Source of the DNA: Candidatus Methanophagaceae archaeon
Lineage (GTDB): Archaea > Halobacteriota > Syntropharchaeia > Alkanophagales > Methanospirareceae
Assembly: GCA_003194435.1 (NCBI GenBank)
Contig: PQXC01000009.1
Span: forward strand, 1-64,000
DNA length: 64,000 nucleotides
Direction of reading: 5' to 3'
The notes under the pieces are model-generated. The model saw only the letters and a program-made list of their open reading frames with translations. It was not told the origin of the DNA and did no database searches. A program made the translations under genes and the position numbers. Of this stretch, positions 1 through 64,000 are shown piece after piece (the first letter of the stretch is position 1; each line of letters opens with the position of its first letter).

Positions 1-108
1 AAGGTCACAAAAATTGTTGAAAAGAGTGGAAGAGAGTACTTCGCTAAGATCCCGAAGAGAGCAAGACGGATGTGTTCATTGTTCCCTGAGGTTCTACCTA
101 TGGGTTAA
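1..108 (+). CDS. 3' end of a CDS truncated by the window edge (KVTKIVEKSGREYFAKIPKRARRMCSLFPEVLPMG*), function unknown
   Basis: Frame 1 is open from base 1 to TAA at 106-108; only 35 codons visible. Confidence 0.3.
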   Translation, partial: KVTKIVEKSGREYFAKIPKRARRMCSLFPEVLPMG

Positions 109-352
109 CTTGCGGAGTTACGGTTTCATAGAATACCCCAAGCCTCTTCTTTCTATCCAAATTCTTGCTGTTCTTCCAAGGCGCACCTTTCCATTGACCC
201 ATCTTCTAATATCGAAAAGTTCCCTTGCCTCAACATTTGAAAGAATGAATATCCACTCACAGGTGTAAAAATCAAATTCGTTACAGCCCCCTTTAATTCA
301 ATATTGAAGCGGGGCTAAAATAAATTTAAATTAAAGATGAGATGGTGGTAAT

Positions 353-1201
353 ATGGTAACAATAACCTGGCTAAGGGATTTCATCTTCGACTATTATATC
401 AATCCGATAATCCATGACACGGGCTATAATCCTGTAAATACACTAACATGGGCTCTGGTACTTGCCCCGCTCTGTCTCATACTCGTCTTGAAGCTGCTAA
501 GGAGATTCGGTGTTGCGATAGATGAAGCTTTTATCGCCGCTGTATCACCTTACATACTCCTTGGCGCTGTTCTTCGCGTCATAGAGGATGCTGAGTTAAT
601 ATCACCCCCAATTAGTTATATGCTGATCTCACCGCTCATATATCTGCTACTCATCATGTATGTTATCTCATTGCTACTCATCACTTATAAACTGTGCCAC
701 AGGCGCTATAAACTTGTATTCGCCTCTATCGGCTTGATATCGCTCATCGCAACTCTGGCAATTATAATTGTATTCAATCACGTTCACGAGCATTTGTGGC
801 TACCATGGGTTATACCCGCGGTTATTGGCATCTCTGGCACGATTACATCTATAATCTATGCGATAGGAACAAAATTGCATCTGCACTTCCTCCATAGCAG
901 ACTGAGCCTCGCTGCACTTGGTGCACACATGCTCGATGCCGCTTCATCTTATATCGGCATTGACCTCCTCGGCTATCATGGGAAACACGTGTTAGAGAAT
1001 CTTATAGTCTCTCATACGGGCACAGCAGCAGGTATGTTCATCCTCAAGCTCGGGATACTCATCCCCGTGCTATATATACTCGATACCCAGCTCGGAGACG
1101 ATAGTGATACAGAGCTCAGGAATATCTTATTGCTTGCCATCATCATCGTCGGTCTTGGACCCGCCACCAGGAACACCCTCAGGATTGCTCTTGGTATTTG
1201 A
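353..1201 (+). CDS. DUF63 family multi-pass membrane protein
   Basis: 282 aa; several TM segments; N-terminus FIFDYYINPIIHDTGYNPVNTLTWALVL typical of archaeal DUF63. Confidence 0.85.
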   Translation: MVTITWLRDFIFDYYINPIIHDTGYNPVNTLTWALVLAPLCLILVLKLLRRFGVAIDEAFIAAVSPYILLGAVLRVIEDAELISPPISYMLISPLIYLLLIMYVISLLLITYKLCHRRYKLVFASIGLISLIATLAIIIVFNHVHEHLWLPWVIPAVIGISGTITSIIYAIGTKLHLHFLHSRLSLAALGAHMLDAASSYIGIDLLGYHGKHVLENLIVSHTGTAAGMFILKLGILIPVLYILDTQLGDDSDTELRNILLLAIIIVGLGPATRNTLRIALGI

Positions 1202-1210
1202 TTTGACCTT

Positions 1211-2191
1211 TTAGCCTCTACCTCGAGTCCCAGCGAGGAAGAAAGAAGCTATGAGTGCATCAAGCTGGATTCTCTCATTTGCACCCTCTGTTATCCTGAA
1301 GTCTGCTTCCCCTATTCTATCCATCAATTCCACCTTCTTACGTGCCGGAATATCCATACTTATCACCAGCCGGTGCATCTGTGCCAGTATCTCATCGCCT
1401 GAGACACCTCTATCGAGTAATTCCGCGAGCTTATCAAGAGCAGTCATAAAACTGCCGTTCATTGCCTCTTTTATCAACCCCTCTATCTCTTCCGGTCGCG
1501 CCATTGCCGTTAGCCCGTAGACCATCTCCGGTCTTATCTCTTTGCTCAGCACTGCTGCACTTTGAAGCGCGTTTATCGCACGCCGCATATCTCCCATTGC
1601 CACATAGGTTATGGCATCTATACTGGCATCAGAGAGCTTCAAACCCTCCTTATCTGCAATGTAGGCTATACGAGCGGCGATAGCATCATCGGGTAGCTGT
1701 TTGAACCTGTATACCGAGCATCGAGATTGTATAGGCTCTATAATCTTAGAAGAGTAGTTACAACTGAGAATAAACCTGCAGGTGCCTGAGTATCGCTCCA
1801 TTGTCCTCCTTAACGCCGATTGCGCCGCATCTGTCAGTGCATCCGCTTCATCAAGGAAGATTATCTTGAATGCCGAATCGCCGATTGGCATGGTTCTCGC
1901 GAAGTTCTTTATCCTGTTGCGAACAACCTCTATACCGCGCTCATCCGATGCGTTCAACTCCGTGAAGTTCTCTGACCATGTATCACCAAATAGCTCCCGT
2001 GCCAGTGCGACCGCGGCAGCAGTCTTGCCCACACCCGCGGGTCCTGAGAATATCAGGTGCGGTAGATTCCTCTTCTCCACATACGATTTGAGGTTGCGTA
2101 TTATATGCGGTTGCCCTACTACCTCATCCAGTCGCCATGGTCGGTATTTCTCGATCCATATCTCCTCTCGCTGCATCTGCTCTGCTTCCAC
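1211..2191 (-). CDS. rfcS: Replication factor C small subunit
   Basis: [15 protein letters not shown], Walker [13 protein letters not shown]-type Walker [12 protein letters not shown] motif. Confidence 0.95.
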
Positions 2192-2236
2192 CCCTTTAAT
2201 AAATAATAAGAAGTGAACTAAGTAATAATATCGTTC

Positions 2237-2839
2237 ATGATATGGATAGACATGGATATGAGCCTGGAGCTGGTAAAGGCGTTCATCACTCTATTTGTGG
2301 TTATGGACCCGCCGGGAAATGTCCCCATCTTCATCGCGGTAACCCGGGTTATGGGAAAAGAAGCACGTAAGAGGGAGCTTAACCATGCGGTTGTGGTTGC
2401 GACATTGCTGCTACTTCTATTCGCATTCCTCGGCAAGTTCGTGCTCGATGTTCTGAATATAAGTCTGGATAGTTTCATGGTGGCAGGAGGAATTCTACTC
2501 CTCCTCGTATCCTTTGACCTTCTGCGTGAGCATAAATATCTGATAAAGGAGGCGGGCAGGGGGATAGGTGCAGTGCCAATAGGGACACCTCTACTCGCCG
2601 GTCCGGGCGCTATAACAACTGTTATGGTGATCATACAATCCCGAGGTCCTTTTGTTGCTTTATTTGCTATATTCTCCGCTATTATTGCCACTAAATTGAT
2701 ATTGGGGCAGTCAGAGCGAATATATAAGGTAATGGGCAGTGAAGGTTCAGAGGTGTTGAGTCGTGTGATGGGGATACTGGTAGCTGCTATTGCTATACAG
2801 TTCATCAGGGACGGGATTGTCGGTATGATTAAGGTTTAA
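2237..2839 (+). CDS. MarC family (UPF0056) integral membrane protein
   Basis: [21 protein letters not shown] and [14 protein letters not shown] motifs; 6 TM-like segments. Confidence 0.9.
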
Positions 2840-3021
2840 GAAAAAGTTATGCTGGTGATTGTGATAAATGAAGAGAAAACGCGACGCACAAAAAGATACA
2901 ACATACTTTGTTATAACAAACTTTTTGGAGGTAGCATCAAAAATAAAAAATCGAATAGCTTTTATACGTACAGACCCTGTACTTAAGCATGGGGTATGTG
3001 ACTTAAAGGAGGTGAGAAGAT

Positions 3022-3330
3022 ATGGCAGAAGAAGTTTCATTAGAGGAATACAAAAAGGCATATAGGGAAGTAGTGTCGGAGGAGGAGAAAAGAGACTTTT
3101 TAGTTCATCTGGTAGTGTACGTGCTGGTTAACGCTATGTTGATAGCTATTAACTTCATATATTCTCCCGAGGCTATCTGGTTCTTTTATCCACTCATAGG
3201 TTGGGGAATAGGTATATCAATACACTATCTATCCGGTGTTCGCTGGATACAAAAAGAGCTTGAGGAGAAGGAAGCTAAAGCGGAATATAAGGCGAGGGAA
3301 GCTAAGGGCTTAAATCTCCAAAGCACGTAA
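3022..3330 (+). CDS. 2TM-domain small membrane protein
   Basis: FLVHLVVYVLVNAMLIAINFI...WFFYPLIGWGIGISIHYL matches the 2TM domain pattern; strong Shine-Dalgarno AAAGGAGGTGAG upstream. Confidence 0.75.
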   Translation: MAEEVSLEEYKKAYREVVSEEEKRDFLVHLVVYVLVNAMLIAINFIYSPEAIWFFYPLIGWGIGISIHYLSGVRWIQKELEEKEAKAEYKAREAKGLNLQST

Positions 3331-3331
3331 A

Positions 3332-4000
3332 TTGAGAATAGAAAAAATGAAGCGAAAAATCGCCATCGGTATTGCGGCTGTTGCTGTAGCGATAATGCCA
3401 ATGGCATTAACATGGATGTGGTTGGATTTCTGTGACATGCAGTCTTTGAAATGGGAAATCCAGGACGAAAAATTGTATGAGGGCTTTTCATGGCTGTCCA
3501 ATAACACGAAAGAAGGTGAAACGGTATTAGCATGGTGGGACTATGCGGATGGAATCGAGAAGATAGGGCGTAGGAAAGTGGTGATAAGAGAAGCTTCGAG
3601 GAACATCAAAGAAACAATCGCCGGCAGACAGAAATATCCCTGGAGCTGGATTGAATATGAATTGTGGTATCCCTATGAATCTGAAGATAAGGTCAGGGAC
3701 GTTGCCAACTTCTTTATTGCCGAAAATTCCAATGAGTCCATGAGCATAGCGAGAAAGTACGGAGCTAATTATGTGCTTGTGATCTATCCAGATGATATAT
3801 GGAAATTCCCTGCGATAGTATTGGCTTCTGGAAACGAGCCCGGAGATTACATCACCGGAAATTTAACCATCGAGAGTATAGAAAGAAGAGAAGTTGTGAA
3901 GAAAGAAACAGTTGGAATAAAAATGATTTACGGCGATAACGTTGAAGGATTTGAGAAAGTGTTCGATAACAGGAAAATGAGAATCTACAAGTTAAAATAA
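3332..4000 (+). CDS. Single-TM protein with STT3/AglB-like WWDYG-domain similarity, copy 1 (WWDYA)
   Basis: N-terminal TM anchor; WLSNNTKEGETVLAWWDYADGI and ARKYGANYVLVI resemble the post-TM domain of archaeal oligosaccharyltransferase; ATG at 3350 also possible. Confidence 0.6.
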   Translation: MRIEKMKRKIAIGIAAVAVAIMPMALTWMWLDFCDMQSLKWEIQDEKLYEGFSWLSNNTKEGETVLAWWDYADGIEKIGRRKVVIREASRNIKETIAGRQKYPWSWIEYELWYPYESEDKVRDVANFFIAENSNESMSIARKYGANYVLVIYPDDIWKFPAIVLASGNEPGDYITGNLTIESIERREVVKKETVGIKMIYGDNVEGFEKVFDNRKMRIYKLK

Positions 4001-4102
4001 AAAAGGCGAAAAGGCAAGCACACAAAGGGATGCCCCGGAATTTCAAGTGTGGCATAAGTGGAGCTTAAATCTCCAAAGCACGTAAATTGAGAATAGGGAA
4101 AA

Positions 4103-4762
4103 ATGAAACGAAAAATCGTCATCGGTATTGCGGCTGTTGCTGTAGCGATAGTAGCAATGGCATTAATAGGGATGTGGTTGGATTTCTGCAATTTGGAGGC
4201 TGTAAAGTGGCATATTGGAGGACCAAAGGGCGAAGAAGGCTATGAATGGCTGACTAATAACACCGAAGGTAATGCAACCGTTCTGGCATGGTGGGACTAT
4301 GCAGACGGCATACAAGCGATCAGTCACAGGAAAGTAGTAATAAAAGAAGCTTCTGAGAATATTAAAGAGACTATTGCTCCTTATAATTCTCCTGGGCGAC
4401 CATGGAGGAAAATTGAATATGAGTTATGGTATCCTTTTGAGTCAGAGGATAAGGTCAGGGACGTTGCCAACTTCTTTATTGCCGAAAATTCCAATGAGTC
4501 CATAAGAATAGCGAGAAACTACGGAGCTAATTATGTGCTTGTGATCTATCCAGATGATATATGGAAATTCCCTGCGATAGTATTGGCTTCCGGGAACGAG
4601 CCCGACGATTACATCACCGGAAATTTCACCATCGAGAGTATAGAAAGAAGAGAAGTTGTGAAGAAAGAAACAGTTGGAATAAAAATGATTTACGGCGACA
4701 ATGTTGAAGGATTTGAGAAAGTGTTCGATAACAGGAAAATGAGAATCTACAAGTTAAAATAA
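4103..4762 (+). CDS. Single-TM protein with STT3/AglB-like WWDYG-domain similarity, copy 2 (WWDYA)
   Basis: Paralog of 3332-4000; 3' ~310 bp nearly identical with constant offset of 762 bp. Confidence 0.6.
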   Translation: MKRKIVIGIAAVAVAIVAMALIGMWLDFCNLEAVKWHIGGPKGEEGYEWLTNNTEGNATVLAWWDYADGIQAISHRKVVIKEASENIKETIAPYNSPGRPWRKIEYELWYPFESEDKVRDVANFFIAENSNESIRIARNYGANYVLVIYPDDIWKFPAIVLASGNEPDDYITGNFTIESIERREVVKKETVGIKMIYGDNVEGFEKVFDNRKMRIYKLK

Positions 4763-4907
4763 AAATAAAAGACTAAAGACCAAGGTGGAGAGGATGGAGA
4801 GGGGCATTTGCAGTCGGAATAGGAATAGGAAATGTCTTCTGACATTCTTTTATATTTTTATAATTTTTTCTGAATATTACACTATCCGTGAACGCAGACT
4901 ATTGATA

Positions 4908-5222
4908 TTATGAACCATTGTTTTCAACCACACCAAAAGAAGTAATTTCCTTTTGCTTGTTCATCAAATTTTTAAGGCTTCTTATTGTAGATATAACCTC
5001 AAGTTTTTCTCTTGTTCCAAACTCGCCTCTGGCATGCGCTACGGGGTCTCTTACATCTTTTAAGATATTCAATCTTGCCAATAACCACTCTTTGTCACTA
5101 AATATTTTTGAGAAAATATTTGTCCAATTCTCTTTATCAGTTAATATGAATTGATAATGCTGGAAACCTAAACAGTCTAAAGGTCTCACTATTCGTCCTT
5201 TCCTCTCTTCCTTCCTTGCCAA
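4908..5222 (-). CDS. Small HEPN-like protein
   Basis: LNILKDVRDPVAHARGEFGTREKLEVI contains the R-x4-H motif (RDPVAH) in a helical context; overlaps the 3' end of the RNase HIII ORF; alternative GTG start at 5189 overlaps its stop. Confidence 0.55.
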   Translation of the reverse strand: MARKEERKGRIVRPLDCLGFQHYQFILTDKENWTNIFSKIFSDKEWLLARLNILKDVRDPVAHARGEFGTREKLEVISTIRSLKNLMNKQKEITSFGVVENNGS

Positions 5223-6145
5223 TTTTTCGCATTTACCTGTGGGACAAATCCACCTGTAATCTCTCGGGTTATCGAAAAATGAACCTTGGCAACATTTAAA
5301 AGAGCATCAACACCGTAATCTTTCACGAATTGTTTACCAAACTCTACTACATTCGAAGACCCCTTTGGGAATACCAAACCATAACTTTCACCCATCTCTC
5401 TTAATTTATAAATAAACTTATCTCGTGCTAATATCGAGGCTGTGGCAACAGCTAAATCCCGCTCAGCTCCTGGCACTTGAATTAACTCGATTTCTCTTCC
5501 TTTTCTCATTAAGGCATTTTCAATGTAACTTTGGTCTCCGAACTGATCAGCGATTGCCACTTTGCAGTCCCTTCCATTGCTCAATAAATTTTCTATCGCT
5601 CTTGCATGTCCCCATCCCAGAATCCTATTCTGATTACCCAATTTTTTGTATAAAAGATTGTATTTTATGGGTGAAATCCAGACGACTTCATATTTTTCTT
5701 TGTTTAGAATACTCCTGATTTTAAAAGCCATATTTGAAATACTCGTCTCACTAAGTGTTTTAGAATCTCTGACGCCAATTTTGGATAATTCCTTTTCCTC
5801 ATCTTCCGTGATTAAAACACCTGCAATTACTAAAGGTCCAAAGTAATCACCTTTCCCAGCTTCATCTGTGCCTATTCTGGTGCCTGAGGCATCTATGGGA
5901 GGATATTTCTTTTCTTTTTTCTTCACCTCCACAGCGCCTATTGATAACAGAAAAGCTTCTATTTCTCGAATCCGCTCTTTGTTGCTCCCGCCAAAAACGA
6001 CTTTGCCACTGTTATAGAGGTTAACGACAACATTATCCCCCCTTGCTAAAAATTCCTGATATGGTCGAGTTTCGAATGAGAAACATTTTTTCTCTAAATA
6101 CTCCCTCAGTTTATCCTTTTGCTCTTGTGTCAACTGGAGTGTCAT
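5189..6145 (-). CDS. rnhC: Ribonuclease HIII
   Basis: 318 aa; N-terminal domain plus GTDEAGKGDYFGPLVIAG, VRDSKTLS, IADQFGDQ, AVATASILARDKFI. Confidence 0.85.
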   Translation of the reverse strand: MTLQLTQEQKDKLREYLEKKCFSFETRPYQEFLARGDNVVVNLYNSGKVVFGGSNKERIREIEAFLLSIGAVEVKKKEKKYPPIDASGTRIGTDEAGKGDYFGPLVIAGVLITEDEEKELSKIGVRDSKTLSETSISNMAFKIRSILNKEKYEVVWISPIKYNLLYKKLGNQNRILGWGHARAIENLLSNGRDCKVAIADQFGDQSYIENALMRKGREIELIQVPGAERDLAVATASILARDKFIYKLREMGESYGLVFPKGSSNVVEFGKQFVKDYGVDALLNVAKVHFSITREITGGFVPQVNAKNWQGRKRGKDE

Positions 6146-6266
6146 ACAGCTACCTTTCTACACAATTATATTCTTGCATTTGAATAATAGCTTTTATCTT
6201 CGTTCACTTTTCCAGTTTGCCAATAATCTTATAATCTTATGTGGCCACCAAATTAAATTGAGGCTG

Positions 6267-6872
6267 ATGCTAATGCCGAACAACATAGGGGAATGGATAT
6301 CTACTGGGGAAGGGGAATATGGTCTGCGGTGCATTACTGGCAAAGTCCGGATATCAGATGTTGACGAGTTCCTCGCTGTATTGAAGGCTATCGCCCATAG
6401 ATACTCCGTGACAATCCAGGCTATGGATGCAGAGCTGATAGCGGGAGAAGCGCATATAAAATCAGCAGTTCAGAAAGCATTGAGAGCAATACGTCAGGGT
6501 AACAGCATAACGAGCGATTTAAGTATGGAAGTGCTTTTATACGCAGCAGGCAGGAGACAGATAGAGAGGGCATTAGCAATGGGCGTCTCTACTGGTGATA
6601 ATAAGAAGATCGTCGTTGTTATTATTGATGTTGATAATAAGCATAAAGACTTGGATGCCATAGCCAGAGAGATAAAGCAACGGATCGGGCTGGAGGAGCA
6701 ACCAATAGAGGATCTGGAGTTGGAGAGTGAGACTGAGACTAACACAGAGGAGAAGCGGAATAAATTGATGCGGTTCTTTAATATCACTGATGCTGAGATA
6801 GAGGCAGTGGGTGAGCGTAAATTGAAGATGCTCGTTCTGGAACGAGTAGCATTATTAGAAGTGTATAAATGA
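6267..6872 (+). CDS. cgi121: KEOPS complex subunit Cgi121
   Basis: AVQKALRAIRQGNSITSDLSMEVLLYAAGRRQIERALAMGV; start chosen at MLMPNNIGEW rather than the ORF start at 6174. Confidence 0.85.
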   Translation: MLMPNNIGEWISTGEGEYGLRCITGKVRISDVDEFLAVLKAIAHRYSVTIQAMDAELIAGEAHIKSAVQKALRAIRQGNSITSDLSMEVLLYAAGRRQIERALAMGVSTGDNKKIVVVIIDVDNKHKDLDAIAREIKQRIGLEEQPIEDLELESETETNTEEKRNKLMRFFNITDAEIEAVGERKLKMLVLERVALLEVYK

Positions 6873-7019
6873 GAGATAAGTTACTTGAATTGAATTGAAA
6901 TTGAAATAAACAATATTTATACTGATTATTAAGGAGGTGTATTAATATTTTTTAAATTTGTTGTCAAAAAATGTATAGTTATAGCAACTTTTAAGTGACT
7001 CCTTCGGGATATATAATTC

Positions 7020-7949
7020 GTGGTTGAAATGGAGCCAAAAAAAATTGTAGATCGGATAGAGAGATTAAAGCGTGAGAAAAATGCGATTATACTCGCCCAT
7101 AACTATGAGAGACCGGAAGTGGTAGATATAGCAGATGTCGTTGGTGGCTCTGCAAGTCTAACAAGGGCAGCGCTGGATACGAGTGCAGATATGATAATTG
7201 TTTGTGGTGTTGATTTCATGGCAGAGACTGTGGCGGTACTGAATCCTGATAAGAAGGTGATCATGCCAGATAGGGGCGCGGTATGCCCGATGGCACAGCA
7301 ATTATTCGCAGAGGATCTGCTCGAAGCGAAGAAGAAGAATCCTGATGCTGAAGTACTCCTTTATATGAACACTTATGCAAAAGCCAAGACTCTTGCTGAT
7401 TGCGTTTGCACTTCGGGCAATGCATTGAGGATAGCGGAGAAAATGGATGGTGGATCACCAATAATATTCGGTCCTGACCGCGGTTTGTCGTATTATGTCA
7501 GCAAAAGAACGACAAAGGAGATCATTACGATCCCTGAATACGGATATTGCCCCGTACATCATCAAATAGCGCTTGAAGACCTGCTGAAGGCAAAAAAGGA
7601 GCATCCCGGAGTCAAAGTCGTTGGACACCCTGAGTGTACACCAGAGGTACAGGACCAGATGGATTATATAGGCTCGACGAGTGGGATAGTGGCATATTGC
7701 AGGGATGCAGATGAGGCAGAATTTCTTGTAGCTGCTGAAGTTGGATTGATGCACATGCTCAAGAAGGAAGCACCGGATAAGACCTTCTATCCTGTCTCTA
7801 ATACCACAGTCTGTACATTGATGAAGATGCCAACGTTGATGAAGGTAGAGGAGGCATTAGAGAAAGAGAAGCAGAGGATTGTTGTACCAAAAGAGATCGC
7901 AGCCGAGGCAAGGAGACCAATAGAGCGAATGCTGGAACTATCATTGTAA
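7020..7949 (+). CDS. nadA: Quinolinate synthase A
   Basis: IILAHNYERPEVVDIADVVGGS, GHPECTPEVQ, GLMHMLKKEAPDKTFYP; ATG at 7029 also possible. Confidence 0.95.
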   Translation: MVEMEPKKIVDRIERLKREKNAIILAHNYERPEVVDIADVVGGSASLTRAALDTSADMIIVCGVDFMAETVAVLNPDKKVIMPDRGAVCPMAQQLFAEDLLEAKKKNPDAEVLLYMNTYAKAKTLADCVCTSGNALRIAEKMDGGSPIIFGPDRGLSYYVSKRTTKEIITIPEYGYCPVHHQIALEDLLKAKKEHPGVKVVGHPECTPEVQDQMDYIGSTSGIVAYCRDADEAEFLVAAEVGLMHMLKKEAPDKTFYPVSNTTVCTLMKMPTLMKVEEALEKEKQRIVVPKEIAAEARRPIERMLELSL

Positions 7950-7980
7950 AGCTTACGCCTAGCCTACCCTTGCCCTACTG

Positions 7981-9384
7981 CTACTGCCCCATCCTGAACA
8001 TCTCGTGTATAGCCCGAGCTGCTCGATATGCATCTTCCCTCTTCACAACAAATGAGATGTTATACTCCGAACTGCCCTGAGAGATCATTATCACGCTTAT
8101 CCCCTCCTTACCAAGTGCAGAAAAGACCTTACCTGCTACTCCGGGCGTTCCTGCCATGCCAGTACCCACAACACCAACCGCAGAGACATTGCTATTGGAT
8201 GTGAAGTCACGGATTATAGAGCCTGTGGTATTTATCTTCTTTATCGCATCAATTGCTTTCTGGAGCTGCGCACTGTCTATAACAATAGATATAGTCCTTT
8301 CAGAGGAGCCCTGACTTACCATTATGGTATCAACCTTTTCCGCAGCCAGAGCGATGAATATTCGGGCTGCAACTTCTGATATACCCCTCATACCACTACC
8401 TGCGATATTAATGATGGAGGTATTCTCAATGAGAGTGATGGCTTTTGCCGCTTTCTCTGTATGTTCAGGCTCCTTTCCTATGAGTGTACCTTCATCCTCG
8501 GGCTTTAACAGATTCTTCACACGAATTGGTATATCCTTCTCCATCACTGGCTCAATTGCACGCGGATGCAGTATAGAAGCGCCGAAATATGAGAGCTCCA
8601 TCGCCTCTATGTATGATATATACGGTATCTTCCTGGCATCTTGTATTATCTTCGGGTCTGCGCTCATTATGCCCTCCGTCTCCTTCCAGAGCCATATCTC
8701 ATCTGCGTTTATCGCTGCACCAATCAGTGTAGCAGTATAATCCGAGCCACCCCTACCGAGTGTTGTTATTATCCCCTTCCTCGTCTCCCCGATATAGCCG
8801 CAGACCACAGGTACCCTGTTCTGAGTTAGCAGTGGCATGATTCGCGCTCTTATCTCATCCTCCACACCCTCTATCACCTGCGCGTTGCCATATCCCTCAT
8901 CTGTTATTATCCCCGCTTCACCGCCTGAGAGGTGAATTGCATCAATACCCAGTGAACGCAGAGTACCAGCCAGTATGGGCGCAGCCAATCGCTCACCGAA
9001 GGATACGATGTAATCACAAGAACGAGCAGTCAACTCACCAAGGAGGCATATACCAATCAGAGCTTTCTCCATATCCCCCGTTCTCTGCTTTATCTCCTCT
9101 TTCACCTTATCCAATATCTGCTCATCGGCTATCGCCTCAGAAGCAGCATCCTCATGTCTCTCCCTTATCTTAGCTACAAACCCTTTTGCACTCTCAATCT
9201 CCCCTTCCCTTACCATCTTCAACGCATTCTCGTGCAGCATATCGGTGACTTTGTAGAGAGCAGATGTGACAACGACCAGCTCTTTATTACCTGAGTCTCT
9301 TATCCTCTTCACCAGCTCTGCAACTGCCTTTATCCTCTTACCATCTGCAACTGCTGCACCTCCAAACTTCATCACCAGCCTCAT
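7981..9384 (-). CDS. Aspartate kinase
   Basis: MRLVMKFGGAAVADGKRI, TTLGRGGSDYTATLIGAA, two C-terminal ACT-like domains. Confidence 0.95.
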   Translation of the reverse strand: MRLVMKFGGAAVADGKRIKAVAELVKRIRDSGNKELVVVTSALYKVTDMLHENALKMVREGEIESAKGFVAKIRERHEDAASEAIADEQILDKVKEEIKQRTGDMEKALIGICLLGELTARSCDYIVSFGERLAAPILAGTLRSLGIDAIHLSGGEAGIITDEGYGNAQVIEGVEDEIRARIMPLLTQNRVPVVCGYIGETRKGIITTLGRGGSDYTATLIGAAINADEIWLWKETEGIMSADPKIIQDARKIPYISYIEAMELSYFGASILHPRAIEPVMEKDIPIRVKNLLKPEDEGTLIGKEPEHTEKAAKAITLIENTSIINIAGSGMRGISEVAARIFIALAAEKVDTIMVSQGSSERTISIVIDSAQLQKAIDAIKKINTTGSIIRDFTSNSNVSAVGVVGTGMAGTPGVAGKVFSALGKEGISVIMISQGSSEYNISFVVKREDAYRAARAIHEMFRMGQ

Positions 9385-9533
9385 GTATCTCTTCCTTCTC
9401 TTTTCTCCTCTTCTCTCTTTAGCAAAGACAGGACAAAGAGATTTATAGAAATACCATTATATGTATTAAAATTAAAAGAGAAGAGATTAATTAAGCATTA
9501 AGCGAAAAGGAAAGAGGAAGGAAAGAGGGAAAA

Positions 9534-11192
9534 ATGGCAGCACTTGGTGGAATACCCGTATTGGTATTGAAAGAGGGTAGTGAGAGGACGAGAGGCAGGG
9601 ATGCTCAGAGTGCGAACATAAATGCAGCTAAAGCAGTCGCTTCTGCTGTTCGTACTACGCTGGGACCAAAGGGCATGGATAAGATGCTCGTTGATTCACT
9701 CGGTGACGTGGTGATAACGAACGATGGTGTAACAATACTGAAGGAGATGGAGATAGAGAGCCCGGCAGCGAAGATGGTGGTGGAGATTGCCAAGACGGTG
9801 GATGAGGTTGCCGGCGATGGTACGACGACATCGGTTGTATTGGGCGGTGAACTGCTGAAGAAGGCGGAAGAGCTGCTCGAACAGGAGTTACACCCTTCGG
9901 TCATCACGCTTGGTTATAGACTCGCAGCAGAGAAGTCGAAGGAAATTCTGGACGAGTTTGCCGTGGACCTCGATATTGAAAATGATGAGGATTTGAAGAA
10001 GATAGCAAAGACGGCGATAACAGGCAAATTCGCCGAGGCTTCTCGTGATTTCCTCGCTGATATAGCGATAAAAGCGGTCAAGTTAATAACAGAGACCAGC
10101 CACGGTGGTAAGCGTGTCGTTGACATTGATAATATAAGTGTGGAGAAGAAGACAGGAGGAAAAGTAGGGGAGACGATGCTGGTTCAGGGTATGGCACTGG
10201 ATAAAGAGGTGGTACATGCAGGGATGCCAAAGCGGGTGGAGGATGCGAAGATAGCACTGATTAATGCTTCTTTAGAAGTGAAGAAGACAGAGACGAGTGC
10301 AGAATTGAAGATAACCAAATCAGAGCAGCTTAAAGCATTCCTAGACGAAGAAGAGCGGGAGATGCGCGAGATGGCAATGCGAATAAAGGCAAGTGGTGCA
10401 AATGTGGTTATATGCCAGAAGGGCATAGATGACCTCGTGCAGCATTACCTTGCAAAAGAGGGTATTATGGCAGTGAGGCGAGCGAAGAAGAGTGATATGG
10501 AGAAGCTGGCAAAGGCAACGGGTGGCAAAGTGATAACCAACCTGGAAGAGCTGAATGAGAAAGATCTTGGTCATGCGGAGTTCGTAGAAGAGCGGAAGGT
10601 AGGAGGAGATAAGATGGTCTTCATAGAGGGCTGTAAGAATCCACACGCGGTCTCCATTGTTATACGTGGCGGAACAGAGCACGTAGTTGACGAAGTCGAA
10701 CGGGCGTTGCATGATATGCTTATGGTAGTGGGGAGCATAATAGAAGATGGAAAAGCAGTTGCAGGCGGTGGCGCAGTGGAGACTGAACTGGCATTGCGAG
10801 TGAAAGCATACAGTGCCTCTTTAAAGGGTCGAGAACAACTGGCGGTTGAGAAGTTCGCAGAGGCGATGGAGATAATCCCGAGGACGCTGGCAGAAAATTC
10901 CGGGCTTGACCCGATAGACACACTGGTGGAGTTGAAAGCCGCGCACGAGCGTGGTGAAAAGACTGCAGGTCTGGATGTTTATAGTGGTAAGGTCGTGGAT
11001 ATGTGGCAGAAAGGAGTGATAGAGCCTTTGAGGACGAAGAGGCAGGTGGTGGAATCCGCAACTGAGGCTGCAGTGATGATACTGAGAATAGACGATGTGA
11101 TAATGTCAAAACGTGAGAGCCCACCGAGTCCACCGCCAGAAGGAGGTGGTGGCGGTATGCCCGGTGGCTATGGTGGTATGCCTCCATATTAA
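9534..11192 (+). CDS. thsA: Thermosome subunit (group II chaperonin)
   Basis: [44 protein letters not shown], Gly/Met-rich C-terminus. Confidence 0.97.
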
Positions 11193-11224
11193 TCACCTCC
11201 CTTTTATTTTATTCCTGATGCCTG

Positions 11225-12013
11225 ATGGCGTTGAAGCGAATAAAGCAAATAGATGTTGGAGCGATTTATGTACTGTGGTTGCGGGAGATGAAAGGGCTGT
11301 GGCGGGCAAAGAGTCGTGTCGTTGGCTCGTTGGGAATGCCACTCTTCTTCCTCGCATTCCTCGGCTTGGGTTTCAGTCACGCAGCCATACCCGAAATGCC
11401 GGAAGGGATGACCAATACCGGGTTCTTCACGACCGGGATAATAGGAATGACGATGGTCTTCAGCTCAGTATTTGCGGGAATTTCCGTGCTCTGGGACAAG
11501 GAATTTGGCTTTCTGAAAGAGGTAATGGTGGCACCGGTGTCGAGACTCTCCATCGTACTGGGTAGAACTGCGGGTGGCTCAACTACCGCATTGATGCAGG
11601 GTGTTATGATCCTGCTGTTAAGTACTCTACTGGGATTTGAAATAAAGGATGTTCTCGGTCTGATAGCATCATTAGCATTCATGTGCTTGATTTCCTTCAC
11701 CTTTGTTGGTATGGGTCTGGTCTTCGCTTCCTTCATGCGGGACATGCATGGATTCCCGCTGGTGATGAACTTCATTGTGTTCCCCATAATTATCTTCTCT
11801 GGTGCGTTATTCCCTATTGAGACTCTACCATCATGGCTTCTACCCGCATGGTATATAGACCCGCTAACTTATGGCGTGGATGGCTTAAGAGCCACTTTGC
11901 TGGGAGTATCAGAAATTCCCATGCTGCTTGATCTGTTTATTAGCTTCGCAGTCTCTGCGGGAATGATAACCGCAGGGGCTTATCTATTCGAGCGTACAGA
12001 TGTGGGAAAATAG
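11225..12013 (+). CDS. ABC-2 type transporter permease (DrrB-like)
   Basis: Six TM-like segments; NFIVFPIIIFSGALFPIETLPSWLLPAWYIDPLTYGVDGLR. Confidence 0.85.
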   Translation: MALKRIKQIDVGAIYVLWLREMKGLWRAKSRVVGSLGMPLFFLAFLGLGFSHAAIPEMPEGMTNTGFFTTGIIGMTMVFSSVFAGISVLWDKEFGFLKEVMVAPVSRLSIVLGRTAGGSTTALMQGVMILLLSTLLGFEIKDVLGLIASLAFMCLISFTFVGMGLVFASFMRDMHGFPLVMNFIVFPIIIFSGALFPIETLPSWLLPAWYIDPLTYGVDGLRATLLGVSEIPMLLDLFISFAVSAGMITAGAYLFERTDVGK

Positions 12014-12088
12014 GTTTCTTGTCTCTGTTCGTTTTCCCAAGATGCTCGTACAGCCCTGCATCTTTCTCAATTTACCTCACAACATCGC

Positions 12089-12772
12089 CTAAAAATTGCT
12101 CTTTAATGAACGCTGATTTTCCAGCCAGATATAGACCGGGTATAACTCATTTACAAATTTATAAGTCCCTCTACCTCCTTCTATATCAGGCACAATGATA
12201 CCTAACTCTCTCATCTTTCTTAAAAAGTTGTTAAATACTTTTCTTTCACCCGCATTTAGTTTGCTTTCTATCTCTTTCTTTTTAAAATAACTGAAAGGCA
12301 TAAGTTCTTCCCCTAACTTCCTCAAAATTGACCTATATCGCGGGCTACGGATTGCCCTGTAAACCTTCGGGTCGAGGTATTTCTTTCCAATTCTATCAGC
12401 GGCATCAAAAATCCCGGCGAGGGCGTCATCCTCACTTATTTTCCCATCTTCGTCATTCCAAAAAACCGCATCGCCTATTTCATGCATTAAAATAGGTAAG
12501 CCACTCGAAAATTTAACCATATCTTCCAGTGCTTCCGGCTCAACTTCCATATTGACTTTTTTGAATGCCTTCTCAAAAAACTCCTTCACCTCCGCGTCAG
12601 ATAGTTTCTCAACACTCACCACTCTGAAGATTCTCATGAGAGAAGGTTGGAGCCTACTCAAGGAGTCCCTTATCTCTGGAAGTCCTATTGACATAATAAA
12701 AGCCGGGAAATTTGATGGATAACGAATGGCTACGCTATCTACGAAGCTTTTATACCAATTTGCAAAATTCTC
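12089..12772 (-). pseudogene. C-terminal remnant of an archaeal AAA/Orc1-like ATPase
   Basis: Frame open from 12772 (after TGA at 12773-12775): FANWYKSFVDSVAIRYPSNFPAFIMSIGLPEIRDSLSRLQPSLMRIFRVVSV...; Walker A half missing. Confidence 0.65.
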
Positions 12773-13962
12773 TCAAGTATTTTCCATAATCTGTTAGCAA
12801 AAATTGATTTGAGCATATATAGCCGAGTTTACCATGATTTAACAAAACTTTGAGACCTTTTTCTATAAATACACAGTAAAGATCATATAATCCCTTGGCT
12901 GTGTCGTATATCTCCCCGTAGTATTTCTTTTGCTCTTTGGCTATCATTCGAATATTCACATACGACGGATTCCCGACCACGAAATTATACTTCACATAAT
13001 TCTTCAGAATCGCAGCAAGTATTATGTCCTCAACGGATTTAATCAGTTATGTCCTCAACGGATTTAATCAGTTTGCCATCGCCGAAAGTCGCTTTGAGTT
13101 CCTTGAACTTCTGTAAGAAGTGCTTTGCGTAGGGTGTGAAAAATGAAACCAATCTGTTCCACTCCTTATCTTTGAGATACCGCTTGAAATTCCTTTCCAG
13201 TTCTCCTTTATCAACCTCATATTTCTCATCCCGTGCGGATTCTTTCACCGTATCAAAAACCGCCTGAAGAGCGGCAAAGTATTCCTGAACGTTTAATAAA
13301 TCCGTTTTTCCGAATACGTCTTTATCGTAAGGCATCTTTATCTTCAGGTTTCCACCGTCAACTGGCAAGCCCGTGTCAATTAAAATATGGCGAATACCTC
13401 GCACAGATTCCTCAATGGTTACTTTCCTCGATTCTCCTTTCGTTTCATCTACCAGCGAATCTGTTCTGAAAATGGGCAGACGGTTCAGAACAAAATGTGG
13501 GTCCTCTTCCATCGCTTTCTTATATGCGGGAATCAGGACGAGCATGAACTGCATCTGCGCCATAAACGTAGCAAATGGATGAATGTCAAAGCCTGCGATG
13601 CAGTATTCGTTACATAGCCTTTTTAAAATACTCGACCAGCCTTCTTCATCTGCGATTCGCTCCGAAGCTTTCAGATATCTCCGCAGCGCTTCTACCAGAA
13701 AAGTCCCGGAGCCACATGCAGGGTCTAACAATCTCTTGTGGATAATGCCCTGTCCTTCATAGCCGACCGCATCAAGTATATACTTCACAACCTCGATTGG
13801 CGTATAAAATTCTCCAAGCGCCTTTCTCGTCTCCTTATCAAAATAGCGCTGGTAAAGCGTTCCTAAAGGGTCACCAACAATCTCAGAAAAGTCGAACTTG
13901 TAGAGCGTTAAGATAATATCAGCAAGAGCCTCGCCAAAGCGACCTTTTTGCTTTTCAGCCAT
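12750..13962 (-). pseudogene. Frameshifted, truncated N6-adenine DNA methyltransferase (type IIG-like)
   Basis: Motif I DPACGSGTFLVEALRRYL in 13039-13962; catalytic motif VVGNPSYV in 12750-12995; the two frames join exactly if one 25-bp repeat copy is removed. Confidence 0.85.
13022..13071. repeat. Perfect 25-bp tandem duplication (TTATGTCCTCAACGGATTTAATCAG x2)
   Basis: Read directly in sequence. Confidence 0.98.
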
Positions 13963-14012
13963 AAAGCTTTTTGAAGCTTGCCCGGATTTTCGTTGCAGTG
14001 TCCATTTTAGTT

Positions 14013-14630
14013 TTAAGATTTTACTTCTCTAACTCTAATATCCTTAACGAGGAAATTTCCACCTTTTAGCTTTACTCCCTCTATCTCAAAATTCTTACCA
14101 AACAATGCTTCTCGTATTCTTTCAAGCGTTGCCACTTCACCCAGCTTTTTCGCTTCTTCCAGTGTAATATTCACAATTTTCTCTGTTACATCACGTTTGA
14201 AGATCAATGTGCATTGCTCCTTGCCGTCGTCAAATCTGGCTTTGATTCTCAAATCCCAGACCCCCTTAACATCGCTGTGAACGATGCAAAAGTTGTCTAT
14301 TATCCATCTGTTGCACTTCGGACAACGCTGAATAAGACCACTACCGTCGTAAATCTGCGTTATTCTCCCGTTAAGCTTAGATCCGAACTCTCCGAACTCC
14401 TTCGGTTCTTCAGCTTTTTTAACTGCCTTTTCTTCAAGAATCTTTTCAACATGTCCAACCTCGATAACAATCACTTCTGGAAACTTCTCTGGAAAGGAAC
14501 TCAAAACCTCCAGGGCTTTTTCTTCCTCCAGTGACTCGATAATTTTTAAAGCCCCTGGATGTATCTGGTACCCATATCCAAGAACCTTTTCCAATATGCC
14601 CGAAGATTTATTGCCTGGTGCCATCTTCAA
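14013..14630 (-). CDS. RPA-like OB-fold/zinc-finger protein with a DP1-like N-terminal segment
   Basis: NGRITQIYDGSGLIQRCPKCNRWIIDNFCIVHSDVKGVWDLRIKARFDDG; N-terminus ILEKVLGYGYQIHPGALKIIESL. Confidence 0.6.
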   Translation of the reverse strand: MKMAPGNKSSGILEKVLGYGYQIHPGALKIIESLEEEKALEVLSSFPEKFPEVIVIEVGHVEKILEEKAVKKAEEPKEFGEFGSKLNGRITQIYDGSGLIQRCPKCNRWIIDNFCIVHSDVKGVWDLRIKARFDDGKEQCTLIFKRDVTEKIVNITLEEAKKLGEVATLERIREALFGKNFEIEGVKLKGGNFLVKDIRVREVKS

Positions 14631-14696
14631 CTATACGCCATCTCTTAGTCCGTTCGCCTTTATCCCCCCTGCCTTTAACCGCCTGCGTAGCTATAA

Positions 14697-15629
14697 ATGT
14701 TTCCACTAATCTTATTAAACTTTTGCTCATCTTCTCATCTCCCGGCTTCACGGACGGATAGAAAAACAAAAAGGAAAAAGCCATTTATCATTATCAACTT
14801 GAGACGGGTATTAATTGAGATGATGTTACCGTTCCAGCACTCGCGGGGAAGAAGAGGAACCAGAATCATGGTCAAGAGCAACCTGTATGCTATATGTGCA
14901 GTTTATCTTATTCTAATCACTTCGGCGGAGTTATTAACAAATTACAATCAAAAACTGGGCATTGTCTTTCATGTCGGCATCATGTTCCTCCTGTTTATAT
15001 GTGCATCCCTGGAATACAGCAGAGTCGTCTCTCAATTCCTGATATCCCTCACTCTTGCACCCCTTATCCGGATACTCAGCTTATCTATGCCGATTGTACA
15101 ATTCAGCCGTATGTTCTGGTTTATCCTTATCTCCATACCCGTGTTCATCGCGGTATTCACATGTATATGGTTACAGGGTGTCCATCCTGCGAGTCTGGGG
15201 CTTCACATATCCACTTCCCATCTATCGCTTGAAGCTGGCGTTATACTCCTTGGTCTACCATTTGGATTAATAGAATATCAGATTTTGAAGCCCAGTCCAC
15301 TTGCACTGAACTTGCGAATCTCTGATATCATTGTGGCATCATTGATATTCATCATCTGCACGGGTTTCTTAGAGGAGATAGTATTCAGGGGATTGATTCA
15401 GTTCAATACAATGCGGGTGATGGGCAGATGGCAGGGTATTCTCTTCATCTCGGCCATCTTTGGCGTCCTGCACGCGGGGAATCTCACCCCGTTTGACTGC
15501 TTGCTCGCATTCTCTGCTGGCTTTGTATTCTCATTCGTACGGGAGAAGACAGGTTCTTTATATGGTATAAGCCTCTCACACGGGCTCATCAATATCATAT
15601 TATTCATGGTGGCACCTTCCTATTTCTGA
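14697..15629 (+). CDS. CPBP family intramembrane metalloprotease
   Basis: EEIVFRG, FGVLHAGN and SHGLIN motifs; true start may be near 14820. Confidence 0.85.
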   Translation: MFPLILLNFCSSSHLPASRTDRKTKRKKPFIIINLRRVLIEMMLPFQHSRGRRGTRIMVKSNLYAICAVYLILITSAELLTNYNQKLGIVFHVGIMFLLFICASLEYSRVVSQFLISLTLAPLIRILSLSMPIVQFSRMFWFILISIPVFIAVFTCIWLQGVHPASLGLHISTSHLSLEAGVILLGLPFGLIEYQILKPSPLALNLRISDIIVASLIFIICTGFLEEIVFRGLIQFNTMRVMGRWQGILFISAIFGVLHAGNLTPFDCLLAFSAGFVFSFVREKTGSLYGISLSHGLINIILFMVAPSYF

Positions 15630-16497
15630 GCTTCGATTTCAATAGACCGTTATGTATGCTGGGATAGAAAATGACCAGGATAGGCAGTAGCAGAATGAGT
15701 ACAATAGCCACTTTACCGGAGCAAGAAGAGAAGAGAGTGAAAAAGATAGGCGATTCCTCCTTCTGGAGCTCAAACATGCAGGGTATAGTCTCGCCCATAA
15801 ACTCCCTGGTCATGTTCAGAGTGCCATTGTATGAGCCTTGAATCGGTGCCAACGCTGATACCCGCACCATTGTGATCTTATTTGATAACGGCTTCTCCTT
15901 CACATAGAAATATAGCACTACCCTTCGTTCCGTTACGTCACCGCGTGGCGATTCCTTCGTGACGATGAGTTTCTTTGCTGTTATCATCCTGCTGGATGCT
16001 ATACGAGTTTTATTCACGGGTTTTGTAAAGAGCGGCTCTTCCACCCAGCTCCTGTTACGTACCGGTATCTGCACCCTGCCCGTTTCCTCTATCTTATAAC
16101 CCAGTGCAGGATAGCATACAATCGGAGGATGGAAACTTGAGCGATTATTTGACTGCACAATGAGGAAGAATACAGGCTGATAATATCTTGGATTCGAATA
16201 CGCGCGCATGAGCAACACATCGGCATGCAGTACCTTAGCAAGTCTCGCTGCCGCACTGTACTCTTTGTCCCGCCAGTTGCCTATCTTACGCGGGAATGCA
16301 CGCATATGCTCGTTGCTGCCGAAATCCAGCTTCGCTCTCACAAACGTCTCACCTGATGCACCATGCGAGAGCTCTGCACCTATCGTGGTGACCGATTTAG
16401 CAAGAATCATGGATGGCGTTGAGAAGAGTATTATAATTACAAAAGTGAGCAGTAGTACACCTATAACCCTGCAGTATTCTTCGCTGAATCTCCTCAT
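15604..16497 (-). CDS. EpsI-like exosortase-associated exported protein
   Basis: Signal anchor; FPRKIGNWRDKEYSAAARLAKVLHADVLLMRAYSNP resembles the EpsI domain; C-terminal TM; adjacent to archaeosortase. Confidence 0.6.
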   Translation of the reverse strand: MRRFSEEYCRVIGVLLLTFVIIILFSTPSMILAKSVTTIGAELSHGASGETFVRAKLDFGSNEHMRAFPRKIGNWRDKEYSAAARLAKVLHADVLLMRAYSNPRYYQPVFFLIVQSNNRSSFHPPIVCYPALGYKIEETGRVQIPVRNRSWVEEPLFTKPVNKTRIASSRMITAKKLIVTKESPRGDVTERRVVLYFYVKEKPLSNKITMVRVSALAPIQGSYNGTLNMTREFMGETIPCMFELQKEESPIFFTLFSSCSGKVAIVLILLLPILVIFYPSIHNGLLKSKLRNRKVPP

Positions 16498-16506
16498 CCT
16501 ATCCCC

Positions 16507-17331
16507 TTAACCCCTTATTCTACATCCAATTACTATACTGAAGAGGATTAAGAATAAAAAAGCGATGATGAAGAGAAGAGGGCTGAAGAGCGTGTGGAAG
16601 AAACCGGTTGCGGTTGCTTCATCATAACTGTTCGCGATCAAGATTAGAAATACGATTCTGAGGATGTTTGCAAAGATGGCAAAGAGGATAGCAGCGAAGA
16701 CGAGCGCGACCTTTTTATACCAGTTGCATTTGAGTAGATAGACAAAGAGTACAGATAATGCCAGCAGAGCAATCACCGAATTCATACCACTGCAAGGCAG
16801 ACCCACAACCAGGGTGCTATTTCTCAGGTGTATCTCTGCTCCAATTCGCTCAACCGGGACGCCAAGCTGCGTGATTATCAACGTCGAATACGTGACTGCG
16901 ATGGTCTGCATCTGCAAAGCGATCTTATCAAGCAATACGCCAGGAGGAGGGATAGCGAAGATGAGAAACACGACAGGGAAGATAAGAGAACGCATAACTG
17001 CTCTGCCGTACAGATACAGGATTAGCCCGCTTATAGTGAATAAGAACGATAGAGCGCCTAAAGAGGGTATATCTTTGAAGTATCCGAGAACGAGAAGAGC
17101 GAGCCCAAGTGAGAGTATGCCGAATCCGGGTTTATAAGGCTGCTCCTCTATCACCCCTGAGCTGCTGAGATTCTTCCACGCGATGAGCGCAGCAATAACA
17201 GGGATTAAGAACCCATGAGAGTAAAAAGGGTTGTTCATCCAGTTATTTACCAGCCATGTCATGATATTGAGATATAAAATACCAATACCGATACCGATGG
17301 CTAAGAGAAGAAGTAGAAGCCTGTAGTTCAT
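16507..17331 (-). CDS. Archaeosortase/exosortase family protein
   Basis: Multi-TM; GLPCSGMNSVIALLALSVL (Cys), FANILRIVFLI (Arg), GFFHTLFSPLLF (His) active-site pattern. Confidence 0.85.
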   Translation of the reverse strand: MNYRLLLLLLAIGIGIGILYLNIMTWLVNNWMNNPFYSHGFLIPVIAALIAWKNLSSSGVIEEQPYKPGFGILSLGLALLVLGYFKDIPSLGALSFLFTISGLILYLYGRAVMRSLIFPVVFLIFAIPPPGVLLDKIALQMQTIAVTYSTLIITQLGVPVERIGAEIHLRNSTLVVGLPCSGMNSVIALLALSVLFVYLLKCNWYKKVALVFAAILFAIFANILRIVFLILIANSYDEATATGFFHTLFSPLLFIIAFLFLILFSIVIGCRIRG

Positions 17332-17345
17332 TACTGATCATCTCT

Positions 17346-19214
17346 TCAGTATTGATGTTGATGTTGATATAGATAGCCCATAAACATAAGCAGCAGCAAA
17401 CCAATGGAGAGCAGCAAAAACGAGGGGAGTTCAGGGATGCATGGCACCGCGGTATCCTCTGTCTCGGTGTAATCGTAACAGCATGTACAGCCTTCATCAG
17501 CCGGGTAATCAATATGGCTGTCACCATCGTTATCGGTACCATCACAGCATGCCGGGCAATCATTGAAGCACCAATCATGCCCCTGTGAAGAGCTATGCCA
17601 TGATTTACCGCCTGTAGCACCACCATTACCATTTATACACTCGTAACAGGATACATTTGTTGCTATTATGCTACCTGTGCAGTTCGTTGAGCTGTAGCAG
17701 TTACCGAGGCACTCTTCTGGACTCACCCTTGCCCTTATCCCGATATCGGTGAGTGAGCCACCAATGCTGAGCTTCGTGAATGTTTTTCCATTACCACTCA
17801 CATAGCTCTCCCCTGAACCCTCTGCATGCCAGTCACTGTAATATTCATCGCCGGACGATAGGTAATCCATCGGTATCGGATAGTTATATCCAGAGGCGGT
17901 GAATTTGATCTGGACCACAAAATCGTCACCCTTAACCACAGTTATTGGTGTGTTCAAGCTGACCGAATAGTAGCCCACCTCTTCTGTTGTCCCATTCTGG
18001 TATCCAAGTTGATTGGAGAATGTGTACGGTGAACTATCACTTATATTATCGAATATCCTGATTTCATACTGCATATTATCATCAACAGCCCAGAAATCAA
18101 CCGATCGCAATTGACCACTCTGAGCAGGTATGAAACGCACTGCACCCCACGCCGTGTTCGTCCCCATACCACAACAGTAGCCCATCCATCCATATTCATC
18201 ATGGTAATACAACTGAATACCGCCATCGTTACAGGATGTGATAGCACTGGTGTAGTCCCCGATATTCGCAGCGCCATAGGCGACCCACGCACAGCCGGGA
18301 TAAGGTCCGTGAGCACCCCAGTCCGTCCCCCAGCTGTTCTTTATCAACCACGCACCGCTACCTCTTGAATAGGGCAAGGAATCATTCCACCCTATTATCT
18401 GTATCGCATGGTTTGGCTCATCAGCACCCCAGTACTCATAGACCCCGCTGTCATAAGCATAAAATCCCGGATCGCCCGCATACATGGTTGAGTACACCGG
18501 TCCATAATTCAATATTGCTGCTTTGATCTTTTCTATTTCCGTCTCTCCTCTGCTACCAGTGATGACCCTCCAGTTATCTACATTCTTGATGATGGAACAG
18601 TTGTAGCAGGCTGTTCCGTGTGCCACATAGGGGTGACAGGATTCATTACCCACACCCTTCTTTGTGAGATAGTTTGTACTTATGCGTGAATTCCCACCAT
18701 TACAAAACCGATTCCAGATGTTGCAGTCTCCAGCTTCCTGTTCTGAGAAGTCACTCTGAGTGGAGTCCGCGATTGCTACGTCCGATTCAATATCGGCAAT
18801 AGCGGCGAAAAGCCAGCAGCTACCACATGTGTACTGGTTCTTTACCGGTGTGACATATCCAAGTGCCATAGCGTCATAGGCGGATGGCATTCCGGTGGTC
18901 AGTCGCATTGTACTTCTTTGAACTGCACCTGCATCTATGGTACGGAAGGAACGGAAACTGACATTTGGTGGTAAAGTGCCTACAGGTGGCTTCGGCGGTC
19001 GGTATCCCATGAGTTGCGATATCTCTTCTGGTGTTAGTCCAGTTATCCAGTTCTTTGCGACTTTGTAGTGAAAACCCGAACTATTAATTCTCTGCTGTAA
19101 CTTTTGTAATTGTGACTCTTCGATTGGTGTTTTCTCTGAAGTTGAAGTTACCGTTGTAATCACCGCTGAGAATAAAAACAGCAGCAGTAATACAGTTGTT
19201 AATATTTTCTTCAT
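17346..19214 (-). CDS. Exported papain-family (C1A) cysteine peptidase with C-terminal sorting signal
   Basis: VKNQYTCGSCWLFAA (Cys), EPNHAIQIIGWN (His), WLIKNSWGTDWGAHG (Asn); C-terminus IPELPSFLLLSIGLLLLMFMGYLYQ like PEF-CTERM. Confidence 0.88.
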   Translation of the reverse strand: MKKILTTVLLLLFLFSAVITTVTSTSEKTPIEESQLQKLQQRINSSGFHYKVAKNWITGLTPEEISQLMGYRPPKPPVGTLPPNVSFRSFRTIDAGAVQRSTMRLTTGMPSAYDAMALGYVTPVKNQYTCGSCWLFAAIADIESDVAIADSTQSDFSEQEAGDCNIWNRFCNGGNSRISTNYLTKKGVGNESCHPYVAHGTACYNCSIIKNVDNWRVITGSRGETEIEKIKAAILNYGPVYSTMYAGDPGFYAYDSGVYEYWGADEPNHAIQIIGWNDSLPYSRGSGAWLIKNSWGTDWGAHGPYPGCAWVAYGAANIGDYTSAITSCNDGGIQLYYHDEYGWMGYCCGMGTNTAWGAVRFIPAQSGQLRSVDFWAVDDNMQYEIRIFDNISDSSPYTFSNQLGYQNGTTEEVGYYSVSLNTPITVVKGDDFVVQIKFTASGYNYPIPMDYLSSGDEYYSDWHAEGSGESYVSGNGKTFTKLSIGGSLTDIGIRARVSPEECLGNCYSSTNCTGSIIATNVSCYECINGNGGATGGKSWHSSSQGHDWCFNDCPACCDGTDNDGDSHIDYPADEGCTCCYDYTETEDTAVPCIPELPSFLLLSIGLLLLMFMGYLYQHQHQY

Positions 19215-19632
19215 TTCTGTTCACAATTTTAAATCAGTGCAAAATAAAAGTTCCTATTATGTCCATTTTTTTATCGAATATAAATAAGCTAAATGTTAAT
19301 TATCATTAAATTATGAAAAGCAAATTAATTAAAATGCCCCAAATGTGGCTACGAATTTGAGTATAACATAAGTGGATTCCTTTTGCTTCTTTTACAAGCA
19401 TAAGATGGGGGAACTCTGCGGAAACCTTCGGTTTCCTTGCCTCGTCTATCGGCTCGATCATCCCGAATTGCCTTCGGCAACCTCTGCCGTCCTCACTTGC
19501 TCTCTATATAGCCTTACGTTGCCACGAGAGGCATTTCCGGGTCATTAAAGTATTAAAGTATTTATTATGAGAGAATAAGCGTTTATATAGTGAAGAGAAT
19601 AAATAGAATATGGGATAAGGAGGTAGAGAGCA

Positions 19633-20547
19633 ATGAAAATGAAGAGGAAGGAATGGTACGGGAAGGATATGGGATTGGCAGTGAGGATGGTGCTGACCAC
19701 GGGCTTATTGATACTCGTCTATCTCGCATTCCTTACAATTTTAGCGCAGTTTGTGGAGTTCTTTCCATTGCTGGTAATCGCTGCGATATTCCTCTTCGCT
19801 CAGTATTACTTCGCTGATAAGCTCGTTCTCTGGAGCACAGGTGCAAAGATAGTATCAAGGGAGGAGAGACCGGAATTACATACGATAATAGAGCGGTTAT
19901 GTAACTTAGCAAATTTACCGAAGCCACGTGTCGCGGTCATAGATACGCCGATACCCAATGCCTTTGCTACCGGCAGGAGTCAGAAGAAGGCGGTTGTCGC
20001 AGTCACAACAGGGCTGTTGAGTAGATTGAACAATGAGGAGCTGGAGGGCGTGCTGGGGCACGAACTCACGCACATAAAGAACCGCGATGTGCTCGTGATA
20101 ACAGTTGCAAGCTTCTTATCCACTGTGGCATGGTTTGTAATGCGATTCTCCTTTTACTCCTCTCTCTTCCGCGCGGGTAGCAGGGACAGGAGCGCTGGTG
20201 CTGCCGTTCTCATATTCATCGTCTCTCTACTCGTATGGCTCGTCAGTTTCCTCTTGATCAGAGCGCTCTCGCGGTATCGCGAGTTCGCAGCGGACAGAGG
20301 CTCGGCAATCATCACGGGTAACCCCTCTGCTCTTATTTCCGCATTATTAAAGATAAGCGGGCAGATGAAACGTGTTCCATCAGAAGACCTGCGCGAGGTG
20401 GAGGGCATGAACGCATTCTTCATCATACCAGCTATATCAGGTGATACACTCATGAGCCTGTTCTCAACGCATCCGCCACTTGAGAAGAGGATTGAGCGAT
20501 TGAGCGCGCTGGAGCGTGCGATGGAAGGCTTCCATGAGATTTATTGA
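19633..20547 (+). CDS. htpX: HtpX-type M48 membrane zinc metalloprotease
   Basis: HELTHIKNRD zinc motif, EFAADRGSA, STHPPLEKRIERL. Confidence 0.93.
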   Translation: MKMKRKEWYGKDMGLAVRMVLTTGLLILVYLAFLTILAQFVEFFPLLVIAAIFLFAQYYFADKLVLWSTGAKIVSREERPELHTIIERLCNLANLPKPRVAVIDTPIPNAFATGRSQKKAVVAVTTGLLSRLNNEELEGVLGHELTHIKNRDVLVITVASFLSTVAWFVMRFSFYSSLFRAGSRDRSAGAAVLIFIVSLLVWLVSFLLIRALSRYREFAADRGSAIITGNPSALISALLKISGQMKRVPSEDLREVEGMNAFFIIPAISGDTLMSLFSTHPPLEKRIERLSALERAMEGFHEIY

Positions 20548-21103
20548 TGCCTTACTGGGGCGAGTAAGACCAGCGGCGTCGAAGACCGAAGCACTGTTCA
20601 GTATCACTACCGCATACACCACACTGGAGACGAAGCTGGATATCTTTCATGCCGATGTAGCAGGTATATGCTTCAAGATAATACCATCCACAACTTTTGA
20701 ACGGTTGAGAGCGGACCTGGGCGAGCTATTGACACTAACGAAGCGTGAAACGGCGACGGAATATAAGATGGTGAAGGATTCTTTTGGCTATCTATGGATA
20801 GTGCTCAGGGACAAGGATTTTGAGGACATAGTCACCACCATGCATCTAATCTCCAATACACTGATTGAGAATGGATTTGGAGAATCGCTATTGAGCTCGG
20901 TATTCAAATTTAAGAAACGGGATAAAGTCATATACATGATATACAATTATAAGAGTGGTAATTTTTATCCCTTTATACCTATGGGGGATGGCAGGCAGAG
21001 GGACGAGCAGTATGAGTTAAAGCTGGGCACATTGCTGCGTAACGAGCTGCCTGTGGAGCGCGATATAGAGAAGTGGTATCCGATGTGGGATATTCCGTTG
21101 TAG
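20534..21103 (+). CDS. PspA-associated protein PspAB
   Basis: MRFIDALLGRVRPAASKTEALFSITTAYTTLE; overlaps 3' end of htpX, the usual neighbour; start set at 20534. Confidence 0.8.
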   Translation: MRFIDALLGRVRPAASKTEALFSITTAYTTLETKLDIFHADVAGICFKIIPSTTFERLRADLGELLTLTKRETATEYKMVKDSFGYLWIVLRDKDFEDIVTTMHLISNTLIENGFGESLLSSVFKFKKRDKVIYMIYNYKSGNFYPFIPMGDGRQRDEQYELKLGTLLRNELPVERDIEKWYPMWDIPL

Positions 21104-21123
21104 CGCAGTAGCGCAGCATAGAT

Positions 21124-22251
21124 ATGAGGGTGATACTGCATGTGGATATGGACAGTTTCTTCTCTGCCATTGAAGTGAGAGAACATCCGGAGTTGAAAGG
21201 GCTGCCGGTGGTTGTTGGTGGTAATGTGGGTGATGCGGGCATCGAGAGTGGTAAGATAAGGGGCGTTGTGAGCACATGCTCGTATGAAGCCCGTAAATAT
21301 GGTATCCATTCTGCAATGGCGTTATCAAGAGCATATAAACTCTGCCCTGATGCGAAGTTCCTGCCCGTGAACATGCAATTATACAGGCGTGTCTCCGCAG
21401 CGATAATGGCTATCCTCCGTGCTCAAGCCGATAAGATGGAGCAGGTGAGTATAGATGAGGCGTTCCTTGATATCAGTTCAAGGGTGCGAGACTGGACAGA
21501 GGCTCGAGCTTATGCGGAGCGAATAAAGGCTGAGATATGGGCTAAAGAGAGATTGACATGCTCAATCGGTGTGGCACCGAACAAGACGATAGCCAAAATA
21601 GCCTCGGATTTCGAGAAGCCGGATGGTCTGACGGTGGTAGAAGATTGTAATGCGAAGGAATTCTTAGCTCCTTTACCCGTGAAGTGCATCCCGGGCGTGG
21701 GACCGAAGACGGAGAATATACTCAAGCAAATGGGCATCCTCAAGATAGGGCAACTTGCCAGTGCCGATGTCCAGTCACTCGTAGCCCGGCTGGGTAAATA
21801 TGGCGAACGACTCCATCTAATTGCAAATGGGATAGACGATAGCGATGTGGAACCAGCGTATGAGCGCAAATCGGTGAGCAGGGAGAGGACATTCACAGAG
21901 GACACAGATGATATGACGATGTTGGAGGAGCGTGTGGAGGAATTGGCGTATGAACTTCATAAGGCGCTGAAAACAGAAGGTCTTGTATTCAGGACGGTTG
22001 GTATAAAGGTGAAATACGAGGATTTCACAGTGATAACGAGAGCGAAGACGTTGGGTGCATTTCATTCCGACCTGGAGACACTCAAGCGGATAGCAAAAGA
22101 ACTGATGATGGGTGTGAATGCGAAAAGAGAGGGAAAGGAGAAGAGAAAGAAAATAAGATTGGTTGGTGTTCGTGTCTCGAACTTGTCGTTGCTGGACTAT
22201 CGGCAGCGGCGATTGGTCGGGCTCACTCTCACTCCACCTTCGGCGTATTAG
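21124..22251 (+). CDS. dinB: DNA polymerase IV (Y family)
   Basis: [63 protein letters not shown]. Confidence 0.97.
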
Positions 22252-23587
22252 CCAGCGCCTGTTTCACCAGTTCCGCGGGATATTCGTAATCCACAAGCTT
22301 GCCATTCAGGTAGGCATCGTATGCACCCAGGTCGAAATGACCATGACCACTGTTATTGAAGTATATCACCTCTTCTTTTCCTTCTTCCTTGCATCTCAGC
22401 GCTTCATCTATAACCGCCTTCACCTCATGTGCGGTCTCTGGCGCTATGATAAAGCCTTCAGTTTCCGCGAATATCTTAGCCGCCTTGAATACTTCTGTCT
22501 GATGGTATGCCACCGCATCTATCCAGCCCTCATTCACCAGTTTGCAGAGCAGAGGTGCATCGCCGTGATATCTCAACCCACCTGCATGAATCGGCGGTGG
22601 TACGAATGTGTGACCAAGGGTGAACATCTTAAGTAAAGGAGTCATCCCTGCGCAATCGCCGAAATCGTATAGATACAGCCCTTTTGTCAGTGTCGGACAT
22701 GCCATCGGCTCACATGCTACTATCCGCAGGTCCGGTTTATCGCCCCTCAGCTTATCAGCAACGAACGGGAAGCAGGAGCCACAGAAGTTGCTGCCGCCGC
22801 CTACGCACCCGAATATGACATCAGGGTATTCATCTATCTGCTCAAATGCGCTTTTTGCCTCCAATCCTATCACCGTCTGGTGCAGCAGGACGTGATTGAG
22901 GACAGAGCCGAGCGCATAATGCGCATTATCATGTCCGGCAGCATCTTCCACCGCTTCTGAGATCGCAATCCCCAGGCTGCCGGAGGTATCAGGGTCATTC
23001 TGCAGATACTGCTGCCCAAATTTGGTATTCGTGCTTGGGCTTCGATACACCTCGGCATTCCAGGTCTCCATCATTACGCGCCTGTATGGCTTCTGGTCAT
23101 AACTCGCGGCAACCATATAGACTGTACAGCGCAGTCCGAAGAGCATACAGCCAAATGCAAGTGCAGAGCCCCACTGTCCCGCCCCTGTCTCTGTTGTTAT
23201 GCGTTCCGTTCCCTCCTTCATATTGTAGTATGCCTGTGCGACTGCAGTATTGGGCTTGTGACTCCCGGGTGGACTAACGCCCTCCCACTTGTAATAGATA
23301 CGAGCAGGTGTCTTCAACTTCTTTTCTAACCGGATAGCCCTGTAAAGCGGTGTGGGTCGCCATAACCGATAAACCTCCCTCACTTCCTCCGGTATTGGAA
23401 TCCACCGCTCTGTACTCGCCTCCTGCCTTATCAATTCCATAGGGAATATCGGTGCTAACTCCTCGGGCTTTACTGGCTCTTTCGTCACCGGATTTATCGG
23501 TGGGTCCAGCGGTGAAGGCAGGTCCGCCTGTATATTGTACCACGCTCGTGGTATATCCTCCTCACTCAGTAATATCTTCTCGTTCAT
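22229..23587 (-). CDS. trpB2: TrpB2-type tryptophan synthase beta-like PLP enzyme
   Basis: [53 protein letters not shown]. Confidence 0.95.
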
Positions 23588-23683
23588 TTCTCACTTACCT
23601 CGCTTCTCACTTCACTTTTCTTCTTTTATTTTAATAAGTTAATGTAATGTAACCTCCTTTAACTTAAAAATAAAAATAAAACC

Positions 23684-25207
23684 CTAAAGCCTCAGTTTCC
23701 ACTCCCATTTCCTTCGTTTTCCTATCAATTTGCTTATCTCATCACTCGTTACCATCCCTATGACCCTCCTCTCGCGATTTATAACCGGCAATGCAGATAT
23801 GTTATACCGCTCCAGCTTCCTTATCACCAGTTCCAGCGGCTCATTCTCATCTGTTGTTATCACTCTCCGTGTCATTATCTCCGCCAGACCCTCATGTCGC
23901 TGTGCAACTGCGGTTGATATATCCCATGCTGTTACTATCCCACTCAATCGCCCATCATCTGTCACCACCGGTATATGAGTGAATTGTGTATCCATTATCA
24001 GCTTTGCTGCATCTGCTATGGTCGCTTTCTCACTTATCGTCTTCACTTCCTTTATCATCACATCCTTGACAAGCGGTAGCTCCTTGGTCTGTTTCATCGG
24101 TCTAAAGATGGTGTCCCGTGGCAGTCGTTCGGAAGGCAGAGCGAGCAGGAACTCACCCGTTTCTATCCGCCTCTTCAACTCCTTCGCCACTCTATCCGCC
24201 ATGTAGAAACTGGATAGCGGCGAGGTTGGCACTTCTTTACCCTCTATCTCTATCATGCCCGATTTTAACTCCTCATAAGTCACCTCCCTCAGCACTGGTC
24301 GGTCTCGTCTGCAAATGCCATAATCCAGCACTTCCGTCTTGATCTCCGCATCTATTATTCCCGTATTCTTCGCTATTCGCTCATTCAATATCGGTATAGG
24401 AATCCCGATGCCTACATAGAGTGTCACACCGTACCCGAAGAAGGTAGCTCCACGCAGAAATTCCGGCTCCATATCCTTCAGGTTACCAGTGACCATAAGT
24501 GTAGCGAAGCGGCTAACAGGGTTATGTTGTGTTCCCGCACCCACCACATAGCCCCTCGCACCTGATAGAAATATCCGCGTACCCGGACCTATGGTCTCAA
24601 ACTCAGGGTCGTTTATGAGCGGTGAGAGCGCACCGGAACCAGAATAATTTACATTTCGATAATTTGGGAGCAATGTGCCCATATAAGTATATAAAGTGCG
24701 GTCTGTTGAGTTAGTTGCTGCGATATAACGCTGTGATGCGTTTCTTGGATTCACCATTATCGCCTGATTCAGGTCTTCCATCGTGAGTGTGGTCTCTATC
24801 TCCTTGCGCGGATAGCAATCGGTGCCATAGGCAGTAGCCCGCATCTCTATCTGCTTACCTGATACTAAATCCTCTATTACATGCCCGCCGCCGTATTCCT
24901 CTCCTTTATCTTCTGATAACTGCGCAGCACCCAGATAAGCGTCAACCGCCGCGATACCGGTATACGCTTCCACTTCATTTAGCCATACCCGCTGCATCTT
25001 TATCGGCGGGTCCGCATGTCCGAAATTGATAAAGACACCAGAGGAGCACATAGGACCGAAAGTGCCAGTGGTGACAACATCTACCTCCCTGGCTGCCTTC
25101 TCCGCACCCAGCTCCTCCACTATCTCACTCATCCTATCCGCGGTGACCACGCAAACGCTGCCATCTCTGATTCTCTCGTTTATCTCCTCTATGCTCTTCT
25201 CTACCAT
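23684..25207 (-). CDS. DUF39 homocysteine-biosynthesis family protein with C-terminal CBS pair
   Basis: KSIEEINERIRDGSVCVVTADRMSEIVEELG, GTFGPMCSSGVFINFGHADPPIKM; two CBS repeats at C-terminus. Confidence 0.9.
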   Translation of the reverse strand: MVEKSIEEINERIRDGSVCVVTADRMSEIVEELGAEKAAREVDVVTTGTFGPMCSSGVFINFGHADPPIKMQRVWLNEVEAYTGIAAVDAYLGAAQLSEDKGEEYGGGHVIEDLVSGKQIEMRATAYGTDCYPRKEIETTLTMEDLNQAIMVNPRNASQRYIAATNSTDRTLYTYMGTLLPNYRNVNYSGSGALSPLINDPEFETIGPGTRIFLSGARGYVVGAGTQHNPVSRFATLMVTGNLKDMEPEFLRGATFFGYGVTLYVGIGIPIPILNERIAKNTGIIDAEIKTEVLDYGICRRDRPVLREVTYEELKSGMIEIEGKEVPTSPLSSFYMADRVAKELKRRIETGEFLLALPSERLPRDTIFRPMKQTKELPLVKDVMIKEVKTISEKATIADAAKLIMDTQFTHIPVVTDDGRLSGIVTAWDISTAVAQRHEGLAEIMTRRVITTDENEPLELVIRKLERYNISALPVINRERRVIGMVTSDEISKLIGKRRKWEWKLRL

Positions 25208-25257
25208 GCATAAGAGGATAGCAAAGCAATGCCTTATAACTTATGGTTTTTTCCCAC

Positions 25258-26265
25258 TCATAAAAATATATCCATGAGCAGATATGCAATACCGCCGATT
25301 ATTGCAGCCAGCGGGATGGTAATCACCCAGGCAATGACCATCTTCTCCACCTCCGTCCATCTGATCCTGCGTAGACTCTGGAAGAAAGTGCCACCGATGA
25401 CCGAAGAAGCAATCACATGGGTCGTGCTCGCAGGCATACCTCGCAAACTCATCAGTACCACAGCAACTGCCGCACCAGTCTCCGCAGAGAAGCCATGCTT
25501 CGGCTCCAGCCTCGTCAATTTCCAGCCCAGGGTCTTCATTACCCGCCATCCGAAGAAGAAAGTCCCCAGCCCCATCACGAGACCACAACCCAGTTTTACC
25601 CATAAAGGTACTGCGAATCGTGGTATCAAACCGCCGGTGAGAAGTGCCATTGTGATTACACCCATTGCGTTCTGTGCATCGTTCATACCATGACTGAACG
25701 CCATAAAAGAAGCGGATATGATCTGCAGTTTCTTGAACACCCTCTCAGTGCTGGTATCCGGTATGTTGCGGAAGAGAAGGAAGAGCACCCAGCTGACGAT
25801 GGAGAAGAGGACCGCACCCGCGATAAAACCACCAAGCGGTCCTAACACGATTGCGAGAAATACACGGTCATTAAGGATATGCCAATTTATTATCCCTGAA
25901 CCACCTGCGAGGATGCCCGCACCAAGGAGACCACCTACAAGCGAATGACTCACGCTAATAGGTATGCCAAAAGCGGTACAGATAAATGTCCATATCACCG
26001 CTCCAGTGATACCCGCAGCGATAATAACCAGTGTCATGCCCTCTGGCGAGACTATCCCCTTACCTATGGTCTCAGCTACCCTTGTAGAGATGCATGCACC
26101 CACGAGGTTGAATATACTGGCGAGAATTAATGCGTTCATTGGTGTAAGTGCCTTCGTAGCTGTGACTGTGGCGATAGCATTCGCTCTGTCGTTTGCACCG
26201 TTCAGGAAGTCATAACACAACGCTAACACTATTATGATAATAACAAGAATGAGAGAAGCGGACAT
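25258..26265 (-). CDS. PiT family inorganic phosphate transporter
   Basis: YDFLNGANDRANAIATVTATKAL and GMNDAQNAMGVI signatures. Confidence 0.93.
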   Translation of the reverse strand: MSASLILVIIIIVLALCYDFLNGANDRANAIATVTATKALTPMNALILASIFNLVGACISTRVAETIGKGIVSPEGMTLVIIAAGITGAVIWTFICTAFGIPISVSHSLVGGLLGAGILAGGSGIINWHILNDRVFLAIVLGPLGGFIAGAVLFSIVSWVLFLLFRNIPDTSTERVFKKLQIISASFMAFSHGMNDAQNAMGVITMALLTGGLIPRFAVPLWVKLGCGLVMGLGTFFFGWRVMKTLGWKLTRLEPKHGFSAETGAAVAVVLMSLRGMPASTTHVIASSVIGGTFFQSLRRIRWTEVEKMVIAWVITIPLAAIIGGIAYLLMDIFL

Positions 26266-26285
26266 CTGGCTCAGGTCAGGGCTCA

Positions 26286-26304
26286 GATCGGATCAGGTCC
26301 GATC
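26286..26304. repeat. Perfect inverted repeat GATCGGA-TCAGG-TCCGATC between DUF47 and PiT genes
   Basis: Read directly; lies in the 42-bp intergenic spacer. Confidence 0.8.
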
Positions 26305-26307
26305 AGA

Positions 26308-27012
26308 TCAGATTCCACCTTTCAATCTAAATGTCTCCAGGATATTAGCCACATCCTCACACTGGTCCATTGTATCCTCAAGAATCTCCACTATCTCCTT
26401 CAGCAGTAATCGCTCAAGGACCTCGTCCGAACTCTTCGTTGGCGTGGTCATCAACTTCCTGAGCCATCTCCTGTTTATCTCATCCGCTTCGTTCTCCAGT
26501 TCGTTTATCCTTATGCAATGGGCTTCTAAACTCCCCTCCTCACATCTCATGTCACGCAAGCAATGCACTGCGGTACATATCTCCTCCGATGCCTCCTGTA
26601 TAATGGGTGCGAATTCGACCACAGGCTCAGGCAGTGTTTGCGTAAATGTCAATCTTCTCACTGCTTTCTCTATCCCGTCTATCACATTGTCGAGGTTATG
26701 AGCGAAGTAACGGATATCCCCTTTCTCCTCTGTGACCCGGGTATGGTCAAAGAAGAGCTCGCGTACGATCTCATGAACAATTGAATCCGCTTCGTCTTCA
26801 AGAATTCCAAGCTGCCTGTTGATCTCAGAGAGCAGAGAATAATCATTGCTCAGCTCGACCAGAAGTCCCGCGGCATCCACTGTCTTATCTGCAAGGGCTT
26901 CAAAGAGCTCGAAGAACTTCTTATCGTGGGGTAGGAAGACTGACATCCTGGGTATGATCATATTTATATTATTGAAGAGGGGCAAGAGATGCCGCACTTT
27001 CTCTCGCTTCAT
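26308..27012 (-). CDS. DUF47 (PhoU-like, Pit-accessory) protein
   Basis: FELFEALADKTVDAAGLLVELSND..., helical; upstream of PiT transporter. Confidence 0.88.
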   Translation of the reverse strand: MKREKVRHLLPLFNNINMIIPRMSVFLPHDKKFFELFEALADKTVDAAGLLVELSNDYSLLSEINRQLGILEDEADSIVHEIVRELFFDHTRVTEEKGDIRYFAHNLDNVIDGIEKAVRRLTFTQTLPEPVVEFAPIIQEASEEICTAVHCLRDMRCEEGSLEAHCIRINELENEADEINRRWLRKLMTTPTKSSDEVLERLLLKEIVEILEDTMDQCEDVANILETFRLKGGI

Positions 27013-27115
27013 ATCTGCATCAATAAATATATAGAGATTGAGGGTATATTTAAATTTTTCTAATTTTTCGTAATTGTTACCTATGTTATGTAATATGCAA
27101 ATATTTTTCCCTGCA

Positions 27116-27700
27116 CTAAGAGAGGTGATTTAGTAATTCCCTGAATGCTCTGCCCCTGTGTGATATTTTATTCTTCTCCTCTGTACTCATTTCTGCAAAT
27201 GTCGTTCCTCTGTATTCAAATATGGGGTCGAACCCAAATCCTCCCTCACCGCGCGCACTATCTGCGATTCTCCCCTCTACAACACCGCGGAAGATGCGCG
27301 GCTCCGCCGAGGCTGACTGGCAGAACGCGATGACCGTTTTAAAAACGGCTCTCCGCTCTTCACCATTCTTTCCTGCCATCAAACTCAATATCCCTTCATT
27401 ACCTATCTTCTTGAATACAAACGCGGAGAAAGGACCAGGGAAACCATTTAAAGCGTGAATGAATAGTCCAGAATCTTCAATGAAGAAAGGAGCCTTTATC
27501 TCTAATCCCCTCTCACGTCTTATGTGATTTGCACTCGCTATCGCCACTTCTTCTATCTCTTCCAGTTGTAACTCCGGGTACTCATAATTGAGATGCTGGA
27601 TAGAGACACCCTTACCCTTACCAATATCAACAGCCAGCTCTCTTATCTCCTTTACCTTATGCGGGTTCCTCGTGATGAAGTATATCGTTCTCAATCCCAA
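27116..27700 (-). CDS. rdgB: XTP/dITP diphosphatase (Ham1/RdgB)
   Basis: YFITRNPHKVKEI, FIEDSGLFIHALNGFPGPFSA, GFGFDPIFEYRGTTFAEM. Confidence 0.95.
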   Translation of the reverse strand: MGLRTIYFITRNPHKVKEIRELAVDIGKGKGVSIQHLNYEYPELQLEEIEEVAIASANHIRRERGLEIKAPFFIEDSGLFIHALNGFPGPFSAFVFKKIGNEGILSLMAGKNGEERRAVFKTVIAFCQSASAEPRIFRGVVEGRIADSARGEGGFGFDPIFEYRGTTFAEMSTEEKNKISHRGRAFRELLNHLS

Positions 27701-27729
27701 TCTTCAACTTCACCCTTGCACTATCTAAA

Positions 27730-28479
27730 CTATTCGACTCGCGGTGCCAGCAGATAACTGACTTTTCCCTTGCCTCCCGCCACTTCAAACTCTATCTGGA
27801 GCGGATAATCCTTACCCAGGTTCAGTGTTACAGTCTCGGCATGGCTCATACCCTTGCTCATTGCGGCGATATAGTCCAGAGTGAATAGAGAATGAAGCGT
27901 TCCAGGCGTCAGATGGATCAATTGCTCCTTCTTCAAGCCCAGACGTAACTTATCCATCTCTCCTTCCACCTCCATGTAAAATTCATCCCCTTCCACACCG
28001 AGCAATATGTGCTCACCAACCTTCTCAGCAGCTCGTATTGTCCTTCTGAAATCCTCTATATCCATGACCACCTGCACAGGGAACTCAAGCTCGGGTACCT
28101 TCGGCTCTTTTCGCAACGATGAGGGCTCCAGCAGGTTCACTGTATAAGCAAGACTGCCCATTCGCGTATATAACTTCTGTGCTTGTTCATCAATCGAAAG
28201 CCGAACCTGCTCTCTACCTCCAATGCCTAAGATACCAAGCAGCTTCTGGAAATCCATTCCTATCTCAAGTCCCTCTCCTTCTCCGTCTTCGTTCGAGAAC
28301 CGATAATCATCGAAAGCATCATTCTGCAACTGAAAAGTCACCATAGCTACATTAGATGGATCTACCGCTCTCAGATTTAAACCTTCTGCTGATATTCTCA
28401 ACTTACCTTCATCCACCACCGCAGTGATCGCCTCTATGCATTCTTTTAATACACCCGCATCTATCTCAGCTTCGAACAT
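27730..28479 (-). CDS. pcn: DNA polymerase sliding clamp (PCNA)
   Basis: AEGLNLRAVDPSNVAMVTFQL, MSHAETVTLNLGKDYPLQIEFEV, KVSYLLAPRVE. Confidence 0.95.
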   Translation of the reverse strand: MFEAEIDAGVLKECIEAITAVVDEGKLRISAEGLNLRAVDPSNVAMVTFQLQNDAFDDYRFSNEDGEGEGLEIGMDFQKLLGILGIGGREQVRLSIDEQAQKLYTRMGSLAYTVNLLEPSSLRKEPKVPELEFPVQVVMDIEDFRRTIRAAEKVGEHILLGVEGDEFYMEVEGEMDKLRLGLKKEQLIHLTPGTLHSLFTLDYIAAMSKGMSHAETVTLNLGKDYPLQIEFEVAGGKGKVSYLLAPRVE

Positions 28480-28532
28480 CCTTCATTCCTCCTTAGCCTT
28501 AACTTAATATTCATATTTAACATAACATCCTT

Positions 28533-29180
28533 TTATTTAACTCTATATAGTTTACTATTTAATTTACTTACCTTACTACTATCAATCCTATTCTGTGTCT
28601 GTGCCATATCAACCAGATATTTGACCTTGCATGCGTGTTCAACCGAACTGAGGATGACGAAAGCTTCGTCCACTGTGGCACCTCTGGCAAACGTGCCGTG
28701 TCCATGTGCAATTACAGCCTTATGGTCCCGAAGTGCCGATGCAGCATTGCTTGCCAGCTCGTCTGAGCCGATACCACCACTGACAACCGGTATCTCATGC
28801 AGGAGATATATACTCTCGGAATCTTCAGGTACTATCTGCTCATGGGGTCCATAAAGCATAGAGAGCGCCACTGCGTATTTTGAATGCCCATGTAAAATTG
28901 CGAGTGCAGAAGTATGTTTATAAATTGCACGGTGGACATTGACCTCTGAGGATGCTATCACATCCAGTTCATCAGGCGTTGCCGGGTCTATTGGAACAGA
29001 GATAATCTGCCCTTCGAGCTCGTCAAGCATGCTCCCCGTTGTGCTGATTAGCATGTGGTCCCCAACACGCTTACTGATATTGCCAAAATGGGAATGCACA
29101 AGCCCGGCATCCACCATCTTCTTGCCATATTTTATCAACTCCTGCATCTCTTTTCTCTTTTCTATATCTCTATATATCAT
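28533..29180 (-). CDS. Class II aldolase/adducin family protein (FucA-like)
   Basis: AGLVHSHFGNISKRVGDHMLISTTGSML, HGHSKYAVAL, IAHGHGTFARGAT; start placed at MIYRDIEKRKEM. Confidence 0.9.
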   Translation of the reverse strand: MIYRDIEKRKEMQELIKYGKKMVDAGLVHSHFGNISKRVGDHMLISTTGSMLDELEGQIISVPIDPATPDELDVIASSEVNVHRAIYKHTSALAILHGHSKYAVALSMLYGPHEQIVPEDSESIYLLHEIPVVSGGIGSDELASNAASALRDHKAVIAHGHGTFARGATVDEAFVILSSVEHACKVKYLVDMAQTQNRIDSSKVSKLNSKLYRVK

Positions 29181-29199
29181 TAACAACTGTTTAATTAAT

Positions 29200-30123
29200 A
29201 TGAATGTGAATGGCATGCGGTTCATTTCGATATTTGACCTCGCACGAGGGGATATTGACGAGATATTGAAGAGTGCGGCAGTATTGAAAGAAGAGCGAAG
29301 ACGTGGGTCAAGGAGGAGAGGGGATTTAGAAGGGAGAATACTGGCATTGATCTTCGAGAAGCCGTCCACCCGTACTCGCATCTCTTTTGAGGTGGCGATG
29401 CTTGAACTCGGTGGTGATGTGATAAGCTTGAACTGGAACGAGCTGCAGCTGGGCAGGGGGGAGAGGATAAAAGAGACAGCGGAGGTCTTATCAGCTTATC
29501 TTGACGCCGTTATGATAAGGGCATATGCACACACTACAATAGATGAATTTGCGAGATACGCTTCTATTCCTGTGATTAATGGGTTAAGCGACCTGGAGCA
29601 TCCATGTCAGACATTGGCGGACCTGATGACGATAAAGGAGTATAAGAAGAATCTGAGCGGTATTAAAGTCGCGTGGGTGGGGGATGGCAACAATGTGTGT
29701 AACTCGTTGATAGGGGGATGTGCATTGATGGGTATGGAGGTCAGCATAGCATGTCCAGAGGGCTACGAGCCAGCGGAGCAGGTGATAAGGAGGGCAGAGG
29801 CGATGGGCGCTGTGATACATATAAGCGAAGATGTGAAAGAGGCTGTAACTGATGCTGATGTGATATATACCGATGTATGGGTCTCAATGGGTGATGAGGC
29901 GGATAGAGCGCGCAGGGAGGAAGCACTCAGGGATTATCAGGTGAATGAGAGTGTGGTGGATATGGCAAAAGAGGATGCAATTGTGATGCACTGTATGCCG
30001 GTGCACGTAGGTGAAGAGCTGACAGAGGAGGTACTGAACAGTGAGAAAGCGGTGATATTGGAGCAGGCAGAGAACCGGCTTCACGCACAGAAGGCACTGT
30101 TGCTGAAGTTGTTAAAATTATAG
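29200..30123 (+). CDS. argF: Ornithine carbamoyltransferase
   Basis: FEKPSTRTRISFEVAMLELGGDVI, HPCQTLADLMTI, MHCMPVHVGEE; start at 29200 (longer ORF upstream is antisense to fucA). Confidence 0.93.
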   Translation: MNVNGMRFISIFDLARGDIDEILKSAAVLKEERRRGSRRRGDLEGRILALIFEKPSTRTRISFEVAMLELGGDVISLNWNELQLGRGERIKETAEVLSAYLDAVMIRAYAHTTIDEFARYASIPVINGLSDLEHPCQTLADLMTIKEYKKNLSGIKVAWVGDGNNVCNSLIGGCALMGMEVSIACPEGYEPAEQVIRRAEAMGAVIHISEDVKEAVTDADVIYTDVWVSMGDEADRARREEALRDYQVNESVVDMAKEDAIVMHCMPVHVGEELTEEVLNSEKAVILEQAENRLHAQKALLLKLLKL

Positions 30124-30222
30124 TGCTAAAATATTGACAAATGTTGTTTTTGCAATCACCCATTCAAACTTTTTGCAAAACCTTTTAAATGTGCCCTTCA
30201 AAGATAGAGGATAGCGAGAAAA

Positions 30223-31707
30223 ATGGCAGAAGGAGACGCAGAGGAGAGTTTCCCTTTTGACCTGAACCCGATGTACGAGGGTGAGAGGGTGAGAAAAGCG
30301 GGCATGTACGTGGAGTTAGGGGGGCTGAGCAAACCAGGCTTTGAACTTGTTCTATTTGAACCCGATCCAGAGAAGGTGCGGGACAACGAGGTGACACTGA
30401 TAGGACCTGACATAGAGGAGATGGAGGAGGGGGGTGCCTATGCGTATGGCATGATATACAAAGTCTATGGCGAGCAGATAGAGAAGGACCTCGAAGCCGT
30501 GATAGAGCGCAGGAATCACGAATTTCAGTCTTATATACAGGGATACATGCATCTCAACCAGCGTGCGGAGATATGGGTTAGAATAAGTAAGGATGCGGTG
30601 AAGCGGGGCTTGAAATCGTTGAAGCAGATAGCAAAAGCAACGATAAAGCTATTCAAGTCTGAATTGCCATTTATAGAGAAGATGGAAGCCACGTATATAA
30701 CCGATGAGGCGGAGGTGGAGAAGCGACTGGAGGAGGCGAAGAAGATATACGAAGCGCGGGATTTGAAGGCAAGAGGCTTGCATGATGAGGATGTGGATGA
30801 ATTTTATCAATGTACATTATGCCAGTCATTTGCACCAACGAATGTCTGTGTGGTCTCACCAGATAGAGTAGCACTTTGCGGCGCAATGAGCTGGTTCGAC
30901 TCGAGGGCTGCGGCGAGGGTGGACCCTGAGGGACCGAATGCACCGATACCAAAAGGTGAGTGTATAGACCCGATAGGAGGGGAGTATACAGGAGTAAACG
31001 AGGCAGCAGTGAGGCTTTCTGGTGGTGCATATGACTCCATAAAGCTACACGCGTTCCTGGAGAAGCCGCATACAAGTTGTGGCTGTTTCGAGGTTGCTGG
31101 TTTCTATATACCCGAAGTTGACGGAATAGGCTGGATACATCGCGGCTCCAAGGTCTCCGAGACTCCCGTAGGGCTCCCATTCTCAACCATCGCCGCCTCT
31201 GTAGGGGGCGGTAAACAGGTGAGGGGTTTTCTCGGGATTGGAATTCAGTACTTCTACAGCTCGAAGTTCATACAGTATGACGGGGGATGGCGGCGTGTGG
31301 TATGGATGGCATCGGATTTAAAAGAGCGGGTAAAAGATGCTATACCGGATGAGATGAAGGAAAAGATAGCGACGGAGAAGGAAGCGGCAGATTTAGAGAG
31401 TCTGCGTGAGTTCTTATTGCGAGTTGACCATCCAGTGGTGAAGGGTGTTATCAGGGAAGTTGACGGAGCGAAGATAACGGATGGCTGGACGAAGGAGGAA
31501 GAGGAGGCGGGAATTGCAGCACCTGAAGAAGTAACTGCTCCCACTCCGATGGTGAAGAGTGAAGCACAACAGCCAGAGGGAATTGCACCTGAGTCTGTGC
31601 CCGGATCTACATCTATCATGCCGGGTAGTGCACCAATAACTGTAACGCTGAAGAACGCGGATATAAGCATAGGGAAGATAGTATTGAGGAGGAAGAGGGG
31701 AGAATGA
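30223..31707 (+). CDS. cdhC: CO dehydrogenase/acetyl-CoA synthase beta subunit
   Basis: FYQCTLCQSFAPTNVCVVSPDRVALCGAMSWFDSRAAA, PHTSCGCFEVAGFYIPEVDGIGW, GFLGIGIQYFYSSKF. Confidence 0.96.
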   Translation: MAEGDAEESFPFDLNPMYEGERVRKAGMYVELGGLSKPGFELVLFEPDPEKVRDNEVTLIGPDIEEMEEGGAYAYGMIYKVYGEQIEKDLEAVIERRNHEFQSYIQGYMHLNQRAEIWVRISKDAVKRGLKSLKQIAKATIKLFKSELPFIEKMEATYITDEAEVEKRLEEAKKIYEARDLKARGLHDEDVDEFYQCTLCQSFAPTNVCVVSPDRVALCGAMSWFDSRAAARVDPEGPNAPIPKGECIDPIGGEYTGVNEAAVRLSGGAYDSIKLHAFLEKPHTSCGCFEVAGFYIPEVDGIGWIHRGSKVSETPVGLPFSTIAASVGGGKQVRGFLGIGIQYFYSSKFIQYDGGWRRVVWMASDLKERVKDAIPDEMKEKIATEKEAADLESLREFLLRVDHPVVKGVIREVDGAKITDGWTKEEEEAGIAAPEEVTAPTPMVKSEAQQPEGIAPESVPGSTSIMPGSAPITVTLKNADISIGKIVLRRKRGE

Positions 31708-31716
31708 CTGAGGAAA

Positions 31717-31917
31717 CTACTCTTTCCTCTTCACCGTTATCGGTATAACACCCTTCTCAAATTCCTCTATTGCTATCTCTATGGGGTCTATTTTATCGGT
31801 TTGAATGAGCACTGGCGCTCCAGCGGCTATCTGTAATGCTCTCGCGCCTATAATGCGCGCTTTCTCATATTTCGTGTACTTCTCTTTCTCTTTCCCTTTC
31901 CCCTTCTCCTTCGTCAA
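31717..31917 (-). CDS. rpoK: RNA polymerase subunit K (Rpo6)
   Basis: [26 protein letters not shown]. Confidence 0.93.
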
Positions 31918-31961
31918 ATTGATCTACCTCGCTTGGTGATACGGTATGTATGGAATGGAAT

Positions 31962-32035
31962 GGGGTTGCTGAGATTTGAACTCAGGTCTCGGCGTCCCGA
32001 ACGCCGAAGGATAGTCCAAGCTACCCTACAACCCC
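31962..32035 (-). tRNA. tRNA-Pro (anticodon CGG)
   Basis: Reverse strand folds as cloverleaf: GGGGTTG/CAACCCC acceptor, GGCG-TTCGGGA-CGCC anticodon arm, CTGAG-TTCAAAT-CTCAG T arm. Confidence 0.9.
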
Positions 32036-32045
32036 CGTCTCAGGT

Positions 32046-32231
32046 TCACCCATAAGGTGCTACCTCATCTATCAGCTCTTCGTGTGTCAGAAGCATTCGC
32101 CGGCAACAATATCGCGTTATACCGAGGTCATCCAGCACCTTACGAGGGTCCTCATGCTTTATTCGCTCCTTATACTCATCCCATACCTCTGATATCACTT
32201 TACCACAGGTGAAACATCTTACCGGTATCAT
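32046..32231 (-). CDS. rpoN: RNA polymerase subunit N (Rpo10)
   Basis: [20 protein letters not shown]...[23 protein letters not shown]. Confidence 0.97.
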
Positions 32232-32267
32232 CTCCTCTTTCCCTTCTTTTTACTTTATTGATATTGG

Positions 32268-32705
32268 TCAGCGATATGATTTTTGCCTATGCGCTCTTGC
32301 GCCCTTCGCACCTGCCTTCTTTGACTCCTTCTGCCGTACATCACTGACCAGCAGAGTTCGGTCATAATTGAGATACATCTCCTTCAGCTTCTCACTGCAC
32401 GTCCAATCTACCAATCCACGAGCGATGGCAGTTCTGGCTGCTTCTGCCTGACCCATGAATCCCCCTCCCCTCACATTCACTTCCACATTGATCTTCTCTA
32501 TCTCAGGTGCAACCTCAGGGAGCTGGGAAGCGATGAAAAGAGGCTCAGAAACTTTCGCTCGTACCACCTCCGGCTCTATTATCTCCAGCGGTTTCTTATT
32601 TATCCTGATATCCCCTTTACCTTCTTTTATCGTCACCCGGGCAATAGCCTTCTTCCTCTTACCCGTCTGGTTCACTATTCGCTTTACCTTTGCTTTGGTA
32701 ACCAT
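32268..32705 (-). CDS. rps9: 30S ribosomal protein S9
   Basis: NVRGGGFMGQAEAARTAIARGLVDW, DVRQKESKKAGAKGARAHRQKSYR. Confidence 0.97.
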   Translation of the reverse strand: MVTKAKVKRIVNQTGKRKKAIARVTIKEGKGDIRINKKPLEIIEPEVVRAKVSEPLFIASQLPEVAPEIEKINVEVNVRGGGFMGQAEAARTAIARGLVDWTCSEKLKEMYLNYDRTLLVSDVRQKESKKAGAKGARAHRQKSYR

Positions 32706-33127
32706 CCTAATTGCTTACACACCTCCCCTAAGGTTAGATATTTAGCCATTGATAGCCTCTCGGCTTTTGCGCTCTCTATCCTCTTCTTATCCTCATCTTT
32801 ATATTCCTGGGGTATTCCAAGATAAACCTGCAATCTTGAGAGTGCATCTCTACCACTTTGCCTCTTATAAGGCAACATCCCCCTTATCGCTCGCCTCACC
32901 ACTCTATCCGGCATCTTGGGGAAATAAGGTCCTTTCTCTCTTGAACCTCGCTCCCTTCTCCTCCTGTAATCCTCTATCAGACTCTGCTTCGAGCCACTCA
33001 CTATCACATGTTCTGCATTTACAATCACTATCTGCTTATCTTTATCCCGCAACAGCTGTTTCGCTACTTCGCTTGCCAACCGTCCCAGGATTTGTCCCTC
33101 ACCATTTATTATCTCCATCTCGCTCAT
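32684..33127 (-). CDS. rpl13: 50S ribosomal protein L13
   Basis: GQILGRLASEVAKQLLRDKDKQIVIVNAEHVIVSG, MPDRVVRRAIRGMLPYK; start set at MSEMEIING. Confidence 0.96.
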   Translation of the reverse strand: MSEMEIINGEGQILGRLASEVAKQLLRDKDKQIVIVNAEHVIVSGSKQSLIEDYRRRRERGSREKGPYFPKMPDRVVRRAIRGMLPYKRQSGRDALSRLQVYLGIPQEYKDEDKKRIESAKAERLSMAKYLTLGEVCKQLGWLPKQR

Positions 33128-33157
33128 CACGTCACACGTCACACAATACAATTATAA

Positions 33158-33517
33158 TTATACAATTATCTTCACACCCGAGCCTTTCGGGTTATCCCTT
33201 ATCAGTTCCTCTATACTTATCCCCTTCCCCACGGTACTGATCTTATCATACGCTTTCTTACTGAAGCCCAGTGCTGCAATAGTGACCGATTTCTGGAGCG
33301 TACCGGCGCTCAGCACCTTACCTGGCACCACTATCGTATCGTTCTCACTGGAATATCTATCTATCTTGCTCAGATTTACCACGGCATAATTCCTTCGCGG
33401 CTTCTCCAATCGCCTCGCTATATCACGCCATATAGCCGCATCGTGCTCTCGAGCAATCCTCTTCAACTCCCCTATCAGGGATACCAGTCGCGGATTCGTC
33501 TTACTCCCCTTTCTCAT
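33158..33517 (-). CDS. rpl18e: 50S ribosomal protein L18e
   Basis: KTNPRLVSLIGELKRIAREHDAAIWRDIARRLEKPRRNYAVVNLSKI, VPGKVLSAGTLQKSVTIAALGFS. Confidence 0.96.
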   Translation of the reverse strand: MRKGSKTNPRLVSLIGELKRIAREHDAAIWRDIARRLEKPRRNYAVVNLSKIDRYSSENDTIVVPGKVLSAGTLQKSVTIAALGFSKKAYDKISTVGKGISIEELIRDNPKGSGVKIIV

Positions 33518-33590
33518 CTCCTCTCTGCCTCTTCAATTTTAAATCTTGTTTTATAAAAGTTTATTCATAAGATAAAAGAGTGTAAGCGAA

Positions 33591-34865
33591 ATGGTGGAGT
33601 TCAGGATTCCGGAAGAGATAAGCGCCTTCTTCGATGATGAATATGGGAAGATACTGCTGGTGAAGGGTGCACCGGGTTCCGGTAAAACGGTCTTTGCACT
33701 CACGTTATTGAGCATGTTAAAGGGAAATGGCGCTTATCTCGCAACGAGGGTTGATCCCGAGACGATGTACAAACAGCATCCATGGATAAAAGGTGAGATA
33801 TCCGCAGCAAATATTGTTGATGCCGCACAATCGGTCAGGGTGCAGAAGGCGAAGGAGTTTACCATAAAGCCACTGAGATATACCGATGTGCCAGATTTCC
33901 TGAAAGCCATTTACGCACGTACGGAGAGCATGGAGAAGCCGGTGATTATAATAGATTCATGGGATGCTGTCGTTTCCTATACTGGCTATCATGCACAGAA
34001 GGAGCGAGAGGAGCTTGAACACAGTCTATGCGATTTCTGCAGACGAACGAAGACGAAGATTCTGCTGCTCGCGGAGAATACCGAACAAACACCCCTTGAC
34101 TATCTCGCTGATGGCGTTGTGGTGCTGGAGAGTGTCATGTATGATGAGCGCCGATTGAGGAGGATGTTACTTCAGAAACTGAGGGGATGCCAGATAAAAA
34201 ATCCCGTGCGTCTATTCTCCCTCGATAATGGCATCTTCAAGTCATTCATCGAGCTTAAAGAAGAGGAGGAGAAAGAGATAGCAGAGCCTCATCCCCGTGC
34301 ACCTATCCCTGACATCAGTGATAGGAGGATCTCAACGGGGATAGAAGACCTTGACCGTGTAATAGGAGGATACGGCACTTTCAATCTCTTTGAAGGCGAA
34401 TATATCACCTATGATATCATAGCCCGTGCACTTTCCCTGAATGCGCTCAATCTTGGCAGGAGCCTCCTTTTCATGCCCTGGCAGGAGCAGATAGATAGAC
34501 TCATGCCGTTCGTAGAGCCGAAATATCGTGATAATATAGAGGCAGTGGGGGATATAAAGGATCTAAAAGACAGGATAGCGGGCGAGCGAAGGGTCATATT
34601 CATCAATATGGAAGAGATAGAGGATGAAGAAGTAGTAAAAGCGGTGATAGCGAAGATAAGGGACCGTGGAGATGTGGTAATCGGCTTTACGGGAGCAGAT
34701 AGGGGGAGAGGGAGATTTGACTTCTTCGCATCCACACATATCAGAACCATGTTCATCTCTGGTGTACCCTGCGTCTGTGGTGAAGTACCAAGAACCGAGA
34801 TACACGCCCTTGAGTTAGATATCAGCACGGGTAATCCAGAGATAAGACTTACACCCATCGTATGA
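33591..34865 (+). CDS. RecA-superfamily ATPase, GvpD/KaiC-like
   Basis: Walker A VKGAPGSGKTVFAL, VIIIDSWDAV; second KaiC-like half STGIEDLDRVIGGYGTFNLFEGEYITYD lacks a canonical P-loop. Confidence 0.75.
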   Translation: MVEFRIPEEISAFFDDEYGKILLVKGAPGSGKTVFALTLLSMLKGNGAYLATRVDPETMYKQHPWIKGEISAANIVDAAQSVRVQKAKEFTIKPLRYTDVPDFLKAIYARTESMEKPVIIIDSWDAVVSYTGYHAQKEREELEHSLCDFCRRTKTKILLLAENTEQTPLDYLADGVVVLESVMYDERRLRRMLLQKLRGCQIKNPVRLFSLDNGIFKSFIELKEEEEKEIAEPHPRAPIPDISDRRISTGIEDLDRVIGGYGTFNLFEGEYITYDIIARALSLNALNLGRSLLFMPWQEQIDRLMPFVEPKYRDNIEAVGDIKDLKDRIAGERRVIFINMEEIEDEEVVKAVIAKIRDRGDVVIGFTGADRGRGRFDFFASTHIRTMFISGVPCVCGEVPRTEIHALELDISTGNPEIRLTPIV

Positions 34866-34869
34866 TAGT

Positions 34870-35580
34870 ATGATAGAGATCAACCTCTTATCATTCTGCT
34901 TCTGCGCTGCTATTCTAATCTACGCATGCTATTCAGACATAAAGCGAAGGAGGGTATCAAATTGGGTCTGGATACTTATGATAGGTGTAGGAGCTCCTCT
35001 CTCTATTTACAGACTCCTGGTTCGTGGTTTGCCTTTCCTCCTCACATTATCATCGTCCATTCTCTTCACATTTATCCTGAGCTATCTATTCTTCCGGCTG
35101 CGACTGTTCGGCGGCGCGGATGCGAAATGCCTGATTTGCCTCTCGATACTCATACCTGAACAGCCACTTGCGCAATATCCATTTCCGTTCGCCCTCACCA
35201 CGCTCCTGAATGCTGCTCTTTTCTCACTCGTCACCCCTGTCTCATTATTCGTTTATAACCTCCTGAAGTTAAGTCCTGAGGAACTGAGAGCTAATATAAG
35301 GCTCGCATTCATTGGCTATAAGTTAGCTCCGGAGAGACTGGGCGAGGTGAAGCATATAAGGCTGCTGCATTTGTATGAGGAAGACGGAGGAGAATTGAAC
35401 CGTGATTTTGTATTCGGTGGTGCGGAGATAGGAGAGGATGTGGTGAAGAAACTGAGAGCTCACGGGGTGCGGGAAGTGTGGGTTACACCAGAGTTGCCAT
35501 TCATGCTGTTCATCACGGCTGGATTCTTCACCTCTCTACTGTATGGTAATTTAATCTTCCTGTTCATGTCACACCTCTGA
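34870..35580 (+). CDS. Archaeal prepilin/preflagellin-type A24 peptidase
   Basis: YSDIKRRRVSNWVW and FGGADAKCLI catalytic Asp motifs; multiple TM segments. Confidence 0.87.
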   Translation: MIEINLLSFCFCAAILIYACYSDIKRRRVSNWVWILMIGVGAPLSIYRLLVRGLPFLLTLSSSILFTFILSYLFFRLRLFGGADAKCLICLSILIPEQPLAQYPFPFALTTLLNAALFSLVTPVSLFVYNLLKLSPEELRANIRLAFIGYKLAPERLGEVKHIRLLHLYEEDGGELNRDFVFGGAEIGEDVVKKLRAHGVREVWVTPELPFMLFITAGFFTSLLYGNLIFLFMSHL

Positions 35581-35582
35581 AA

Positions 35583-35617
35583 GTTAAAAGTTAAAGGTTA
35601 AATGTTAAAGGTTAAAC
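35583..35617. repeat. Five tandem 7-mers GTTAAAN between convergent genes
   Basis: gttaaaa gttaaag gttaaat gttaaag gttaaac read directly. Confidence 0.9.
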
Positions 35618-36037
35618 GAGGGAGAGAATAGCATCGAGGAGCCCTTTCGCTTCTCCTCTGAGTAGAACGATGAATGCGGATTTGAGGATGTAACTCTTTG
35701 CACCACTCTCATATGCCCTGATCAAATCCTCATCCCGTTTCGAGGATGTAAGCACCACGACCGGTATATCCCTGAGACTATCGTCATTTCTTATTCGCTC
35801 CAGCACTTCCAGCCCATCAAGTTTTGGCAGACGAAGGTCGAGCAAGATTATATCCGGCTTTGGATACTCCTCTGTGGATACGAAATTGCCACGATTATAG
35901 AGGAAATCCAGAGCCTCTTCTCCATCTCGTGCCACAAAAATACGCGTATTCAGTTTACTATTCTCTAAAACTCGCTTTATAATCTCCACATGCTCCTCTA
36001 AATCCTCCACAATAAGTATCTTTATCTCTTTATCCAT
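35612..36037 (-). CDS. Response regulator receiver-domain protein
   Basis: ILIVEDLEEHVEII, PDIILLDLRLPKLDGLEVLERIR, VVLTSSKRDEDL. Confidence 0.93.
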   Translation of the reverse strand: MDKEIKILIVEDLEEHVEIIKRVLENSKLNTRIFVARDGEEALDFLYNRGNFVSTEEYPKPDIILLDLRLPKLDGLEVLERIRNDDSLRDIPVVVLTSSKRDEDLIRAYESGAKSYILKSAFIVLLRGEAKGLLDAILSLV

Positions 36038-36050
36038 TCACATCATCTCC

Positions 36051-36455
36051 TCATCTCCTCTTCATTGCGCTCTCTATACGAGCTTTTATCTCTCCTTCGG
36101 TTATCGGTTTCCTCATATACCCTCTTGCTCCTGCTCTCACCGCCTCCACTATTATATCAGGGTCGGCTTCCGAGCCAGTAAGAAGCATGATTACGACGGT
36201 AGAGGGGGACTCCTCTGTTATCTCCCGGGTTACCTCAATGCCATCCTTATCAGGCAGTGCAGGATCCACCAATACGATGTCAGGCTTCAAAGCTTTGAAT
36301 TTTTCTATCGCCTCGTTACCGCTCTTCGAAGTTCCAACAACCTCAAAATCGAGCTTCTCCAATGTGGTTGCCAGCATGATGCACATGAACGTGGAGCCAT
36401 CAGCGATCAAGACCTTCTTCCGCCCTGCCTTCATCGCCTCGCTACCCGCACCCAT
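36051..36455 (-). CDS. Response regulator receiver-domain protein (CheY-like)
   Basis: KVLIADGSTFMCIMLATTLE, PDIVLVDPALPDKDGIEVTREI. Confidence 0.88.
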   Translation of the reverse strand: MGAGSEAMKAGRKKVLIADGSTFMCIMLATTLEKLDFEVVGTSKSGNEAIEKFKALKPDIVLVDPALPDKDGIEVTREITEESPSTVVIMLLTGSEADPDIIVEAVRAGARGYMRKPITEGEIKARIESAMKRR

Positions 36456-36658
36456 AATATGAATACCATAATGTAAAGCATTTAAAAGGTCATGCCAGCC
36501 TTAATATTATTAAAAGATAGCATAAATAGAACACGAAGATAATAGAGAAGAGTTTTAGCTTATCGAGCAGGTGAGGGAACATAGGGATAGGGATTTGATG
36601 ACTATATAATTATCGTATGCAAAAATTTTTGGTTATTAATAATTAATAGGTTGATGAT

Positions 36659-36856
36659 ATGATCGGGGAGATAGGAGAGACAGCGGGGGAGATATGGAAT
36701 CTGCTATACAAGAATGGTGAGATGAGCATTTCAGGGGTGATCTCAAGGGTGAATGCAAGACAGAGTATTGCATATATGGGGCTGGGCTGGCTTGCGAGGG
36801 AAGACAAGCTGGAATTCATAAAGAAGAGCAGAGGTGTCTTCGTCAGGTTGAAGTGA
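36659..36856 (+). CDS. Small winged-helix protein (DUF2582-like)
   Basis: 65 aa: MIGEIGETAGEIWNLLYKNGEMSISGVISRVNARQSIAYMGLGWLAREDKLEF. Confidence 0.75.
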   Translation: MIGEIGETAGEIWNLLYKNGEMSISGVISRVNARQSIAYMGLGWLAREDKLEFIKKSRGVFVRLK

Positions 36857-36857
36857 A

Positions 36858-38132
36858 GTGCAAATTCGGATATTGATGCTTTCATGGGAATACCCCCCGC
36901 ATAAGATAGGTGGGATTGCTGAACACGTCTCTGCACTCTCGAGGGCACTGGCGAGAAGGGGGCAGGAAGTGCATGTGGTCACTCCGGTCACCCCTGGCAG
37001 CATGGGAGATTACGAACAGCAGGAGGAGGGTGTATATCTGCATCGAATAGCCGTTGATTCATCTATGCCGGATTTCATAAGTAGAATGAACGAAGGGATG
37101 AAAAAGGCTGGTGCTTATCTCATTCCGGACCGCAACATTGATATTATACACGCACACGACTGGATGGTGAGCGATGCTGCGATAGAACTTGCTCATGAAT
37201 ATAGAAGACCGCTTATAGCCACCATACACAGTACAGAATTCGGGAGGTCGCAGGGTATAAAGGAAGAATATCAGATGCGAATACATGAGAAGGAAGCCCG
37301 ACTCGTAGGATTGGCAAACCATGTCATTGTATGCAGTGAGAGCATGAAGAGGGAGTTGAGGGGCTTGTTTGGGATTGATGATAATGATAACGTCTCGGTG
37401 ATCCCGAATGGTGTGGACATTGCAAAGTTTGATTTCAAGGTGGATGAAGGCACTATAAAGGAGCGATTCTGCGGCTCTCGCAGTGCAAAGATGATTCTAT
37501 TCCTTGGCAGGTTAGTATATCAGAAAGGAGTAAATGTACTGATAGGCGCACTGTCGCGTGTTTTAGACGCCTGCCCTGATGCGAAACTGGTAATTGTAGG
37601 TGAGGGACCAATGAGGAGGCAACTGGAAAGAGATGTATCCTTCATGGGTATCGAGAAAGATGTTGTTTTCACCGGCTATCTCGATGATTGGACAGTCCGA
37701 TGCTTATTGAAAGCTGCGGATGTCCTCGTTGTACCATCCATATACGAACCTTTTGGAATCGTTGCGCTGGAAGCGATGGCGGCAATGGCGCCTGTTGTTG
37801 CTTCTGATGTCGGTGGCATCTCGGAGATAATAAATAATGATGAGGGTGTGAAAGTACCACCAGACAACTCAGAGGCACTTGCTAATGCTATTATAAAAGT
37901 TCTCCAAACAGATGAGACAGATGTGAAGGAGATGGTGGAGAGGGGGTACAGGAAGGCGAGCTCAATGAACTGGAACGATATCGCAGAGACCACATTTGAT
38001 ATTTATACGAGAGTTTTGGATGGTGAAGATGTGGATGTGGATGTGGGTTCAGGTTCAGGTTTGGGTGATAATTGCAAAGAGGTGGAGGTAGAGGTGGAGG
38101 CGGGGGAATTATGGAGATATCAATACTCATGA
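36858..38132 (+). CDS. Glycosyltransferase family 4/5-like protein
   Basis: MLSWEYPPHKIGGIAEHVSALSRALARRGQEVHVVTP, FLGRLVYQKGVNVLI, VPSIYEPFGIVALEAMA. Confidence 0.92.
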   Translation: MQIRILMLSWEYPPHKIGGIAEHVSALSRALARRGQEVHVVTPVTPGSMGDYEQQEEGVYLHRIAVDSSMPDFISRMNEGMKKAGAYLIPDRNIDIIHAHDWMVSDAAIELAHEYRRPLIATIHSTEFGRSQGIKEEYQMRIHEKEARLVGLANHVIVCSESMKRELRGLFGIDDNDNVSVIPNGVDIAKFDFKVDEGTIKERFCGSRSAKMILFLGRLVYQKGVNVLIGALSRVLDACPDAKLVIVGEGPMRRQLERDVSFMGIEKDVVFTGYLDDWTVRCLLKAADVLVVPSIYEPFGIVALEAMAAMAPVVASDVGGISEIINNDEGVKVPPDNSEALANAIIKVLQTDETDVKEMVERGYRKASSMNWNDIAETTFDIYTRVLDGEDVDVDVGSGSGLGDNCKEVEVEVEAGELWRYQYS

Positions 38133-38249
38133 GCAGGAGGAGCTCACTCATCAAGACTGGTTTATTATCCGGAGAGAAGAGAGTGGAAGAGTGGTTTTTT
38201 ATATAAAGAAATAGATGTTTATTTATGAACTTTTCATGAGGGGGAGTAA

Positions 38250-40685
38250 TTGATGAGATTCATAAAGTGGTTCGAAGAGGTTGGACGTAATGATGTCGCA
38301 CTGGTTGGTGGTAAAAACGCATCGCTCGGCGAGATGATAAGGAATCTCAGTAGTGAAGGAGTGAATGTGCCTTCAGGATTCGCCATTACTGCTGAGGCAT
38401 ATAAATACCTGATAAAGGAAGCAGGCATAGAAGATGAGCTCAGGGATATACTCGAGGGTCTGGATACGCATGATATGGAGGACCTGTCCAGGCGTGGTAG
38501 CAAGATAAGGAGTATGATAAGAGATGCCAGATGCCCACCAGACCTGGAGGATGAGATAAGAGCGGCATACCGTGAGATGGAGTCCAGGTATGGTAAGAAC
38601 GTGGACGTGGCAGTGAGGAGCAGTGCAACTGCGGAGGACCTGCCGACAGCGAGTTTTGCGGGGCAGCAGGAGACGTATCTGAATGTAAGAGGCGAGAGAG
38701 AATTGATCGAGAAGGTCATGGAGTGCTTTGCCTCTCTATTCACTGACAGAGCGATTTCATATCGTGTAGATAAAGGATTTGACCATTTTAGTGTTTATCT
38801 ATCTGTGGGTGTGCAGAAGATGGTTCGTTCTGATCTGGCATGTGCAGGTGTCATGTTCTCAATAGATACCGAATCGGGGTTCAGAGATGCGGTTTACATC
38901 ACAGGTGCTTATGGACTGGGCGAGAATGTGGTGCAGGGCATAGTGAATCCCGACCAGTTCTATGTATTTAAGCCGACATTGAAGAAAGGCTACAGACCGC
39001 TGGTGGAGAAGAAACTGGGAACGAAGCGTAAGAAGCTGATCTATCGTAAGAATAGAGCAGGAACGAAGCAGAAGCTGGTGAGTCCAGAGGAGCAGAAGAA
39101 GTTCGTATTGAGTGATGATGAGGTTCTCACACTTGCGAGATGGGCTTGTATAATAGAGGAGCATTACGGTATGCCTATGGATATCGAATGGGCAAAAGAC
39201 GGACTGACAAAAGAGCTCTTTGTAGTACAGGCGAGACCAGAGACCGTGCATTCGCAGCGTAATGTCGCGCAGCTTGAGACTTATGTACTGGAAGAGGACA
39301 GGAACGCATTGAAGGAGAAGTTGCTGGTGGAGGGCGAAGCAGTGGGGACAAAGATCGGACAGGGAGAGGTGAATGTGATAGAGAATGCGCGAGATATCCA
39401 CAAATTTGAGCCGGGGCAGATTCTCGTCACCGAGATGACCGATCCTGACTGGGAGCCGATAATGAAGATCGCAGGTGCGATCGTTACAGATAGAGGTGGC
39501 AGGACGTGTCATGCAGCTATTATATCAAGAGAGCTGGGAATACCGTGTGTGATAGGCACAGTTCAGGGTACGAAGGTTTTGAGGAATGTGAAGGAAGTCA
39601 CGGTGGATTGCTCAGATGGTGTAGGGCGTGTGTACGAGGGAAGGCTGAAGTATCGGCGGGACAGGGTACCGCTGGACCAGCTACCACGAACACGAACCAA
39701 GATAATGATGAATATTGGTGTTCCAAGCAATGCATTTGTTCAGGGACAAATTCCAAATGATGGCGTTGGGTTAGCACGTGAGGAGTTCATTATCAATTCT
39801 TACATCGGGATTCACCCGCTGGCATTGATAGATTATGAGGAATTGAAGGAGAAGGCGAAGGAGGATAGGAAGATAGCGCGGGTGATAAGAGCGATAGATG
39901 CACGAAGTGCCTCATACGATGACAAGGCGCAGTTCTTCATTGACAATCTGGCGATGGGGATAGGGAAGATAGCAGCGGGATTTTATCCGAACGATGTGAT
40001 TGTGCGATTATCGGATTTTAAGACGAACGAATATGCGAATCTAATAGGGGGTTATTTATACGAGCCTGTGGAGAGCAACCCGATGCTGGGCTGGCGAGGA
40101 GCCTCGAGGTATTATGATGAGCGATTCAAACCCGCATTCGGGCTGGAATGTAAAGCGATAAAGAAGGTGCGGGATGAGATGGGGCTGACGAATGTGAAAG
40201 TGATGGTGCCCTTCTGCCGAACACCGGAAGAGGGGAGGAAGGTGATAGAAGTGATGGAGGAGTTTGGATTGAAGCAGGGTGAGAACGGACTGGAAGTATA
40301 CGTGATGTGCGAGATACCCTCAAATGTGATACTGGCAGAGGAATTTGCAGATGTATTCGATGGCTTCAGCATAGGCTCAAATGACCTTACACAACTGACT
40401 CTGGGGTTGGATCGCGATTCTGACCTCGTAGCGCATATATTCGATGAGCGAAATGAAGCAGTGAAGAGGCTGGTGAAGTATGTCATAGATGTAGCACACA
40501 GGCATGAGCCAAGGAGGAAGATAGGGATATGTGGACAGGCACCAAGTGACTTCCCGGAATTCGCTGAATTCCTCGTTGAATGCGGGATAGACTCAATGTC
40601 CCTGAATCCTGATGTGGTGATATCCACACGATTGAATGTAGCGAAGACGGAGAAGCGATTAGAGGAGCAGGGTAAGTTAGGTTAG
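38250..40685 (+). CDS. ppsA: Phosphoenolpyruvate synthase
   Basis: VALVGGKNASLGEMI, GGRTCHAAIISRELGIPCVIG (phosphohistidine), FSIGSNDLTQLTLGLDRDS. Confidence 0.97.
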   Translation: MMRFIKWFEEVGRNDVALVGGKNASLGEMIRNLSSEGVNVPSGFAITAEAYKYLIKEAGIEDELRDILEGLDTHDMEDLSRRGSKIRSMIRDARCPPDLEDEIRAAYREMESRYGKNVDVAVRSSATAEDLPTASFAGQQETYLNVRGERELIEKVMECFASLFTDRAISYRVDKGFDHFSVYLSVGVQKMVRSDLACAGVMFSIDTESGFRDAVYITGAYGLGENVVQGIVNPDQFYVFKPTLKKGYRPLVEKKLGTKRKKLIYRKNRAGTKQKLVSPEEQKKFVLSDDEVLTLARWACIIEEHYGMPMDIEWAKDGLTKELFVVQARPETVHSQRNVAQLETYVLEEDRNALKEKLLVEGEAVGTKIGQGEVNVIENARDIHKFEPGQILVTEMTDPDWEPIMKIAGAIVTDRGGRTCHAAIISRELGIPCVIGTVQGTKVLRNVKEVTVDCSDGVGRVYEGRLKYRRDRVPLDQLPRTRTKIMMNIGVPSNAFVQGQIPNDGVGLAREEFIINSYIGIHPLALIDYEELKEKAKEDRKIARVIRAIDARSASYDDKAQFFIDNLAMGIGKIAAGFYPNDVIVRLSDFKTNEYANLIGGYLYEPVESNPMLGWRGASRYYDERFKPAFGLECKAIKKVRDEMGLTNVKVMVPFCRTPEEGRKVIEVMEEFGLKQGENGLEVYVMCEIPSNVILAEEFADVFDGFSIGSNDLTQLTLGLDRDSDLVAHIFDERNEAVKRLVKYVIDVAHRHEPRRKIGICGQAPSDFPEFAEFLVECGIDSMSLNPDVVISTRLNVAKTEKRLEEQGKLG

Positions 40686-40719
40686 GGTTATAGTTATAGG
40701 TTAGGTAGTTAGATGTGAG

Positions 40720-41286
40720 ATGTATATAAGAATACGGGCTATTGATGTTGTCAGGGTACCACCAGAGCGGTTGGGCGAGGATTTAGTGAGTACAGTGAAG
40801 GAGTTACTGAAGGATAAGCTGGAGGGGCGGATGGATAAGAAGATCGGAATGTTCATTGCCATACTGGATGTTGTGGAGATGAAAGAAGGGCGGATAATGA
40901 TAGGAGATGGAGGTGTGTATTATGAGACGGTCTTTGATGCCATCGTATTCAGACCAGAGCTGCAGGAGATAGTAGAAGGGGAGGTAGTGGAGATAGTGGA
41001 TTTCGGCGCTTTCGTTGAGATTGGTCCACTGGATGGGTTATTGCATATCAGTCAGATAACAGATGAATTCATATCCTATGACGAGAAGGGTGCAAAACTC
41101 ATCACAAGGGAGACAAACAGGACGCTTGGTGAGGGAGATAAAGTACGTGCGCGAATAGTAGCGGTCTCTCTCAACGAACGTGACCCTGGTGACAGTAAGA
41201 TAGGGCTGACGATGAGACAGCCGGGTCTGGGTAAGATAGAATGGATAGAGGAGGAGCGAGAGAAGGAGGCGAAGAGGTTAGAGTAA
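40720..41286 (+). CDS. rpoE1: RNA polymerase subunit E' (Rpo7)
   Basis: IRAIDVVRVPPERLGEDL, S1 domain GEVVEIVDFGAFVEIGPLDGLLHISQI. Confidence 0.95.
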   Translation: MYIRIRAIDVVRVPPERLGEDLVSTVKELLKDKLEGRMDKKIGMFIAILDVVEMKEGRIMIGDGGVYYETVFDAIVFRPELQEIVEGEVVEIVDFGAFVEIGPLDGLLHISQITDEFISYDEKGAKLITRETNRTLGEGDKVRARIVAVSLNERDPGDSKIGLTMRQPGLGKIEWIEEEREKEAKRLE

Positions 41287-41291
41287 AATAA

Positions 41292-41477
41292 ATGGAACGA
41301 GCATGCAGGGATTGTCACAGGATAATAGAGGAAGGCAAATCGGTCTGTAAATGCGGCTCCAATTCCATCAGTAAAGACTGGAGCGGATATGTGGTGATTG
41401 TGGATGCAGAAAGTTCAGAGATAGCGAAGAAACTGGGTATAAAAAGAGAAGGGCGTTACGCATTGAAGGTAAGATAA
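41292..41477 (+). CDS. spt4: Transcription elongation factor Spt4 (RpoE'')
   Basis: ERACRDCHRIIEEGKSVCKCGSNSISKDWSGYVVIVDAESSEIAKKLGI. Confidence 0.94.
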   Translation: MERACRDCHRIIEEGKSVCKCGSNSISKDWSGYVVIVDAESSEIAKKLGIKREGRYALKVR

Positions 41478-41501
41478 TAAAAAACCCTTCTTTCAAAAAA
41501 G

Positions 41502-42251
41502 CTAAACCATTCCGATTTTAGCCTTTATCGCTTCTATCTCATGTTCTATCTTCGCAAACCTATCTTCCATATATGACCTCAAGTCCTCTCGTAACGACCT
41601 TATCTCCGTAACAATTTCATCTTTACTCTGCTCTATCACTTCAATTGTAGCATCCTGTTTCTCCAGCATCCTTTTCCCTATACTCACCGACTCTTCGCCA
41701 AGCGCTACTGATTTCTCACCTAACTCAACAGACTTCTCGCCCAATGCTACCGACTTCTCACCCAACTCCACTGACCTTTCACCTAACGCTACCGATTTTT
41801 CACCCAGCTCCACTGACCTTTTACTTAGCGCTACCAATTTCTCGCCTAACGCTACAGACCTCTCACCTAACTCCACTGATCTCTCACCAAGCGCCACTGA
41901 CTTCTCACCAAGTTCCACTGATTTGTATAGCAAAGCTCCAGCGGTATCCAGGCGTTCAAATAGTTCTTCACGCCAGTCACCACGTTTTATCTCAAAATAT
42001 TCAAATTCGTGCTTATACGGTTCAAAACTAACCTCAACGCTTTCTACATCTATCGGGAATCTCTTTATTTTTAGTTGCTCAATAAACTGAGCTATGTTCT
42101 CATCGCTGCCTTCTGCAACGATTTTAACGTCATAGGGCTTTAAATTCTCAACAAAACCACTTATGCTCAACTTCCGCGCTATCTTCGCCACGACATCTCT
42201 ATACCCTACACGCTGAACTTCGCCTTTTACAATCAATATTGCCCTTTTCAT
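41502..42251 (-). CDS. Acylphosphatase-domain protein with heptad-repeat C-terminal extension
   Basis: KGEVQRVGYRDVVAKIARKLSISGFVENL acylphosphatase signature followed by 12 repeats of (K/R)SV(A/E)LGE. Confidence 0.88.
   Translation of the reverse strand: MKRAILIVKGEVQRVGYRDVVAKIARKLSISGFVENLKPYDVKIVAEGSDENIAQFIEQLKIKRFPIDVESVEVSFEPYKHEFEYFEIKRGDWREELFERLDTAGALLYKSVELGEKSVALGERSVELGERSVALGEKLVALSKRSVELGEKSVALGERSVELGEKSVALGEKSVELGEKSVALGEESVSIGKRMLEKQDATIEVIEQSKDEIVTEIRSLREDLRSYMEDRFAKIEHEIEAIKAKIGMV
41673..41924 (-). repeat. 12 x 21-bp coding repeats (7-aa unit, A/E alternation suggests a 42-bp higher-order unit)
   Basis: Residues 110-193 of the acylphosphatase-domain protein. Confidence 0.93.
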
Positions 42252-42685
42252 TGCACTTCTCTCCTCACCCGCTGCCCCGGCATTTTATTCTTTCGCTGGC
42301 ATCTCTAAGAGAAAGAGTAAGAATAGTACATATAAATTAAATTGCGGCTCATCCATCTGAGTCACATTTTTCTTCACATCATCCCGATTTTCGCTTTTAT
42401 CGCTTATATCTCATCTATCTCATCTCATGCTCGATTTTACCAGACTTAACTTCTTAAAGCTCAGCATCAAAGCAGCCATCTCACGCTCTTACCCCGGAAC
42501 ATCCACTCCCTGCCTCTCAAAAACTATTGCATCCTCTTCGCCTTCCCCTCTTTGGGTAAGTTGTCAGTAATTCCAAATTGGTACTGGTAACTTCCAAAAC
42601 AAACACCTCTTCATATAAAAATAAAAGGGGAAAAAAACAAACCCCGCAAACTTTTATTTATTCTCCTCCCTGGTCTTATCTTACT

Positions 42686-45124
42686 TTACTTCCTTCTCCT
42701 CAGTACGAGGTATGCAATTGCGAGCAAGCCTGCAATGGTGAATACCGAAGCACCGAAACCAGGTGTTGGCTTTGGTGTGGGCGTAGGTGTTGCTGGTGCT
42801 GGTGTAGGTGTAGCCGGTGCTGGTGTAGGCGTTTCTGGTGCTGCAGTTGGCGCTGGTGTAGGTGTTACTCCAGTTGGTAGCGGTGTGGGCGCAGGTGTTG
42901 CACCTGTTGCTAATATCTCCACTGTTACTGTATCTGTATTGCCATCGCCATCATCTGCTTCAAGCGTATATGTTCCTGGCACAGCATCCGTAGTGTCAAT
43001 CGTAGCTTCGAACACTCCTTCTTCTGGTGTAGGCCATTCTACTTCCGCTATTCCTACAGGTAAGTCCATAGGTCCAGCGAAAGTGGAAATCGTTATTAGC
43101 GTATCAGGTTCGCGGTTCGTTGTTCCACTTACGTTCAATGGTTCGCCAATTGTCACTGCTTCTACCGGATTAAACTGAACATATGCAGACTCTACTTTAA
43201 AGGACAAAGGTATGAGCAGATCGTCACTTCCCGCCCTGTCAATAGTACGGTCCTGGATTATTGATAATATCTGTGCTTGATCTTTACCTCTAAGGTCGCC
43301 AAACATTTCGGCTTCGATTTCTCCTGCTCCAACACTTTCCCCCGAAGTTTTTCTTAAATCGCCGTACTCACCATCACGTCCGGGCGAAAGAACCAGTGCT
43401 AACCACATACCGGTATCCAGACCCTCAGTCATTGTTATATCCTCGTCGAATTCATCGTTTTTGTCCACTGACGATGCTATTATCTTAAGTCCGTTTTCTA
43501 TACTTGGTTCAGCCGCACCTCTAGCATATCCTTTGGGTCCTATAAGGATTATATCCACATTGTCCACACCGGTTGCTGTACCCTCTATCGTATAGTCGTC
43601 ACCTTCAGCAATTACTTTCCTCGGCTGTGTCGCATTGAGTGCACCACTGACTAACCTTATACTCGTCTTACCGTCTTCATCTTTACCCTCATAGGTCTTT
43701 ACTTTATCCCAGTTATCCTTCGTCACAAATGGTGGATCAATGAAAACATCAATTGTGTATGAGCCTGTGGTCAACCCTTCTGTCTTCCATTTCACCTCGA
43801 ATTCGTTGTTCTCGTCTACTGCCTTCTTAAATACTATATTCGCATCTTCTATAACTATGTAAACTTTATCACCTGCGCTTATAGCTCCTTTTATCTCTAC
43901 TTCTTCGCCGATCACCGCAGTTGATGGTATATCAAAAGTTACCTTTGCCTCTGTTACTTCTACGTCTATATCATCATCGTCCTTACTATCCACTATCTCA
44001 CCGTCTTTTACAAAATCTATTTCTTCGGTAAGTTCCTTGTCTTTCGTCCTAGGCGTATCATACACATGTATTGTATATGTCCTCTCATCTGCATGTTCTG
44101 TACTGATCTTGACGTCCGCGATACCATCACTACCTGTCTTTATCCATGCTGCCAGATTCGGGGCGTCTTTTGAAATCACTTCCTCTCCTGACAGTTTCTT
44201 AACATCGCCCGCCATTTTTATCTCCGGCGGTTCGTCTGGATCCACGCCCGTAACTGTCAGGTAATACCAGGTTGTTGGGTTACCACTGACCTTTAGAACG
44301 ATGTCCTCACCTTTACCCACTTCTTCTTCCACTGCCTCTATCGAAAGTTCCTCACTGCGTATCCTGAATTCATACTCCGGTGACGAGACATCCAGCAGAT
44401 TACAACTTTCTTTATCTGTCTTTATTATAACCCTGTACTCGCCGGTGTCCATGTCCTCTAAGTCTATTGCATCAGAATATGGTGGAGCTTCGGTAGTCCA
44501 GTTAGGAGTCAAGTCAGTAACAAAGAATGTTGTGGAAATTGCAGGAATATCGCTGAGACTTACACCGTCTATGGATAGAACTTCTGTATCGTCCGGGTCA
44601 TAAACTTTGATATCAACTTTCGCGTCTGGAATCTTCTCCCCGCCAAAGTTCGGCTCTATTTTGAATACTATCTCGGAGCTGACTGGAACACTTTTTCCCA
44701 CCACCGAATCCTGCTTTTTATTATTTAATATTACATCACCCGTTATCTCTGGTTCGGCAATGTATATGAATTTACCATCATATTTGGCACCGCCACCAAC
44801 GCACTTATATTTACCTTCTGTAACTGACGGAACAGTCCATCCTTTAGGATTTACTGTTATTGGAGACACACCTTCGGTAGCTGTATCTGGGACACCTTCA
44901 AGCTTGAGGTCAATAAGGGCATCATTTGCATCACCATACACGCCGTTATTATTTGTATCGAACGTCAGATTCTGTTCACCAATGTATACAGTATCATTGG
45001 CTTTTATCTCGTTAGCTGCTTGTCTTCCCACCGCCACAGGGATTATTGCTGCAAATACTAACGTCAGTGTAATCGCCACTATTGCAAGCCCTGTTATCGC
45101 TTTTACTCTATTCTTAGTATCCAT
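42686..45124 (-). CDS. S-layer-like surface glycoprotein with PGF-CTERM sorting signal
   Basis: Signal peptide, VYIGEQNLTFD, repeated beta-rich regions, Thr/Pro-rich linker, PGFGASVFTIAGLLAIAYLVLRRRK terminus; SD GGAGGTGAG upstream. Confidence 0.88.
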   Translation of the reverse strand: MDTKNRVKAITGLAIVAITLTLVFAAIIPVAVGRQAANEIKANDTVYIGEQNLTFDTNNNGVYGDANDALIDLKLEGVPDTATEGVSPITVNPKGWTVPSVTEGKYKCVGGGAKYDGKFIYIAEPEITGDVILNNKKQDSVVGKSVPVSSEIVFKIEPNFGGEKIPDAKVDIKVYDPDDTEVLSIDGVSLSDIPAISTTFFVTDLTPNWTTEAPPYSDAIDLEDMDTGEYRVIIKTDKESCNLLDVSSPEYEFRIRSEELSIEAVEEEVGKGEDIVLKVSGNPTTWYYLTVTGVDPDEPPEIKMAGDVKKLSGEEVISKDAPNLAAWIKTGSDGIADVKISTEHADERTYTIHVYDTPRTKDKELTEEIDFVKDGEIVDSKDDDDIDVEVTEAKVTFDIPSTAVIGEEVEIKGAISAGDKVYIVIEDANIVFKKAVDENNEFEVKWKTEGLTTGSYTIDVFIDPPFVTKDNWDKVKTYEGKDEDGKTSIRLVSGALNATQPRKVIAEGDDYTIEGTATGVDNVDIILIGPKGYARGAAEPSIENGLKIIASSVDKNDEFDEDITMTEGLDTGMWLALVLSPGRDGEYGDLRKTSGESVGAGEIEAEMFGDLRGKDQAQILSIIQDRTIDRAGSDDLLIPLSFKVESAYVQFNPVEAVTIGEPLNVSGTTNREPDTLITISTFAGPMDLPVGIAEVEWPTPEEGVFEATIDTTDAVPGTYTLEADDGDGNTDTVTVEILATGATPAPTPLPTGVTPTPAPTAAPETPTPAPATPTPAPATPTPTPKPTPGFGASVFTIAGLLAIAYLVLRRRK

Positions 45125-45541
45125 TTTTGCGTTCTCACCTCCTAAGTTTTTTTATCGAAAAGGGGATATATAAAACTTTGGGTAAACACTCCGCACCCCG
45201 CTCCGCTGCTCTGACCTTCGCTTTACTTTACTCTTATCTCTTATCTTTTCTCGCTGCATTTCTCTTTTCCCCTTCTTCTTTTATTCTACTCCCCTCTTCT
45301 ATCCTATTCTTCACTTGGTATATATAACTTTATGTTTTTCGGTTTTTTTCTTTCTCTTCTGGTACGCATTTCTTTTAGCGCCCGCACCATAGCGCCCCCA
45401 TCTTCTGATATAGATGAGCGTTATTAGTATGACATGCTACATGATATATATTAGATATGGAATAGAACAAATGGGTATATAAAACTTTCGATAAAACAAA
45501 CGCGGGGCTTCTAAAAACTACTATGGATAATATATCCATAT

Positions 45542-46150
45542 ATGCCTGTAAGTCTCATCGCCATCACCGGTACGCCGGGAACAGGCAAGACTTCGGTATG
45601 CCGCGCACTTGAGCCTATAAGCGAATATAACATCATCAATTTGGATGCGGTCATCAAGAGCAAAGGGTTCTACACCGGTATAGACGATGATAGGGGATGC
45701 CTTATAGCCGACCTCACCAGATTAAGGGATTACATAAAGAGTGAGGTAGAGAATAGCGAGAAGCAGGTGGTGATTGAAAGTCATCTTGCGCATCTACTTC
45801 AACCTGATGTAGCCATCGTGCTCCGTACCAATCCTGCGGTACTCGCCTCGCGATTGATGCAAAAAGGCTTCACGATGCGGAAGATAGAGGAGAATGTGGA
45901 AGCGGAGATGCTGGATGTTATTCTTATAGAAGCAGTGGATTTATGCAAGGTTGTATACGAAGTGGACACCACTACCAGTGCTATATCGGAGACCGCATCC
46001 ACAATACGCGAGATTATAGATGCAGAGAGAGGCATAGACGCGAGTCGAAAGAAATCACTACGCCTCAAATTCCGCCCGGGCTCTATAAGCAGGAACTGGC
46101 TAACATTAACGTACCCGGAGCCTGTCCGCAATCGCTCTTATATCATTTGA
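45542..46150 (+). CDS. AK6/Fap7-type adenylate kinase family protein
   Basis: ITGTPGTGKTSVCRAL P-loop, VVIESHLAHLLQPDVAIVLRTNPAVLASRL. Confidence 0.9.
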   Translation: MPVSLIAITGTPGTGKTSVCRALEPISEYNIINLDAVIKSKGFYTGIDDDRGCLIADLTRLRDYIKSEVENSEKQVVIESHLAHLLQPDVAIVLRTNPAVLASRLMQKGFTMRKIEENVEAEMLDVILIEAVDLCKVVYEVDTTTSAISETASTIREIIDAERGIDASRKKSLRLKFRPGSISRNWLTLTYPEPVRNRSYII

Positions 46151-47200
46151 TATCTCTGTCAGTGCTGCTCTTATCTTCAATAACTCACGCGCCGCTCCTC
46201 GCTTATCTTCATCTTCACTGCGCGCAAATCGCCCTGCAATTCTACTTATCGAGCTCGAATTTGCGTCTATCTGCCCTGAAACATCTTCCAGATCCGATGT
46301 CGCCGCTTCTATATCCACCCCCCTGCCGCCACCGCGCGTGGCATATACATACACAGATGCAGCACCGAGTATCAATCCCAGTACCACTGCCAGAATGAGA
46401 TAGAGAGCTAATGGTGGCGGCGCCATCTCGGCTGACAACTCCCTGTAATGCCGCGACAGTAGCATTGCCCAGCCCGGGTGCCCCTCTTCGTATAACCGCC
46501 TTATATCCTCTTCCAGACCTGTTTTTCCTATATCAGACTCTGCAATTGTCAAATTAGCCTCTATTGAGCGATTCGCAGCCAGTATCTTCTTATTCGTTGC
46601 ATAGAACCGCATCACAGGCGACAATTTCTGGATATATGTTATGTTACCACCCTCCATCCTTCCTACGCTTAATCGGACTTCTACCTCCTTCTTACTTAGC
46701 CCATCGAGGTCATAAGCTTCGAATCCGGGCTCTTTTACCTTCTTCAATGGCTTGGGAACTTCTGCTGAGAGGATAATCGGTGACGGAAATATCCCTTCAT
46801 GCGCCTCCTTGCCTTCCCATACAATCCAGTTCCCGGAATGTGATATGTTATCACCGAACTTCCATTCGGGGTCAGACATATCTGTGTAGAGTTCCAATAC
46901 GTAATTCTCAAGAATCGGACTCCCGGTCTTACTCACATATATATGGAATTCAAGCCTCTCACCTTCCAGCTGGTTGCTACCTATCACCTCTGTATAATTA
47001 TGCTCTACGCCCGTGTCCAGATTGCGTACGTATGAACGGTCCACATTCAACTTCAGGACCTCCAGAGCCGCAGCACCCGGTACTAAATATAGAACTAAAA
47101 GTGTCAACAGTATCAGGAATGCACCAGCGGAGATACAGATACGGGGTTTGAGTTTATGTCTTCTCTCCATCTTCTGCTTCATCCTTATCTCCTTCATCAT
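46106..47200 (-). CDS. Exported single-pass membrane protein with cytoplasmic helical tail
   Basis: N-terminal signal, ~250-aa ectodomain, TM LALYLILAVVLGLILGAASVYVYAT, helical C-terminus. Confidence 0.7.
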   Translation of the reverse strand: MMKEIRMKQKMERRHKLKPRICISAGAFLILLTLLVLYLVPGAAALEVLKLNVDRSYVRNLDTGVEHNYTEVIGSNQLEGERLEFHIYVSKTGSPILENYVLELYTDMSDPEWKFGDNISHSGNWIVWEGKEAHEGIFPSPIILSAEVPKPLKKVKEPGFEAYDLDGLSKKEVEVRLSVGRMEGGNITYIQKLSPVMRFYATNKKILAANRSIEANLTIAESDIGKTGLEEDIRRLYEEGHPGWAMLLSRHYRELSAEMAPPPLALYLILAVVLGLILGAASVYVYATRGGGRGVDIEAATSDLEDVSGQIDANSSSISRIAGRFARSEDEDKRGAARELLKIRAALTEISNDIRAIADRLRVR

Positions 47201-47205
47201 CTATT

Positions 47206-49932
47206 TTATCCCCCCTCTCCCTTTCCCTCTTCCTTTATATCAAGCGACAATTCTGGTAGTTCCATCTGTTCCTGCTCTTGCTCCTGCTCCTTACCTTCGC
47301 CTTGACCCTGACCCTGTTCTAATTCTAACTCAGATTCGCCAGCTTCTATCATGCTCTTCAACTCACGCAATGAGGATGACATCTCCGCCAGCGGTTCCCC
47401 GATAGCTCTTATCCCTCTCGCTGCTTTCATACTATCCTCCCTTATTCTTGAGAGCTCACTTTCCGCCTTTGTTATATGCCTTATCACCGCGGAGGTAGTC
47501 TCCTTAGAGGGTATCGCGCCGAGGAATTCCGTCGCCTTCTCCACCACTACCTTTATATCGCTACTGAAACTGTTTGATATCTCCTCTATCCTGTCAAGCA
47601 ATATCTCAATATCCCGTATCGCATCATCTACCATTCGCAGCATCTTCACTGCCTTGTCGCCTGCAGGCGGTTTGATACCTTTCAATCGCGCAGTAAGGTC
47701 ATCAACCTGGCTCTTTAACTGCCCGAATCCCCTGCTCGCTTCTCTTGTCCACCGTTTCAGCTTCTCCATGCTCTTGCCCGCTTTCTCCAGTCCATGCACC
47801 AGCATCGTCAGGCTCGCTATTGAGTAGTTGTCCGGGATTCCCAGATTCTTTATCCCCTCTGCAACGTCCAGCCCGGTAAGTAAATCATCAAACATCTTCA
47901 AACACTGTGCAAGCACCACAGGCGTATTATTCCAGATCGCTTCCGGCTCGATTAGCTCATAATTCCTCCAGAAATTCGTCACTGCATCCCTGTTCTTCTC
48001 TTCCGCGCCCGGAGTATATCCTATATTGGTAATAATGGCGAACGGCTTGCTTGTGCCATAGAATAAAGAGTGATGCCTCTGTAATCTCGCGAAGTCACTC
48101 TCCTTATACGCCTGCTCCAGCCATTCCAGCTCTCGCATCCGCGGTGGCAAACCCGGTCCCGGCGCCCATGGCTGTAACCCAATCATCAGAGTGTATATAG
48201 CGAAACTATGTGCTCGCGCGGGCGTATCCAGCTTCAGTACATCTGCATCCTTCGCAAATCGCTCGGTCACCATACTCTTGAATGCACCGCCTCCCAGCCG
48301 CGCATCATCAAAATTGTCCGCACGCGTACTCAGTACCGCGATGAAATGCCCGAGCTTCTCCTCCTCTTTCATTATGTTACCCTGTGCATCCACCTCCAGG
48401 AATCCATAATCATGCAGTAGCTCGATATACCGCGATGCCAGCGTGCTTTCAATCGAATGCCGGTAGTTCAACATCGGATTGAATATGATATCCCCCTCGT
48501 TTATCGGCGCATGAGTCCAGCGGAAATACTCGTCCTCACGACCCAGGAGTTCCATAATCTCCTTGAATGACATCTTCTTCATGTCTTCCCTGCGCTTCTT
48601 CAGGCTCTTCACCTCTTCCTCCGAGAGCTCTATCTGATGATAACTCCTTGTATTCTGCGGTGTCGTTATCTCCCGCAATAGCCTGTTCTTCAATGCATCC
48701 AGCCGTTCTAATCTCCGTTCCATCTGCCTCTTCTCCTCCTCCGCATCGCTCACCCGGACCTCGAGGTCAAAGACCGCTTCCTTCAACTCACTCAATTTCT
48801 TACGTGCTCGCTCCAGTTTCGTCTTACCTTCCTCCACCGCCGCGAGATTCACATGCGTGAACAGTCCTACCCCCTCCTTTGATTCGTACTCCTCAATTAC
48901 ACGCTGAGCTTCCCTTATACGTGCTTCATATCGCTCCAGTTCACCCCGCTGCGATTCTATCTTGCCCTGTATCTCCGAGATTCGCGCTTCTATCTCCACC
49001 AGCTTCTCTCTCACCACCGGTATCTCGTCCTCCACCTCATAATACAGGAACAGTTTCTCTGTTGGGAATACGCACTCGTAATAGCCCAGGGTATCAAATC
49101 GGTTCTCATAGCCCCTCGCTCTGTTCTGCAGGTCGTTGAGGTCCAGCCACTTCCCCCGCATCTCCACCTTGCCCCCTGGTAAGAACCCGAGATCGAGCAG
49201 GAACCTGGGTATCGCCCTCTCCAGTTCCTCATCCCTGTTCTGACCCTGAAGGTCTCTACCCAGGAGGAAGAAGAGTTTAAATGGATTTGAGTAATTCTTA
49301 TCCTCGATTATTATCTCCTCGCTGTGCGACATGAGGAAATGGAGCTCTTTCAGTGTTCCAAGCGCATTTGCAGTTGGTAACGCTGATTCCTTACTCGAGG
49401 GCAGTATCCCTATCCCGAAGATCACGGGCTCCGAGCCGAACTGCTTCGATATCCAATCCCGTACATCTATTGCAACATCCAGGACCATGCTCGAGCCAGT
49501 GCCACCTCCAAAAGCACAGACCATGATGATGAAGAAGTCCTTACCACCCGTCCTGTTCCTTAGTTCCGATGCTGCCGCACCTATCGCACTGAATATCCTC
49601 TCACGGTGCACATTATACATCGCCCTGCCATATATACGATGTTGCCCGCAGCCCGCACCGGCTGCCGATAGATACGGGTCTGGTAACCACTGGTTTACAT
49701 TCTTCATCAATATCGTGTCCGGTCTACTGAGAATTATCTTCCGCCGCTCCTCTATCTCAGTACATGCGTTCGCTGATGCCTGGTCGGTATCAATAATCAG
49801 AAACTCCTCGTTCTTCGGCACTTTACCCGTACTACGCTTCAGCATTCGCAATATGTTATTCACAATGAAACTCCCCTGCCCTCCTATCCCTATTACAATC
49901 CGGTTTACTGTATCCTCACGCAACTCCACCAT
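47206..49932 (-). CDS. Tubulin/FtsZ-superfamily (Tubulin_2-like) protein with central coiled coil
   Basis: IGIGGQGSFIVNNIL, GAGCGQHRIYGRAMYN, GGGTGSS T4 loop at 49489-49509; long heptad-like region after ~residue 300. Confidence 0.85.
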   Translation of the reverse strand: MVELREDTVNRIVIGIGGQGSFIVNNILRMLKRSTGKVPKNEEFLIIDTDQASANACTEIEERRKIILSRPDTILMKNVNQWLPDPYLSAAGAGCGQHRIYGRAMYNVHRERIFSAIGAAASELRNRTGGKDFFIIMVCAFGGGTGSSMVLDVAIDVRDWISKQFGSEPVIFGIGILPSSKESALPTANALGTLKELHFLMSHSEEIIIEDKNYSNPFKLFFLLGRDLQGQNRDEELERAIPRFLLDLGFLPGGKVEMRGKWLDLNDLQNRARGYENRFDTLGYYECVFPTEKLFLYYEVEDEIPVVREKLVEIEARISEIQGKIESQRGELERYEARIREAQRVIEEYESKEGVGLFTHVNLAAVEEGKTKLERARKKLSELKEAVFDLEVRVSDAEEEKRQMERRLERLDALKNRLLREITTPQNTRSYHQIELSEEEVKSLKKRREDMKKMSFKEIMELLGREDEYFRWTHAPINEGDIIFNPMLNYRHSIESTLASRYIELLHDYGFLEVDAQGNIMKEEEKLGHFIAVLSTRADNFDDARLGGGAFKSMVTERFAKDADVLKLDTPARAHSFAIYTLMIGLQPWAPGPGLPPRMRELEWLEQAYKESDFARLQRHHSLFYGTSKPFAIITNIGYTPGAEEKNRDAVTNFWRNYELIEPEAIWNNTPVVLAQCLKMFDDLLTGLDVAEGIKNLGIPDNYSIASLTMLVHGLEKAGKSMEKLKRWTREASRGFGQLKSQVDDLTARLKGIKPPAGDKAVKMLRMVDDAIRDIEILLDRIEEISNSFSSDIKVVVEKATEFLGAIPSKETTSAVIRHITKAESELSRIREDSMKAARGIRAIGEPLAEMSSSLRELKSMIEAGESELELEQGQGQGEGKEQEQEQEQMELPELSLDIKEEGKGEGG

Positions 49933-49940
49933 CCTATCCT

Positions 49941-50393
49941 CTATACCTCCTTCTCCCTCGCTTCATAATCTGATATCCTTCTCTTTATGTCGCTCATCTC
50001 CTCATCGAAGTGTTCTATCTCCACCCCACTGCCTCTTATCTCACTCTCCATCCTCGTAACTGCACTATCTATGCTCCTTGCGGTAGCTACCAGCTTCTTC
50101 GCTTCCTTCTCACCCCTTAACCATATCACAATGCCCATCAATCCCAATATAATGCCCATCGCCACTATCGCATATATAACAACAGAGCGGGCAGATTCTG
50201 ATAGAGAAGACAGAAGCTTCTCCCGGTATTCATTCAATGCGAAAGCTAAAGCGGCTAATATAACGCCCGTGATGGGCATGAGAAGCAGCATCTTGTCCAC
50301 TTTCATTCGCGTCAACATCAACACTACTTCCACAGCCAGCACAGACGCAACGACGAGAAAAGCTATGCTCTGGAGTTCCATTTCCATATACAT
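49941..50393 (-). CDS. Small membrane protein, ~3 TM plus C-terminal coiled coil
   Basis: Three hydrophobic segments; tail ATARSIDSAVTRMESEIRGSGVEIEHFDEEMSDIKRRISDYEARE. Confidence 0.65.
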   Translation of the reverse strand: MYMEMELQSIAFLVVASVLAVEVVLMLTRMKVDKMLLLMPITGVILAALAFALNEYREKLLSSLSESARSVVIYAIVAMGIILGLMGIVIWLRGEKEAKKLVATARSIDSAVTRMESEIRGSGVEIEHFDEEMSDIKRRISDYEAREKEV

Positions 50394-50456
50394 TATTTAA
50401 TTTTTATCTCAATAAAAAATGTTTCCCTCTTTCTCTTTCTGTAACATAATCAATCT

Positions 50457-51746
50457 TCAATTTTGGCTTCGAGCTGAATCTGATCTTATATACTTTAGCC
50501 GTTCAGAATCATAGCTCAACCTCGAAAGAGCATCAGAAGCGAGAAGTCTGTATCTGCGTACGAAAACGTCAGTGCTCTCTTCTTTCGCTATCGCTCTCAA
50601 CTCCTCTATCTCGCTTAGCTTATCCCTCGACCAGTATTCCACAGGGTATGCATCTGTTCCCGGGTTCTCAGCCTGTATCTCTGTCTCCAGCTCGAATATC
50701 TGCTTATAAAGCTTCTCCAGCAACGCTACTGTTAGTTCCATCAGTGACTTACCATAGCCCAATAACTTTGGCATCTGTGACGGCAACATGCATCCCTCTA
50801 TCCTATCCTTCAGCTCCTTCACCTCAGCATCATCCGATATCTCTGCCGCTACTCCTGCCAGTACGAGTACGTCCGCTTTGTAACGTTCAAATTCATCACT
50901 CAACATCGCACTCAACTGTACAACCACATTCTTCAATAATTCCACCGTGTTATCGTAATTACCGTGCTCTATGCTATGCTCTGCGAGCTTTATATCTGTC
51001 CTGACCCTGGCAGTATCTGCATTCACTCGCTCACGCGCTATCGCTTCTAACTCCATCGCACTCTTCACGCATATCCACAGTGATTCTTCTATGAGGGAGA
51101 CCACTTCATTCATGAACATAGCGAGCTCAAGCAGTTCCATCTCTATATCCATACCCATATCCTCCAGTTTCTTCTCCATCTGCTCTATTTGTGGACTTAT
51201 ATCCAGACCCACTTTCCTGAGCTCTCTCAGTGCTATTAAATACTCACTGCATCTATCCTTCAATCGCGAGCAGAGCACCATTTCGTGCCGCTCGGTTATC
51301 TCATGGAGCATCTTATCCACCCACTCAACATCAGCAAAGACCACTCTTCTCAGTTGCGCACTGTTCATCCTCAACTGCCCGGTTATCTTACATCCGAGTT
51401 CTGATAAGCCGTCTTTCACCTTCTCCAGATCTGTTCTGAACTCCTTTGTACTTATCCGATACTTCTCTTCGAAATCACGCAATATTCGCATCTCCTCCAT
51501 ATATCGGTTTGCAATTGCCCGGATGTCCCGCTCCATTACCTGTTCCCTCACACTCCTCTTCCTTACTGCGACAAGGTATCGCACAAGGAACGAGACACCG
51601 ATCATAGCAGGGATGAATATCAGGATGATGGTGATTGCGAGATCAGAGCCGGTATTGAATAATATGAAGATAGCAATAGCAATCAAAGCTAAGAATGCCA
51701 GTGGTACCAGTATACTTACAGTTATACTATATCGCTTCATGTGCAA
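50457..51746 (-). CDS. Membrane protein, N-terminal TM hairpin plus long helical cytoplasmic domain
   Basis: Two adjacent TM helices then ~350 aa predominantly helical. Confidence 0.65.
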   Translation of the reverse strand: MHMKRYSITVSILVPLAFLALIAIAIFILFNTGSDLAITIILIFIPAMIGVSFLVRYLVAVRKRSVREQVMERDIRAIANRYMEEMRILRDFEEKYRISTKEFRTDLEKVKDGLSELGCKITGQLRMNSAQLRRVVFADVEWVDKMLHEITERHEMVLCSRLKDRCSEYLIALRELRKVGLDISPQIEQMEKKLEDMGMDIEMELLELAMFMNEVVSLIEESLWICVKSAMELEAIARERVNADTARVRTDIKLAEHSIEHGNYDNTVELLKNVVVQLSAMLSDEFERYKADVLVLAGVAAEISDDAEVKELKDRIEGCMLPSQMPKLLGYGKSLMELTVALLEKLYKQIFELETEIQAENPGTDAYPVEYWSRDKLSEIEELRAIAKEESTDVFVRRYRLLASDALSRLSYDSERLKYIRSDSARSQN

Positions 51747-52635
51747 GCCCCCTTAGCTCTCGCAGTCGCTTCAACTGCTCGAACCTGTAAACGAAGAGAT
51801 TTGTTATCGCTGCTATATTCCGCTTTGTGGTACAGACTGCCAGATAGCATTCCTTTGTATACATAAGCATGAACTCCTCCACCAGTTCCTTATCCACTCG
51901 CTCGCCCCTGACATAATACTCAGGAACACGCAGGAATGTAATACCCCGTTCGCTGCTTAGCGGGGCTTCTGCGATGCTTAACTTCTCCATGGATACCCGA
52001 ATGAGGGTTCGGAGGTCGAGCGGTTTATGCCTCAGAAATGGCAGGATATAGCCAGCCAGTCCCTTCGTGAGCTCAGAAGCCCTTGATAGTGCTGCATAGC
52101 CCGGCTCGTCACTGAACGAGATAATGCTTAATAGTCTGTCTATATTCATTGCCGCTGTTTTATCTCTCACTCCCGCCAGGATGTCCACGATACACGATGC
52201 TATATATCGGTTATAACGTGGATAATACCGTTCGAAGTTTGGAAGATGCGCTATCCTCTGGTTATCAACAATTATGAAGCTATTGATATATTCTTTCAGC
52301 TTCTCCAGTGTATAGAACGCATTTATTAAGTTCTCGCTCTTCTGGCGCCGCATCGCAGGCAGAACACCAACAAACAGCGTTTTTATACCACACTCTGATA
52401 GCATTGCCGCTGCCCGGGATACCTCATCACCGTCATCGAGTTCTGAGATCACAAAAGCGAAATCAGCTCCCTTTTCTCGACTTATTCTCGACTTATTCCA
52501 CTCTTTATCACTCCTTAACCTGATTACAATCGGTTTATCCCGCCTTATCTCTTTGTACTCCAGCACTGAGTTGAGTATTGCAGTTCCTGAAGACCCTATT
52601 CCTATGAAGAGGTATGCCATACCGTTTAATACCAT
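51727..52635 (-). CDS. Divergent FtsZ-like protein lacking the canonical GGGTG loop
   Basis: FIGIGSSGTAILNSVLEY (T1-like) and IKTLFVGVLPAMRRQKSENLINAFYTLEKLKEYINSFIIVDNQRIAHL (FtsZ-like). Confidence 0.6.
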   Translation of the reverse strand: MVLNGMAYLFIGIGSSGTAILNSVLEYKEIRRDKPIVIRLRSDKEWNKSRISREKGADFAFVISELDDGDEVSRAAAMLSECGIKTLFVGVLPAMRRQKSENLINAFYTLEKLKEYINSFIIVDNQRIAHLPNFERYYPRYNRYIASCIVDILAGVRDKTAAMNIDRLLSIISFSDEPGYAALSRASELTKGLAGYILPFLRHKPLDLRTLIRVSMEKLSIAEAPLSSERGITFLRVPEYYVRGERVDKELVEEFMLMYTKECYLAVCTTKRNIAAITNLFVYRFEQLKRLRELRGLAHEAI

Positions 52636-52669
52636 TTAAAATCTTATCGCATATACCATAAATATTGAG

Positions 52670-53647
52670 ATGAAAAGTGACAGCATAGCTATAATGATGT
52701 CCAGGCTTATGCTCATGCTTATGCTTATATCTATACTGCTGCTGGGTTATACGCTACCGGTAGCAGGCTCGGACGAGCTAAAGAGGAGTTTGCTACGCGA
52801 TATAATATCAATGGATAAAACAGAGCTATTTAATAATTACGGCGAGCTGGCACTTGCAAAGGCGAAGACACAGGCAGTGATTCAGGGCATGCCTGGCTAT
52901 GAAGTGACCGCGGAGACCAGAAACTGGGTGAACATCCTCATTGAGATTATCAATGACTTTGAAGCGATGACTGCCCTGAGCGAGAATAAAGAGCCATCAT
53001 ATCATATAGGAGCAATCAGGAAAGCAGAAGCAATCAACAATTCTATATATGAGTTGAAGAGATACGAGACACCAGAAAGAGAGGGGATACCCATGCTTTT
53101 AGAACTCGCACTTAAGCGCTTTTACCGAAAAGAGGGGTTCTTCTTTCAGAATATCGCGGCTAACACAGGGGAGACAAGGTTGAAGATCGAATACGAATAT
53201 ATAAGTTCAAACGCATATGCATTGGGAGGGATGCCCAGTGACGCCACGCGAATGGAGTTCGAGGCGAGGCGCGATGAGCGCATATATAACAGGGATATGA
53301 ATCGAGCTAAGGAGTATATAAACGCCTCAGAACTACACCTGCACAAAGCCAAGAACTCCCGTTCTGCATTCTTCGGCGCTGCATTCATGCAGATAATAAA
53401 AGCACGCGATTCGTTCGAGCAAGCGAAGGAGTTATATGAGAAGCATAAAGATAAAGAGCTGGAGAACGTGAAGGTAAGGGAAACAGAGATAGAAGCTGTT
53501 TACCGCAGATTGATGCTCGATACACTTGAGGTCGTTGCATTATATCTCATTGCCCTATCTTTAATTACTGGTATCCTATGGATGAAGTTCATGAGATGGC
53601 ATGGCGAGCTGGATGACACGATGCTGGGCGAGGAGCTCATTGAGTAA
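52670..53647 (+). CDS. Exported helical protein with C-terminal TM anchor
   Basis: Signal peptide MLMLMLISILLLGYTLPVAGS; C-terminal TM TLEVVALYLIALSLITGILWMKFM. Confidence 0.65.
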   Translation: MKSDSIAIMMSRLMLMLMLISILLLGYTLPVAGSDELKRSLLRDIISMDKTELFNNYGELALAKAKTQAVIQGMPGYEVTAETRNWVNILIEIINDFEAMTALSENKEPSYHIGAIRKAEAINNSIYELKRYETPEREGIPMLLELALKRFYRKEGFFFQNIAANTGETRLKIEYEYISSNAYALGGMPSDATRMEFEARRDERIYNRDMNRAKEYINASELHLHKAKNSRSAFFGAAFMQIIKARDSFEQAKELYEKHKDKELENVKVRETEIEAVYRRLMLDTLEVVALYLIALSLITGILWMKFMRWHGELDDTMLGEELIE

Positions 53648-53675
53648 CAGGATAAGGGGAAGGGATAAGGATAGG

Positions 53676-56126
53676 ATGGTGGATAAAACAATGAAAGGAA
53701 AAAACCGGATGATTGCTATTGCACTTCTGATATGCGCAGGTATGATAATGATAATTACTACATCCACAATAGAATGCGCCGGTGCATCATCTGCTATTTC
53801 AGTAACTCCTTCTACTGTGAACATATTCTTCGATTCTCCCACAAAGGATACATTCACAGCAGACAGGACTGTGACAATAACCAATAACGGTGAAAACGCA
53901 ACCAATGTGAGTATCATACCAAGTTATGATTACATTATTATTACACCGCGTGAATTTACGCTTAACCGTGGTGAATCACATCAAATCACAATTGAAGCAG
54001 ATAAAAGCGCAAAGGAAGGTTCATACCCTGTCCATATAAAAACCAATACTGATACCGAGACCAGTATCACCGTCAATATAATCTACTGTGCGAAGATTAC
54101 AGTGTCTACATCGCATATTGATTTTGGTGAGGTTGCCAGCGCCAGCACTGTATCAAAAGAGATTACTTTAAGCGAAGAGTACGGGTACAAAACCCTGAAT
54201 GATGTGACAATAACACGAATTTCGGGCGAGAATGACTGGGTTAAACCATCCCCGAGCAGTGGTATCACCGTCTCATCATCCCAAAATAAACATATTACAT
54301 TCACACTCACGCCTGGACCACCAGATTACAGTAGACGCGATAACAGATATACGTGGAAGTTTAGCATTAAAAGTGGTAGCCGGTACGTAGAACCCGCTAC
54401 AATAACAATCGAAGCCCGGATAATGAGACCGGCGAAGCTCGGTGAAGTAGCACACGCGAAAAAGTTGAATCTCAAATTCGATAAGCCACGGGGAACCGTC
54501 ATGGAGTATCACAGGTATACCTATCTGGCAATAAAGAACGAAGGCGATGAACCCATGACTGTAAGGATTACCCGCCCACCACCCTTAGGGGGCTATATTC
54601 ATGTGGATGCACCCGGTAAGGTTACTGTCGCCGGGAGGGATACCAAAGAACTCAAACTCCATATTACTGCACCATACGATGCACCTGAAGGCACTTATAA
54701 AGGTATATTACGTTTAGACGCTGGCAAGGCGGGTAAGGCTGATGTGGTCATAAGTGTAGTGGTGATATGGCCGGTGGATTTCAACATCTCGTCCTCTTCG
54801 CCCTATTTCTCATATCCGCCATTCTCTATAGACTTCGGCTCCTTACAACTGAAGGAACGGGGATATGAGCAGCGGAGGCTGAATCTCACACTTACTGAGT
54901 ACTATCGCTATAAGCCAGTCAGGAACTTGCGGCTCTCAACAGAGGGGGAATACAGCAACTGGTTAAAGGAGAGGCATGATTTCGCACTGATTCCACCCGG
55001 AGAATCGAGGAATATCACTATTGTGATACAGCCGGGACTGGAAGCGGTACCTAAGCACTATTCCTGGACGTATTATCTCAGTGCGCGTGAGATAAGTGCC
55101 AAGCGAGTGCAGATAAGAGCGAAGATCGTGCCCCTGAATATCCCTGAGATGATTAAATACCTGGATGCATTCAGAGAAAGCCAGTTGCATCGGAGCTATC
55201 CCTCATCGGAATATATAATATCAAATGGGACAGAACTGCTGCAGGATATAGAGCGTAGCGAGATAGGAGTGGAGGACTGGCGTAAAATACCTGTGTTGGT
55301 AAGAGCAACACTATCCTTATTAGATGCTTTGAACGACAGTATTATACATAGTGCTAACAGAGATTATGACCATGCAGTTGAGAACTTATTGGCTGCTTCG
55401 GTCTCCACATCCACCATCAGCTCGAATTCATTACTGAATAATGACCGCATCTTTGGGTATGCAACCGAGATCGCAGCCAGCGCGGACAGGACAACCCGGG
55501 ATGTAGTGAGAGAAGAAGCGAAGATGCTTGAGTTACGTGCATGGAGTATAAAGAAAGCAGTAGAGCATGCCCGGAATGATATGAGCAAGTTAAAAGAGGA
55601 TGAGAATGTGCTTGAATCCGCGTTGTGCTATCAACATGCTGCTACACTCTATGGACTGCTCAATGAGCGACAGAAGAGGCAGGAATGCATCTATGAGAAG
55701 TCCAAGATGATGGACTGGCATGATGAACTGGTTAGTGATGCAACAGACCTACGCATAAGGGCAGAGGGTATCATCTCAGATAGCAGAGAGAGAGACCTCG
55801 TCAGAGTCTGGAACAGATATCTGCTCCTGAACCCTTATAATTATGACACCTTCTCCACCAGTTATGAAACCGCAGAGGGATACTTTGAGAGGGCATCGCA
55901 TAAATACAGGCTGGCAGGTGAGTCACTTCTATACCGGGATACCATATCCGAGTTGAAAGAATTGGAGGCAGAAATGAGCAGTATAATCTCTTTATTCTTC
56001 TTTTCATGCATACTCTATGCCATCATCTTCTTATATGCGCTGAACCGGATAGTCTGTGGCACGATGGCGTATTTAAAAGATACTTACGAGCGAGAGATAG
56101 GGGACATCATGGTTAACGCAGGATAG
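53676..56126 (+). CDS. Large exported protein with Ig-like/NEW3-like repeats, helical stalk and C-terminal TM
   Basis: Repeated VTITNNGENATNVSIIPSYDYI...GESHQITIEADKSAKEGSYPVHI-type modules; TM SIISLFFFSCILYAIIFLYALN; start set at MVDKTMKGKNRM. Confidence 0.7.
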   Translation: MVDKTMKGKNRMIAIALLICAGMIMIITTSTIECAGASSAISVTPSTVNIFFDSPTKDTFTADRTVTITNNGENATNVSIIPSYDYIIITPREFTLNRGESHQITIEADKSAKEGSYPVHIKTNTDTETSITVNIIYCAKITVSTSHIDFGEVASASTVSKEITLSEEYGYKTLNDVTITRISGENDWVKPSPSSGITVSSSQNKHITFTLTPGPPDYSRRDNRYTWKFSIKSGSRYVEPATITIEARIMRPAKLGEVAHAKKLNLKFDKPRGTVMEYHRYTYLAIKNEGDEPMTVRITRPPPLGGYIHVDAPGKVTVAGRDTKELKLHITAPYDAPEGTYKGILRLDAGKAGKADVVISVVVIWPVDFNISSSSPYFSYPPFSIDFGSLQLKERGYEQRRLNLTLTEYYRYKPVRNLRLSTEGEYSNWLKERHDFALIPPGESRNITIVIQPGLEAVPKHYSWTYYLSAREISAKRVQIRAKIVPLNIPEMIKYLDAFRESQLHRSYPSSEYIISNGTELLQDIERSEIGVEDWRKIPVLVRATLSLLDALNDSIIHSANRDYDHAVENLLAASVSTSTISSNSLLNNDRIFGYATEIAASADRTTRDVVREEAKMLELRAWSIKKAVEHARNDMSKLKEDENVLESALCYQHAATLYGLLNERQKRQECIYEKSKMMDWHDELVSDATDLRIRAEGIISDSRERDLVRVWNRYLLLNPYNYDTFSTSYETAEGYFERASHKYRLAGESLLYRDTISELKELEAEMSSIISLFFFSCILYAIIFLYALNRIVCGTMAYLKDTYEREIGDIMVNAG

Positions 56127-56263
56127 GAATAAAAAAACCTTTCTTTCAAAAAGAAAGCTTTACCAAAGAAACATTATACTTCAGGTACTATAACGGGTAA
56201 AGCAAAAACAAAAATCGAAAAGTTTTTAATAGTCAAGAGAGAATACGGATAACGTGGTGTAAA

Positions 56264-56824
56264 ATGAAGAAGAAGTTGGTAGTGGCTATTATTGCTGTGG
56301 CTTTAATAGGAGTAATGGCAGGCTGTGTGGAGAAACCAGAAGTGACGCCGCCGCCAGAGGCAACACCTACGGTGACACCAAAAGTAACACCAAAGGTGAC
56401 ACCTGCACCAACACCAGTGGAAGTGAAACCACAACTTCCGGTGAAGACGAGTTGTGATATGTGTCATAAGAGGGAATCAACAGCGAATTTAGAAGCGCAC
56501 GTGAAAGGTGGACTGCTGGTAAATGGTAAACCTGGCTGTTTTGACTATGCGGGCAAGCCGAATCTTGCGAGTGGCTGTCATGGTCGTAAGAATGCCACTG
56601 TGCATACCGTTCACCCCTCAACAGTTGGATGTATAGTATGCCATGGCAAGATACCAAAGATACCGAAGAAAGGACCGGGAGGTACTACGTGTGAGGAATG
56701 TCACGGCTATCCTGAGCCATTAAAGCCGAGCAAAGGGAATCTCGTGAATATACATCTTTCAAGGGGTAAGGACTGCACAGTTTGCCATGTCGGGGAGATA
56801 TCTCAGATACACGGTCTGAAGTGA
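56264..56824 (+). CDS. Multiheme c-type cytochrome lipoprotein
   Basis: Lipobox VMAGC; CDMCH, CIVCH, CEECH, CTVCH; plus CFDYAGKPNLASGCH. Confidence 0.88.
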   Translation: MKKKLVVAIIAVALIGVMAGCVEKPEVTPPPEATPTVTPKVTPKVTPAPTPVEVKPQLPVKTSCDMCHKRESTANLEAHVKGGLLVNGKPGCFDYAGKPNLASGCHGRKNATVHTVHPSTVGCIVCHGKIPKIPKKGPGGTTCEECHGYPEPLKPSKGNLVNIHLSRGKDCTVCHVGEISQIHGLK

Positions 56825-56863
56825 ATTAGACCGTTCTCTCTCCCCTCTCCTTTTTTATTCAAT

Positions 56864-58021
56864 TCAAGAGATAAAAGAAGAGAGTATCTTGATCAGACTT
56901 ATCTGGTGAGTGGCTATATCAAAGACGGAAGATATGAGTACTTTTTTGTTGTATAATCTTTCTTCATCTCCTGTGGATGTGAAGATGCCCCACAGCCCCC
57001 ACAACCATTTATTCACACCGCCAAGAAGACTTAGACTTATCTTCCCAGCAGAAGAATTCTGCATCGTCATCGACGGCTGGACTTCGCTGCTCTCTTCAAC
57101 ATACAGGAACCTGATGATACTTGTCCCGGGGATAGTAATCTTATAGGTACCAGGAACCTTTTTGGTCACGTAGAAATGAATCGTCTTCGATTCCATGTGG
57201 TCTAAGGTGACAGAAGTTTCTGCTTCTTTCTCTCCATTTATCACCAGTGCAATTTTTCCCGTTCCTCTCTCTCCTGCATTCCTCACAGTAACCGATACCT
57301 TCACGGACTCGTTCGGCTTCACTGCGAATTTGTCTACCCACATGTCTATCACCTGGAACTTTGTACCACTGAGTACAGCTAACGGAGTGGCAATCGGAGC
57401 GGTAATCGTTTTTTTCCTCTCTTCTTTACTCACATGCGGGCGTACGGAAAACCTGATGCTCGTCATCTCCTCTAAAGAATCGGATAGGGGCTTCAAGACT
57501 CCTAAATCGTCTGCACCACTACCGGTCTCAAAGAAGTCGCGTAGATCGTCAAATTCACCTTTATTGAATATGCTCTTCAGCGTACCTGTCACCTCCACCA
57601 TCCGCTCCAGTTCATCTATCCTCGCCTTGTCCAGACGATTATACGCGTATATCGTCAATTTATAATTGCCATACAGCCACCATGAAGGTATTTTCTTTGT
57701 ATACACAACGTAGGCACCGCGATCATAGTCCCTTCGGGTCACTTCCATATCATCCATAGAGACCACATGATTCCGTGGATCCTCAATGACGAAGAAGAAC
57801 TTGACAGCCACAAATCCATCATAATTCACGTCCTTCATCTCCGTATACACTTTAAGCGTGCTCCCCCGGGTAAGAGTGCTACTTGCAGGCACATAATCAT
57901 TAAAACCACGAACATCAGAGACAATCACTGCTTTCACAGCCGCTACAACAGAGACGGAAGAAGCAAGAAGCAATAACGAGATCAGCATTACTAATATTAC
58001 TGATATACTTCTCCCTTTCAT
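56864..58021 (-). CDS. Exported protein with CARDB-like domain
   Basis: Signal peptide; DKFAVKPNESVKVSVTVRNAGERGTGKIALVINGEKEAETSVTLDHMESKTIHFYV. Confidence 0.65.
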   Translation of the reverse strand: MKGRSISVILVMLISLLLLASSVSVVAAVKAVIVSDVRGFNDYVPASSTLTRGSTLKVYTEMKDVNYDGFVAVKFFFVIEDPRNHVVSMDDMEVTRRDYDRGAYVVYTKKIPSWWLYGNYKLTIYAYNRLDKARIDELERMVEVTGTLKSIFNKGEFDDLRDFFETGSGADDLGVLKPLSDSLEEMTSIRFSVRPHVSKEERKKTITAPIATPLAVLSGTKFQVIDMWVDKFAVKPNESVKVSVTVRNAGERGTGKIALVINGEKEAETSVTLDHMESKTIHFYVTKKVPGTYKITIPGTSIIRFLYVEESSEVQPSMTMQNSSAGKISLSLLGGVNKWLWGLWGIFTSTGDEERLYNKKVLISSVFDIATHQISLIKILSSFIS

Positions 58022-58096
58022 TTCTATATTTCCTTTATAGCCTAAACATATTTAAAATTTAAAAGCATAATAAGAATAGATAGTTATTTTGCACGA

Positions 58097-58897
58097 TTAG
58101 TGTGGGAGTTGCCCAAGGTCGAATTTCATACCATCGCGCGCCGCTATTACTTCCACACCCGTCTCCTCGCTTATCCGCTTCGCTATCTCCCAGGGCTTAT
58201 TTCTCAGCATCGTCATGCCGAAATGTGTGAGAATCGCTACCTTTGGTCTCCTTATCTCTATTATCCGCCTCGCATCTTCCACACAGAGATGCTGTACACC
58301 CTCTCTCCTCCTGTACATCGCTACGTTCATCACGAGCACCTGACCATCATAATAATCCTCCAGGCTCGGGAAATAGAGTGTATCGGAGATAAAAGAGACC
58401 TTTGTCCTTGTCTCTCCCTTCTCTTTTATGTTCAGTCCATAGGTCTCAACGCCATGAACATGCCTCTTCGGGGTGTTTATCTCCAGCTTACCGATGGAAT
58501 AAATCCCACCCTCACTCATCACTTCGATTCTTTGCAGAAGCCTTTTGTAATAATCCAGGACAACAGCATCACCACCATTTGTGATTGCATCCCTGGGACA
58601 GAGCAGTACCCCCCTGGGCTTGAATCCTCCCTCTGTCATCGCTTCTATCATCACATTCACATCATTTGAATGGTCTAAGTGCTTATGAGTCAGGATGATG
58701 CCACGGAGCTTAGCAGGATTGATCTTCGGCTTCGCTGTTGCAAATCGCACCAATGTGCCGGGACCAGGGTCTATAAGGATATTCGTGCCCTTTAAAGAGA
58801 GAACAGTACCAGCCGAAGACCGTAACTGGGTTATCATGACGAACCTCGCACCCGCGGTACCAAGAAATCTTATCTCATCCCTATCCTTCGCTGTCAT
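58097..58897 (-). CDS. MBL-fold metallo-hydrolase
   Basis: ILTHKHLDHSNDVNVMIEAM, LIDPGPGTLVRF, ILTHFGMTML. Confidence 0.9.
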   Translation of the reverse strand: MTAKDRDEIRFLGTAGARFVMITQLRSSAGTVLSLKGTNILIDPGPGTLVRFATAKPKINPAKLRGIILTHKHLDHSNDVNVMIEAMTEGGFKPRGVLLCPRDAITNGGDAVVLDYYKRLLQRIEVMSEGGIYSIGKLEINTPKRHVHGVETYGLNIKEKGETRTKVSFISDTLYFPSLEDYYDGQVLVMNVAMYRRREGVQHLCVEDARRIIEIRRPKVAILTHFGMTMLRNKPWEIAKRISEETGVEVIAARDGMKFDLGQLPH

Positions 58898-58906
58898 CTG
58901 AGCTAA

Positions 58907-59320
58907 CTAATTAGTATCAGCCTCAACCAGGCTGATAGCGTTATGCACACAATAATCGGCGCATTCGCCACAATATCGGCAGACAATGGGCTTATTCTTA
59001 TCGTTATCCCAGAATATGGCGCCCAGAATGCATGATTGCGCACAAAGTCCGCAGCCTATGCATTTATACTCGTGGAATACCACCCCGCCCCCTTCTTTCC
59101 TCGCACTTAATGCGCCCGTGGGGCATACTTTTGCACACGGTGGGTTCTCACATGCACGACAGACGACGATAACAAAACCCCGCTCTATACCGCCTGCTGA
59201 CCTCACTCTTATTGCCGAATCCATAAATCCGCCCTTGCCCACGCGCCGCGAACATGCAAACATGCATTCCATACAACCAATACATTTGTTAACATCAACA
59301 GTTGCCAGCTTCTTCGCCAT
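58907..59320 (-). CDS. Polyferredoxin-type 4Fe-4S protein (four clusters predicted)
   Basis: CIGCMECMFAC, CRACENPPCAKVCPTGAL, CIGCGLCAQSC, CRYCGECADYC; start set at MAKKLATVDVNKC. Confidence 0.92.
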   Translation of the reverse strand: MAKKLATVDVNKCIGCMECMFACSRRVGKGGFMDSAIRVRSAGGIERGFVIVVCRACENPPCAKVCPTGALSARKEGGGVVFHEYKCIGCGLCAQSCILGAIFWDNDKNKPIVCRYCGECADYCVHNAISLVEADTN

Positions 59321-59361
59321 TTTTGGTTTACGATAAAGATAAGCAGAAAGATATATAAAAA

Positions 59362-60714
59362 TCATATCTTCACCTTCATATATTCACGCAATACAACAGT
59401 GGCATAAGAGCCCTTTGGCAGGAAGAAATTCAATTTCACTCGCTTGCAGCCGGGATTCATCTCGTCATCGCTGAGCTCTCGGCAGTTAACCTTCACAGGT
59501 ACTATAATTGGTCTCCTTGTTCCCTTGGAGCTCAATGCTGGCAGTACACTGAGCTTGAAATCAGAGAGTTCAATACCCTCAGCAGCCAGAACTTCACGCT
59601 CTATTTCGCCCTCCAAACCCGCTCCCAACTCGGTTGCGAACCCAAATACCGGCGCGGTTACAAAAGCTCTACCTCGTTTTATCAGCCGATTAATCGCATC
59701 CACCTTCTCCTCTGTCACGCGCTCCAGCTTAGCCGGATCAGCGAATCCATGTTCATTGCGATAGCAGACAATATCACCGACGAGAGCCGCATTGAATGGC
59801 TGCTGCCGATCCATGCTCAAGCTCATCATGCGCTTACTCAAGACGAGATTGAATAGATAAGCCTGATAGGCGTGTATGAAAAGCTTCTGCAGGTTCACGG
59901 GTAGTGCATTAAAGGCAGCGATATAATCGGATTCATTCAACTGTTCCGTGCTCTTCTTCACTTTCACCAGCTCGTTCAATATAGCTCGCTCGTAACGAAG
60001 TGGCATTCGCTTCAAGCACTCTTTAAAATTGCCCTCGTGGCATAGCTGCCTCGCTTCTCTCACCTCTTCTCTTTCAGTCTCCTCTGGCGTGATATATGCG
60101 AGATATGTCATAACCGCACCCTTTACATCGCCCCTTATCAGCCTTTCACCGACAATATGCGTTATTGGACGGTTGATGCCGAATCGCTGAACGCCGAAGA
60201 AGTTTGGTATCCCACCCATAGCGTCTATCTCAGCCGAGATGGAATTTATCCTCTGTAGTATCTCGTCCTCACTGCCCTTTAGACCACGAATGGTAATCTC
60301 AAACTCATTACCATAGAGGTCACCGAGTGATACGGGCTTATTTGAGCGCCCTATTATCCGCAATGACACATCTTTCAGTCTTATATGTGCGAGATCATCA
60401 TCCTTAATACCGCTGATACTGATCTTCTGTGTGGTAACGGCGAATTTATCTTTGGTGCCTGCGAATCCAATTCGTTTTCTGCTAATACCCAATCGCCTTG
60501 AGAGCTCTCTTATCACACTGTGGGTGTCCCAGTTATCCTTTTTGAGCTCAAGAATCAGGAATCTACCGGTATCGCCCTCCTCGCGATTGGTGACCTCACG
60601 AACAATGAAGTCAGAGGGCTTTTGCTTTATGATACCACCGATTCCGGCAGTTCGAGTGGCGTAAAACCAGATACCCAGACGTCTCTCCAGCTCGCTGACT
60701 GTGTGCATTCTCAT
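59362..60714 (-). CDS. truD: tRNA pseudouridine synthase D
   Basis: KRIGFAGTKDKFAVTTQ, GGIPNFFGVQRFG, FIHAYQAYLFNLVLSKR. Confidence 0.95.
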   Translation of the reverse strand: MRMHTVSELERRLGIWFYATRTAGIGGIIKQKPSDFIVREVTNREEGDTGRFLILELKKDNWDTHSVIRELSRRLGISRKRIGFAGTKDKFAVTTQKISISGIKDDDLAHIRLKDVSLRIIGRSNKPVSLGDLYGNEFEITIRGLKGSEDEILQRINSISAEIDAMGGIPNFFGVQRFGINRPITHIVGERLIRGDVKGAVMTYLAYITPEETEREEVREARQLCHEGNFKECLKRMPLRYERAILNELVKVKKSTEQLNESDYIAAFNALPVNLQKLFIHAYQAYLFNLVLSKRMMSLSMDRQQPFNAALVGDIVCYRNEHGFADPAKLERVTEEKVDAINRLIKRGRAFVTAPVFGFATELGAGLEGEIEREVLAAEGIELSDFKLSVLPALSSKGTRRPIIVPVKVNCRELSDDEMNPGCKRVKLNFFLPKGSYATVVLREYMKVKI

Positions 60715-60779
60715 TCTATCACATTTGCAAAGTCAAAGTAAAAGTAGTAGTAGCACGCACAATTTAATCTCAACCGCGA

Positions 60780-62222
60780 CTACTGCGCATCGCTTCGTAA
60801 GTCGTAAGCTTGAATTTTATCCACGAGTTTTATACGAACCTCCTTCGGCTCCGCACGCCCGCGTGTATACTTCATCACCTGTCCGACGAGGAAGTTCAAT
60901 GCCTCGTTCTTACCCGCAAGATAATCAGCAACAGCATTTTTGTTAGCCTTTATCACTGCATCTATCGCCACATCTATCTCAGTCGGGCTGATGGTTGCCA
61001 GCTTCTTACGCTTTATTATCTCATCCGGCTTGCCACCTCTGTCCAGCATCTCCCTTATCAACACTGTTGCACCCCGTTCTGTGATTATCCCCTGCTTTAA
61101 ATATCGTAAGATGGCGACGAAATCGTCAGGAGAGAGCCTCTTTATAGCTTCACGCATTGTTATAGACCGATAATTCAATTCTCCCTTCAGAACATCCGCA
61201 ATCCATGTGGCACTCAATTTAGGGTCTATCCTCGATGCCACAGCCTCATAAAAATCCGCTACATGTTTATCGGATGTGAGTGCAGTTGCATGCTCTGGTG
61301 TTATTGAATATTGTGTTATGAACCTCTTCCGCTTCTCATCAGGCAACTCAGGTATCTCCGCCTTCAGGTCTAACACGGACTCGGCGATACGAATGGGTAC
61401 GAGATCGGGCTCAGGGAAGTAGCGATAATCCTCTTCAAATTCTTTCGTGCGCATCGAAATTGTTATACCACGCACTTCATCGTAGTGGCGTGTCTCCTGC
61501 TTGACTTTTAAACCCCGTCGTAATAAATTCTTCTGTCTCGTTATCTCGAATGACAATGCACGTTCTACACCTTTATATGATGATATGTTCTTGACCTCCG
61601 CTCGCTCACCACCTGCCACTGATATATTGGCATCAACGCGCATTGCACCCTCCAGGTCCCCATTAAATACACCCAGGTACTCCAGAATACTCCTCAACTT
61701 ATTGAGAAATATCCGCGCTTCTTTCGGTGACCGGAGGTCAGGCTCGGTTACTATCTCCACCAGTGGTATTCCGGAGCGGTTGTAATCAACGAGCGCATAC
61801 TTCGCGGTATCTATCGTACCCTTATATACCAGCCTGCCCGGGTCCTCTTCGATATGCACCCTCCTTATCCTTATCTCTCGCTCCTCGCCATCACTCTCTA
61901 TTCGCACCAAGCCATTGAATGCGATAGGGAAATCATATTGCGTTATCTGGAATCCACGCGGGAGGTCAGGATAGTAATAATTCTTGCGATAGAAGATTAT
62001 CTCCGGCTGCACTTCACAGCCCAGTGCGAGTGCTACTTTTATACCATACCTTATTGCTTGCTCATTCACAGTGGGTAAAGCACCTGGCAAACCCAGACAG
62101 ACCGCACACACATGCGTATTTGGTTCTGCATTATGATAATCAGTAGAGCAGGGGCAGAATAGTTTCGATCTGGTGAGAAGCTGTGCATGACATTCCAATC
62201 CAATCTTCACCTCGCTCTCCAT
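60780..62222 (-). CDS. gatB: Asp-tRNA(Asn)/Glu-tRNA(Gln) amidotransferase subunit B
   Basis: KIGLECHAQLLTRSKLFCPC, CLGLPGALPTVNEQAI, YYYPDLPRGFQITQYDFPIA. Confidence 0.96.
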   Translation of the reverse strand: MESEVKIGLECHAQLLTRSKLFCPCSTDYHNAEPNTHVCAVCLGLPGALPTVNEQAIRYGIKVALALGCEVQPEIIFYRKNYYYPDLPRGFQITQYDFPIAFNGLVRIESDGEEREIRIRRVHIEEDPGRLVYKGTIDTAKYALVDYNRSGIPLVEIVTEPDLRSPKEARIFLNKLRSILEYLGVFNGDLEGAMRVDANISVAGGERAEVKNISSYKGVERALSFEITRQKNLLRRGLKVKQETRHYDEVRGITISMRTKEFEEDYRYFPEPDLVPIRIAESVLDLKAEIPELPDEKRKRFITQYSITPEHATALTSDKHVADFYEAVASRIDPKLSATWIADVLKGELNYRSITMREAIKRLSPDDFVAILRYLKQGIITERGATVLIREMLDRGGKPDEIIKRKKLATISPTEIDVAIDAVIKANKNAVADYLAGKNEALNFLVGQVMKYTRGRAEPKEVRIKLVDKIQAYDLRSDAQ

Positions 62223-62387
62223 AGTCTACTTACCTCACTTTCTCATTCACTCTCACTATATTACTGTTGCTATTACTTACAACTGTGCCCAATACAATTC
62301 ATAATTATCTTGCCTTGTATAGTATAAAACACAACAAGCACAACACCAGACACGACATCAACCAGGATATAGATATAGAGGTAGAGG

Positions 62388-64000
62388 ATGAAGAAAGAGA
62401 TAAGGAGATATGCGCTGGAGAATGCCGTGAGATATGGCAAACCGCCGCGGGTGGATGCGGTATTGAAGCGCGTTCTTGGTGAGCATCCGGAATTGAGGAA
62501 GGATGCGCGAAGAGTTGCCAGATTGGTAGCAGATGAGATAAAGGATATAGAATCGAAGGGATTAGATGAGTGGAATGCGGAATTGAGGCTTATAGCGCCA
62601 GAAATGGCAGGCACGAGCACGAAGCGAGAGAGCAGAGAGGAGACAAAACTGCCGGAACTGCCACTGAGCGGTCATGATAAGAAGGTCGTTATGCGATTCG
62701 CACCCAATCCGAATGGCGCAGCCACGCTTGGCAGTGCCCGCGGCATAGTTATCAATTCCGAATATGCGAAGATGTACAAAGGCAAGTTTATCCTCAGATT
62801 TGACGATACCGACCCACTGTTGAAGCGTCCGATGCTGGAGGCTTATGAGTGGTATATTGAAGACTGTGAATGGCTTGATGCCACGCCAGACGAAGTGATT
62901 GTGGCATCGGAACGTATGGATTTGTATTACCGGTATGGTAAAGAGCTGATAGAGCGAGGTATGGCATACGTGTGCCTCTGCACGCAGGAGGAGTTCAAAG
63001 TTTATAAAGAGCGGATGCGAGCATGCCCACATCGCACTGCGGACGTTGAGACGAACATGGAGAACTGGGATAGGATGCTGAGTGGCTTTTACGAGGAGAA
63101 GGAAGCGGTGCTGAGGATAAAGACAGATATGGCTAATGAAGACCCGGCTTTAAGAGATTGGGTTGCATTCAGGATATTGAAGAGGGAGCACCCACGCGTT
63201 GGCATGCGATACATTGTGTGGCCCACACTGGATTTTGAATCCGGGATAGAAGACCATCTACTTGGTATAACGCACATATTGAGGGGCAAAGACCTGATGA
63301 AATCAGAGAAGCGGCAGCGATTCCTCTATGACTATCTCGGCTGGCAATATCCAGTAACGACACTCTGGGGCAAGATAAAGGTATATGAGTTTGGCAAATT
63401 CAGCACCTCAGAGCTGAGGAAGGGCATAGAGCGTGGTGAATATGATGGCTGGGACGACCCGAGGTTGCCAACATTGAGGGCACTGCGCAGACGTGGATTT
63501 CAACCTGAGGCGATTCGGAACTTCTTTATTGCTATGGGCGTTTCTCAGAACGATATCTCAGTGAGCATGAAGAACCTGTATGCAGAGAACAGGAAGATTG
63601 TGGACGCTCGTGCCATGCGGTACTTCTTTGTACACAGACCTGTGGAGATGATATTGAAGTTGAAGAATGGGAATGGCAAATCAAAAACATTTGTTGCAAG
63701 GGCATTGAAGCACCCCTCAAGGAGTGATTATCGTGAGATAAGAACTGGCAACAGGGTATATGTGAGTGGAGCCGACTTTGAGAAGCTGCGTAAAGGGCAG
63801 CGAATAAGGCTGAAATACCTGTGCACAGTAGAGATAGAGGATACCATGCCCCTGATTGCGCGAATCATAGAAGATAAAGGAGAAGGAGGAGAGGAAAGAG
63901 GAGGAGAAGACATGATTATCCACTGGGCACCTGACAATGGTATAAGGGTGAGGGTGAGGAAGCCGGAGTGCATAGAAGAGGGTATAGGCGAGCCCTTAAT
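62388..64000 (+). CDS. gltX: Glutamyl-tRNA synthetase, truncated by window end
   Basis: MKKEIRRYALENAVRYGKPPRVDAVLKRVL..., VVMRFAPNPNGAATLGSARGIVINSEYAKMYKGKFILRFDDTDP; no stop before 64000. Confidence 0.95.
   Translation, partial: MKKEIRRYALENAVRYGKPPRVDAVLKRVLGEHPELRKDARRVARLVADEIKDIESKGLDEWNAELRLIAPEMAGTSTKRESREETKLPELPLSGHDKKVVMRFAPNPNGAATLGSARGIVINSEYAKMYKGKFILRFDDTDPLLKRPMLEAYEWYIEDCEWLDATPDEVIVASERMDLYYRYGKELIERGMAYVCLCTQEEFKVYKERMRACPHRTADVETNMENWDRMLSGFYEEKEAVLRIKTDMANEDPALRDWVAFRILKREHPRVGMRYIVWPTLDFESGIEDHLLGITHILRGKDLMKSEKRQRFLYDYLGWQYPVTTLWGKIKVYEFGKFSTSELRKGIERGEYDGWDDPRLPTLRALRRRGFQPEAIRNFFIAMGVSQNDISVSMKNLYAENRKIVDARAMRYFFVHRPVEMILKLKNGNGKSKTFVARALKHPSRSDYREIRTGNRVYVSGADFEKLRKGQRIRLKYLCTVEIEDTMPLIARIIEDKGEGGEERGGEDMIIHWAPDNGIRVRVRKPECIEEGIGEPL

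Follow-up and report, generated by a model that had tools for sequence, protein, structure and literature searches.

Remnants of an RNase HIII-HEPN fusion gene in a Candidatus Methanophagaceae archaeon and recurring RNase H-HEPN linkages in archaea

Overlapping RNase HIII and HEPN reading frames

We analyzed a 64,000-nucleotide stretch of contig PQXC01000009.1 from a Candidatus Methanophagaceae archaeon (assembly GCA_003194435.1), referred to below as the window. The first of two overlapping ORFs on its minus strand, rnhC (5189-6145; ATG start, 318 aa), encodes ribonuclease HIII and matches TIGR00716 with 205 bits, above the curated cut-off of 161.2. The TBP-like N-terminal domain (DUF3378), which is the hybrid-binding domain of RNase HIII, occupies positions 5969..6139 on the minus strand (PF11858, residues 3-59; 38.4 bits against a cut-off of 27), and the RNase HII/HIII catalytic domain with the DEDE residues D94, E95, D200 and E228 occupies positions 5273..5875 on the same strand (PF01351, residues 91-291). 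RNase HIII is rare in the phylum, as the initial annotation had assumed for archaea, since only 16 of 397 sampled genomes possess a protein scoring above the rnhC cut-off. A normal RNase HII gene is also present in the window genome.

The second ORF (4908-5222, minus strand; TTG start at 5222, 104 aa) overlaps rnhC by 34 bp (5189-5222), and a shorter version could start from the GTG that overlaps the rnhC stop codon (TAGTG). It carries the sequence RDPVAH (5034..5051, minus strand), which corresponds to the R-x4-H catalytic motif of HEPN ribonucleases and aligns with the RDRVAH and RNxxxH motifs of homologues. This layout had been reported in the initial annotation and is confirmed here. The accompanying assignment of the 104-aa product to the HEPN proteins holds as far as descent by homology is concerned, but not as a description of a complete domain: the ORF scores 20.8 bits against PF18731 (HEPN_Swt1), below the cut-off of 27.5, and aligns with profile positions 54-111 of 115, i.e. 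the C-terminal half only, while an R-x4-H match alone means little in a protein of 104 aa. The window HEPN ORF is thus a fragment covering about half of a HEPN domain.

Intact RNase HIII-HEPN fusions and the 196-bp deletion

An intact counterpart was found in L088 (JAGGSF010000010.1), a contig of 2.2 kb binned with Deltaproteobacteria, in which one gene of 477 aa combines RNase HIII (203 bits against TIGR00716) with a Swt1-type HEPN domain and is 97% identical to the window at the DNA level outside the deletion described below. The transporter gene that flanks this fusion shows 94% DNA identity to a gene of the window genome and of a sister species. Because this flanking gene belongs to the genus of the window, L088 was assigned to that genus as a misbinned contig, its filing under Deltaproteobacteria being a probable binning error, and a deltaproteobacterial origin of the fusion was rejected. 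Two further intact fusions, each of 476 aa and 53-54% identical, were identified in two Archaeoglobaceae genomes by a search of the phylum; their first ~300 residues represent RNase HIII. A scan of the HEPN part against 85,462 species genomes, which relied on short conserved patterns and would let diverged copies escape, identified the same Archaeoglobaceae pair and added L088 as the third match.

Comparison of the window with L088 by blastn and alignment revealed that exactly 196 bp are absent from the window (L088 1100-1295). In L088 the segment is flanked by two AGGT tetranucleotides (1096-1099 and 1292-1295), of which a single copy is left at the window junction (5235..5238, minus strand), where CCCACAGGT is joined to AAATGCG. 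With this segment the window copy has lost the linker together with HEPN helix 1 and the beginning of helix 2, as its frame resumes at residue 53 of the HEPN model. Since 196 is not divisible by 3, rnhC reads about 15 codons out of frame before it stops, and the remaining HEPN sequence lies in another frame. Alignment to L088 accordingly places the end of bona fide RNase HIII at about residue 303 of the window rnhC. The 15-residue tail beyond it (5192..5234, minus strand), ending in NAKNWQGRKRGKDE, is read from HEPN-coding DNA, and the in-frame reading of the matching L088 DNA gives KCEKLARKEERKGR. The Swt1-type HEPN remnant itself extends over 109 codons in frame (4908..5237, minus strand), is 97% identical to the C-terminus of the L088 protein, and yields the partial PF18731 match.

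The initial annotation had interpreted the two ORFs as separate genes coupled in translation, for RNase HIII and for a small HEPN ribonuclease, possibly a toxin-antitoxin or defence module. The 34-bp overlap and a usable GTG or TTG start are what such a pair would show. However, each of the three intact homologues is one fused protein; the separate ORF, with helix 1 and the beginning of helix 2 missing, falls below the HEPN cut-off; and the overlap arises from a frame-shifting deletion. We therefore rejected the coupled pair, which we regard as highly improbable; the 34-bp overlap is best read as a deletion scar, produced by out-of-frame reading across the junction. The two window ORFs are almost certainly pieces of one fused gene that was split by a recent 196-bp deletion. 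The RNase HIII product should still be made in the window genome, with the HEPN half left as a remnant.

Differences between the window and L088 are mostly silent on both sides of the break (dN/dS ~0.09 and ~0.10), and the HEPN part contains only 10 differences in total; this silent-site bias indicates that the break is recent. The same dN/dS of ~0.1, still visible on both sides in a draft assembly, would also fit a break that is unreal, i.e. an artefact of assembly or strain mixture with the gene intact in the living organism. We consider this unlikely, given that the junction is clean and has a 4-bp repeat, as real deletions between short repeats typically do, and that the HEPN part is missing from two related genomes as well (see below), so that its loss recurs.

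Conservation of the two catalytic domains

The four acidic residues D94, E95, D200 and E228 are invariant across all fusions and align with solved RNase HIII proteins, whose structures the model of the RNase HIII part also matches. Against PF18731, the HEPN part of the intact fusions scores 43.7-43.9 bits, above the cut-off of 27.5, and the 43.7-bit match covers profile positions 5-111 of 115. The R-x4-H motif of the HEPN part is kept as RDPVAH in the window and as RDRVAH in Archaeoglobaceae. Both active sites are thus retained in the intact fusions, and both are predicted to be enzymatically active.

The model of the intact HEPN domain is all-helical (pLDDT 83, pTM 0.77), with helices at residues 5-46, 49-64, 77-85, 87-92, 101-119 and 127-150. 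A Foldseek search of the model against the PDB gave no match below E 0.001, and structures of known HEPN toxins ranked 4, 7 and 10 at E ~1; the HEPN assignment therefore rests on profile homology and the motif. Between the two Archaeoglobaceae fusions, the HEPN part shows a dN of 0.080 and a dS of 1.09 and is thus under purifying selection. The unusual fusion of RNase HIII and HEPN domains suggests that the two activities are used together.

A clamp-binding-like tail

All three intact fusions possess a C-terminal motif Q-x-x-[LI]-x-x-F, in the forms QRTLDSF and QSTLDSF in Archaeoglobaceae and QKEITSF in L088. The last of these is also present near the C-terminus of the window ORF (4935..4955, minus strand), where it resembles a PCNA-interacting peptide. 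The same motif ends the RNase HII proteins of Archaeoglobaceae, and the structure of an RNase HII-PCNA complex from A. fulgidus is available (PDB 3p83). The motif is carried by 12 of the 355 distinct ORF ends tested in the DNA examined, and 11 of these 12 belong to RNase HII or to the fusions described here. The tail of the fusions, which is without the usual second aromatic residue, is a good, though unproven, candidate for docking on the PCNA clamp.

Distribution, genomic context and probable loss of the HEPN domain

The unit common to the window and L088 (4904..6207, minus strand, by blastn of L088 134-1626 against the window) ends abruptly on both sides, ~60 bp upstream of the start codon and 4 bp beyond the stop codon, and the gene therefore lies in different surroundings in the two strains. 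RNase HIII genes of two related genomes, G005 (82% identical) and G268 (~73%), have different surroundings again and are without a HEPN part, so that the neighbours differ among all four copies. No HEPN debris was found near rnhC in G005 or G268.

Several features were observed around these copies. In the window genome, the counterpart of the transporter gene bordering the intact L088 fusion is abutted by a transposase-like ORF (L122:3397-4002), close to the point where the two sequences cease to be homologous. A 2TM-domain gene lies near a HEPN remnant in both the window (3004-3300) and genome G025 (L003:573-868), with differing relative orientation. The window also contains tandem duplicates on the plus strand (3332-4000 and 4103-4762) encoding proteins of 222 and 219 aa, which have weak similarity to part of the archaeal oligosaccharyl transferase (STT3/AglB) and are without most of the enzyme.

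In the phylogenetic tree, the HEPN-less copies of G005 and G268 fall inside the clade of fused proteins (support 1.0), on a branch that they share with the window and L088 (support 0.98) and within which their own positions are not settled. This nesting is most simply explained by loss of HEPN from an ancestral fusion, and HEPN has probably been lost repeatedly. Retention of RNase HIII alone in these two genomes indicates that the RNase H half is useful without HEPN. Short relics of the HEPN C-terminus are present in G027, G025 and G019; we considered these fragments as parts of functional pairs and rejected this, as they look like relics of the same gene. The overall pattern is that of a moving gene whose HEPN half often decays, a behaviour to be expected if the effector is costly. 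Around the Archaeoglobaceae copies, the neighbouring genes form no consistent defence island, and the fusion was not found in phages, plasmids or viral contigs by pattern-based viral scans, which are insensitive.

A housekeeping function has to be weighed at this point, in which HEPN would mainly bind RNA or act as an accessory to RNase HIII in the removal of primers or R-loops at the replication fork, and would play no part in defence. The sharing of a clamp-like tail with RNase HII and the purifying selection agree with it, and some HEPN domains are described as non-catalytic RNA binders (PMC3710099). On the other hand, the catalytic residues of HEPN are conserved, close relatives keep RNase HIII without HEPN, the distribution is patchy with changing contexts, and the window genome has a normal RNase HII as well. 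We consider such a function unlikely. The fusion probably serves in defence, the signs of an anti-viral role being indirect: its patchiness, its changing contexts and the match of its HEPN part to the PADLOC candidate defence family PDC-M34B (E 1.9e-13). The PDC-M34B models cover the HEPN region only, and no partner gene was identified at the loci studied here.

Other linkages between RNase H and HEPN domains

The initial annotation had proposed that RNase H and HEPN belong together, and this part of it is borne out by other genomes, where two additional types of linkage were found. Proteins of the RNase HI-TPR-HEPN_Swt1 type occur within the family of the window organism. They are full-length in G011, G026 and G019, interrupted in G032, G223, G237 and G228, and decayed in others, being broken by single stops or fragmented in many genomes. 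Intact relatives are encoded at L007:34-1236(-), L101:412-1932(+) and G026:C111:11170-12351, and a decayed RNase HI-TPR-HEPN fragment is present in the window genome itself, beyond the window (C38:81092-81457).

In three archaeal genomes from two families, RNase HIII was found with an RnlA-like HEPN protein beside it or fused to it (L057:2420-3574(-) with rnhC at 1459-2406(-); L050:1468-3225(-); L063:798-1553(-)). In G201 the two are fused; in G277 and G324 the gene for the RnlA-like protein directly precedes rnhC. The RnlA-like protein of G324, which ends 13 nt before rnhC, scores 38.7 and 33.0 bits against the RnlA cut-offs of 27, whereas the G277 protein lies at the cut-off (27.1 bits) and the G201 protein below it. 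RNase HIII and HEPN are adjacent at 6 of 23 loci (binomial probability 1e-7, assuming 10 HEPN genes per genome), a post hoc figure from non-independent loci that serves as a rough guide.

The linkage of RNase H with HEPN is thus a recurring theme in these archaea, in three architectures: RNase HIII-Swt1-HEPN with a clamp-docking-like tail, RNase HI-TPR-Swt1-HEPN, and RnlA-like HEPN with RNase HIII. It is tempting to speculate, though we hold this only tentatively, that RNase H-HEPN coupling could define a convergent class of archaeal immune effectors with at least three architectures, in which an RNA:DNA hybrid at a replicating element would activate or aim HEPN cleavage.

Comparison with known systems

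The archaeal fusion shares its TBP-like N-terminal domain, catalytic domain and DEDE residues, in both sequence and fold, with the RNase HIII proteins (rnhC, TIGR00716) of Thermovibrio and Bacillus stearothermophilus (PDB 4py5, 2d0a). The intact protein differs from them by the addition of a C-terminal HEPN domain and the clamp-binding-like tail.

RNase LS (RnlA/LsoA) and its RNase H-fused relatives likewise tie a HEPN ribonuclease to an RNase H enzyme, and a TBP-like domain is common to RNase HIII and some RNase LS proteins (PMC3710099, PMC5308261). In contrast to RNase LS, the HEPN domain of the present fusion is of the Swt1 type, the domain order is reversed with HEPN last, and no adjoining RnlB gene was identified. 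Neither the intact fusion nor the window ORF matches the RnlA domains (PF15935, PF19034) or HEPN_RnaseLS. The resemblance to RnlA raised in the initial annotation therefore stands for this gene as an analogy only; true RnlA-like proteins do accompany RNase HIII elsewhere. PMC3710099 also describes HEPN proteins of the RNase LS family in fusion with RNase H or TBP-like domains, with hybrids proposed as the target of the HEPN-RNase H fusions. The two-headed ribonucleases described in 2013, which combine HEPN with RNase III and other domains, likewise contain two RNase domains per protein, although a combination of Swt1-type HEPN with RNase HIII is not described in the excerpted part of that work (PMC3710099). 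No description of a Swt1-type HEPN fused to RNase HIII was found in the limited set of literature searched.

The fusion has no cognate antitoxin gene as its neighbour in L088 or in the Archaeoglobaceae genome G311, and an MNT-type nucleotidyltransferase gene is found directly downstream of the fusion in G290 only. With the antitoxin gene absent at two of three intact loci and a non-recurring MNT-type gene at the third, the fusion does not conform to the toxin-antitoxin module suggested at first. The MNT-type gene lies, together with one for an HSP90-like ATPase, downstream of the intact fusion in an Archaeoglobus genome (L043:1126-1434(-), L081:3689-5266(-)). Identity with the HepT/MntA (HEPN-MNT) system was considered and rejected, since RDPVAHAR and RDRVAHSR are without the tyrosine of RX4HXY and MNT occurs in one genome only.

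In E. coli, RNase HI is required for the activation of RnlA as well as for its restraint by RnlB (PMC5308261). By analogy, the RNase H half of the fusion might hold the attached HEPN toxin inactive and release it on hybrid binding or protein cleavage. Such built-in restraint would agree with the two loci that have no separate antitoxin gene and with the dual action of RNase HI on RnlA (PMC5308261), whereas the MNT-type gene in G290 could itself be an antitoxin. We regard built-in restraint as rather improbable.

Proposed function and implications

Taken as a whole, the best explanation is a two-headed RNase HIII-HEPN gene, split in the window, whose intact form would carry out hybrid-guided HEPN cleavage, likely in defence; we assign to this complete reading a probability of roughly 0.5. 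In this mechanism, the TBP-like and RNase H domains would bind RNA paired with DNA, for example in primers or R-loops, while the C-terminal tail may dock on the PCNA sliding clamp. Hybrid binding would then place or trigger the HEPN ribonuclease on attached single-stranded RNA; alternatively, HEPN may attack the RNA of the cell in a suicidal response. The fusion would likely be directed against replicating mobile elements or viruses.

The case shows that a deletion within a fused gene can mimic a translationally coupled gene pair. The RnlA system of E. coli shows that RNase H takes part in controlling a HEPN toxin, by a mechanism not yet understood. Where a Swt1-type HEPN domain is naturally joined to RNase HIII or RNase HI, both activities would sit in one purifiable protein, which would make the question of whether hybrid binding switches the HEPN ribonuclease on directly testable.
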